41,861 nucleotides of DNA from Campylobacteraceae bacterium (GTDB lineage: Bacteria; Campylobacterota; Campylobacteria; Campylobacterales; Campylobacteraceae), in the NCBI GenBank assembly GCA_031257555.1, contig JAIROK010000133.1:1-41861 (forward strand), written 5' to 3'. Positions 1-41,861 of this stretch are shown here, piece by piece (the first letter of the stretch is position 1; every line of letters starts with the position of its first letter). Under the pieces are notes generated by a model. It was not told where the DNA came from. It ran no database searches and saw only the letters and a list, made by a program, of their open reading frames with translations. A program made the translations under genes and the position numbers.

Positions 1-2
1 CT

Positions 3-209
3 CAATTGGCAATATTCTTTGAGGGTAGATTGGATAATGAACTTAGGATTTAAGAAAAGGTGTGATAGGTTTTCTCCTATTAGAATTATATTGATATGGA
101 ATTGTGGGGGGGAGTCTAACAAGCTAAAATTTTTATAATTATAGCATCCTCCGTCATCTTCAAAATCACAAACTTTACCGAAATATTCGTTTGCTTTTAA
201 TCTATTTTT
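3..209 (-). other. Open reading fragment at left edge, possible gene remnant
   Basis: On the minus strand there is an uninterrupted frame of 69 codons running off the left edge, bounded upstream by a TAA. It contains no ATG or GTG; the only in-frame TTG codons have no visible ribosome site. The translation looks protein-like (an acidic, glycine-containing stretch, then a hydrophobic LIGENLSHLF segment) but I do not recognise a family. Because it sits beside a decayed cobB, I infer it may be the 5'-truncated remnant of a gene continuing left of the window. A chance open frame is also possible. Confidence 0.25.
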
Positions 210-447
210 TTAATTTCTGCTCTGTTTTTATGTATATGGAGTTCATAATACCCATTTCTACCAATGTTATTAGCTGCACAGAGCGTTTAAAGCAAATTTG
301 ATTGTATTATAGGACGGTAAGGACTTATATTATCAAAGGCTTGTTACACAAAAATTATATTTGACACTTAAGCCTTTAAGGTATTATGTTTGTGACTATC
401 TACATTATCTTGTATATGTCATTTTAAACTCTGATTACAGTAAAAGT
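210..447. other. Gene-free AT-rich spacer
   Basis: I see no coding frame of useful length, no clear hairpin with a T-tract and no RNA gene here. It lies downstream of the cobB pseudogene's stop. Confidence 0.5.
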
Positions 448-984
448 TTAAAATTGAGCAGAGAGTATCTCTTTTAGTATTTTCATGCCAACACTTGCTT
501 TCTCTTTTATGATTTTTACTTTTGGCAAATGTTTTTCTATATCGCTTGGGTCTATCAAAAATAAAGAAGCCTCTTTTTTGGCATAATTTATAAGTCCAGC
601 AGCAGGATAAACCTGCATTGATGTACCGATAATTACAATTATATCAGCCCTTGCTGTTATATTTGCCGCTTTTTCTATCAGCGGTACAGCCTCGCCAAAC
701 CATACTATAAAAGGTCGAAGCCTTGAACCGTCGTTTGCTCTTTCGTCTGTTTCTATATCTTTATATCCTATATCAATGATTTCCGTTTTATTTTCATTGC
801 AAGCTTTTACAAGCTCGCTATGCAAATATATTACATATGAACTTTCGGCTCACTCATGCAAATCATTCACATTTTGAATGACGATGATAACTTCAAAATC
901 TTTTTCAAGTTCTGCTATAAGCTTATGTCCCTCATTTGGCTTTACATCTTTTGGTTGTTTGCGGCATTGTTTCACGCTCTTATT
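448..984 (-). pseudogene. cobB: Decayed SIR2-family NAD-dependent deacylase (cobB)
   Basis: The minus-strand frame reads like the C-terminal two thirds of a bacterial sirtuin: a KPNEGHKLIAELEKDFEV stretch, QNVNDLHE (normally QNIDDLHERAG), YLHSEL (normally HLHGEL, containing the catalytic His), RPFIVWFGEAVP and IIGTSMQVYPAAGL. The frame is interrupted by TGA at 850-852, where the family has Arg after DLHE, and by another stop at 1015-1017. The N-terminal NAD-binding GAGxSxxSGIPxFR motif is absent from all minus frames upstream. An ATG at 825 leaves a 125-aa open part that cannot be a complete deacylase because it lacks the Rossmann N-half. Substitutions at conserved positions (Gly to Glu after the stop, Gly to Ser after the His) also suggest relaxed constraint. 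Function, if intact, would be protein lysine deacylation; I infer it is dead. Confidence 0.85.
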
Positions 985-1089
985 AACTGGCAAAGAGGCG
1001 GATATCAAATGCTCTCAACCAATTTGTATTAAATATCTATTGCACCAATATAATTTTTATTAGTCTCGCCGCTTTTATGTTATTTTTTG

Positions 1090-1095
1090 TATAAT
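1090..1095 (+). promoter_or_regulatory. -10 element upstream of the GLUG lipoprotein gene
   Basis: A perfect TATAAT lies 50 bases before the ATG at 1146, in a T-rich setting typical of Campylobacterota vegetative promoters, which often lack a clear -35. A strong ribosome site (GGAAAAGGG, 1132-1140) follows. No start site is proven. Confidence 0.5.
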
Positions 1096-1145
1096 GCTCG
1101 TCAATTTATTTCATGTGAATAAAATTCAAATGGAAAAGGGTCATA

Positions 1146-2459
1146 ATGAATATTCCAAGTAGAATTAAGGTGTTTTTTGTTTTTTTGATTGCTTCTTTCT
1201 TTGTCGGCTGCGGAGGAAATGGTGGCGATGATACTTCAGGTGGTGATACAACGTCGTCTGCAACACATGCAACGTACTCTATAAACTTTTATGATAAAAA
1301 CTTAGATCTTATAGATACTGTATCTGCAAATGAAAGCATAATAACTCTTGTAGATATAAAGTCAGGTTCTTGGTATAAAGCGGGGAAGAATTCGTCTATT
1401 GTAACTTATAATCTAACAAGCGATATTAGATTGTATGCTGTAGCAAATGTTACAGAGATAACCAATCAAGATGAGTTAGACTATATAAGAGACGATTTAA
1501 ACGGTAAATATATCCTTTTAAACGATATAGCCTTAGATGAAAACGGCACAGGTTTTGATAATAGTACGGGGTGGAACCCGATAGGATATCCACTTCCATT
1601 TAAGGGTATTTTTAACGGAAACTTTCATAAGATAACAAATCTATGGATAAATAGACCCTCCGACAGTCATATCGGATTTTTTGGTTATGCGTACAATGCT
1701 AAGATAAGAAATCTTGGGATAGAAATAGCTGAGGGTAAAGAGATAAAAGGCTATAGATCTATCGGTGGAGTAGCGGGGTATATAGAGTATAGTAGCATAA
1801 TAAATAGTTACTCCATTGGTAATATTAGCGGCAATTACGGTTATGTCGGTGGTGTAATAGGAGATGTCGTCCACTCTTATAATATAGCAAACATCTATTC
1901 TATCGGCAATGTCAGTGGCAATATCAGCAGCGACGGCGGTTATGTCGGCGGGGTAGCGGGACGGGTTGAATATGGCAATATAACAAATAGTTACTCTATA
2001 GGTAATATTAATGGCAATGGCGCTTATGCCGGCGGTATAGCGGGAGGTGTCACGCTTGGCAATATAACAAATAGTTACTCTATCGGCAATGTCAGTGGCA
2101 GCTACAGTGTTGGCGGCATAGTTGGACTTGCCTATAAGTCGTCTGTTAAAAATAATGCTGCGATTAACCTTTCTGTTACCGGCAAGAAAAGCTATCATAT
2201 AAACCGTGCAATAGGATCTATTAATATTGAACACAGCGATATATTCAACTTTGCAAGAAAAGCACTGGCTTCCGGATTTAACAATTTTGAAGAAGGTAAC
2301 GCATACTCGGGAGACGGGAAAGTCGACGGTGCGTTTTTAGAAGAAGATACTTACAAAATCGATTTAAACTGGAAGTTCGGAGACGACAACAATAATCCAT
2401 GGAAGATTGACATTAACATAAACAACGGTTATCCTTATTTTTATTATCAGAAATTATAA
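1146..2459 (+). CDS. Lipoprotein with GLUG-type beta-helix repeats
   Basis: This 437-aa protein begins with a lipoprotein signal peptide whose lipobox (FFVGC) puts the acylated Cys at residue 22, followed by a Gly/Asp/Ser-rich tether, so it should be anchored in an envelope membrane. Residues about 42-100 resemble a small beta-rich InlB-type repeat (FYDKNLDLIDT...WYKAG). From about residue 115 there is the region usually seen before GLUG motifs (LLNDIAL, GWNPIG, FKGIFNG). At least five repeats of about 28 residues follow, with the pattern NSYSIGNVSG..YVGGVAG, matching the GLUG motif (Pfam PF07581) found in adhesin-like surface proteins. The start has a strong ribosome site. It stands alone, with no partner genes; a surface adhesion role is inference from the repeat family. 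Confidence 0.75.
   Translation: MNIPSRIKVFFVFLIASFFVGCGGNGGDDTSGGDTTSSATHATYSINFYDKNLDLIDTVSANESIITLVDIKSGSWYKAGKNSSIVTYNLTSDIRLYAVANVTEITNQDELDYIRDDLNGKYILLNDIALDENGTGFDNSTGWNPIGYPLPFKGIFNGNFHKITNLWINRPSDSHIGFFGYAYNAKIRNLGIEIAEGKEIKGYRSIGGVAGYIEYSSIINSYSIGNISGNYGYVGGVIGDVVHSYNIANIYSIGNVSGNISSDGGYVGGVAGRVEYGNITNSYSIGNINGNGAYAGGIAGGVTLGNITNSYSIGNVSGSYSVGGIVGLAYKSSVKNNAAINLSVTGKKSYHINRAIGSINIEHSDIFNFARKALASGFNNFEEGNAYSGDGKVDGAFLEEDTYKIDLNWKFGDDNNNPWKIDININNGYPYFYYQKL
1973..2083 (+). repeat. In-frame direct repeat inside the GLUG gene
   Basis: A 27-base sequence occurs identically at 1973-1999 and 2057-2083, 84 bases (28 codons) apart, encoding the repeated NITNSYSIG segment. Looser copies lie at about 1800-1835 and 1885-1925. 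The near-identity at DNA level suggests recent repeat duplication or gene conversion. Confidence 0.8.
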
Positions 2460-2466
2460 CGGTTTA

Positions 2467-2489
2467 GAGCCGACAAAAATAGTCGGCTC
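2467..2489. terminator. Hairpin between the convergent GLUG and lon genes
   Basis: A perfect 8-bp stem (GAGCCGAC / GTCGGCTC) encloses a 7-base loop immediately after the GLUG gene stop, between two genes that converge. There is no T-tract on either side, so it is not a textbook intrinsic terminator; it may act as an mRNA end-protecting hairpin or be part of the GC-richer element around it. Confidence 0.4.
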
Positions 2490-2611
2490 CCCAACGATAA
2501 CGTATATATTGGAAACATTTTGAGATACTTTTCCGTGTAGCGCCTGCAATGCAAAGAGGATCGCCAATCCGCAAGGAATGAAACTCTTACTGCCCTTTGC
2601 CGGTCGATATG

Positions 2612-5059
2612 TTATCTCAAAGCGATATCTAAAACCTCTTCTATCCTTAAGACGCTTAAAATCTGCATATTATCTTTCACCTCATCGGGTACTTCATTCA
2701 AATCACGCTCATAATTCTTCTTAGGAATAATAACCGTTTTTATCTTCGCTTTGTATGCCGCTATAAGTTTTTCTTTAAGTCCGCCTATCGGAAGCACTTT
2801 GCCGGTCAATGTAAGCTCTCCTGTCATCGCTACATCACTTTTTACTTTAGTATTTGATAATATAGAAGCAATAGCTGTAGCCATAGTTATTCCCGCACTT
2901 GGTCCATCTTTTGGAGTAGCGCCTTCTGGTACATGCAGATGCAAATCAAACCTTCTGTATATTTCACTGCTATCTGGAATAATCTTATCGCTTTTTTCCT
3001 GTTCGGTAAGCGGAATATCCTCTAATTTGATATTCAACTTTTTCTCATCTATCAATACTTTTATAACGCTTTGAGCTATCTTTGCCGACTCTTTCATGAT
3101 ATCTCCCAAAGAACCGGTAAGCTGCATATTTCCTTTTCCTTGAATGCGCACAGCCTCAACTCTCAAAACATCTCCGCCCACACTCGTCCATGCAAGCCCG
3201 TTTACTTGCCCTACGATATCTTTTTTATCAGCTTCTTCTATCTCAAATATGGTTTTTTCCAAATAATCTTTTATATTTGCGCTTGTGATAGATATTTTTC
3301 CTATGCTGCTGTCGATTAATAACTGCTTTGCGCTTTTTCGCAAAATATCGGCGATTCTGCGTCTTAAATTTCGCACGCCGGATTCCCTTGTATAATTTTC
3401 TACCATAGCGAAAATTGCACCTTTTGTGAAACTCACCTCAATATTTTTGAGTCCATGTTTGCGCATCTCTTGAGGGATAAGATACTTTCTTGCTATCTCA
3501 TACTTTTCTTGCGGAGTATATGAGCTTAAAAATATAAACTCCATTCTATCTCTTAAGGGTGCCGGAATAGATGAAACATCATTTGCTGTAGCGATAAAGA
3601 TTATATCGCTTAAATCTATATTGAAATTAAGGTAGTAGTCTCTAAATTTGTTATTTTGTTCATGGTCTAAAATCTCAAGCAAAACTGCAGTAGGATCACC
3701 TCTGAAACTGCGTGCAACTTTATCTATCTCATCTAAAACCATCACAGGATTCATCTGTCCGGCTTCTATGAGTCCTTGCACTATACGTCCCGGCATAGCC
3801 CCTATATATGTTCTCCTATGTCCTCTTAGTTCATTTACATCTTCAAGTCCGCCAAGAGCTATTCTGATAAGTTCTCGTTTTAAAGCTTTTGAAATCGAAT
3901 TTGCAAGAGATGTTTTACCCACACCCGGAGGTCCTGCAAAACATAAAATAACTCCCCTGCTCTCTTTATCTTTTATGCCGCGCCTGTTAAGAAGTTCTTT
4001 AACGGCAAAATACTCTACAATGCGCTCTTTTGGTTTTTCCAAAGAGTAGTGATCATTATCAAGCTGTTTTTTGACATCATTTATATCGAGTTTTTTTTCG
4101 GCAGATTTTTCAAACGGTATTTCAAGCACCCAGTCAAGATACCCTTGCAACAGATTGGCATCTACAGAATCCATATGCATTTTTGAGAGTCTGTCTATCT
4201 GTTTTTTTATCTCTTTATGAGCATCTTCGTCCATAAAAGGTTTTTTAACCTCAAGCTTAGTTTTATAACGCTCCAGTTCTTCTTCCTTTTGATTGTCTGC
4301 GCCAAGTTCTTGTTGTATTTGTTTTAACTGCTCTTTTAAAAAATACTCTTTATTTACTTTTTCTATGCGAGAATGCACCTTTGTTTTTATCTCTTTTTGC
4401 AGTCTAAAAGCTTCTGTCTCCTCCATGATAAAGTCAATTAACATCAGTATCTTATTTTCAGGATCGCTCTCTACAAAGAGTTTATAAGCAAGCTCTTTTT
4501 TGGGTTTAATCTCATGAGTTATCAAGTCACAAATGCGTCCCGCTTCATTTGTTTGGCTTATAGTCTTTAGAAAATCAGACGTAATGGCGCTGTTTGCAGA
4601 AGAGTATGAGTGCATTTTTTCTTTTAAAACCATCAACAAAGCATCTATTTTGATACTGTCTGTTTGTTTTGTGTGCAGTACTTCAACAATTCCTTTTAAA
4701 GGTTTTTCTTGAGAATGTTTTATTATGCGCCCTTTTGTCATTCCTTGAAAAAGTATTTTTACTCTGCCGTCAGGCAAAACAACTTTTCGCATGATTGAAC
4801 CTATAACGCCGCAGTCATATATGCTTTCAAAACTTCTGTTTCCATCTTCTCCGTTTTTGACAGGACAGACAAGCACAAGATTGTTTTTTTCAAGAGCTTC
4901 GTTTGCCGCATCTATATTGTCTTTATCGATTAAATAAAGCTGTGTAATCATAAAAGGATATAAAAATATCTCATCTTCAGCTATTATAGGCAGTTCTGTT
5001 GGAAATGTGTTATACGTGCCAAGTTGCAAATTGTCTCCTTTTTGTTCCATATTTACCAT
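2612..5059 (-). CDS. lon: ATP-dependent protease Lon
   Basis: This 815-aa protein has the full Lon order: an N-terminal substrate-binding domain (about 1-210), a coiled helical region, an AAA+ module with Walker A GPPGVGKT (about 372-379) and Walker B VMVLDEIDK (about 441), and the C-terminal serine protease domain. The catalytic Ser lies in KDGPSAG (about residue 718) and the catalytic Lys in GGLKEKL (about 761), with the same 43-residue spacing as E. coli S679/K722. It degrades misfolded and regulatory proteins in the cytoplasm. The first ATG overlaps the end of bamD by 7 bases; a second ATG three codons later is equally possible because no clear ribosome site is visible, so translation is probably coupled to bamD. 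The bamD-lon pairing is known from Helicobacter. Confidence 0.98.
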   Translation of the reverse strand: MVNMEQKGDNLQLGTYNTFPTELPIIAEDEIFLYPFMITQLYLIDKDNIDAANEALEKNNLVLVCPVKNGEDGNRSFESIYDCGVIGSIMRKVVLPDGRVKILFQGMTKGRIIKHSQEKPLKGIVEVLHTKQTDSIKIDALLMVLKEKMHSYSSANSAITSDFLKTISQTNEAGRICDLITHEIKPKKELAYKLFVESDPENKILMLIDFIMEETEAFRLQKEIKTKVHSRIEKVNKEYFLKEQLKQIQQELGADNQKEEELERYKTKLEVKKPFMDEDAHKEIKKQIDRLSKMHMDSVDANLLQGYLDWVLEIPFEKSAEKKLDINDVKKQLDNDHYSLEKPKERIVEYFAVKELLNRRGIKDKESRGVILCFAGPPGVGKTSLANSISKALKRELIRIALGGLEDVNELRGHRRTYIGAMPGRIVQGLIEAGQMNPVMVLDEIDKVARSFRGDPTAVLLEILDHEQNNKFRDYYLNFNIDLSDIIFIATANDVSSIPAPLRDRMEFIFLSSYTPQEKYEIARKYLIPQEMRKHGLKNIEVSFTKGAIFAMVENYTRESGVRNLRRRIADILRKSAKQLLIDSSIGKISITSANIKDYLEKTIFEIEEADKKDIVGQVNGLAWTSVGGDVLRVEAVRIQGKGNMQLTGSLGDIMKESAKIAQSVIKVLIDEKKLNIKLEDIPLTEQEKSDKIIPDSSEIYRRFDLHLHVPEGATPKDGPSAGITMATAIASILSNTKVKSDVAMTGELTLTGKVLPIGGLKEKLIAAYKAKIKTVIIPKKNYERDLNEVPDEVKDNMQILSVLRIEEVLDIALR

Positions 5060-5700
5060 TCAAACCATTTTCTATACCAAGGTATTTTAGGTTCTATTAT
5101 CTCCCCTTCTTTCAGATATACCGCACCTGATTTGTCGTTATAAAATTCAGCCGCATCGCCTTTGTTTAATTTCTCATATAAAGAAGCGATATTTTTGTCT
5201 ATCAGATATTCGCCAAGCTCCATATGTACAAGCATAGACTCTATCATGGGAGCATATTGCGAATCTTGATATACATCTAAAAATTTCCTTGTATCGGCTA
5301 TAGTCTCTGATATTAGCTGTTGATTTCTGTTGGGACGTAAAAAAGAAGCATAGTTAGCTCTAATTTTCATATATTTTATGTATTCGTTTTTTATACTGCT
5401 GCCAAATCTTTTTATATATTCGTCCAGAAATTTATTTGCTTGCGAATACTCCTCGTTATTCATATGAGCTTGCGATAAGATGATTAACGCTTCGCTTAAA
5501 ATCGGAGAAGCTACATGTTCACTTGATAAAGACACATAAAGAGCGTCTGCTTTTTCCAAATCGCCGTTTACTATCGTCTTTATTATCTCGTTATACCAAT
5601 ACTCAGCGCTTTGATTATATTGCACATCAGCACTCTTGTCTGCACATCCGCTTATAACCAAAGCGCATGTGAATGCCAAAATAAACGTCCTTATGTTCAT
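5053..5700 (-). CDS. bamD: Outer-membrane assembly lipoprotein BamD
   Basis: This is a 215-aa lipoprotein with a signal peptide and lipobox VISGC (Cys 19). After the lipid anchor come TPR-like helical repeats (EYWYNEIIKTIVNGDLEKADALYVSLSS and SEALIILSQAHMNNEEYSQANKFLDEYIKRF), as in BamD/ComL/YfiO, the essential partner of BamA that inserts beta-barrel proteins in the outer membrane. Length is close to the family's usual 210-245 aa. An AAGGAT ribosome site precedes the ATG. It is the first gene of a two-gene operon with lon, overlapping it by 7 bases, which links envelope assembly and proteolysis in one transcript. Identification rests on the lipobox, the TPR pattern and this neighbourhood. 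Confidence 0.88.
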   Translation of the reverse strand: MNIRTFILAFTCALVISGCADKSADVQYNQSAEYWYNEIIKTIVNGDLEKADALYVSLSSEHVASPILSEALIILSQAHMNNEEYSQANKFLDEYIKRFGSSIKNEYIKYMKIRANYASFLRPNRNQQLISETIADTRKFLDVYQDSQYAPMIESMLVHMELGEYLIDKNIASLYEKLNKGDAAEFYNDKSGAVYLKEGEIIEPKIPWYRKWFEW

Positions 5701-5798
5701 GACAATCCTTAAAAATAAAATGTGCTATTTTACTGTTTTGTTGTAAATATGCAAATATGAATTTTATCTTTTTGTTGGTTATTACAAGTTTAATTTGA

Positions 5799-5804
5799 TA
5801 TAAT
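5799..5804 (+). promoter_or_regulatory. -10 element upstream of proC
   Basis: A TATAAT hexamer lies 28 bases before the proC start, in the 132-base gap between divergent bamD and proC. No convincing -35 is seen, as is usual in this phylum. Confidence 0.5.
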
Positions 5805-5832
5805 AAACCTCCAATTTATACAAAGGTTTTTA

Positions 5833-6579
5833 ATGCGTTTAACTTTTTTAGGAAACGGTATAATGGCAAGCACTATGATTTCAAGACTTTTAAAATCAGG
5901 TTATGAGATTGAAGTTTTTGGAAGAGATGAAAAAAAATTATCGGATTTTTCTAAGAAATTTGACAAAAAATTAGAAACATTCACATATAAAAACGATATT
6001 GATATAGGCGATAAAATCGTCGTTTTATGCGTTAAACCTCACGCGCTTGAAAAGATTTCACATTTTTTTAAAGGCGAAGCAGCGCTTATTATATCTGTTT
6101 TGGCAGGCACAACCATAGCAACCCTTAGAGAAAACATTAAGGCAAAAAACTATATCAGGGCTATGCCAAATATTGCAGCAGCCTGCGGTAGATCAATGAC
6201 TACTATAACAGGAGATAAAACCTCTCAAGATGAGGCTGTGAAGATCTTGGATGCTATAGGAAAAACTTTATGGGTAGAGAGTGAAAAAGAGCTTGATACG
6301 GCTACTATCTTAGCTGGAAGCGCACCTGCGTTTTTGGCTCTTGTGGCTGAAAGTTTGATAGATGGCGCAGTCAAAGAGGGATTAAAAAGAAGTGATGCTT
6401 CGCTTTTGACAAAAGGACTTTTTGACGGTTTTGCAAAACTTTTGGAAGAGTATGCCCATCCTGCTTTGATAAAAGATGCCGTTATGAGTCCAGGCGGTGT
6501 GACTGCAAAGGGATATTCGGTGCTTGAAGAGCACAAAGTCCGCAGCGCTTTTATGAAAATTTATCAAAAAAACATATAA
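5833..6579 (+). CDS. proC: Pyrroline-5-carboxylate reductase
   Basis: This 248-aa enzyme catalyses the NAD(P)H-dependent last step of proline synthesis. It opens with the Rossmann motif LTFLGNGIMASTM, has the middle VLCVKPHAL and IRAMPNIAA segments of P5CR enzymes, and ends with the family's C-terminal signature MSPGGVTAKGYSVLEEH followed by a short helix. The C-terminal helical part (about 150-248) forms the dimer and active site in this family. It is slightly short compared with the usual 260-270 aa. It is a single-gene unit, divergent from bamD. Confidence 0.95.
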   Translation: MRLTFLGNGIMASTMISRLLKSGYEIEVFGRDEKKLSDFSKKFDKKLETFTYKNDIDIGDKIVVLCVKPHALEKISHFFKGEAALIISVLAGTTIATLRENIKAKNYIRAMPNIAAACGRSMTTITGDKTSQDEAVKILDAIGKTLWVESEKELDTATILAGSAPAFLALVAESLIDGAVKEGLKRSDASLLTKGLFDGFAKLLEEYAHPALIKDAVMSPGGVTAKGYSVLEEHKVRSAFMKIYQKNI

Positions 6580-6982
6580 AACACTTTTTAAAATCATTAT
6601 TTTAAAAAACTAAAAAAATTATTTTAATTATAAATATATAAAAAATAATTATTTAGTATTTAGATATATGCTTTATAAATAAAATTTGTAAAATTATTTT
6701 TTATCATAGACTGCTAATGTGAAATACTTTTAAAAGTTGTGAAATATTTTTGTAAAGATATCGCCTGGCTCCAGATATATTTAATATTTATATATGTAGT
6801 TAATTTTTTATAAATAACTAATTAACTTGTTGATATTTGTATAAAATTAAAGATAAATCTAATACTTTATATAAAAAATTTTTATAAAGATGGCTACTTT
6901 TGGCTAATATTTTGCTATACTTATACAGCTACACAGTATAAACTATGCTTTAGCTTAAAATATTATTTAAGTGAGGTATGCT
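6580..6982. other. AT-rich spacer before the pilin operon
   Basis: This stretch of about 400 bases has no coding frame. Just after proC, TTTTTAAAAT (6585-6594) and ATTTTAAAAA (6599-6608) could form a 10-bp AT-only hairpin, a weak terminator candidate. Near the right end, TATACT (about 6913-6918) and TATAAA-like hexamers could be -10 elements for the operon that starts at 6983. Otherwise I see only long A/T runs, which could bind nucleoid proteins. Confidence 0.4.
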
Positions 6983-9900
6983 ATGAAATCATTAATGTAT
7001 TTGATAAATATCTGCCGTTTTTTCTCTTGTTGTAAAAATTTTTCCAAACCTTTTTTTATTTTTGTTTTGATGTTTGCATCCACGCAATTGTATGCTGATT
7101 TTAACATAAGCTGGATTAGAGTTAATAACAATAACATTATATATACAGGAGTATATGAGGCAAACATTTCTATGGTTATTAAAATGGATAAAACCGATAT
7201 ACTTAAGTCAATGGGATATAAAATAGATGGTGGTACTTGTCATCTTGTAGATATTGATGATAAGAAAAGTCCGACGGGTTACGCTATAACACTAAATAGG
7301 TTGTTTAGTCGAGAGCAAGGTGCTGCTTTTTTAGAAAATTTGCTTGTTGGACAACATAGTGTAACATTTCTACTGGGTGGCACAGATAATAATGCATGTG
7401 ATAGTAGCAAACTTTATTCGGTAATCGTAACAAGAGAACCTTCTTTGATTATAAATAGCGTCGCGGTTAATAATGGCAATCCTATACCAGCAGAAGCTAC
7501 AAGTGCAAGTATTGTTGTAAATGCTACTGTAATCGGTGGTAATTGGTGGGAGACAGCAGTTGTAATAGATGGTAATTATAGTAATTGTTATAGTGTGGAT
7601 ACCAATAATCGCGCTGTAGGTACACATGTAAATACCTTTGATAATACACAAAGCATTGCATTTGTAGAAAAATTGCCTATAGGGAAACACAATGTAACAT
7701 TTTATGCTGCTGGTAATACGTTCAATGCATGTGAAGTTGCCTATAAAAGCCCTCCTTTTACGATAGAAGTAGAAAAACGAGGTTTAACTTTTGACTGTCA
7801 GCATTTATATATCGGTGGAGAGAATAATCGAAATCAAAAAAATTATGCCGAAGTTACTGTTTCAAATACAAATACATTTACAGGAGTTGATTTTCCTGTT
7901 AAAAATCAAGATACAAATCCGACATTAGCAATAGGACCATATAAAGACAGTATAGCATTCTATTGGTGGAATTATGATATGAGAACTTCCGCAAATTCAG
8001 GTTCAGGTAGTTCAAGCCCAATATATTATATGCAAAATGGCTCAGGAACAAGTGCGCCCATACCACAAAATCCTTCGTCTATTAACTTTGAAACGAGTCG
8101 TTTATCTGGAGGAACGGTAAATCAAAAAACGGGCGAAATATATTTGCTGCCAGAACCAGGCAGCAATAAAGATAAGATTATAAACATACTTGCTCCAGGC
8201 AGCAACGGAGTGTTTACAAATAGTAAAAGAAGCGCAAGGTTGAACTTTACTGCAAATACAGGTGAGTATGCATATGCTTCCGATGCGGCGATAGATGGAG
8301 ATGGCAACGCATATCTGCTGGTAAATACTGCTGTTTCTGGCAAAAGTCCTGTATATAAATTGGTGAAAGTAACTCCGAATGACGATTGGAATGGCAGTTG
8401 GGAGTTTGATACCGTTGAAATGCAAAATTATATTACGACAAAGGGTACTAGCAATAAATTGTGGGGTATGGCTTTTTTGAACGGTAAGCTATATGCTGCT
8501 GAAGATACAGCACTTGGATCCGCTCGTATACATGTAATAGATCCGTTAAAAGGTGGAGAAACTGTATATAATACGGTTACAATGGAAAGCGGAACATCAC
8601 CGTACGGATATGGTATAGACGACCTTGCGTCCTGCCAAACGGCTTCAGCTATCACGGGCAGAGTCTATCTTGATATAAATGGTGATGGAAAGATAGATGA
8701 CAATGACAAAGATAAAACTACAGGAAAATACTATTTTGTTTCTGATGTTGTTGTAGAGATATATGACTCTCCTACAGGTAAACCTCTTGGCTATCAACAA
8801 ACAAATTCTCTTGGCGAATACAGCTTTTTGGTTGAACTTCAAAAGACATACTATATCCGTTTAAGGCAACCTCAAATAAACGGTGCAAATACTCGTCAAA
8901 CATGGGCAAGCGGCGGAGAGTTTGAATGGAAAAGCGATATAGGCATAGGCAGTAACGGTATAAATACGGTAACACCGGAGTGTTACAACGGCGGTACTAA
9001 AATTAATGACACTAGCAATAATGCTAATGGTATTAAATGGTACAGCGGCAAAGAGTGGAAAAGACGTTATACTCAAGATTGCTATGGAGCAAAAAAGGAC
9101 GGCATAGACTTATCTCTTGATGGAATAAGCAATGCAAATTATTATACTAAAGTTGTTATGAAAACAGACCTCTCTGTCGCTCATGCTGACTTTGCTCTTG
9201 CTGCTGTGGATAGGAGCGATGCGCCAAACAGGAAAATCGGCAATGTAACTTATAATTTCGGTGAAGCTGCTCATGTGCTTTTATCAAATACCGCATATTT
9301 GGGCGCTAAAGCAGATGGCGATATAAATTCTTTTACCAGCAATACAACAAAAGATGATGACATGATAAATGCCAAAGGCGACGATAACGACGGCGTAAAA
9401 GATGATGATGACGGCATAGAGGTTAAAGAAGCAAACAACAGCGATCCAAATGCTTTCAGAACTATCAAAGGCAAAGAGTTTGTAAATGGCAGACTTTATA
9501 ATTTCAGAGTTAAAGTTCTAAACAATAAAAATTATCTAAATGCATGGGCAAGTTTTGCCAATGGCAATACATTAGCCAAACATACTTTTGTAAATACCGA
9601 TAATAATGTCGAAGCGGGCAGATTTATAACTAACTCTTTTGTAAATAATGGTGGAAACTATACCAAGCTTGTATATAACAATGGTTATCTAGAGTTTAAC
9701 TATACCATACCGGATACATTTTATGAGGGTGAAAAAAATAGCGACAACAATACCACAAAAGCCTATATGAGGTTTAGATACAGCAACACCTCTATCGACG
9801 ATATGAGCTTTGAAGATGCAAAAAGAAGCAATGAGTATTGGAATACCAAACCATGGGCGATAGATGGGGAAGTTGAGGACTACATGGTTTATTATCACTA

Positions 9901-11794
9901 TATACCAAGACCGCAGTTTGTGCCTGCAAATTTGACAGTCGTGAACCAAAATTTTGATGGAAAATCCGAAGAAAAATTTGATGTAGATGATCATAATACA
10001 ATGGGTCTTTTTACTCAAATTGCCAAAAAATCGTTTAAAGCAAAAATAGTAGCTCATAATGATGGAAAAGTTTTAAAGCAATTTGACAACAATGTAACTG
10101 TCATTATAGACTTTGTAAACAATCAATCCATATGTGATCCACAAAATGTAATAGTGCTTGAAAATTTAGGAAATATCACTTTAAACGAAAATGACATACG
10201 TGCGGTAGTAACACAAATCAATACAACTTTAGGTAAAGTTACAAGAAATGGAACATTTATGCTTACATATTATTATTCGCAGTATAATGGCTCTTACAAT
10301 ACCACGACATGCTCCGATGATTTTGCTCTAAGACCTGCAGAATTTAAAGTAGAGGGATTATCAGGAAATTTAGTAGGAAGAAAGATAGAAAACGGCACCA
10401 TAAAAGCGCTTGATTATTATAACGGCACAACATTAAATTATGATCAAAGTGCAAATAAGATAACACACAAAAATTCAACCCTTGTTCCATATAGTTCTGA
10501 TTGTAATACTACTGAATTTAATACTGCTGTCTCAAATGCTGCTTTGCAGATAAATACGACAGACTTTAAAGCAGGTAAAAGCGATATAAATATCTTATAT
10601 GAAAATATAGGCGAGATGAGCACTTCTTTTATAGATAACAATTGGACACAGATAGATAACTACCCTCAAGGTAAGATATATGACTGCATTCCGAATAGCT
10701 CAAGCAATGATCACTCGACAAGCGATTTAAAAGGCAGAGTAGGATGCGATATAGCGTTTGATACAACGCTGAAATTTGTTCCAAAAACTTTTACAAGCAG
10801 CATTAGTATTTCGAATTTTGATGGCAATTATACATATTTGTCAAATAATAATTCTATGTATGCTAATATATTTGTAGATATATCAGCTCTTTTATATGAC
10901 AATAGCATTGCGACAAATTATCACCAAAATTGCTTTTCGCGCGATGTATTTTACGATGTAAACCTGACAAATGAAAATTTGACGGATTGGGATAATAGAA
11001 GCAACGTCACACAGCGTATCGAATACTTTACAACAACCTCAACTGCAAATGTCCGAAATAGCAAGAACGAGACAGCTAATCTAATTACATCTCAAGGCAA
11101 TTTTACTAATGGTATGGCAAATACTGCGTTTGGTTTTAACTTCAGACGTTTTAAGGCAGAAAAACCATTTACTGTTGCTTACAATGACTTCAATATAACA
11201 AGTATAAAAGATAGTGATAATGTTTTTGGTTCAGGTGTTGCAGGCGGAGATGGAAATGCAAGTTTGTATTATGGAAGGACTCATTCAAAGTATCCCGTCT
11301 ATTCCGTATATGGCAATCAAACAAATGCAACTATTTATTATGAAATTTATTGCAGTAATTGTAATAAAGCTCGCTATACTAATGGCATGAAGTTAGACAG
11401 TGAATATCCTGCTTGGTACATAAATGCAAATCATAATGCGGAAAAAGCAGGTAATGTAACAAAATTTGATCCAAATAAAGGCAAAGTATATTTGAAAAGA
11501 GATACATCAAGCAATCATAACAAAAGTTCATCATTTAACGTGACAAGCGGTTCTGAGATACTTGGTGTTATCAAAGAACCTGCCATAACATATACGCCAT
11601 ATAGTGTTAAGATAAAGATGATACCTCATTCATGGTTGACTGATGACCCTGAATTTGAAGTTATCTTTAGAGGCGGCGGCGGCGACTGGGCTGGATACGG
11701 ACAGTCAAACTTAAAAGGCGAAACAAAAAATGCAACAGGAAGGATCATACAACCAAATCCAAGCAAAAATATAGACATAAGGATAGACTGGTAA
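6983..11794 (+). CDS. Giant secreted MshQ-like surface protein
   Basis: This 1603-aa protein has an N-terminal signal peptide (cleavage expected after LYA, about residue 38). Visible parts: two homologous Ig-like domains (about 40-152 and 153-267), a long beta-rich, possibly propeller-like region (270-550), an SdrD-B-like module with an EF-hand-type loop DINGDGKIDDND (about 560), an Asp-rich DDNDGVKDDDDG segment, a GEVED-type domain ending at IDGEVEDYMVYY (about 950-967), and a C-terminal third with DDFALRPAEFKV (about 1112) as in DUF6701 of the MSHA pilus protein MshQ. The ATG at 6983 is preferred over the GTG at 6971 because GAGG lies six bases before it. One base separates it from the next pilin gene. 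I infer a pilus-associated adhesin or tip protein; the MshQ relation is by motif and gene order, not by search. Confidence 0.65.
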   Translation: MKSLMYLINICRFFSCCKNFSKPFFIFVLMFASTQLYADFNISWIRVNNNNIIYTGVYEANISMVIKMDKTDILKSMGYKIDGGTCHLVDIDDKKSPTGYAITLNRLFSREQGAAFLENLLVGQHSVTFLLGGTDNNACDSSKLYSVIVTREPSLIINSVAVNNGNPIPAEATSASIVVNATVIGGNWWETAVVIDGNYSNCYSVDTNNRAVGTHVNTFDNTQSIAFVEKLPIGKHNVTFYAAGNTFNACEVAYKSPPFTIEVEKRGLTFDCQHLYIGGENNRNQKNYAEVTVSNTNTFTGVDFPVKNQDTNPTLAIGPYKDSIAFYWWNYDMRTSANSGSGSSSPIYYMQNGSGTSAPIPQNPSSINFETSRLSGGTVNQKTGEIYLLPEPGSNKDKIINILAPGSNGVFTNSKRSARLNFTANTGEYAYASDAAIDGDGNAYLLVNTAVSGKSPVYKLVKVTPNDDWNGSWEFDTVEMQNYITTKGTSNKLWGMAFLNGKLYAAEDTALGSARIHVIDPLKGGETVYNTVTMESGTSPYGYGIDDLASCQTASAITGRVYLDINGDGKIDDNDKDKTTGKYYFVSDVVVEIYDSPTGKPLGYQQTNSLGEYSFLVELQKTYYIRLRQPQINGANTRQTWASGGEFEWKSDIGIGSNGINTVTPECYNGGTKINDTSNNANGIKWYSGKEWKRRYTQDCYGAKKDGIDLSLDGISNANYYTKVVMKTDLSVAHADFALAAVDRSDAPNRKIGNVTYNFGEAAHVLLSNTAYLGAKADGDINSFTSNTTKDDDMINAKGDDNDGVKDDDDGIEVKEANNSDPNAFRTIKGKEFVNGRLYNFRVKVLNNKNYLNAWASFANGNTLAKHTFVNTDNNVEAGRFITNSFVNNGGNYTKLVYNNGYLEFNYTIPDTFYEGEKNSDNNTTKAYMRFRYSNTSIDDMSFEDAKRSNEYWNTKPWAIDGEVEDYMVYYHYIPRPQFVPANLTVVNQNFDGKSEEKFDVDDHNTMGLFTQIAKKSFKAKIVAHNDGKVLKQFDNNVTVIIDFVNNQSICDPQNVIVLENLGNITLNENDIRAVVTQINTTLGKVTRNGTFMLTYYYSQYNGSYNTTTCSDDFALRPAEFKVEGLSGNLVGRKIENGTIKALDYYNGTTLNYDQSANKITHKNSTLVPYSSDCNTTEFNTAVSNAALQINTTDFKAGKSDINILYENIGEMSTSFIDNNWTQIDNYPQGKIYDCIPNSSSNDHSTSDLKGRVGCDIAFDTTLKFVPKTFTSSISISNFDGNYTYLSNNNSMYANIFVDISALLYDNSIATNYHQNCFSRDVFYDVNLTNENLTDWDNRSNVTQRIEYFTTTSTANVRNSKNETANLITSQGNFTNGMANTAFGFNFRRFKAEKPFTVAYNDFNITSIKDSDNVFGSGVAGGDGNASLYYGRTHSKYPVYSVYGNQTNATIYYEIYCSNCNKARYTNGMKLDSEYPAWYINANHNAEKAGNVTKFDPNKGKVYLKRDTSSNHNKSSSFNVTSGSEILGVIKEPAITYTPYSVKIKMIPHSWLTDDPEFEVIFRGGGGDWAGYGQSNLKGETKNATGRIIQPNPSKNIDIRIDW

Positions 11795-11795
11795 A

Positions 11796-12506
11796 ATGAC
11801 AAAAAGAGCCTTTTCGTTAATTGAGCTTGTTGTGTCTATAGTTATTATAGGTATAGTTTCGATGAGTTTTCCGCTTATTTTAAGACAGACAAGCAACAAT
11901 GTAGCTTTTGCAATGCAGCAAGAAGCTATATTGGAAGCAAAAACATACATTGGGACTATACTCTCTTATCCATGGGATCAAAACTCATTATTTATAGATA
12001 ATGAAGCTTATAAAATTATAGTATTGGATGTTCAAGGTGATAATTCGTTAGTGGTTTCAGGTGGTCTTAGACCAGGTCATATCGTAGGAGATTTGAGAAG
12101 AAAAATGGCGATTAACAATACAACAGGCAATTTTATAACTATTTGTAATGACAACAATTGCAAAGACAATCCATCTATAAAACAGTCCATGAATAAATTT
12201 AATAACTCCAAAGAAAATCTAACTGTTGTCATTGAGGGAAATCAAAAAAATATGGACTCCATATTGAGTTTGACTCTAACTTCAACTATAGACTATGTTG
12301 GAGATAGTCCGGATTATGGTAGTTCATACAATGATGACAATGTAACTTTTACTTTCGGACGAACACCAATAGCAGATTCGACAAATATCAAAAGAGTCTC
12401 TGTTAATGCCAATAATGCTACCGCAGGTGGTCCTAAAGTCGAGGTAGTTCTTAGGGCATACTCATCAAATATAGGTGAATTTCATTTGGTGGAGGATAAA
12501 TATTGA
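11796..12506 (+). CDS. Minor pilin-like protein (MshD/GspI-like)
   Basis: This 236-aa protein starts with a type IV prepilin signal, KRA then FSLIELVVSIVIIGIVSM, containing the conserved Glu at mature position 5 and a long hydrophobic helix. The cleavage-site residue is Ala rather than Gly, which is common in Campylobacterota pilins (AFTMIEL type). After the helix comes a globular part rich in beta segments and Asn. Size and position between an MshQ-like and an MshO-like gene suggest the MshD or GspI role in starting or capping a pilus fibre. It begins one base after the stop of the giant gene, so the two are surely co-transcribed. Confidence 0.7.
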   Translation: MTKRAFSLIELVVSIVIIGIVSMSFPLILRQTSNNVAFAMQQEAILEAKTYIGTILSYPWDQNSLFIDNEAYKIIVLDVQGDNSLVVSGGLRPGHIVGDLRRKMAINNTTGNFITICNDNNCKDNPSIKQSMNKFNNSKENLTVVIEGNQKNMDSILSLTLTSTIDYVGDSPDYGSSYNDDNVTFTFGRTPIADSTNIKRVSVNANNATAGGPKVEVVLRAYSSNIGEFHLVEDKY

Positions 12507-13408
12507 TGAAAAAAAATGCATTTACTATGATTGAAGTCATTATGGTAATTGTGATATTTGGCATAATCTCTACCATAGGAGCCAACATCATATCTAAAAT
12601 GTATATGAATTATATGCAGTCAAGGACGATAAATTATCTGCAAACTCAAAGCGCTATCACATTAGAACAGATATCAAAACGGCTTCAATACCGCATAAAG
12701 GATTCTATAGTAGCAAGAAATAGAGGCACAAACGATATTTTGTATTTGGGAAACTCCGGAGTTGATGAGTCTTATGATGTTATTGAATGGATAGGTTATA
12801 GCAATGAAGCTATGCTAACAGGAAGAACTCCCGGATGGAGCGGTTTTATAGATATTGATGATGCAAATACAAATAGACCTTATCTCGCTACTCCCGGAAG
12901 TAACCTAAAGAAAGCAGAAATTATAATGAATGCGTTAAGTAACGGCAAAGTTAATTTGAGCGCAGGCAAAGAAGCTGCCCTTATCTTTAAAGGTGCACGA
13001 AGCAATAATCAAAGTCGTGATTACGGATGGGATGGGAACGGAGGCAATGTAAACTATATGCTAAAAGTAGTTAGAGAAAATGATCAAACTTTTAAGATAG
13101 CAAGCACTCTTCCTGTAGATGAAATTACGATATATGAGCAATACTATCTTGCTCACTCAGCTTATGCTATAGTCCCTGAAGGAGATGCTACAAACTTCAA
13201 TCTTAACCTGCATTATAACTATAAGCCTTGGCTTGGAGAAGAATATAATGATGGAAATACAAATAAAGTACTGCTTGCAACGCATGTAAATTTATTTAGA
13301 ATAAGACAGGTTGGAAATACTATCCGTTTAAAACTATGTTTGCATGACGATCGATCAAGCGGATTTGATAATCGTATAGTAGCCTGCAAAGAAGAGGTAG
13401 TTTTATGA
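12506..13408 (+). CDS. Minor pilin-like protein (MshO/GspJ-like)
   Basis: This protein of about 300 aa has a prepilin N-terminus, KKNA then FTMIEVIMVIVIFGIIST, with Glu 5 kept, followed by a helix containing QSAITLEQISKRLQYRIKDS, similar to the conserved part of MshO/PilW/GspJ proteins (a serine- and leucine-rich helix then an Arg-rich turn). The ATG at 12506 overlaps the previous stop (TGATG) and has GGAGG at 12491-12495; the TTG one codon earlier is less likely. It should be processed by a prepilin peptidase and sit in the inner membrane before assembly. No peptidase, ATPase or platform gene is in the window. Confidence 0.7.
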   Translation: MKKNAFTMIEVIMVIVIFGIISTIGANIISKMYMNYMQSRTINYLQTQSAITLEQISKRLQYRIKDSIVARNRGTNDILYLGNSGVDESYDVIEWIGYSNEAMLTGRTPGWSGFIDIDDANTNRPYLATPGSNLKKAEIIMNALSNGKVNLSAGKEAALIFKGARSNNQSRDYGWDGNGGNVNYMLKVVRENDQTFKIASTLPVDEITIYEQYYLAHSAYAIVPEGDATNFNLNLHYNYKPWLGEEYNDGNTNKVLLATHVNLFRIRQVGNTIRLKLCLHDDRSSGFDNRIVACKEEVVL

Positions 13409-13836
13409 GAAAAGCATTTGGTTTGATAACCGCAATCATGTTTATAGTTTTAGTTGCAACCATAGGTGCTTTAGCGCTCTCATTTTCTACACAAGCAAAT
13501 AAGCAAACATCTGATATTTATTTGAAAACTCAAGCAGAATTACTCTCTTACAGCGCAACCGAATATGCGCTTTTTGCTATATCGGCACACAATATAAACG
13601 ATAATAACAACTGCATAAATTCTATCAGGGTCAATGAGGGACGCTTTATAATCGATATAACTCTTCAATATATCGGAGATAATTTTCCGGCTAATTGCAA
13701 GATGCTGGATGGAGCAAATAATATCAAAACTGCAAATTCTAATGCGACTGTTTTAATGGATACTATAGTATCGTATCCTGCAACCGAATTTAATGAACCC
13801 ATTCGTATTCATAGAAGAACACTTCAAAAACCTTAA
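13405..13836 (+). CDS. Pilus assembly protein (MshP/PilX-like)
   Basis: This 143-aa protein begins MRKAFG then LITAIMFIVLVATIGALALSF, a pilin-like N-terminal helix of the MshP kind (compare the LVTAIFLIVVLA pattern in MshP). It lacks the Glu 5 of major pilins, as is usual for MshP/PilX/GspK-type subunits placed at fibre tips. A helix rich in Gln, Thr and Ala (QTSDIYLKTQAELLSYSATEYALF) follows, then a small globular domain with two Cys residues (about 70 and 94) that could form a disulfide. Its ATG overlaps the previous stop by four bases. The function is inferred from motif and operon. Confidence 0.65.
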   Translation: MRKAFGLITAIMFIVLVATIGALALSFSTQANKQTSDIYLKTQAELLSYSATEYALFAISAHNINDNNNCINSIRVNEGRFIIDITLQYIGDNFPANCKMLDGANNIKTANSNATVLMDTIVSYPATEFNEPIRIHRRTLQKP

Positions 13837-13864
13837 AAATTTATCTGCTTAAGTGTGTATGTGT

Positions 13865-13870
13865 TATAAT
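13865..13870 (+). promoter_or_regulatory. -10 element upstream of hpf
   Basis: TATAAT lies 35 bases before the hpf start, and a strong ribosome site AAGAGGTG is at 13887-13894. This gives hpf its own promoter, separate from the pilin operon that ends 63 bases earlier. Confidence 0.5.
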
Positions 13871-13899
13871 TTACAAAATTTTTTTCAAGAGGTGAATAG

Positions 13900-14415
13900 A
13901 TGAATCTAAGTATAACAGGTAAACAATTAGAGCTTACTAATCCCATAAAAGAGTACATAGAAGAAGCAGCCGAATCTCTTAGCAAATACAATCTGGATAT
14001 TATATCCGTAAAGGTTATCGTTGCCGCAGATGAAAAAAATGCGAAAAGAGGTTTTAATGTTGACTTTATTATAAATTTAGCCAAAAAAGAGACTATAGTT
14101 ATCAAACAAAAAGACAAAGATTTATATGCTGCTGTAGATTTGGCAGTAGAGAGAGCTAAAAAAGTTTTGCGCCGTACTCACGATAAGATAACAACCGGCA
14201 AAAAAAGTATTGATGAAAACGAGAAAGCAGAAAATATAGTTTTAGATGCAGATGAAATCGTCCCTATGGAGTTAGAACTTTATAAGCCGCTTGAGATAGA
14301 AGAGGCTTTACAAAAATTAAAAGACAGTGGCATGCAGTTTTACGTTTTCAATGATTTGGATGCTAAAATGCGGGTAATTTACAAAAGAAGTGATAATAAA
14401 TTCGGTCTTTATTAA
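13900..14415 (+). CDS. hpf: Ribosome hibernation promoting factor, long form
   Basis: This 171-aa protein has the N-terminal ribosome-binding S30AE domain (about 1-100: LSITGKQLELTNPIKEYIEEA ... LYAAVDLAVERAKKVLRR) and a C-terminal dimerisation domain (about 115-171: KPLEIEEALQKLKDSGMQFYVFNDLDAKMRVIYKR). Having both makes it the long HPF/RaiA type, which pairs 70S ribosomes into inactive 100S dimers in stationary phase or stress. The length is close to the usual 175-190 aa. It is monocistronic with its own promoter and a strong downstream hairpin. Confidence 0.93.
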   Translation: MNLSITGKQLELTNPIKEYIEEAAESLSKYNLDIISVKVIVAADEKNAKRGFNVDFIINLAKKETIVIKQKDKDLYAAVDLAVERAKKVLRRTHDKITTGKKSIDENEKAENIVLDADEIVPMELELYKPLEIEEALQKLKDSGMQFYVFNDLDAKMRVIYKRSDNKFGLY

Positions 14416-14424
14416 TATATAATT

Positions 14425-14460
14425 TTCACATATGCAAGTTCAAATAATTGCATATGTGAA
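14425..14460. terminator. Bidirectional terminator hairpin between hpf and eamA-type gene
   Basis: A perfect 13-bp inverted repeat (TTCACATATGCAA and its complement) with a 10-base loop stands between two convergent genes, followed on the plus strand by a T-rich run (TCTCTTTTCTTTT). It probably ends transcription from both sides. Confidence 0.75.
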
Positions 14461-14489
14461 GTCTCTTTTCTTTTATTCAACTTTTAAAA

Positions 14490-15353
14490 TTAGATGGTTT
14501 TTATTTTTTTCAATTTCATAAATTTCGCATGTAGCCATAAAGAAAAAAGTATTATGGCTGTTCCTATGCCAAGGCTTACGTAGTTTTCTATTTTTCCCCA
14601 AAATATGATATTTACAAAAAGACCTGCAGGGATAAGTGCATTGTTCATTATGCCAAGCACTCCCGCATCAACCATGGTAGCACCTTTATTCCACATAAAA
14701 TATCCTATTCCGGAAGCTACGACTCCAAGCCAGACTAAAATTCCCCACTGAAGTGTTGATGGTGTCATCTTTTCAAAATTACCTAAAAGTAAAATTGCAA
14801 CGGTGGTTATCGCCAAAGCTCCGAAGTGAAAATAACCGAAAATCTCTTTTTGGTCAAAAGTTTTATATTTTTCAATCAGATATTTATAAGCGCTTTGACC
14901 TGCTGCAAAACAGATATTAGCTGCTTGTATAAGAAGAAATCCTATCAAAAATCCACTGTTGACATTTTCGTATCTTATGATGTAAGCTCCCAAAACAGCG
15001 ACAAATGCACTTACTAAATATAAAGCATTAAATTGTTTGTGAAAAACATCATAAATGAGTGTTACGTAAAATGGTGTGAATATCGTAAAGAGCAGGACTT
15101 CTGGTACAGTTAGAAAATGATATGCATGGTAGAGGCAAAGGTACATTATTCCTATTTGTACAGAACCTATCGCAAGCAAAGATAGTTTGAGTTTTTTTGG
15201 AACGCCTCTAAATTTTGTAAACGGAATAAATATGAGTGAGGCAAAAAATACTCTTATGAATACCAAAAAATAACTATCAAGATTTCCTAAATATACACCA
15301 ATAAAACTAAAAGAAAATGCCCAAAGAACCGTAATAACTATAAGATAAATCAA
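14490..15353 (-). CDS. EamA-family (DMT) transporter
   Basis: This 287-aa membrane protein has about ten hydrophobic segments and two EamA halves: the first starts VITVLWAFSFSFIGVYLG with FLVFIRVFFASLIF, the second contains FGYFHFGALAITTVAI and ends in SLGIGTAIILFSLWLH. The drug/metabolite transporter superfamily exports or imports small metabolites such as amino acids; the substrate cannot be read from sequence. The start is TTG at 15353 with an AAAAGG ribosome site nine bases upstream; no ATG gives a full first helix. It lies downstream of tonB on the same strand with a 67-base gap and may be read with it at a low level. Confidence 0.85.
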   Translation of the reverse strand: MIYLIVITVLWAFSFSFIGVYLGNLDSYFLVFIRVFFASLIFIPFTKFRGVPKKLKLSLLAIGSVQIGIMYLCLYHAYHFLTVPEVLLFTIFTPFYVTLIYDVFHKQFNALYLVSAFVAVLGAYIIRYENVNSGFLIGFLLIQAANICFAAGQSAYKYLIEKYKTFDQKEIFGYFHFGALAITTVAILLLGNFEKMTPSTLQWGILVWLGVVASGIGYFMWNKGATMVDAGVLGIMNNALIPAGLFVNIIFWGKIENYVSLGIGTAIILFSLWLHAKFMKLKKIKTI

Positions 15354-15420
15354 AGTTACAACCTTTTTTTGGAATATTAAAGCCTAAATCTTAGCGAACT
15401 AAAACTTAAATTTTATTTTT

Positions 15421-16089
15421 TTATAACTCTTTGTCAATTTTGTATGATATGGGAACAGTAAATGTCATATCACGCGGAAGTTTAGGAAACTCTTTCGAAG
15501 CTTTTTGTACAGATTTTATCGTATGAGAGTCAAGTATCCCATAGCCTGAACTGTTAGCGATTTCAACCAATATAAGATTTCCGTTTTTGTCTATTTTGAG
15601 TTTTATGGTTACTAAACCCTCCATATTCATTCGCTTTGCTTTTGACGGATAACCTTTATGCTTTTCTATCGCAGCTACAATCAAGAACTTATATGATTCA
15701 TCTTCAACAAGCGAAGCAGCGCTTGTAATTTGCACCTCTTGTATAATCTCCTCTTGAACCTCTTCGCTCTCTTTTGTTTCTTCGACCTGCTCTTCGATCT
15801 GCTCTTCAATTACCTCTTGCGGTATTGGGACTTTAACGATTTCAGGTTTAGGTTTTGGTTTAGGCTTTGGTTTGGGTTTAGGCTTTGGCTCTGGCTTGAC
15901 CTCTACAATTTCCTCTTTTTTGGGTTCTGGGGCAAACATATTTAAAGACAACCTAAGAGGCTCTTTGACCGCATTTTTTATACCTTCTTTTTGCGTATCA
16001 TAATAAAAATAAAGCATTACAACACTCATATGCAATATGCAAGAGAGGGTAAAACCTGTTAAAAATCCGAATCTATTTTTATTTTTCAT
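15421..16089 (-). CDS. tonB: Energy transducer TonB
   Basis: This 222-aa protein has one N-terminal membrane helix (about 9-28, GFLTGFTLSCILHMSVVMLY, with the conserved-type His and Ser face), a long proline spacer with EPKPKPKP repeats (about 64-85) and an acidic stretch (about 95-120), then the C-terminal TonB domain (about 135-222: EGLVTIKLKIDKNGNLILVEIANSSGYGILD). TonB carries proton-motive energy from ExbB-ExbD across the periplasm to outer-membrane receptors for iron complexes and other scarce substrates. It overlaps exbD by 11 bases. No TonB-dependent receptor gene is in the window. Confidence 0.93.
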   Translation of the reverse strand: MKNKNRFGFLTGFTLSCILHMSVVMLYFYYDTQKEGIKNAVKEPLRLSLNMFAPEPKKEEIVEVKPEPKPKPKPKPKPKPKPEIVKVPIPQEVIEEQIEEQVEETKESEEVQEEIIQEVQITSAASLVEDESYKFLIVAAIEKHKGYPSKAKRMNMEGLVTIKLKIDKNGNLILVEIANSSGYGILDSHTIKSVQKASKEFPKLPRDMTFTVPISYKIDKEL

Positions 16090-16465
16090 GTTTTGTTACT
16101 ATTTGGACATTTTCATGTCCTTTGACTTTTAACATGTCTATTATGTCTATAAAACGTCCGAAATTGCTCATTTTATCTCCTAAAATGATTATTTCATCAG
16201 AATTTTTAAGTTGCATCACCATGTCTCTTAGAGTATCAATAGTTACTTCAGCATCTTTAACATAAATCTTATCTTCAGAATCTATAACTATTTCCAGGGC
16301 TTCTAACCTATCTTGCTGTTGTATTGCTGAAGTAGCGCTTGGCAAGTCTACCTTTATCTTTCCTTGTGCTATGAATGTGGAAATAGTAAGAACTATAGCA
16401 AGCAATACCAACATGACATCTATAAAGGGCACTACGTTCATTCCCTCAGGTCGTTTAAGACGCAT
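16079..16465 (-). CDS. exbD: Biopolymer transport protein ExbD
   Basis: This 128-aa protein has a short cytoplasmic N-terminus, one membrane helix with the proton-carrying Asp at residue 16 (NVVPFIDVMLVLLAIVL), and a periplasmic domain (about 45-128). It matches ExbD/TolR; the neighbours exbB and tonB favour ExbD. With ExbB it forms the proton channel that powers TonB. It overlaps exbB and tonB by 11 bases each, so the three are translationally coupled. Confidence 0.93.
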   Translation of the reverse strand: MRLKRPEGMNVVPFIDVMLVLLAIVLTISTFIAQGKIKVDLPSATSAIQQQDRLEALEIVIDSEDKIYVKDAEVTIDTLRDMVMQLKNSDEIIILGDKMSNFGRFIDIIDMLKVKGHENVQIVTKHEK

Positions 16466-16883
16466 TTTTATTAGCCTTAAATTTTGCTATGCCTACATCT
16501 ACCTTTCGAAGACAAGCTGTGTATACCATCAATGTAGGAATTGCCACAAGAAGTCCTGCCGCAGTAGCTTTAAGTGCTAACGAAAGACCGACCAAGATAG
16601 TATTGGTATCGATTCCTCCTCCGATTCCCATGTCGTAAAATGTTACCATTACTCCGACAACAGTGCCAAGTAGTCCGACATATGGTGCATTTGAGCCTAT
16701 TATTGACAATACTGTGAGATTTTTTGTCAAATCATTTTCTAACTCGTTCACATCTTTGTAGTCGTCTGGCTTACATCTTGTGTAAAAAATAAATCTTTCT
16801 ATGGCATAAGCTAACGATAGTATGCTCATTAACCCTAAGATACCAAATATAGCAAAATCCATGTAATTTTTTATATATTCCAC
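16455..16883 (-). CDS. exbB: Biopolymer transport protein ExbB
   Basis: This 142-aa protein has three membrane helices in the ExbB/TolQ/MotA pattern: the first at about 10-27, then LSIIGSNAPYVGLLGTVVGVMVTF and LSLALKATAAGLLVAIPTLMVY, the typical TM2-TM3 hairpin lining the proton channel. It is of the short ExbB type common in Campylobacterota. The start is GTG at 16883 with AAGAGG about seven bases upstream. It is the first gene of exbB-exbD-tonB and lies behind a likely Fur box, so it should be induced when iron is low. Confidence 0.92.
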   Translation of the reverse strand: MEYIKNYMDFAIFGILGLMSILSLAYAIERFIFYTRCKPDDYKDVNELENDLTKNLTVLSIIGSNAPYVGLLGTVVGVMVTFYDMGIGGGIDTNTILVGLSLALKATAAGLLVAIPTLMVYTACLRKVDVGIAKFKANKNAS

Positions 16884-16913
16884 TTAAAACCTCTTTCAAA
16901 AAAATATTTTGAA

Positions 16914-16919
16914 ATATTA
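16914..16919 (-). promoter_or_regulatory. -10 element for exbB-exbD-tonB
   Basis: On the minus strand TAATAT lies about 31 bases before the exbB GTG. The Fur-like box sits 15 bases upstream of it, over the expected -35 position. Confidence 0.4.
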
Positions 16920-16933
16920 GCAAAAGAAAACTT

Positions 16934-16952
16934 AATAATAGTTATCATTATT
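16934..16952 (-). promoter_or_regulatory. Fur box upstream of exbB
   Basis: A 19-base palindrome-like sequence, AATAATAGTTATCATTATT on the plus strand, matches the classical Fur consensus (GATAATGATAATCATTATC) at 14 of 19 positions. Its position over the -35 region of the exbB promoter fits iron-dependent repression of the TonB system. Sequence match only; no binding data. Confidence 0.65.
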
Positions 16953-17053
16953 GTGCATTTTTGTATTTTTAAATGTTATTTTATGTTTTTTTCAATCGAC
17001 TGTTTTTACGTAAAGTAAAGACAAATGTTAATAAAATTTTAGCTAAAACAAAG

Positions 17054-17059
17054 TATAAT
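17054..17059 (+). promoter_or_regulatory. -10 element upstream of the DHH gene
   Basis: TATAAT lies 28 bases before the ATG at 17087; a second TATAAT-like hexamer at about 17079-17084 is too close to the start to serve. A ribosome site AAAGG is at 17074-17078. This probably drives the long housekeeping run that follows. Confidence 0.45.
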
Positions 17060-17086
17060 TTTTCCCGTTTTTTAAAGGTATAATTT

Positions 17087-18058
17087 ATGCTTAAAATTGT
17101 TTGGCAAGCAATATTAGAATCAAAAAGTATAGTTCTTGCTTCCCATGTAAATCCCGATTGTGATACGCTTGGCTGTGCATTGGCTATGTTTGATGTTTTG
17201 CGAAATATCGGCAAAGAGGCATATTTGTTTAATGCAACCGAAAAGCTTCCGAACAAATTGCGATTTTTACCGAATTTTGAGCATATTTCATCTCAATTGC
17301 CAAACAATTTTGATACGCTTATATTGTTTGATTGTGCAAAATTTGAACGGGTAAATTTAAATAAAAGTACATTGAAACAAAAAATTATCAATATAGATCA
17401 CCATTTGACAAATTCAAATTTCGGCGATATAAATCTCGTATCAGCTGAATTTTCAAGTGCTTGTATGGTGGTTTTTGAAATGTTAAAAGCAAATAGTATC
17501 AAGATATCTTCTAAAGCTGCTACTTGTCTTTATGCCGGAAATATTGATGATACCGGATTTTTCGCATATGGAAATATAAATTCAAAAACTTTTATGAATT
17601 CGGCAGAATTGATAGAATTTGGCGCAGATCCTGTCTATATTTCAAAACAGTTGAAGCAAAGTGTTCCGCTTGCAAGATTTAGATTAAAAGAACATGTAAT
17701 GCAAACTGTTGATTTACTTAAAAATGGTAGAGTAGGGCTTGTTGTTATCATGCAAAATGATTTAAAACGCAGCGGAGCCAAAAGAGAAGATACTGAAGAT
17801 ATTATAAATATCATCAGAGATCTTGTAAGCGTCGAGCTTGGCATTATGATATTAGAAGAAGAAGACGGCAGTTTTAAAATTTCTTTAAGAAGCAAAAATT
17901 TTCTTGATGTGTCAAAAATAGCTTTGAAGTTTGGCGGCGGCGGACATTTTGGAGCCGCAGGATTTGAGAGTAAGATTACAAATACACACACCATAATCTC
18001 AATGGTATTAAATGAGTTTGATGAAGGAATAATGGAGTATGAAGAAAAAAGCAAGTAA
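17087..18058 (+). CDS. DHH-DHHA1 phosphoesterase (NrnA-like)
   Basis: This 323-aa protein has the DHH domain motifs SHVNPDCDTLG (about residue 19, metal-binding Asp pair), LFDCAK (about 82) and NIDHH (about 103), and the C-terminal DHHA1 motif FGGGGHFGAAGF (about 282). This set is that of NrnA/MgpA enzymes, which degrade nanoRNA or cyclic-di-AMP-derived pApA and 3'-phosphoadenosine-5'-phosphate. Which of these is the main substrate here is not readable. It overlaps the next gene by 20 bases, so the two are co-translated. Confidence 0.88.
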   Translation: MLKIVWQAILESKSIVLASHVNPDCDTLGCALAMFDVLRNIGKEAYLFNATEKLPNKLRFLPNFEHISSQLPNNFDTLILFDCAKFERVNLNKSTLKQKIINIDHHLTNSNFGDINLVSAEFSSACMVVFEMLKANSIKISSKAATCLYAGNIDDTGFFAYGNINSKTFMNSAELIEFGADPVYISKQLKQSVPLARFRLKEHVMQTVDLLKNGRVGLVVIMQNDLKRSGAKREDTEDIINIIRDLVSVELGIMILEEEDGSFKISLRSKNFLDVSKIALKFGGGGHFGAAGFESKITNTHTIISMVLNEFDEGIMEYEEKSK

Positions 18059-19406
18059 AAACCGCAGTATTATTTTGGCGTTGATTTTAATCATTATCGT
18101 CGCTATGGCATTTGTTTATAATTCTACGGTATTTGAACGTAACACGCCTGAAATTGTGCTTGAAGAACAGATCTATTGGAATCTCAAAAATCCTATACAA
18201 GCACAAATTAAAGACGACAGCGGCATAAAGCGTGTTTTGATACAAATAGGCGATAGCGAGAACAACATAACTTTAGTAAACAATAAATACAGCGGTAATG
18301 ATAAAGAGGTTGATTTTAATATAACATTTCCAAAAACGGGATTTTTTAGCAAAAAAAATCAGTATTACTTGACTTTTGAAGCTGTAGATAAAAGTTTATG
18401 GAATTTTTTCATGGGAAACAAAGCCCAAAAAACATATTCTATAGTTGTAGATACAAAACAGCCTAATGTCTATACAGTAGCAAATTCTTATAAAGTTACC
18501 AAAGGCGGAAGCGGAGTTGTTATATTTAGAGCTGATGATGAAAATTTAAAAGATGTTTATGTGCAGACAAATTATGGGAAACAGTTTAAAGCTGTTCCAT
18601 TCAATAAAAAAGGATACTATATAACTTTTGTTGCATGGCCTGTTAATCAGAAAAATTTTTCAGCTGAAATAGTTGCTGTTGATTTGGCAGGAAATATTGC
18701 TAAAAGCAGAATCAAATACTTTTTGCAAGATAAAAATTATAGAATTTCTAAAATACCACTTAGTGATAATTTTTTAAATAACTCTGTCTATCCGCTTGCG
18801 GAGGAGTTTGACTATGAAAATACAATGGAACTTTCAGCGCTTGAGAGATTTGTTTTTATAAATGAAAAAATTAGAAATCAAAGTATATCTGCCATACAAG
18901 AGGTTACTACTGTAGTAAATTATGATAAACAGTTTAAGATAAAGCCGTTTTTTCCATTGAAAAACGGTGCGGTTGTTGCAGGATACGGTGATTTTAGAGT
19001 GTATGAATATAACAAAGACAAAGTGAGTCAATCTTATCATTTGGGGCTTGACATGGCAAGCACAGCTGAAGCAGAAATAGTTTTAAGCAATTCCGGGACT
19101 GTTGCATTTGCGGCTCAAAATGGAATATACGGCAATATGGTTTTAATAGATCATGGTCTTGGTATATATTCGCTTTACGCACACTGCTCTGAACTTTCTG
19201 TAAATAAAGGAGATGAGATTGTGAATGGTCAAGTGATAGGCAGAACCGGAAAGACAGGTTTTGTATTTGGAGATCATTTGCATTTTGGCATAGTAGTTCA
19301 AGGTATTGAAGTAAGACCGGAAGAGTGGTTGGATGAGAAGTGGTTGAAAGAAAATATATTTGATTTAGTGGATAATGCAAATAAAATTATCAATAATGCT
19401 CGGTGA
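18039..19406 (+). CDS. Membrane-anchored M23 (LytM) peptidoglycan peptidase
   Basis: This 455-aa protein has an N-terminal membrane anchor (about 10-28), two or three beta-sandwich modules facing the periplasm (about 35-240) and a C-terminal M23 domain. Zinc-binding residues are visible in YHLGLDMAS (HxxxD, about 333-338), YAHCS and HLHFG (HxH, about 413). M23 enzymes of this kind cut peptide cross-links in peptidoglycan; relatives in Helicobacter and Campylobacter control cell shape. The gene lies just before lpxC, as in Campylobacter jejuni. It begins inside the 3' end of the DHH gene. Confidence 0.9.
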   Translation: MKKKASKNRSIILALILIIIVAMAFVYNSTVFERNTPEIVLEEQIYWNLKNPIQAQIKDDSGIKRVLIQIGDSENNITLVNNKYSGNDKEVDFNITFPKTGFFSKKNQYYLTFEAVDKSLWNFFMGNKAQKTYSIVVDTKQPNVYTVANSYKVTKGGSGVVIFRADDENLKDVYVQTNYGKQFKAVPFNKKGYYITFVAWPVNQKNFSAEIVAVDLAGNIAKSRIKYFLQDKNYRISKIPLSDNFLNNSVYPLAEEFDYENTMELSALERFVFINEKIRNQSISAIQEVTTVVNYDKQFKIKPFFPLKNGAVVAGYGDFRVYEYNKDKVSQSYHLGLDMASTAEAEIVLSNSGTVAFAAQNGIYGNMVLIDHGLGIYSLYAHCSELSVNKGDEIVNGQVIGRTGKTGFVFGDHLHFGIVVQGIEVRPEEWLDEKWLKENIFDLVDNANKIINNAR

Positions 19407-19512
19407 GTAAAGTAAAAATATACTTTAAAAAAATAAAAAATTATGCTTTTTGAGATAAAATGTGGTATAAATACAAATTAGTTTTAAAAAATAGCCTGAA
19501 AGGGAAAAAGTC

Positions 19513-20394
19513 TTGAGGCAAAAGACGATACAACGTTGTGTAGAAGGTATAGGTATAGGATTGCACAAAGGCGAGCCTATACGTATTGTATTGGAACCAA
19601 TGGAAGCAGATAGTGGTATAATATTTTACCGTCAAGATATAGGAATGAGCGTAAAAGCGCATCCTTCAAATGTTATAAATACTCAAATGGCAACAGTGAT
19701 AGGTATAAGTGATAAAGAGAGTATTTCAACTATAGAACATCTGCTTTCTGCTGTTAATTCTTATGGTATAGATAATCTTCGTATTATTATAAACGGCGGT
19801 GAGATTCCTGTTATGGATGGAAGTAGTGCAAGTTTTTGCATGATGCTTGATGAAGCAGGCATAAGAACGCTTGAAGAGAATAAAAAGATAATTGTTATAA
19901 AAAAAGAGGTAGAGGTAAGAGATGGCAATAAATTTTCAAAAGTAACACCATCAAATGAACCTACTTATCACTTTATAATAGACTTTGAGCACCCTGCTAT
20001 CGGAAGACAAGAGTATACATATGAATTTGGCAAGAAAAATTTTTTAAATGATATCGCAAGGGCTAGAACATTTGGTTTTTTAAAAGAGGCTCAAATACTA
20101 AGAAGTATGGGACTTGGACTTGGTGGTTCACTTGATAATACTATAATTTTAGATGAGAAAAAAATATTAAATCCAGAAGGCTTGAGATTTCAAAATGAGT
20201 TTGTAAGACATAAAATCCTTGATGCGATAGGCGATTTGTGTCTGCTTGGCATGCCTATGCTTGGCAATTACGATTCATTTGCGGGAAGCCATAAGTTAAA
20301 CCACATGCTTACAAAAGAGATATTAAAAGATCCGCAAAATTATGAAGTTAAAACACTTGCAAGTTCATTAGTACATGCAAAGGCATTTGCATAA
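19513..20394 (+). CDS. lpxC: UDP-3-O-acyl-N-acetylglucosamine deacetylase
   Basis: LpxC removes the acetyl group from UDP-3-O-acyl-GlcNAc, the committed step of lipid A synthesis. The 293-aa protein has the zinc ligands in STIEHLLSA (His about 76) and RHKILDAIGDL (His about 233, Asp about 237), and the catalytic His in AGSHKLNHM (about 260). The ARTFGFLKE and GGSLDNTIILD segments are typical. The start is TTG at 19513, preceded by AGGGA; it gives the expected N-terminus RQKTIQRCVEGIGIGLHKG. No in-frame ATG upstream exists. Confidence 0.97.
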   Translation: MRQKTIQRCVEGIGIGLHKGEPIRIVLEPMEADSGIIFYRQDIGMSVKAHPSNVINTQMATVIGISDKESISTIEHLLSAVNSYGIDNLRIIINGGEIPVMDGSSASFCMMLDEAGIRTLEENKKIIVIKKEVEVRDGNKFSKVTPSNEPTYHFIIDFEHPAIGRQEYTYEFGKKNFLNDIARARTFGFLKEAQILRSMGLGLGGSLDNTIILDEKKILNPEGLRFQNEFVRHKILDAIGDLCLLGMPMLGNYDSFAGSHKLNHMLTKEILKDPQNYEVKTLASSLVHAKAFA

Positions 20395-20408
20395 GAACAA
20401 AAGTAAGC

Positions 20409-20849
20409 GTGCTCATTGTAGCACTTTCATCTCCATTGCTTGTGGGCGTTTATGAAAATGACAAATTGATTGATAGCTTTAAAAGCGATGAGATGGTATC
20501 GGATTCATTGCCTAAGATTTTCAAAAAAATTTTGCAGCAATTTACATTAAAAGAGCTTTTTTATGCCAGAGGACCGGGTAGTTTCATGGCTATAAAAGTA
20601 ACTTTTGTATATTTGAGAAGTTTACAAATAGCATTAAATGTACCGCTTTTTGCATGTGATGGTTTTGTTTTTAATGAAAATTCTCCAATCAAAGCTCTTG
20701 GCAATCAATGGTTTTTTAAAGAAAAAGGTGATATCGTACTAAAAAAGAATAGTGCAAACAAAACAGAACCGTTTAAGCTCCCAAATGTTTTGGATAAAAA
20801 AAAATTTAGTAAAATCAATGAGCCTTTATATGTTTTATCGGCGATTTGA
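20409..20849 (+). CDS. Short TsaB-like protein
   Basis: This 146-aa protein matches the N-terminal actin-like part of TsaB (LIVALSSPLLVGVYENDKLID ... LFYARGPGSFMAIKVTFVYLRSLQIALNVPLFACDGF). TsaB works with TsaD and TsaE to make threonylcarbamoyl-adenosine at tRNA position 37. E. coli TsaB is about 231 aa; the C-terminal half is missing here. A similarly short protein occupies this position in Campylobacter, so this may be the normal form in the phylum and not a truncation. The start is GTG at 20409. It lies 14 bases after lpxC and 12 before thrB. Confidence 0.7.
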   Translation: MLIVALSSPLLVGVYENDKLIDSFKSDEMVSDSLPKIFKKILQQFTLKELFYARGPGSFMAIKVTFVYLRSLQIALNVPLFACDGFVFNENSPIKALGNQWFFKEKGDIVLKKNSANKTEPFKLPNVLDKKKFSKINEPLYVLSAI

Positions 20850-20861
20850 AAAAGGTTAAAA

Positions 20862-21746
20862 GTGAAGATAAGAGTTCCTGCGTCCAGTGCAAATTTAGGA
20901 CCTGGTTTTGATTCTTTGGGACTTGCTCTTGGTTTATACAATGAAACTGTTATAGAGCATTCAAATTATCTGTCCATATCTGTAAAAGGTGAGGGAAGCG
21001 ACAAGCCTCATATTAGAAAAAACAATACTTTTGTTAATATTTTTTATGATACTTATAAAGAACTGACAGGCAAAAGGGATAATTTTCGCTTTGCTTTTAA
21101 TAATGCTATTCCGTTTTCGCGCGGACTTGGCAGCTCTTCTTCTGTGATAGTCGGGGCTATAGCGTCAGCTTATTATATGGCAGGTTATAGCATAGATAAA
21201 GAGCAAATTTTAAACAATGCTTTAAAAATAGAATCGCATCCTGATAATATAACACCGTCTGTTTATGGTGGATTTATTGCTTGTGTTGTAGACAACGGAA
21301 AAGTCATTACGATAAAAAAAGAGCTTCCAAATGAGATTCGTGCTGTCGTAGTTGTGCCTAATGTTGCGATATCTACGGAATTTGCAAGAGGACTTTTGCC
21401 AAAACAGTATAAGATATCTGATGTGGTTTTTAATATTTCTCATGCCGCTTTGATGAGTGCAGCTTTTATGAGTGAAAATTGGGAAATATTAAAAACAGCA
21501 GCATCTGATAGGTTGCATGAAGATATAAGAATGAGCAAACTTCCAAAGTTGTTTGACGTAAGGCGTACAGCACTTGAAAATGGGGCTTTGATGAGTACAT
21601 TATCAGGCAGCGGTTCAAGTTTTTTAAATCTTACTTATAAAAAACACGTAAAAAAACTTTTAAGTGTATTACAAGCCCAGTTTAACGAGTTTAAAGTTGT
21701 AGAACTTGAACTTGATAATGAGGGGTTTGTTATTACTCAAAGTTAA
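20862..21746 (+). CDS. thrB: Homoserine kinase
   Basis: This 294-aa GHMP-family kinase phosphorylates homoserine in threonine synthesis. It shows the N-terminal VPASSANLGPGFDSLGLAL motif, the ATP-binding PFSRGLGSSSSVIVGAI loop (about 85-100) and the C-terminal LSTLSGSGSSFLNL segment, all typical of ThrB. The start is a GTG at 20862. It sits between tsaB-like and ylxR in the order conserved in Campylobacter. Confidence 0.96.
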   Translation: MKIRVPASSANLGPGFDSLGLALGLYNETVIEHSNYLSISVKGEGSDKPHIRKNNTFVNIFYDTYKELTGKRDNFRFAFNNAIPFSRGLGSSSSVIVGAIASAYYMAGYSIDKEQILNNALKIESHPDNITPSVYGGFIACVVDNGKVITIKKELPNEIRAVVVVPNVAISTEFARGLLPKQYKISDVVFNISHAALMSAAFMSENWEILKTAASDRLHEDIRMSKLPKLFDVRRTALENGALMSTLSGSGSSFLNLTYKKHVKKLLSVLQAQFNEFKVVELELDNEGFVITQS

Positions 21747-21770
21747 CGAAAAAAAATTCTGGTATAATAT

Positions 21771-22025
21771 ATGAGAGAAAAAAATATTCCCGTGCGCATG
21801 TGCATAGTTTGCAAAAGTCGTTTGACAAAAGAGTCTCTTCACAGATTTCAAATTAAAGACGGCATTTTGAAGATGTTTGAAAAAAGCGGGAGAAGTTTTT
21901 ATATTTGTGAAGCATGCTTAAATAAAAATCAGCATAAGATTATAAAAACAATCAATAAAAAATACAACCTAACTTTGTCGTGTAAAAGCGATGAAAATTT
22001 TAAGGAGACAATATCTGATGGTTGA
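21771..22025 (+). CDS. ylxR: YlxR-family RNA-binding protein (DUF448)
   Basis: This 84-aa protein belongs to the YlxR family encoded next to infB in most bacteria; in Gram-positives it has been linked to RNase P (RnpM) and to transcription regulation. The signature is RMCIVCKSR near the N-terminus and [11 protein letters not shown] later. The pairs C11/C14 and C46/C49 could bind zinc. It overlaps infB by 8 bases. The annotated ATG has no ribosome site, and a TATAAT hexamer ends only two bases before it (21763-21768); the real start may differ. Confidence 0.88.
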
Positions 22026-24669
22026 AAAGGTAAAGATTACAGACATAGCAGGCGAGCTTGGCTTTAGCAGTAAAGATGTTATAGAAAAGGCTTTATTATT
22101 AAAATTTGATGTTAAAAATCAATCCAGCACTTTGAGTATTGAAGAGGCTGAAAGGCTTGTGAATTTTATTTTAACCGGAGTGGATAATAATCCACAAAAA
22201 AAAGAGAATAAACAAGACAAAAAAGAGCTTAAAGAGCATAAACCACAGCCAAAGCAGGAAAAACCGAAAAAACAAGAGATACACGAAAAGCCTAAAGTTC
22301 AAAAAGTCGAGCATAAAAAACGTCAAGAAGAACCCAAAAAAGAGCATATAAAAACTCAACAAACCATTCAGCCTAAAAAAGAAGATATACAACCGCAGCA
22401 AAAACAAGCACCTCAGCCTCCTGTTCGCGAATCATTGGCAGAAGTTAGTTTAAAGCAAAGAAGAGGACTTGTATTTGTCAAGAAGAAAAAAGATGAGATT
22501 GCAGAGCAGGCTATTAATAAACAAAAGAGCGAACCTGTTGTTGCTGCTCCAAAGGCTGTGCCGTCTTTAGAATCTATGTTTGTTAATATGGCGGCAAATA
22601 TGCAGCAGTTGAGCGAGACTCGTGCCAAAAAGAAAAAACCCAAAAAGGTAATTGCAACAAAAAAAGATGAAAGTTCAAAAATAGATTTGCTTTTAGATAG
22701 AAGCTTGAGCGAAAGCAGTTACGATATCGAAGAGGATATGGTTGTATTGCCTGATTTTACTATAAAGCTTGAAAAACGTGATGATGAGCAAAAAGCTCAG
22801 ATTACAGCTCAAGTTAAGACGATAAAACACAATCCGTTCTTAGATCAAGGTATTCAGCGAAAAAGCTTTAAAAAACACAAAAGAAGAGTTGAAGAAAAAA
22901 TTGCACCGGAAGTTAAAGCTGTCCAAATACCGGAAGAAGTTAGGGTTTATGAGTTTGCACAAAAGATGAACAAACAGCCTTCAGAAATCATAAAAATACT
23001 ATTTGGTCTTGGTGTTATGGTGACCAAAAATGACTTTTTAGATAAAGACGCTATAGAGATTTTGGCTGATGAGTTTGGCATAGAGGTAAACGTTGTAAAT
23101 GAACAAGAAGAGTTTGACTATGTAAAAGCTTATGATGAAGAAAATAGCAAAAATTTAGAAAGCCGTGTGCCAGTAATTACTATAATGGGACATGTAGATC
23201 ACGGCAAAACTTCACTTTTGGATTATATCAGAAACTCAAGCGTAGCAAGCGCGGAAGCTGGTGGAATAACACAGCACGTTGGCGCTTATATGATAGAAAA
23301 AAATGGCAGGAAAATTACATTTATAGACACTCCCGGTCACGAAGCGTTTACTGAGATGAGAGCAAGGGGAGCGCAAGTAACAGATATAGTAGTTATAGTA
23401 GTAGCAGCAGATGATGGTGTGAAGCCGCAGACTTTAGAGGCTATTTCGCATGCAAAAGCTGCAAAAGTTCCTATGATTATTGCTATGAATAAGATAGATA
23501 AACCAACTGCAAATCCAGATCAAGCCAAAAGCCAATTGGCAGATGTTGGTGTCTTGCCTATAGATTGGGGTGGAGAGTATGAATTTGTAAATGTATCTGC
23601 AAAAACCGGAGAGGGCATAGAGCATCTTTTGGATGTCATTTTACTTCAATCAGAGATTATGGAACTCAAAGCAGACGCCGAAAGAGATGCTAAAGCTACG
23701 GTTATAGAGGGTTCTATGGAAAAAGGCAGAGGTCCTGTTGCTACGGTAATTGTGAGAAATGGAACACTAAGGGTTGGAAATACAGTTGTAGCAGGTGTAG
23801 CATACGGCAAAGTAAGAGCATTACTAAATGCATCGGGGCAAAATATAGAAGCTATTCATCCTGGAGAACCAGGCGTCATAGTAGGACTTAGTGAAGTTCC
23901 TTTGGCAGGAGAAACAGTCGTTAAAGTAAGCAACGATAAAATTGCCAAAGAGTATGCAAATAAAAGAGCTGAATATTTGCGCCAAAAAGAGTTATCAAGG
24001 TCTACCAAAGTTACGATAGATGAACTTGGAGCTATGATAGCAGAGGGTGAATTAAAAGCATTACCTGTCATCGTAAAAGCTGATGTTGGCGGCAGTCTTG
24101 AGGCTATAAAGAGCAGTTTGGAGAAACTTCGCAACGAAGAGACAAAAATCAATGTTATCCACAGCGGTATCGGCGGCATCAGTGAAAGCGATATAACACT
24201 TGCGTCTGCTAGCGCAAACAGCGTGATTTTAGGCTTTAATGTACGTCCTACAGGCGTTGTGAAAGAAAGAGCAAAAGCACTTGGCGTAGAGATAAAAACA
24301 TACAATGTTATATATAACTTGATAGATGATGTAAAAGGACTTTTGAGCGGGCTAATGTCTCCTGTCATAAGAGAGGAAAACTTAGGACAAGCACAAGTTA
24401 AAGAGGTATTTGTAGTGCCTAAAATTGGAGCGATAGCAGGCTGTATAGTAACAGACGGTTTTATCAACAGAGGTGCTAAAGTCAGAGTTATACGAGATGG
24501 AGTTGTAATTTTCGAAGGAACCATTTCATCTTTGAAACGTTTTAAAGATGATGCAAGAGAGGTTGCAAAAGGTTTCGAGTGCGGTATAGGCATAGATAAT
24601 TATAATGATGTTAAAGTTGGAGATTTTATAGAGAGCTTTAAGCATGTAGAGGAGCAGGCTGTTTTATGA
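22018..24669 (+). CDS. infB: Translation initiation factor IF-2
   Basis: This 883-aa GTPase brings initiator tRNA to the 30S ribosome. Parts: an IF2_N helical domain (about 1-55), a K/P/Q/E-rich low-complexity linker (about 58-140), a second IF2_N domain (about 300-355), the G domain with GHVDHGKT (about 391-398), DTPGHE, NKID and SAKTGEG, then the beta-barrel and C-terminal tRNA-binding domains. The ATG at 22018 is chosen because AAGGAG lies at 22002-22007 and [11 protein letters not shown] is the family's normal start; an upstream ATG at 21991 lacks a site. It overlaps ylxR by 8 bases and rbfA by 4. Confidence 0.98.
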
Positions 24670-25031
24670 AACAACAAGATGTTAAGCGAAAAAGAGTTGA
24701 AAGTATACTAAAAGAGCTTATTCCACAGGCTTTATCAGAACTTGATGATGAACAACTTGTGGGGCTTTGTGTGACTGATGTAGTATGTCACAAAGGGCAT
24801 CATGATGCTGAAGTTTATCTTGATAAAACACTTCTTAGTGAAAGTGAGATATCGCAGATATACACAAAGCTAAATAAAGTCAAAAGGTATATTCAAAACT
24901 ATTGTGCCAATGAAGAGGGTTGGTTTCGTGCACCAAATCTTGCATTTCATTTTGACAATCTTCTTGAGCAGCAAAACCATATGGATAAATTATTTGAAAA
25001 GATAGAAAAAGGCTTAAAAGAGCATGAATGA
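24666..25031 (+). CDS. rbfA: Ribosome-binding factor A
   Basis: This 121-aa KH-like protein helps mature the 30S subunit and its 16S 5' end. It shows the RbfA pattern [40 protein letters not shown] and the C-terminal [24 protein letters not shown] (RxxPxLxFxxD). It overlaps infB by ATGA and rimP by 8 bases, so the translation-factor genes are tightly coupled. Confidence 0.94.
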
Positions 25032-25446
25032 AAATATAGAAAAGCTCATCGAAAGCTGCGGTGTTAAACTTTATGACATGGAAAGCGTTACAGAAAACGG
25101 ACATAAGATTTTCCGTGTTTATATAACTTCGAAAGATGGTATAGATCTAGAAAAATGTGAAAAAATTAGCAAGATACTATCTCCTATTTTTGATTTAAAT
25201 CCGCCTGTTAGCGGACATTACTATTTTGAAGTAAGTTCGCCCGGAATAGAACGAAACTTAAAGTTGCCAAAACATTTTAAGGCTTCCATTGGAGAAAAAG
25301 TAAAAATAAAATTGGATAATGAAGAAAGTATAAAAGGCACAATACAAGATGCAGATGATGATGGTGTCGAGGTAGGTGAGGACAACAATTTACAAAAAAT
25401 CTTATACGAAAATATCAAAAAGGCAAGAACCTATTTTGAATGGTAG
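25024..25446 (+). CDS. rimP: Ribosome maturation factor RimP
   Basis: This 140-aa protein assists 30S assembly. It has the N-terminal RimP domain (LYDMESVTENGHKIFRVYI, then the segment IDLEKCEKISKILSPIFD) and the central YYFEVSSPGIERNLK signature, followed by an SH3-like C-terminal domain (about 85-140). It overlaps rbfA and ribD, both by a few bases. Confidence 0.95.
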   Translation: MNENIEKLIESCGVKLYDMESVTENGHKIFRVYITSKDGIDLEKCEKISKILSPIFDLNPPVSGHYYFEVSSPGIERNLKLPKHFKASIGEKVKIKLDNEESIKGTIQDADDDGVEVGEDNNLQKILYENIKKARTYFEW

Positions 25447-26444
25447 ATGAATTTTATATATCGTTAGCTATAAATGAAGCTTGGAAATATCAAGGTTTAA
25501 CATACCCAAATCCAGCAGTGGGTTGTGTCATTACAGATAAAAACGGAGCTATTTTATCGATAAGTGCTCATAAAAAAGCAGGTTTTGCTCACGCAGAACT
25601 TGAAGGTGTGAAAGAAGCTTTGGCAAAGCTCAATCCACTTTTAACTTTTCCGCAAAACCCAAATGAATTACATGCTTTTATATTGCAAAATCATCAAAAT
25701 TTACTAAAAGATTCAACATTTTATGTCACTCTTGAGCCTTGTTCTCATCAAGGTTTAACACCATCTTGTGCTGATTTATTATGTGCTTTACATGTTAGAA
25801 GAGTTGTTATAGGCACTAAAGATGATACCGAAAGAGCCGGTGGCGGGAGCGAAAAACTAAAAAAAGCAGGCATTGAAGTTGTAATCGGGATTTGCAGACA
25901 AGAGTGCGAAGAGTTACTGGAACCTTTTTTGTTGTGGCAAAAAGGAAGATTTTCATTTTTTAAACTTGCCATGAGGTTAGATGGAACTTATGATGACGGT
26001 ATCATAACATCTGCTGATTCAAGAGAATTTACTCATAAGTTAAGAGATGCTTGTGATTTGATAGTTATAGGCGGGGAGACTCTTCGTATTGACAAGCCGG
26101 TACTTGATTCAAGACTTATAAACGGAAAATCTCCCGATGTGCTTATCTGCACAAAAAAAGAAATAGATAAAAACGCACCGCTTTTTAACATTAAAAACAG
26201 AAAAGTTATAGTTCAAAACAGCCTTGATTTTCCAAAAGAGTATAAAAATATCATGATAGAGGGTGGAAGCACTCTTTTACAGGTTTTTAAGGATAGAGTT
26301 GATTGGTTTTTAATTTTTCATAGTAATTTTTTTTCAAATAAAGGCAAACAAAATATAAACTTTGATTTAAATTTAAAGCTTATTCATAATTCATATATTA
26401 AAAATGATAGATTTGCTTGGTATAAAAAATATACACTGCAATAG
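25440..26444 (+). CDS. ribD: Riboflavin biosynthesis deaminase/reductase RibD
   Basis: This bifunctional 334-aa enzyme performs steps two and three of riboflavin synthesis (pyrimidine deamination, then side-chain reduction). The N-terminal deaminase domain carries the zinc site HAE (about residues 51-53) and PCSHQGLTPSC (about 100-110), with an insertion of about 25 residues between them. The C-terminal half (about 150-334) is a short RibD_C reductase (FFKLAMRLDG, IVIGGETLRIDKP, MIEGGSTLLQ). It is shorter than the usual 360-370 aa. The ATG overlaps the rimP stop by 7 bases; this is the last gene of the run. Confidence 0.94.
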   Translation: MVDEFYISLAINEAWKYQGLTYPNPAVGCVITDKNGAILSISAHKKAGFAHAELEGVKEALAKLNPLLTFPQNPNELHAFILQNHQNLLKDSTFYVTLEPCSHQGLTPSCADLLCALHVRRVVIGTKDDTERAGGGSEKLKKAGIEVVIGICRQECEELLEPFLLWQKGRFSFFKLAMRLDGTYDDGIITSADSREFTHKLRDACDLIVIGGETLRIDKPVLDSRLINGKSPDVLICTKKEIDKNAPLFNIKNRKVIVQNSLDFPKEYKNIMIEGGSTLLQVFKDRVDWFLIFHSNFFSNKGKQNINFDLNLKLIHNSYIKNDRFAWYKKYTLQ

Positions 26445-26565
26445 CTGTAATATATTAATACGTTATAAATTAAAGTTGTTTCTTTTTATTAATATAATGT
26501 TTTAAGCTTTTATCTGTTATCCTATCTATAGTATTTTACTTGAATGTATAAAATAGGCTTTGATT

Positions 26566-26925
26566 ATGAAAAGTATGTTTTTAAAACGTGTAATGATTAT
26601 GTTTTTTTTATCAAGTTGTTTTGTATTTTCTCAAGATAGTTCTATTGCAAAAGGTGAAGCGGTTTATAAAAAAAGATGCTTTGGCTGTCATGGTGCAGCA
26701 GGCGACATAAAAGCTTTTGGTATAAGCAGAAAATTGACAGAGCTTAGTTCCGAAGAGATAATGGAAAGATTAAAAACACTCTCTGATAAAAAAATGCAAG
26801 GTATAGGCGGTGCATCCGAAACTATGCATAAACAAATTGCAGCTGTAAATAAAGAGGAGTACGAAGCTGTATCTGCTTATATTATTTCTGTATTTGCAAA
26901 AAAAGATAATACTACTACTAAATAA
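26566..26925 (+). CDS. Small monohaem cytochrome c
   Basis: This secreted protein of about 119 aa has a hydrophobic leader (LKRVMIMFFLSSCFVFS), then one haem-binding CFGCH (about 38-42) after SIAKGEAVYKKR, as in class I cytochromes c of the c553 type, which carry electrons in the periplasm in this phylum. Candidate axial Met lies in KKMQGIGG (about 87). A Cys in the leader (LSSC) could be a lipobox, so lipid anchoring is possible. The ATG at 26566 has AGG eight bases upstream and is preferred over a TTG two codons earlier. It stands alone. Confidence 0.88.
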   Translation: MKSMFLKRVMIMFFLSSCFVFSQDSSIAKGEAVYKKRCFGCHGAAGDIKAFGISRKLTELSSEEIMERLKTLSDKKMQGIGGASETMHKQIAAVNKEEYEAVSAYIISVFAKKDNTTTK

Positions 26926-26957
26926 AATACTTTGCGAAATTAGTAAAAAATAATAGA

Positions 26958-26963
26958 TATAAT
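26958..26963 (+). promoter_or_regulatory. -10 element upstream of menG
   Basis: TATAAT lies 64 bases before the TTG start at 27027, in the gap after the cytochrome gene. Confidence 0.4.
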
Positions 26964-27026
26964 ATGCGTGAAGTTTAATTATCCACTTTTCTTGAAGCGT
27001 TGCACAATTTTTTTAAAGGATTATTT

Positions 27027-27746
27027 TTGGATATCGATAATAGACAAGTTAAAATCGTAAAAATGTTTGATGATATAGCTCCTACATATGACAAAGCAAA
27101 TAGAGTTTTGAGTATGGGTATAGATATATCTTGGCGCAAAAAAGCATGCGATATCGCTTTTGACAAACTTGGTCAACGAGAGATAAGTATGATAGTAGAT
27201 GTTGCTTGTGGCACAGGCGATATGATGGGATTTTGGCAAAAACGTTCATCTAAAAAAAATATCAAAATCAATAAAATTTTAGGTGTTGACCCATCAGCTC
27301 ACATGCTAAACGCTGCTAAGAAGAAATTTGTTAATTTTGTTTTTATCAAAGCAGGCGCTGATGATATTCCGCTTTTAAATGAGTGTGCAGACATAATCAG
27401 CATAAGTTACGGCATACGAAATGTATTAAAACGTAAAGAGGCTTTCAAAGAATTTGCCAGAATTGTAAAAAAGGGCGGTCTTGTAGTTATTTTAGAATTT
27501 ACCAAAGATGATAAAAATGGATTTTTACATAAAATAAAACAGTTTTATTTAAATAAAGTTTTACCTTTTATCGGAGGAATTATCTCAAAAAATTATGAAG
27601 CCTATAAATATTTGCCCTCATCAATAGATGGATTTTTAACCTCATCTATGCTGCAAAAAGAGCTTTTGGAAGCAGGATTTGAACCTTGTTATGCTAAAAG
27701 CTTTTCAATGGACATCTCTACTCTAATAATCGCTAAAAAATGCTAA
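27027..27746 (+). CDS. menG: Demethylmenaquinone methyltransferase (MenG/UbiE)
   Basis: This SAM-dependent methyltransferase of about 239 aa makes the last step to menaquinone. It shows the UbiE/MenG signatures YDKANRVLSMGID.SWR near the N-terminus, the SAM-binding VDVACGTGDM (about 58), ISYGIRNV and the C-terminal YLPSSIDGF motif. The start TTG at 27027 is chosen because AAAGGA (27015-27020) lies six bases before it; an upstream TTG at 27000 has no site. It overlaps xseA by 7 bases. A futalosine-pathway gene (mqnC) further on supports menaquinone rather than ubiquinone as product. Confidence 0.93.
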   Translation: MDIDNRQVKIVKMFDDIAPTYDKANRVLSMGIDISWRKKACDIAFDKLGQREISMIVDVACGTGDMMGFWQKRSSKKNIKINKILGVDPSAHMLNAAKKKFVNFVFIKAGADDIPLLNECADIISISYGIRNVLKRKEAFKEFARIVKKGGLVVILEFTKDDKNGFLHKIKQFYLNKVLPFIGGIISKNYEAYKYLPSSIDGFLTSSMLQKELLEAGFEPCYAKSFSMDISTLIIAKKC

Positions 27747-28987
27747 AACCTCAAAGTGTAGCCGAGCTAAATCGTCAGGTGCAAGCTCTTTTGGAGAGTA
27801 CCTTTTTGCATGTAAAAGTGCAGGGCGAGGTTTCACGTCCCACTTATCATGCGGCAGGACATATATACTTTACGTTAAAAGATGCCGAATCATCAATTTC
27901 TTGTGTCATGTTTAAAGGCAACACCAAAGGGTTAAAATTTCAACTTGAAGATGGAATGAGTATAGTTATAAACGGAAGTATTAGTGTTTATGCTCCAAGA
28001 GGCTCTTATCAAATAAATTGTGTTTATATAGAGCCATCGGGCGAAGGCGCTTTGGCAAAAGCTTATGAGCAGTTAAAAACAAAGCTTGAACAAAAAGGTT
28101 ATTTTGAAAATAAAAAAAAGCTGCCAAAATTTCCTTCACGTATTGGTGTTGTAACTTCACAAACCGGCGCTGCGTGGCATGACATGCTGCAAGTTGCAAA
28201 TAAAAGATGGCCTATAGCAAAATTGATATTGGTACCAGCTTTAGTGCAAGGTGAGGGTGCGGCAAAATCTATAGCATTGTCTATTGCAAAAGCCGACTTG
28301 CTTGATTGTGACATTATAGTAGTAGGGCGCGGCGGCGGAAGTATAGAGGATTTGTGGGCGTTTAATGAAGAGATTGTAGCGCAAGCTATATTTGATGCCA
28401 AAACTCCAATAGTTTCAGCTGTGGGGCATGAGATAGATTATGTCATCAGCGATTTTACGGCAGACTTGAGAGCGCCTACCCCATCGGCTGCTATGGAGCT
28501 TATATTGCCCGAGCAAAATGAACTTAGGCAGACAATCGATTTTCAAATCACACGATTCGAAAGCGTGGCAAAAAGGATACTTTCGCAAAAAACGGAATAT
28601 TTAAATTATTTGCAGGAGATTTACAAAAAAAACTCATTTGAAAGCAGATTTAAGATTAGAACAGTTCATCTTGAAATTACCCAAAATTCCTTTAAAAATG
28701 CCATTCAAAACAAACTTTTGCAAAAAACTCAAATTTCAAAAGAGATATTTGCCGTGTTTGATACAAAAGTCTCTGCTGTGATAAATCTAAAAGAAAATCT
28801 TTTGAGGAGTTTTCAAAATACATATGCATTAAAAGAACCTTCCAAAGAAAGCAAGGAAGGATTTGCACAAGTGGTTAAAAATTCCAAAAAGACAGCTTTG
28901 GAAGAGATAAATGAGGGTGATGATTTTGAGCTGCAGACTCCAAAGATTAAGATAGGCGTTAAAGCGTTAAAAAAGATAAAACTCTAA
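27740..28987 (+). CDS. xseA: Exodeoxyribonuclease VII large subunit
   Basis: This 415-aa protein has the N-terminal OB-fold (about 1-100: LNRQVQALLESTFLHVKVQGEVS ... GHIYFTLKD), the catalytic domain with GVVTSQTGAAWHDM (about 137) and GRGGGSIEDLWAFNEE (about 196), AVGHEIDY and DLRAPTPSAA, then a coiled-coil C-terminal region. With XseB it cuts single-stranded DNA. The small subunit gene is not in the window. It overlaps menG. Confidence 0.96.
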   Translation: MLKPQSVAELNRQVQALLESTFLHVKVQGEVSRPTYHAAGHIYFTLKDAESSISCVMFKGNTKGLKFQLEDGMSIVINGSISVYAPRGSYQINCVYIEPSGEGALAKAYEQLKTKLEQKGYFENKKKLPKFPSRIGVVTSQTGAAWHDMLQVANKRWPIAKLILVPALVQGEGAAKSIALSIAKADLLDCDIIVVGRGGGSIEDLWAFNEEIVAQAIFDAKTPIVSAVGHEIDYVISDFTADLRAPTPSAAMELILPEQNELRQTIDFQITRFESVAKRILSQKTEYLNYLQEIYKKNSFESRFKIRTVHLEITQNSFKNAIQNKLLQKTQISKEIFAVFDTKVSAVINLKENLLRSFQNTYALKEPSKESKEGFAQVVKNSKKTALEEINEGDDFELQTPKIKIGVKALKKIKL

Positions 28988-29015
28988 ATACTTTTTCGCT
29001 TTTCATTGCATGTAT

Positions 29016-30206
29016 TTACATATAGGTTTTTCTAACCCACATATAGTATACTCCTGCTATTAAAAGTATTACTCCTAACATCAATGTTATACACCAAAGC
29101 GTCAAACCGTATCTATACAAAAACCCTATCAAAAATGATGTAAAAGCGCTTATGCCCATAATACACATATCGTTATAAGCTATAATTCTGCCATAATAGG
29201 CTTTATCTGTGGATTGCTGCAGCAATGTATATGTGTAAGACCAAATAGATGAGGAGAAAAAACCTGTAAGCAAAATACCTATCAGAGAAAGATAAAAATT
29301 AGACTGCAAAATACCCCAAATGATTATTCCTGCTCCTTGAGCAAAAAATATCAAATGAAAAGTTTTTATGTTTATATATTTACTCAAAACAGCGCTTCCT
29401 ACAGTTAAAGACAAGGCTCGTAAAGAGTTTATGGAGCCTATTACAATCGGCGGAGCTAAAAAAGCATAATATATTTTATCCGCAAGAAGCGCTACTAAAG
29501 CATCATATGCGGTAAATCCCATGATGGCATGCAAAAATATTATATGCATGATTTTTGGATTTTTCTTAAGATATAAAAAACCATCTTTTAGCATAAAAAG
29601 AGTATCTTGTCTCTTTTCTTGAGATATAGATGGTATTTTTATGCCGATTATAAGTAAAAAACCTGCACAATAAAGCAAAGCATCTGTTATAAAAGCGCTT
29701 GTTACACCGAACATGTAAACATAAAATCCGGCTATTCCCATACCTGCTGTGTATGAGATAGACCAGATGATGGAGTGAATCTCATTTGCCAACTTCAAAT
29801 CATTTGGTTTTAGTATTTTTGGCAGTAAACTCATTTCTGTCTGAAAATATGCACTTCCTACTCCCATTCTTACAAATACCAATGCAAGAAGCAGCCAAAT
29901 AAGCTCAAGAGAATCTATCATTAAAAGCATGCAAACTGTAACTATTTCGATGGTAATCAGTGTAATCATCAAAGGTTTTGTCGGAAGCTTATCTATTAAA
30001 ACACCAGTAAATGGCGCTAAAATCATAGATGGTATAAATGTAAAAACTGCTGCAGCCGATATCGTCCAAATCGGTGCATGTAGCTCTATCAAAAGCGAAT
30101 ATATAGCCATATGTGAAAACCAAGCCCCAAAATAACATATAAGCTGTATGGTAGAAAGACGTAAAAGAGTTTTATTGCTTATTAAAAGTTTTAAATATAT
30201 TTTCAT
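29016..30206 (-). CDS. MFS transporter
   Basis: This 396-aa membrane protein has 12 likely helices and the MFS pattern, with the loop motif TGVLIDKLPTKP between helices 2 and 3 (the motif A position) and a matching second half. It resembles the MFS_3 subgroup that includes the enterobactin exporter EntS and many drug exporters; substrate unknown. The end of xseA converges on its 3' end, 28 bases apart. It lies 47 bases downstream of the SGNH hydrolase gene on the same strand and may share its transcript. Confidence 0.85.
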   Translation of the reverse strand: MKIYLKLLISNKTLLRLSTIQLICYFGAWFSHMAIYSLLIELHAPIWTISAAAVFTFIPSMILAPFTGVLIDKLPTKPLMITLITIEIVTVCMLLMIDSLELIWLLLALVFVRMGVGSAYFQTEMSLLPKILKPNDLKLANEIHSIIWSISYTAGMGIAGFYVYMFGVTSAFITDALLYCAGFLLIIGIKIPSISQEKRQDTLFMLKDGFLYLKKNPKIMHIIFLHAIMGFTAYDALVALLADKIYYAFLAPPIVIGSINSLRALSLTVGSAVLSKYINIKTFHLIFFAQGAGIIIWGILQSNFYLSLIGILLTGFFSSSIWSYTYTLLQQSTDKAYYGRIIAYNDMCIMGISAFTSFLIGFLYRYGLTLWCITLMLGVILLIAGVYYMWVRKTYM

Positions 30207-30253
30207 GTTATACCTTTTGGATTTGATTGTATCTAAAAAGAGCGAATCTAATT

Positions 30254-30871
30254 TTAATGAATAAGATTAAAATTTTTCCTTAGCATCTTTTTCATATTTT
30301 GCGCTAAAACCAGATAACCATCTTTATTTGGGTGTATTTGATCTGATTTTAAAGATGAGGTTTTCAGGATTGTTTTTAACGTTTCATCATCATATATCAA
30401 GTCATATTGATTTGCCAATTCATCGTAAAATGAAGCTGTATCTATGATGCCAAAACCTTTTAGTATTGGTACTCCGACAAGCACCACCTTAGCACCGTTT
30501 TCATGGATTAGCTCTATCATTTTTGCCAAATTTTGTTTTGTGATTTGTAAATCCTGCTTTCGCAATATGTCATTTCCGCCGTGACACAGGATAACTATTG
30601 ATGGTTTGTATTCGGCTAAAACGTCAGGAAGCCTTGATAACCCAAGGCTGCTTATTTCTCCGGAAATACCGCTGTTTATAACTTTCATATTGAGTAATTT
30701 TGAAAGCTGCGAGGGATAACTTTCATCTTCTTTTGCGCCATAACCTTGAGTTATGCTGTCTCCAAATGCCAAAATAATGACGTCTTGGTTGATATCTTGT
30801 TTATTATTGTTTCTCATGGCAAATAATATCAATAAAATAACGGCGCAAAAAACAAACAGCAACTTTTTCAT
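30254..30871 (-). CDS. SGNH/GDSL hydrolase (TesA-like esterase)
   Basis: This 205-aa protein has an N-terminal signal or membrane helix (about 4-19) and all four SGNH blocks: FGDSITQGYG (Ser 39), the block II Gly in INSGISGE, GGND (Asn 100) and SDQIHPN (Asp 177, His 180). It resembles TesA, the periplasmic thioesterase/lysophospholipase/arylesterase. Cells use such enzymes on acyl esters; the natural substrate is not readable. It follows a 29-aa ORF by only three bases. Confidence 0.9.
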   Translation of the reverse strand: MKKLLFVFCAVILLILFAMRNNNKQDINQDVIILAFGDSITQGYGAKEDESYPSQLSKLLNMKVINSGISGEISSLGLSRLPDVLAEYKPSIVILCHGGNDILRKQDLQITKQNLAKMIELIHENGAKVVLVGVPILKGFGIIDTASFYDELANQYDLIYDDETLKTILKTSSLKSDQIHPNKDGYLVLAQNMKKMLRKNFNLIH

Positions 30872-30874
30872 TTT

Positions 30875-30964
30875 TTATGTAAATATTTTTGAGAGAACTA
30901 ACTCAAACATGAGAATTATCAGACTAAAAGCAAGGACAATGCCGGTAATTTTTAAAGTCCTCAT
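30875..30964 (-). CDS. 29-aa predicted membrane microprotein
   Basis: On the minus strand, ATG at 30964 opens a 29-codon frame, ending at TAA three bases before the SGNH hydrolase gene. The sequence is a positively charged N-terminus (MRTLK), one hydrophobic stretch (ITGIVLAFSLIILMFELVL) and a short SKIFT tail, so a single membrane span is expected. A perfect AAAGGAG (30969-30975) lies four bases before the ATG, and TATAAT lies at 30988-30993, giving a leader of about 17 bases. The promoter and ribosome site are more convincing than those of the hydrolase gene itself. I know no family for it. It could be a real membrane peptide or a short leader whose translation couples to the hydrolase. Confidence 0.6.
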   Translation of the reverse strand: MRTLKITGIVLAFSLIILMFELVLSKIFT

Positions 30965-30987
30965 AAAACTCCTTTCATTTTTTTGTT

Positions 30988-30993
30988 ATTATA
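30988..30993 (-). promoter_or_regulatory. -10 element for the microprotein-hydrolase unit
   Basis: TATAAT on the minus strand, 24 bases before the microprotein ATG. It is divergent from the mqnC -10 at 31037-31042, so the two share one short regulatory gap. Confidence 0.5.
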
Positions 30994-31036
30994 TACTTTA
31001 TATGCTCATTTTTACAATCTAAAAGAATTTTAAAGG

Positions 31037-31042
31037 TATAAT
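31037..31042 (+). promoter_or_regulatory. -10 element upstream of mqnC
   Basis: TATAAT, 37 bases before the mqnC ATG, preceded by a T/A-rich region. Confidence 0.45.
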
Positions 31043-31078
31043 CTGATTTTTAAAAAAATAAAATGCGAAAGAAATATC

Positions 31079-32128
31079 ATGAAAAGAGTTTCAAGGCAAG
31101 AGGCGCTTAGGCTTATCAAAGAGGCTTCTTTAGATGAACTTGGGTATTTAGCAACAAAGCGAAAACACGAATTGCATCCTGATAAAATTACAACTTTTGT
31201 CGTGGATAGAAATATAAATTATACAAATATATGTTGGGTGAATTGTAAGTTTTGCGCATTTTATCGCCATAAAAAAGATGAAGATTCTTATGTGCTTAGT
31301 TTTGAAGAGATAGGTAAAAAAATAGAAGAGTTGGTAGCGATAGGCGGCACACAAATACTTTTTCAAGGCGGTGTTCATCCAAATTTGAAATTAGAGTGGT
31401 ATGAAGATTTGGTAGAGTGGATAGCCGTACATTATCCCAATGTGACAATTCACGGATTTTCAGCTATAGAGATAGATTATATAGCAAAGGTTTCTAATGT
31501 AAGCACAGAAGAGGTTCTAAGACGTTTACATGCAAAGGGTTTGTATTCGATTCCAGGGGCTGGAGCGGAAATTTTAAGTGATAGGGTAAGAGATGTGATA
31601 GCTCCCAACAAAATAGATGTTTCAAAATGGATTAAAGTTCATGAAAACGCTCATAAAATCGGTATGAAATCAACTGCTACTATGATGTTTGGCACTGTTG
31701 AAAGAAATGAAGATATCATAGAGCATTGGGAGCACATACGTTCTTTACAAGATAGAACAGGGGGTTTTAGAGCTTTTATCATGTGGAGTTTTCAGTCTGA
31801 AAATACAGAACTAAAAGCGCAGTTTCCAAATATCAAAAAGCAGTCTGCCAATAGATATTTGCGCCTTTTGGCAGTATCGCGTCTTTTTTTAGATAACTTT
31901 CAAAATATTCAAAGCTCTTGGGTAACACAAGGAAGTCACATAGGACAGCTCTCTTTGATGTTTGGAGCAAATGATTTGGGGAGTACAATGATGGAAGAAA
32001 ATGTTGTAGCGGCAGCCGGTGTTACAAATCGCATGAATCAAGACGAGATGATAACTTTGATTAAGGATATCGGAGAGATACCTGCCAAAAGAGACACAGC
32101 ATATAATATTTTAGAGGTGTATGCATGA
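31079..32128 (+). CDS. mqnC: Cyclic dehypoxanthinyl futalosine synthase (MqnC)
   Basis: This 349-aa radical-SAM enzyme cyclises dehypoxanthine futalosine, a step in the futalosine route to menaquinone. The iron-sulfur cluster Cys residues are C52, C56 and C59 (CWVNCKFC, followed by AFYR). ILFQGGVHPNLKLEWYED, SIPGAGAEIL and TATMMFGTVE match MqnC more than its relative MqnE. The last residues overlap the next gene by 4 bases. Its neighbour order (mqnC then an M16 protein) is also found in Helicobacter. It works with MenG, about 4 kb upstream, in the same pathway. Confidence 0.93.
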   Translation: MKRVSRQEALRLIKEASLDELGYLATKRKHELHPDKITTFVVDRNINYTNICWVNCKFCAFYRHKKDEDSYVLSFEEIGKKIEELVAIGGTQILFQGGVHPNLKLEWYEDLVEWIAVHYPNVTIHGFSAIEIDYIAKVSNVSTEEVLRRLHAKGLYSIPGAGAEILSDRVRDVIAPNKIDVSKWIKVHENAHKIGMKSTATMMFGTVERNEDIIEHWEHIRSLQDRTGGFRAFIMWSFQSENTELKAQFPNIKKQSANRYLRLLAVSRLFLDNFQNIQSSWVTQGSHIGQLSLMFGANDLGSTMMEENVVAAAGVTNRMNQDEMITLIKDIGEIPAKRDTAYNILEVYA

Positions 32129-33432
32129 TAAGATTGATATTTTGTTTATTGTTATTACAAGGAGTTTTAATGAGTCAAGAGGTGAAAACGGTTAATATCA
32201 AAGGCATTGATGTGCCGATAATTTTTGAGGAAGATAAAAATCTGCCCATAGTATCTATGCAGCTTGTCTTTTTAAGTTCTGGGAGCATTGAAAATAAAGA
32301 GATGGCAGGACTTGCTTCATTTGCTTCAAAAGTGTTGAGTGAGGGGTATTTGGGGATTAGTTTGGCTGATTTTGCAAAAGCTTTAGAAGAGAGAGCTATA
32401 AATTTTAATGTCAACTCAGGAACTGAAACTTTGGTTTTTTCACTCTCATCTTTGAAAGAAGAGTTTGAATTTGGTGCAGGTATGGTCGAGAAAGTGTTAA
32501 AAAATCCGAACATATCAAAAGATGTTTTTGATAAGATTTATACGCAAACATTAGGGTCTATTTTAGATGCACAAAGCGATTTTGACTACGTAGCAAACGT
32601 CCGTCTTCGCAGTTTGATGTATGAAAACAGCACCTTCGCTCTTCCTGGGTCTGGTACTAAAGAGAGCATAGCAAAAATTGACATTAAAAAAGTTGAGAGT
32701 TTTATAAAAAGTCACCTTGATATTGCAAATCTCATCGTAGTTGCAGGGGGAGATATAAGTGAAGAGCAGGTAAAAAAAATACTCAAGAAGCTTTTATCAT
32801 CTCTTGAAGTCGGCAAAAAAAGAGAACTTCCGTTTTTTAATGTTTCTACTTCACAAAAGAGCGAAACCCAAATCAAACAAAGCGAACAAGCATACGTATA
32901 TTTTGCTGCGCCGTTTTATCTAAAGACAGATGATAAGGATATTTATAAGGCAAAAGTTGCCGGTTTTATATTGGGAGAGAGTGGCTTTGGCAGCAGACTT
33001 ATGGAAGAGATAAGAGTAAAAAGAGGGCTAGCATATTCGGCATATTCAAGATTTTCTACTGAAAAGTCAAGCAGCAGCTTTAGCGGATATTTGCAGACAA
33101 AAAATGAAAGCAAAGATGAGGCGATAAAGATAGTAAGGGAAATCATAAATGATTTTGTAAAAAATGGCGCTAAGGAAAGCGAGCTTGAGCAGGCAAAGAA
33201 ATTTTTACTTGGCTCCGAACCTTTGAGGATAGAGACACTTTCACAAAGATTATCGCGCTCTTTTAATGAGTATTATAAAGGCTTGGGACTTGGGTATTCT
33301 AAAAATGAGTTAAAAAAGATTGAGAGTTTAACTCTTAAAGAGTTAAATGAGTTTATTTTTGCACATCCTGAAATAAATGAGCTTATATTTTCAATAGTTA
33401 CAAATGATAATTCCAAAAAATCCAAAAGATAA
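32125..33432 (+). CDS. M16-family protein without the HxxEH zinc site
   Basis: This 435-aa protein has a signal peptide (about 1-17) and two M16-type halves (about 20-230 and 235-435), with EEIRVKRGLAYSAYS in the second as in the M16 C-terminal domain. At the spot where active M16 peptidases have HxxEH (GLAHFLEHML), this protein reads GLASFASKVL: residues 65, 68 and 69 are Ser, Ser and Lys. It therefore cannot bind zinc in the normal way and is probably a non-catalytic subunit or chaperone-like partner, as in the paired M16B proteins. No catalytic partner is seen next to it. It overlaps mqnC by 4 bases and recG by 29. Confidence 0.85.
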   Translation: MIRLIFCLLLLQGVLMSQEVKTVNIKGIDVPIIFEEDKNLPIVSMQLVFLSSGSIENKEMAGLASFASKVLSEGYLGISLADFAKALEERAINFNVNSGTETLVFSLSSLKEEFEFGAGMVEKVLKNPNISKDVFDKIYTQTLGSILDAQSDFDYVANVRLRSLMYENSTFALPGSGTKESIAKIDIKKVESFIKSHLDIANLIVVAGGDISEEQVKKILKKLLSSLEVGKKRELPFFNVSTSQKSETQIKQSEQAYVYFAAPFYLKTDDKDIYKAKVAGFILGESGFGSRLMEEIRVKRGLAYSAYSRFSTEKSSSSFSGYLQTKNESKDEAIKIVREIINDFVKNGAKESELEQAKKFLLGSEPLRIETLSQRLSRSFNEYYKGLGLGYSKNELKKIESLTLKELNEFIFAHPEINELIFSIVTNDNSKKSKR

Positions 33433-35191
33433 GATAAACTTTCAAAAACTAAACGTCAACTCTTATATAGAGTTGGCGTTCATAGCTCCTGTGCGCTATG
33501 AAAATCTTAATCTTTGCAAATTTCCAAAACCAAATGAGTTAAATGTTGTTGAGATTTATATACAAAAAGCAGAAAAAAATGCCAAATTTTTTAAACTTTA
33601 TGTTAAAGCTTGGGGTAAGGATATGGAGGTTATCATATTTAATCCCACAAACTTTCACTTTTCAAATTTCAAAGCGCAAAGTAAGCTTTTTGTACAAGTA
33701 AGGGTCGAACATACATTTGGCAAACTCCGACTTTTACAGCCAAAAATCATACACGAAGTTGGCAAAATAATACCTGTTTATAAAACTGTTGTTGCACAAA
33801 AGAGTGTGATGGGTTTGATGAGTGAGTATTTGAGTGTAAAAAATTTGGAAGATGAAGGATTGCCTACAATATACGCAAAAAACTTGCATGATTTACACAA
33901 TCCTTTGCAGGCAAATTATGATGACGCTTTAAAAAATACTCTGAAAGCTTTGAAATTTGCAGAGATTTATATATTTTTGAAACGGCTTAATTCTAAAAAA
34001 CAGCATTTTAAAGCTTCTGCTCTTTTAAAAGGAGATGAACAGGATTTTGTAAAAAATCTGCCGTTTTCTTTGACAAGCGAACAAAAAAAAGCGATAACTG
34101 ATATAAAAAGTGATTTGTTAAAACAAGTAGCTGCAAGACGCGTGATAATGGGAGATGTTGGAAGCGGTAAAACAGTAGTAATATTTGCTGCTGTTATGAT
34201 GGCATTTCCAAAACGCGCAGTACTTATGGCTCCTACGACTATTTTGGCAAAGCAGATTTTCAATGAAGCCAAGAGATTGCTGCCATCATATGTGAGAAGT
34301 GTTTTGGTTACAAGCGGTGATAAAGACGTTGATTTGGAAAATGCTGATTTTATCATAGGAACGCATGTCTTGCTTTATAGAAAATTACCCAAATGTGATT
34401 TGGTGATGATCGATGAACAGCATAGATTTGGCACAGCACAGCGCGATGCTATACATAAACTGGTGAGTGAAAGCAAAGAACATCCGCATTTTTTGCAATT
34501 TAGCGCAACTCCGATACCGCGCACGATGAGCCTCATTCACTCTTCGCTTGTAAATTACTCTTTTATAAAACAGACACCATACAAAAAAGATATAGATACT
34601 TATATCATAGGCAAAAGTGATTTTGGCAAAATGTTATGGCATGTCGAAAATGAGATGAAAGAGGGTAGGCAGACTATAGTTATATATCCTTTAGTGGAGG
34701 AGAGTGAAGCTTATAACTACCAATCCATAGACGAGGGAAGAGCATTTTGGGAGAAAAGATACGAGAATGTGTATATAACGCACGGGAAAGATAAAAACAA
34801 AGAGGCGGTACTGGAAGAGTTCAATCAAAAAGGGGCGATTTTGCTGGCTACTACAGTTGTTGAGGTTGGAATATCATTGCCTAAACTCTCTACTATTGTT
34901 ATCGTAGGAGCAGAATATTTAGGATTAGCAACACTCCATCAGCTGCGCGGCAGAGTCAGTAGAAACGGCTTAAAAGGTTACTGTTATCTTTATACCAATA
35001 CATTAAAAAATGAGAGACTTTTAGAGTTTGCAAATACAAAAAATGGTTTTGATATAGCTGAGCTTGATTTGAAATACAGACAAAGCGGAGATTTGCTTGA
35101 TGGTATTTCGCAACACGGCGCACAATTTAAATGGTTTAGTCTCAAAGATGATAAAGCTATCGTATTGGAAGCACAAAAATTAATAATGTGA
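33404..35191 (+). CDS. recG: ATP-dependent DNA helicase RecG
   Basis: This 595-aa helicase remodels stalled forks and branched DNA. Visible parts: the N-terminal wedge/OB region (about 20-130), helicase motif I GDVGSGKT (about 250), motif II DEQH in MIDEQHRFG (about 336), the SATPIPRT motif III, and the C-terminal TTVVEVGISLP and QLRGRVSR motifs of the second RecA-like domain. At 595 aa it is shorter than E. coli RecG (693 aa), which is usual for Campylobacterota. It starts inside the M16 gene. It is the last core gene before the polysaccharide cluster. Confidence 0.95.
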   Translation: MIIPKNPKDKINFQKLNVNSYIELAFIAPVRYENLNLCKFPKPNELNVVEIYIQKAEKNAKFFKLYVKAWGKDMEVIIFNPTNFHFSNFKAQSKLFVQVRVEHTFGKLRLLQPKIIHEVGKIIPVYKTVVAQKSVMGLMSEYLSVKNLEDEGLPTIYAKNLHDLHNPLQANYDDALKNTLKALKFAEIYIFLKRLNSKKQHFKASALLKGDEQDFVKNLPFSLTSEQKKAITDIKSDLLKQVAARRVIMGDVGSGKTVVIFAAVMMAFPKRAVLMAPTTILAKQIFNEAKRLLPSYVRSVLVTSGDKDVDLENADFIIGTHVLLYRKLPKCDLVMIDEQHRFGTAQRDAIHKLVSESKEHPHFLQFSATPIPRTMSLIHSSLVNYSFIKQTPYKKDIDTYIIGKSDFGKMLWHVENEMKEGRQTIVIYPLVEESEAYNYQSIDEGRAFWEKRYENVYITHGKDKNKEAVLEEFNQKGAILLATTVVEVGISLPKLSTIVIVGAEYLGLATLHQLRGRVSRNGLKGYCYLYTNTLKNERLLEFANTKNGFDIAELDLKYRQSGDLLDGISQHGAQFKWFSLKDDKAIVLEAQKLIM

Positions 35192-35480
35192 TTTGAAAAA
35201 TCATAGTACAGTTAAATTCATATATTATTACTTTTATTCTGTTTTTTTGTGGTTATTATTTCCCCTTCACCACCCAAACCCAACAAAAAAGCTTGATATG
35301 TATATTTTTTAATACAATTGACGATTATCGCAATACTTTAATATTTACTTCTTTAACACTTTAAATGTTTATATTTTATGACTATATTAAAAAATATAAA
35401 ATTAATCAAAAATTAATATATATATATACTTACTTGCTGTTTTTAACGCAACTTAAATAAATATCTATAAAGAATACAAA
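35192..35480. other. Very AT-rich boundary between recG and the polysaccharide cluster
   Basis: No gene is seen in these 289 bases. There is a short C-rich stretch (about 35261-35285, CCCCTTCACCACCCAAACCC) and a run of TA dinucleotides at about 35416-35428. No direct repeat or attachment site is evident. It may mark where the variable cluster was inserted. Confidence 0.4.
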
Positions 35481-35832
35481 TTGAGTAAAATTATAAAATT
35501 TTTTAAACATCTCATAATTTTTTTTAGAATAGATCGTTTTAAAAATGCCGGATTTAAAACCAAACATATCTCTTTTGTAAAAATAGGCAGACCAAATCTA
35601 TTTAATGTATTTACAAGATCGGTAGTCAAATGGAATAAAAGAGTGGATGGCTACAAAGTGCTTTATTTGCCAACGTGGGAAGGGGTTGTCAATGCAAATG
35701 ATTACTCCTGAGATATTTTTTGAATCATCGAAAAATATGGGATTTGATATTAACAATACATATTTTATTTTAATTAGTGATCATAAAATCGGTAATATTT
35801 ATACAGATCATTTATCAACATCTGTAAATTAG
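35481..35832 (+). pseudogene. Frameshifted fragment of a polysaccharide transferase, CDP-glycerol glycerophosphotransferase-like
   Basis: Two overlapping plus frames give one interrupted protein. The first (35481-35711, TTG start) reads KTKHISFVKIGRPNLF then YKVLYLPTWEGVVNANDYS and stops at TGA. The second frame continues with EIFFESSKNMGFDINNTYFILISDH to a stop at 35830-35832. LYLPTWEG followed by NDYS resembles the core of CDP-glycerol glycerophosphotransferase-like or capsule-type transferases, where GYPxxD then LYAPTWxG is usual. The N-terminal and C-terminal domains are missing. I infer a remnant left by recombination in a variable locus; the family assignment is moderate. Confidence 0.5.
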
Positions 35833-35918
35833 GTATTAGGCAAAGACAATGCTGTAAGCGAAAATATGACTTGTTTGATTTTGAATAAAACAAGTAGCTT
35901 ATAAAAAAATGGTCGTAA

Positions 35919-36926
35919 ATGATGAAAAAAATTACTCAAGAAGAGTTTTATCAAAAAAATATATCCAATGCGGTCAGATTGTCTAAAGTAGATGTGCCAA
36001 TAGTAAATCTTAACAATAATTATCATAATAACTGTTTCGATAAAAATATTTTTATGATATATGCAAAAAATATAAAAATTTATCCGGACTTTTTTGTTGA
36101 AATAAGTGATGGAATGTTTGTTGAAGATTTTGGACATAGAGAACAAATTGAAAAAAATATAAAGAAGTGTTTTATAACTCCAGATATCATAAATCAGGAA
36201 GTTTTTTTGTGCGGAGGTCATACGAATTATTATCATTGGTTACTTAATTGGATGCCAAGGTTATTTTTGTATGAAATAGCCAAATTATCATGTTCAGTGC
36301 TTATAAATAAGAATTTAACTACTTTTCAAAAAGATACATTGAAAACTATTTTTCCAAATTTGAAGTTCAAATTTTTATTTATAAATGAACCGACAATTTT
36401 TACCAAAGCATATATACCAAGTTTTATTTTAAATCCACAGCATAGCCCATTTGCTATACAAAAAATCAGATCCAAAGTTTTATTCAATACAAATTATAAT
36501 TTTTACAATGAATCTTTTAATAAAATTTATATCAGTAGAAAAAATGCGAAATGCAGGCGTATATTAAACGAGGAAGAGTTGATCAATTTTTTAAAAAGCG
36601 AAGGCTATGTTGTCATATATCTTGAAAAAATGAGCTTTTTAGAACAGGCAAAAGTGTTTTTTTCTGCAAAAAGGATAGTGTCTCCACATGGAGCTGGATT
36701 AGCAAATCTTATATTTATTTCTCCAAAATGTACCATTGTAGAAATACGAAATAATTGTTTTACCAAAGTCTTTTGGAGTTTAGCCTCAATGCTTGATTGT
36801 GATCATTACAAAATTTGGGAGGGAAATACAACAGTTGGCGAAAATGCTTCTTTTCTTGAGAAACAAAGAACTGATATATACGTAGATCTGGAAAAGTTTA
36901 AGACTGAAAATAAGAATTTTTTATAG
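35919..36926 (+). CDS. GT61-like glycosyltransferase (DUF563)
   Basis: This 335-aa protein shows the DUF563/GT61 pattern: HTNYYHWLLNWMPRLFL in the middle, KIYISRKNAKCRRILNEEELINFLKSEGY, and SPHGAGLANLIFISP (about 257), the usual nucleotide-sugar site, followed by VEIRN. Such enzymes add sugars in capsule, O-antigen or other surface glycans. It has tandem ATGs (35919 and 35922) and no strong ribosome site. It precedes a capsule-type gene by 14 bases. Confidence 0.8.
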   Translation: MMKKITQEEFYQKNISNAVRLSKVDVPIVNLNNNYHNNCFDKNIFMIYAKNIKIYPDFFVEISDGMFVEDFGHREQIEKNIKKCFITPDIINQEVFLCGGHTNYYHWLLNWMPRLFLYEIAKLSCSVLINKNLTTFQKDTLKTIFPNLKFKFLFINEPTIFTKAYIPSFILNPQHSPFAIQKIRSKVLFNTNYNFYNESFNKIYISRKNAKCRRILNEEELINFLKSEGYVVIYLEKMSFLEQAKVFFSAKRIVSPHGAGLANLIFISPKCTIVEIRNNCFTKVFWSLASMLDCDHYKIWEGNTTVGENASFLEKQRTDIYVDLEKFKTENKNFL

Positions 36927-36940
36927 AGAATATATAAAGC

Positions 36941-38395
36941 ATGCGAATACTCATACAATGTGGCGACCATTTTGAAAATCAAATCAGAATAAAAACGTTA
37001 GTAGAAGAATTATTGTGTTTTGGATATGAGCCATATGTTCTGGTTTATAGCAGCCATTGTGGTAGATTGCTTTTAAATTCAGGAGCGAAAATCATAGCTC
37101 TTAACGATTATGTGAGCAAAATTGATATTTCAACTCCATTATTAAACAAAGAGATAGATTACGGAATTAAATATGCAGATATTGTAGAATTTGAACAGTT
37201 AAGACGACCCATGATTATGTGGCCTGGACAAATTAAAAAAACATTGTTAAGTGTTAAAAAACACTATACTGCTATAAAAAAAATTATTAAAAAATATAAT
37301 CCGAAATTTATTTTTATATGGAATGGTTATACTGGATATGTAGCCAATATATTAAGAATTTATGTCAATAGATTTAATATTCCTGCTGCGTACATGGAAA
37401 GAGGCATCTTGAAAGATTCATTGTTTGTGGATAATAATGGTGTAAATGGAGCTTCAAGTCTTTCAAATTTATCTCCGGAATATTTTGATATGATTGATTT
37501 GAGCAAAGAAGATCATGCATATATTAAAAAAATCTTTTCACCAAAAAAAATAAAAAACATTGAAAATATTAAAAAAATTTTTTTCCCATTGCAAGTTCAA
37601 TACGATACAAATATAGTAATGTATTCACAATTTTCAAGTATGAGAGAAGCATTTTTAAAAATTTATAATAAACTTAATGACAATGGGGTAAAATTTTTAT
37701 TAAGACCGCATCCAGAAGAAGAAAAGAATATTTGTTTGAATATTCCTATGTATAAAAATGTGACTGTTACTTCAGACAAAACACTTCGAGAATGGCTTGA
37801 GTGGTCTGATGCTGTTGTAACGATAAATAGCACAGTCGGAATGGAAGCTATTATAGCTGGTAGACCGGTCATAGCTATGGGTAATTCTATATATTCATCT
37901 GCTGGATTAACTTTTAAATTAAATGATGAAATAAAGATATTTGACTCAAATAAAATTTACCAAAGACTCATAAAATATTTCAAATATCTGCTTGAAAATA
38001 ATATATTAATTGCAAATAAAGAGAACAATTGTGATGTGATCAAAAAATGCATGAATTTGCTTATTAAAAATAAAACATATAATTATAATAAAGAGCGTTT
38101 GCAAATTAAGCCACTTATGTTTGATGGCATTGATTTTGCAGATGTGTATTTGGATATCCCTTTAAATACATGCATAGATACTACATATAGAGATCATAAA
38201 AAACCAATCGACATTGCATGGATTAAAAAAATAGTTTCACAAAATACTGGTATTTCAAATTACACGATACGCAGTGTTGATCATTTTAATAAATCATCAA
38301 ACTTCTCGGTTAAAGTAGTGTCGGAGTCATTAAATATAAAAAAAGATTTTAATTATGATATGACAATTGATATTTATGGAAATATTATTCAATAA
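36941..38395 (+). CDS. Capsule polysaccharide protein, KpsS/LipB-like
   Basis: This 484-aa protein matches the Capsule_synth family (PF05159): an N-terminal domain with RILIQCGDHFENQIRIKTLVEEL, then FFPLQVQYDTNIVMYSQF (about 209-226), LLRPHPEE (about 253) and VVTINSTVGMEAIIAGRPVIAMG (about 293-315), the two signature blocks. KpsS/LipB proteins are Kdo-transferases or related enzymes needed to start or export group 2 capsules. The last 100 residues (about 380-484) do not look like the family and may be an added domain. It is followed by a GTG-start glycosyltransferase 16 bases later. Confidence 0.75.
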   Translation: MRILIQCGDHFENQIRIKTLVEELLCFGYEPYVLVYSSHCGRLLLNSGAKIIALNDYVSKIDISTPLLNKEIDYGIKYADIVEFEQLRRPMIMWPGQIKKTLLSVKKHYTAIKKIIKKYNPKFIFIWNGYTGYVANILRIYVNRFNIPAAYMERGILKDSLFVDNNGVNGASSLSNLSPEYFDMIDLSKEDHAYIKKIFSPKKIKNIENIKKIFFPLQVQYDTNIVMYSQFSSMREAFLKIYNKLNDNGVKFLLRPHPEEEKNICLNIPMYKNVTVTSDKTLREWLEWSDAVVTINSTVGMEAIIAGRPVIAMGNSIYSSAGLTFKLNDEIKIFDSNKIYQRLIKYFKYLLENNILIANKENNCDVIKKCMNLLIKNKTYNYNKERLQIKPLMFDGIDFADVYLDIPLNTCIDTTYRDHKKPIDIAWIKKIVSQNTGISNYTIRSVDHFNKSSNFSVKVVSESLNIKKDFNYDMTIDIYGNIIQ

Positions 38396-38411
38396 AAGGA
38401 TTATCGTATAA

Positions 38412-39962
38412 GTGAAAAAAATTTTAGTACTTATTCATCAATTTAATTCCGTGCAAATGTCAATGCTTAAAAAGATAGTAAAGCTTGCAGATAATGCAAC
38501 TTTTTACACTATGCAAAATCTTACTAATCGTACAGAGAATTTAAAGTTTTTAACATGTATCAATGATTATGAATATAATAAAATGTGTTCTGAAGCAGAT
38601 GAATTATTGATTGTTGCTACTGATGATTGGATTCCTCCCGAAACTGTGATTAATAAATTTTTTTCAAATAGTGTAAAAGAGATTAAAGTTATCAAACAAG
38701 ATGGCACACTATCTAATTTATTTGCGCCAACTGGCAAGAATAGGGTTTTACTAATTTTTCCTGGCTCTGTATTTCCAATAAATCTTGGCTCTCATCAAAG
38801 AGTTTTTAATATAATATACAATTTACGCAAAAATGATATATTTGTAGATCTCTTGGCTACGCTTCCAAAAAATGCTGATGTTGAAAAATATAGATTGGCA
38901 TTACGAGGGTTTTGTAGCAATGTCTACTTTTATAAAAATAGAGCAAAAAAATATGCAAAATCAGTTCTTGCTAAGAGAGTTATTGACAAATGCATATTAA
39001 AACTGTTATCCAAAGAATCTACTCTTCCTGATCTGTTTTCTGAAAGGTGTTTTTTTAAACCTACAGAATCGTGTAAGCGATGGGTCAACTCTTTATATTT
39101 ATCAAATCAATATAAAAACATAATAGTATCTTATGCTTGGATGTTGCCGTCTATAGAATACATTAAAGTTGATATCAATAATTTTAAATTATTTTGCGAT
39201 ACTCACGATGTTCAATTTGTTAGAAATACTTATATAGCGGATAAAAAACAGAGGTTTTTTTATTTTGCAAAACAAGAGAGGAAATTGGAATTGAAACTGT
39301 TAAATGACTGCGATATTGTTATAGCAATTTCAGAATCTGATAAAAAATATTTCGAAGCAGAACTAAATAAATCAAAAGTAATAAAATCATCGCCTGGTTT
39401 TGAATATGCCTTAAAGCCTATACGGCAACGTCCGCCGGGTAGAGCAATAAATTTTGGTTTCATTGGTGGAAAAATGTCTGCCAATGTGGATTCTTTACAT
39501 TTTATTCTTGACAATTGGTGGCCTGTAATTAAAAAATATTCTCCAAATAGTCGTTTGTATATAGCAGGTTCAGTTTCTAGCGATGTGACATTATTGCCAA
39601 AGATATTTTATGATGAAATGATTATTAAAATGGGATTTGTTAAAAATATTGATGATTTTTATAATTCTATAGATGTTGCTTTAAATCCGGTTACTGTGCA
39701 AGGCGGATTAAATTTTAAAAGTGTTGAAGCTGTTTTTGCAGGAAAGCATCTATTCACAAACTACCTTGGCCAAGAATGTTTGGGTAAAACTTTTTCATCG
39801 TTTGTAATTGACAATGAAAATGATATTATGATATTTTTTAAAACTTTTGAATTTGACTTGAAAGCAGATAAGAAACGCAGAATTTTTGCTCAAAATCAAG
39901 CCAAACTACTTTTTTCAAGCAATGTTGCAAAAAGTAGTTTAGTACATTGTTTATCGTTGTAA
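38412..39962 (+). CDS. GT4-like glycosyltransferase
   Basis: This 516-aa protein has an extra N-terminal part (about 1-108), then a GT-B glycosyltransferase: NRVLLIFPGSVFPINLGSHQRVFNIIYNL, FCDTHDVQFVRNTYIA, and the donor-binding half with NFGFIGGKMSANVDSLHF, NSRLYIAGSV and LNFKSVEAVFAGKHLFT, the usual place of the catalytic E/SVE motif (KSVEA here). It likely acts in the same surface polysaccharide pathway. The start is a GTG at 38412; an ATG is at 38460 if the extra part is not translated. The base composition is clearly more AT-rich than the core genes to its left. Confidence 0.78.
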   Translation: MKKILVLIHQFNSVQMSMLKKIVKLADNATFYTMQNLTNRTENLKFLTCINDYEYNKMCSEADELLIVATDDWIPPETVINKFFSNSVKEIKVIKQDGTLSNLFAPTGKNRVLLIFPGSVFPINLGSHQRVFNIIYNLRKNDIFVDLLATLPKNADVEKYRLALRGFCSNVYFYKNRAKKYAKSVLAKRVIDKCILKLLSKESTLPDLFSERCFFKPTESCKRWVNSLYLSNQYKNIIVSYAWMLPSIEYIKVDINNFKLFCDTHDVQFVRNTYIADKKQRFFYFAKQERKLELKLLNDCDIVIAISESDKKYFEAELNKSKVIKSSPGFEYALKPIRQRPPGRAINFGFIGGKMSANVDSLHFILDNWWPVIKKYSPNSRLYIAGSVSSDVTLLPKIFYDEMIIKMGFVKNIDDFYNSIDVALNPVTVQGGLNFKSVEAVFAGKHLFTNYLGQECLGKTFSSFVIDNENDIMIFFKTFEFDLKADKKRRIFAQNQAKLLFSSNVAKSSLVHCLSL

Positions 39963-40020
39963 TAACTATTGAGCATAAAAACTAATATTAATAATGGCTT
40001 AAGAAAGGAATAGCTATAAA

Positions 40021-41861
40021 ATGGTTATTAGTAAAAAAAGTTGTGAATATGGAAAAGATATTTTTGATATATCTTATGAAGCTTTTGTTGAAAATAATAT
40101 ATTTACCATAAGGCTTGATGTAAAAAATGATGAAGATTTGCTTTTCGAATACCGTTTTCTTGATATGTCTCTCGAAATAGGTAGAATTGCATTTACTAAA
40201 GAAAAGTCAGTCAGTTTTCAATTAAAAAGATTTGGCAGATTAGGCATAAGAGTATATTGCAAAAAAACCAGTTCTTCAAGTGTAAATTACACATTTTTAT
40301 CGGGGCGCATTGAGTATAATGAAAAAACGGCTTTTGAATGTCTAAATCCAAATAAACAAAATTATATTGAAGCAGTATCGCAAATACTTGACATAGTCGA
40401 AATAAAAAATAAAAAAACTGAAGCTGTTATGCAGGTCATAAACAATTTGCATGCAATATCTTCATTTAATTACAATATCACTGAATACTTTAAAGAACAA
40501 AATATAAATGAGATAAGTATTTTTGGACATCAAGATGAAGTAGAATTATCAAAACTTATATATATAAATGCAAGATACGCAAAAGACTTTAGCCTGAAAT
40601 ATTGTTTGGCAAATAACTATTTTGAATATCATATACCATTAATAATCGGAATGAATACGCTAATTAAGCATAAAACGTTTGATGAAACTATAATCTTAAA
40701 CGAAACTGATACCATATTATTTTGTGTTTCCATAAGAGATGAAAAAATTTTAAATGATATTAAAAATAAGACCAAAGCAAAAGTAATTCACCTATTGGAC
40801 GTGATATGGAATATTTTATTAACCCAATCTTATACCAAATATTTAGCAGAAATAAAAAACAATAATCCCAATATTCCAATTATATTTTGCTTGTTTCCAA
40901 ATGTGGAATTTGTGCAAAATAAATCTGAGATCGAACAAAAAACACAAAATGACTTTTGGTTGAAAAACAAAATAACTCCTCCGGCGCTTAAAAGGTTTGG
41001 GTATTCATTTGAAGATAGTATAATGTTAAACAAAGGTCATGATTTAATTAAAAATAATAACATCTCTTGTGCAAAGAATATCAATAGTAAGTATCGCAAT
41101 GTAGTAAACAATTTCAGGCTCACAACAGATACACCTGATAATTTCAAAAACACAATCTATATTTTTGGCAGTAGTGTAACATTTGGGTTTGGTGCGTATG
41201 ATGAGGATACAATAGCTAGCAATCTACAAAGATTAATTAATGAGTATTTTAAAGAAAATGTATCCTATTGTGTTTTAAATTGTGCAAATTATGGAGGAGA
41301 AGACCATGATTATCAGTTTGATCTAATGAAAACAATAAGTTTTAAAATCGGAGATATAATTATTATAAGTGGGCACAAGCAACATATAAGTAATGCAGCA
41401 AGAAATTATTCTATATTTTGCCCAACCCAACACGCCTTCGAAAGGCCACATAACATGGGCGAAGTGTTTATCGATAAATTACACTTAAATAAAATCGGCA
41501 ACCAAAAAATAGCTGAACTTTTATTTCAAACAATGTTAGACAATCATTTGTTTGATAACAAATCAAACGATGAACAAGAAAAGATAAAAGGAAATGATGC
41601 CGATGCTTTACAAGCTGAAGGTAACACTGAAAAGACAAAAGAAAAGAAAACAAACACACAAATAGTTAAAAATAGTTTTATCCCCAAAGAAGAAAATGAA
41701 AATCTCAAAAAGTATAAAGAGTTACTATTAAAGAATAAAACCAAAACAAAAGGAAAAATAGGTTCTATTGTTATGAATTGTAATCCTTTTACTTTAGGAC
41801 ATAGATATCTTATAGATCAATCAATTAAAAAAGTTAATCATCTATATATCTTTGTAGTTGA
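40021..41861 (+). CDS. Multidomain SGNH - nucleotidyltransferase protein, 3' end cut by the window
   Basis: The frame from ATG 40021 stays open through the right edge (613 codons). AAAGGAA (40004-40010) is the ribosome site, with an in-frame stop at 40000-40002. Parts: a beta-sandwich of about 90 residues (FTIRLDVKNDEDLLFEYRF...), a Rossmann-like region (about 150-260, NEISIFGHQDEVELSKLI), and an SGNH-like domain with FGSSVTFGFGAYDEDTIA (about 382, Ser in the GDS position), YGGED (about 425) and DKLHLNKIGNQKIA (about 485, Asp and His). A Lys/Asn/Glu linker follows. From about 580 comes GSIVMNCNPFTLGHRYLIDQ, the start of a citrate lyase ligase (CitC)-type nucleotidyltransferase with TxGH. No citrate lyase genes are present, so a role in polysaccharide decoration is inferred. 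Confidence 0.75.
   Translation, partial: MVISKKSCEYGKDIFDISYEAFVENNIFTIRLDVKNDEDLLFEYRFLDMSLEIGRIAFTKEKSVSFQLKRFGRLGIRVYCKKTSSSSVNYTFLSGRIEYNEKTAFECLNPNKQNYIEAVSQILDIVEIKNKKTEAVMQVINNLHAISSFNYNITEYFKEQNINEISIFGHQDEVELSKLIYINARYAKDFSLKYCLANNYFEYHIPLIIGMNTLIKHKTFDETIILNETDTILFCVSIRDEKILNDIKNKTKAKVIHLLDVIWNILLTQSYTKYLAEIKNNNPNIPIIFCLFPNVEFVQNKSEIEQKTQNDFWLKNKITPPALKRFGYSFEDSIMLNKGHDLIKNNNISCAKNINSKYRNVVNNFRLTTDTPDNFKNTIYIFGSSVTFGFGAYDEDTIASNLQRLINEYFKENVSYCVLNCANYGGEDHDYQFDLMKTISFKIGDIIIISGHKQHISNAARNYSIFCPTQHAFERPHNMGEVFIDKLHLNKIGNQKIAELLFQTMLDNHLFDNKSNDEQEKIKGNDADALQAEGNTEKTKEKKTNTQIVKNSFIPKEENENLKKYKELLLKNKTKTKGKIGSIVMNCNPFTLGHRYLIDQSIKKVNHLYIFVV

Follow-up and report, generated by a model that had tools for sequence, protein, structure and literature searches.

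A CitC-type nucleotidyltransferase fused to an SGNH-like domain in surface-glycan gene clusters, with a probable role in attaching small acids to surface sugars

Introduction

What does a nucleotidyltransferase domain of the citrate lyase ligase (CitC) type do when it is joined to an esterase-like SGNH domain and lies beside surface-glycan genes? CitC itself acetylates a thiol of CitD by way of acetyl-AMP. The question is raised by the terminal gene of a Campylobacteraceae contig of 41861 bases, which was analysed as a whole and is referred to here as the window. A preliminary description, made from the sequence alone, had seen four parts in one chain (a beta-sandwich, a Rossmann-like part, an SGNH-like region and the motif NPFTLGH), had seen no citrate lyase genes nearby and had proposed that a small acid or alcohol is attached to, or removed from, a surface polymer. 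Proteins of this kind occur in bacteria of three phyla, probably all from guts. Because they combine an acid-activating CitC half with an esterase-like domain and are encoded in surface-sugar clusters, attachment of small acids to surface sugars is the probable function, and the route is probably previously undescribed.

Domain architecture

The fusion gene (Table 1) begins with ATG and runs for 613 codons without a stop; it is truncated solely by the contig end. The contig is exactly as long as the window, so there is no sequence to the right of the gene. Just the first ~34 residues of the CitC-type domain lie in the window, and statements about the complete domain are drawn from relatives. 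An assembly chimera is ruled out because the identical domain order recurs in independent metagenome-assembled genomes (MAGs) and in two other phyla, and the fusion is confirmed as a real observation. The reading frame, AlphaFold, Pfam and the relatives together bear out the four-part chain that had been described. The contig of one same-genus relative (G020:C14, locus L028) is also exactly 41861 bases; the fusion position differs between the two and the shared length is apparently a coincidence.

Table 1. Positions of the fusion gene, its parts and neighbouring genes in the window.
Feature	Position	Strand	Evidence or remark
Free-standing GDSL/SGNH protein, beside MFS transporter	30254-30871	-	Yardstick for SGNH profile
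Glycosyltransferase family 61 protein, first glycan-cluster gene	35919-36926	+	PF04577, E 2.7e-27
KpsS/Capsule_synth-type protein	36941-38395	+	PF05159, E 2.8e-16; TIGR04396, E 2e-12
GT4-type glycosyltransferase, 58 bases upstream of fusion gene	38412-39962	+	PF13692, E 1.2e-8
Fusion protein ORF, 613 aa, 3' cut	40021-41859	+	Beta-sandwich, Rossmann-like, SGNH and CitC-type nucleotidyltransferase parts
N-terminal beta-sandwich, residues 17-99, fibronectin-III-like fold	40069-40317	+	AlphaFold; Foldseek weak
Long helix, residues 115-148	40363-40464	+	AlphaFold
Rossmann-like alpha/beta part, residues 153-291	40477-40893	+	AlphaFold
SGNH domain, residues 342-507	41044-41541	+	AlphaFold topology, alignment, hhalign, NF047474
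Candidate SGNH nucleophile Ser385, block I FGSS	41173-41175	+	Alignment
Family signature PHNMGEVF, residues 476-483	41446-41469	+	Alignments
Block V D485-x-x-H488 (DKLH)	41473-41484	+	Alignments
CitC-type nucleotidyltransferase domain start, residues 580-613	41758-41859	+	PF08218, E 6.6e-12
Motif NPFTLGH, residues 588-594	41782-41802	+	Sequence, alignment

The N-terminal half is described from an AlphaFold model of residues 1-540, built with six sequences (mean pLDDT 74.8). The beta-sandwich weakly resembles fibronectin-III folds (Foldseek, best E 6e-3 among the matches listed), and the Rossmann-like part has no match in a Pfam search. Foldseek returned only FN3-like folds with weak E-values for this model and no direct SGNH match among those listed, so the SGNH fold is assigned from profiles and topology rather than from a structural match. 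A full-length AlphaFold model of a 769-aa relative has low confidence (pLDDT 61).

The order of strands and helices in the region assigned to the SGNH domain is SGNH-like. Single-sequence Pfam searches with this part stay below cut-offs (0.019-0.085), with a sub-threshold GDSL match at residues 381-415; hhalign of the SGNH profile against the bona fide GDSL protein of the same window gave 94.9%. The SGNH/GDSL-type esterase model NF047474 matches 9 of 14 family members (best 8.1e-9), with scores far under its family cut-off of 300 bits. Block I reads G-x-[SCT] across the alignment: the nucleophile position is Ser in the Campylobacteraceae, Treponema and several other members, Cys in the G538 copies, in G623zN and in G702b, and Thr in the Propionibacteriaceae member. 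A PH..GE signature is invariant (17/17 aligned members) and DxxH is present in nearly all of them, with Asp replaced by Glu in one, while the block III GxND Asn of the oxyanion hole is absent throughout the 17-sequence alignment. The block V His of the Propionibacteriaceae member (L031) is displaced from its usual place, which, with its Thr in block I, means that the SGNH chemistry is possibly not universal in the family.

The Pfam Citrate_ly_lig match in the window covers positions 1-34 of 182 and stops there because the contig end cuts the gene. In uncut relatives PF08218 is complete (1-182, 196-242 bits), whereas the generic CTP-transferase family CTP_transf_like scores ~21 bits. The motifs N-x-NPFT-x-GH, EED-x-S, RF-x-G-x-EP and ISA[ST]-x-VR are common to these relatives and canonical CitC in the alignment; the nucleotidyltransferase motifs NPFT-x-GH and ISA[ST]-x-VR are thus intact in relatives. 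Scores with TIGR00124 are 207.8, 214.1 and 231.9 bits against a cut-off of 262, compared with 411.7 for true CitC, and PF05636 (HIGH_NTase1) scores 16-22 bits, below its cut-off of 27. No GNAT domain is found by Pfam in the fusion relatives. The modelled C-terminal domain of the 769-aa relative matches CoaD (phosphopantetheine adenylyltransferase; TM to target 0.76) and also TmcAL. When the CitC domain was compared with PDB sequences, weak matches to CoaD and TmcAL were the only ones, and there was no CitC structure among them.

Distribution and evolution

The fusion occurs in 4 of 14 genomes of the genus, which are the genome of the window (G000) and G020, G052 and G062. Full-length relatives from this genus have 769 (G052), 783 (G062), 963 (G020) and 768 aa (a paralogue in the window's own genome). 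Their parts are, in order, a beta-sandwich of FN3-like type, for which one relative has a substitute, the Rossmann-like part, the SGNH domain and a complete CitC-type nucleotidyltransferase. The G020 protein carries a hexapeptide acetyltransferase at its N-terminus. In the own-genome paralogue (contig C121, L016, 132-2438) the N-terminal 150 residues differ and have no Pfam match; its neighbour is a 1105-aa HAD-containing protein of the type found in G020.

A scan of GTDB contigs with a single protein gave no relatives. A scan with the SGNH alignment over 85,000 species, each represented by one genome, recovered only five loci, in three Campylobacteraceae MAGs, one Treponema MAG (G328) and one Propionibacteriaceae MAG (G329). 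The Treponema member has 609 aa and is without the beta-sandwich; its MAG derives from the gut metagenome Emb289 of the termite Embiratermes neotenicus (PMC7024585). The Propionibacteriaceae member has the beta-sandwich and is cut by its own contig end. The in-depth search covered three phyla, and in the phylum of Treponema it added G538 with four tandem copies (L050, 10314-18455, all intact), G623 with three copies, one of them split, and G702 with three copies, one of them broken; the broken or multi-frame copies are L054 in G623 and L097 in G702. Plasmids and viral contigs were searched and contain no relatives. In a nucleotidyltransferase-domain tree of 49 rows, the 14 fusion rows form one clade apart from canonical CitC (support 100/99). 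The three Campylobacteraceae rows are nested within spirochaete rows, with moderate support for inner branches, which suggests transfer of the fusion between phyla. Paralogue comparisons give dN/dS of ~0.1-0.3, and the fusion genes are thus under purifying selection.

Absence of citrate lyase genes

Because the 3' side of the window is missing, relatives and the remainder of the genome were searched for citrate lyase genes. There is no citD, citE, citF, citX or citG at any of 15 fusion loci, compared with cit genes at 32 of 37 canonical CitC loci, most of which were read over only ~1.5 kb per side. Genome-wide searches for CitF and CitD found neither in G000, G020 (99% complete), G052, G062 or the Treponema genome; sister genomes with canonical CitC, used as positive controls, contain both. 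The Propionibacteriaceae genome has no CitD and only a sub-cut-off match to CitF, and CitF is absent from G623 and G702. CitF occurs twice in G538, once adjoining a separate standalone citC at 3.025 Mb, and the fusions lie at 1.64 Mb, 1.38 Mb away. The observation that no citrate lyase genes lie nearby thus extends from the window to the 15 fusion loci examined, and a citrate lyase operon is rejected for the fusion because its loci have no cit genes and the fusion genomes of the genus are without CitF and CitD. One protein with a CitE-like fold, encoded near the fusion of L054, is a C-C bond lyase of PF15617 rather than CitE.

Glycan context

In the window, the GT61, KpsS-type, GT4-type and fusion genes share one strand and are separated by successive gaps of 14, 16 and 58 bases. 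A glycan-synthesis gene adjoins, or is fused to, the module at 9 of 14 fusion loci according to Pfam, with neighbours profiled selectively, so that the repeated glycan linkage named as support in the preliminary description is found, with partner genes that differ among loci. These partners include Capsule_synth (L013), a hexapeptide domain (L015), GT2 and Glf (L030), GT2 and a heparinase-like protein (L031), and GT2/DUF4422/GT8 (L052). At L053 a polysaccharide pyruvyl transferase and an epimerase are fused to the module and GT8 adjoins, and L095 (926-5932) encodes a 1669-aa protein with an FrhB/FdhB-type iron-sulfur part, a polysaccharide pyruvyl transferase, the Rossmann/SGNH/CitC module and an NAD epimerase. 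The four-fusion locus of G538 (L050/L051) is of the O-antigen/galactofuranose type; its genes encode Bac_transf, Glf and GlfT2-type proteins, an ABC-2 exporter and a pyruvyl transferase. Five of the 14 loci (L014, L016, L054, L096 and L097) have no recognised glycan gene under the same selective profiling of neighbours. The KpsS-like protein of the window shows no clear relationship to the protein encoded beside the own-genome fusion paralogue and only a weak one to the neighbour of the G020 fusion.

Some of these loci have further unusual features. In L051 (1-1404) and L050 (18486-20000) the polysaccharide pyruvyl transferase seems continuous with a region that resembles thiamine-diphosphate enzymes. 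The linker contains the motif ITPKKIVKAFIPYGILKI, which also occurs in the N-termini of 2 of the 4 adjacent fusion genes, with near matches in the other two; domain shuffling inside the locus is therefore suggested. In L096 (4943-7744) an ILEI-like domain precedes the fusion (PF15711, 24.6-27.3 bits against a cut-off of 27, with no stretch that passes alone), and a stretch that resembles it by eye is present in an ORF of L030 (2200-4608).

Proposed mechanism and alternatives

The preferred reading, to which we give an even chance, is that the fusion would be a cytoplasmic, ATP-dependent and CoA-independent glycan acyltransferase, with a CitC-type domain that forms acyl-AMP and an SGNH domain that places the acyl group on a sugar. 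We infer three chemical steps, together with the acyl group and the acceptor. The CitC-type domain would bind ATP through T-x-GH and ISAS-x-VR and would adenylate a small carboxylic acid (acetate by default) to give acyl-AMP and pyrophosphate, comparable with CitC and TmcAL. The acyl group would then move to the SGNH nucleophile (Ser, Cys or Thr), with the SGNH domain standing where true CitC has a GNAT domain before the nucleotidyltransferase, and from there to a hydroxyl group on a glycan precursor. Binding or co-modification of the glycan may be helped by the beta-sandwich and Rossmann-like parts or, in relatives, by the pyruvyl transferase and epimerase that are fused to the module. Each half has a precedent: TmcAL converts acetate and ATP to acetyladenylate and transfers the acetyl group directly without CoA (PMC12514573), and in OatA the SGNH Ser receives an acyl group from a partner domain and passes it to the glycan (PMC12148441). 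The three alternatives for the SGNH nucleophile (Ser, Cys and Thr) would fit an acyl-enzyme step.

With regard to the activated group, which had been described as an acid or an alcohol, an acid is favoured by the 196-242 bits as CitC against ~21 bits as a generic CTP-transferase; an alcohol is disfavoured, with no CDP-alcohol transferase among the profiled neighbours. Since the G020 relative already has a hexapeptide domain of the acetyl-CoA type, its CitC half is possibly not the acetate supplier there. Copies c and d of G538 have diverged (NCNP to TAGP, EEDKS to KDNKT, AGEEP to VGTEP), whereas copies a and b have not, and the altered pocket could indicate another acid as substrate.

It is unlikely that the CitC-type domain instead makes a nucleotide-activated building block, an alcohol or acid linked to AMP or CMP, for a separate transferase to add to the glycan, with the SGNH domain only binding substrate. 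The fold is common to TagD- and CoaD-type nucleotidyltransferases, CoaD being the structural match, and one member has an incomplete SGNH triad; this has to be set against the bit scores, the profiled neighbours without a CDP-alcohol transferase, and the restriction of one SGNH position to Ser, Cys or Thr, which suggests a retained nucleophile. Distinctly unlikely is an arrangement in which the CitC half acylates the glycan or a carrier directly and the SGNH half, as an esterase, takes the acyl group off again. Many SGNH proteins are esterases, as is the type to which NF047474 belongs, but the fusion lacks the Asn that hydrolases have in block III, a property of the SGNH transferase OafB as well; its nucleophile can also be Cys or Thr, and a single chain seldom combines opposing activities.

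As a relocated citrate lyase ligase, the protein would acylate the thiol of a carrier (an undetected ACP), and the acyl group would be used elsewhere; in favour of this are the closeness of the domain to CitC, its nearest family, and the established action of CitC on the thiol of CitD. We consider this very unlikely, given that CitD (PF06857) is missing from G020, G000, G052, G062 and the Treponema genome, and that CitF and the GNAT domain of CitC are missing too. The broken or frame-split appearance of the copies in G623 and G702 might point to a degenerate remnant, or to neutral domain shuffling without specific function, yet purifying selection, a single conserved clade across phyla and four intact tandem copies make this extremely improbable.

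Comparison with known systems

The acyltransferase reading combines features of several known systems. The fusion relatives resemble CitC (TIGR00124; PF08218) in their complete PF08218 domain with its four motifs; they differ in having Rossmann-like and SGNH parts in place of GNAT, in scoring below the TIGR00124 cut-off, in forming a separate clade, and in being without a cit operon, as well as without CitF and CitD in the fusion-only genomes of the genus. As in the AT3-SGNH proteins OafB and OatA and the MBOAT-SGNH system PatA-PatB, an SGNH domain is paired with a domain that would supply acyl groups for modification of a surface polymer (PMC7448272, PMC12148441). OafA and OafB are SGNH acetyltransferases with an atypical oxyanion hole without the block III Asn, a feature shared by the fusion, and OafB illustrates that an SGNH domain lacking this residue can be a transferase paired with an acyl-donor domain (PMC7448272). 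No AT3 or MBOAT domain is found by Pfam in any fusion protein. The partner in the fusion would instead be a soluble, ATP-dependent acyl-adenylating domain, which would leave no donor role for acyl-CoA.

TmcAL (tRNA-Met cytidine acetate ligase, PF05636) has a fold related to that of the CitC-type domain, but it acts on tRNA and its family model matches the fusion below cut-off. We know of no SGNH domain in TmcAL. The LA_2486 family SGNH/GDSL-type esterase (NF047474) is the best curated match of the fusion SGNH domain, from which the present family is distinguished by the PH..GE signature and the fusion to CitC. In the open-licence literature, no paper was found that connects citrate lyase ligase to SGNH domains or to the synthesis of polysaccharides. 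A different kind of CitC fusion occurs in a genome from the phylum set of Treponema, where canonical CitC is fused to CitG (ATP:dephospho-CoA triphosphoribosyl transferase; L098, 9070-10848).

Known SGNH-type glycan O-acyltransferases use acyl-CoA via a membrane partner. If the acyltransferase reading is true, surface polysaccharides would be decorated by a different route, in which a single soluble chain activates a free acid with ATP, and this would suit guts that are rich in acetate and other short acids. As a tentative extension, these proteins may represent a third class of SGNH-based glycan acyltransferase that would be soluble, would use ATP and a free carboxylic acid rather than acyl-CoA and would pass the acyl group within one chain from the CitC-type site to the SGNH nucleophile; the diverged c and d paralogues of G538 might then use different acids, and the module may have been traded among gut bacteria of different phyla. 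The fusion is also a case of a CitC domain recruited away from citrate lyase, so that automatic names of the form '[citrate (pro-3S)-lyase] ligase' would be misleading for such proteins.
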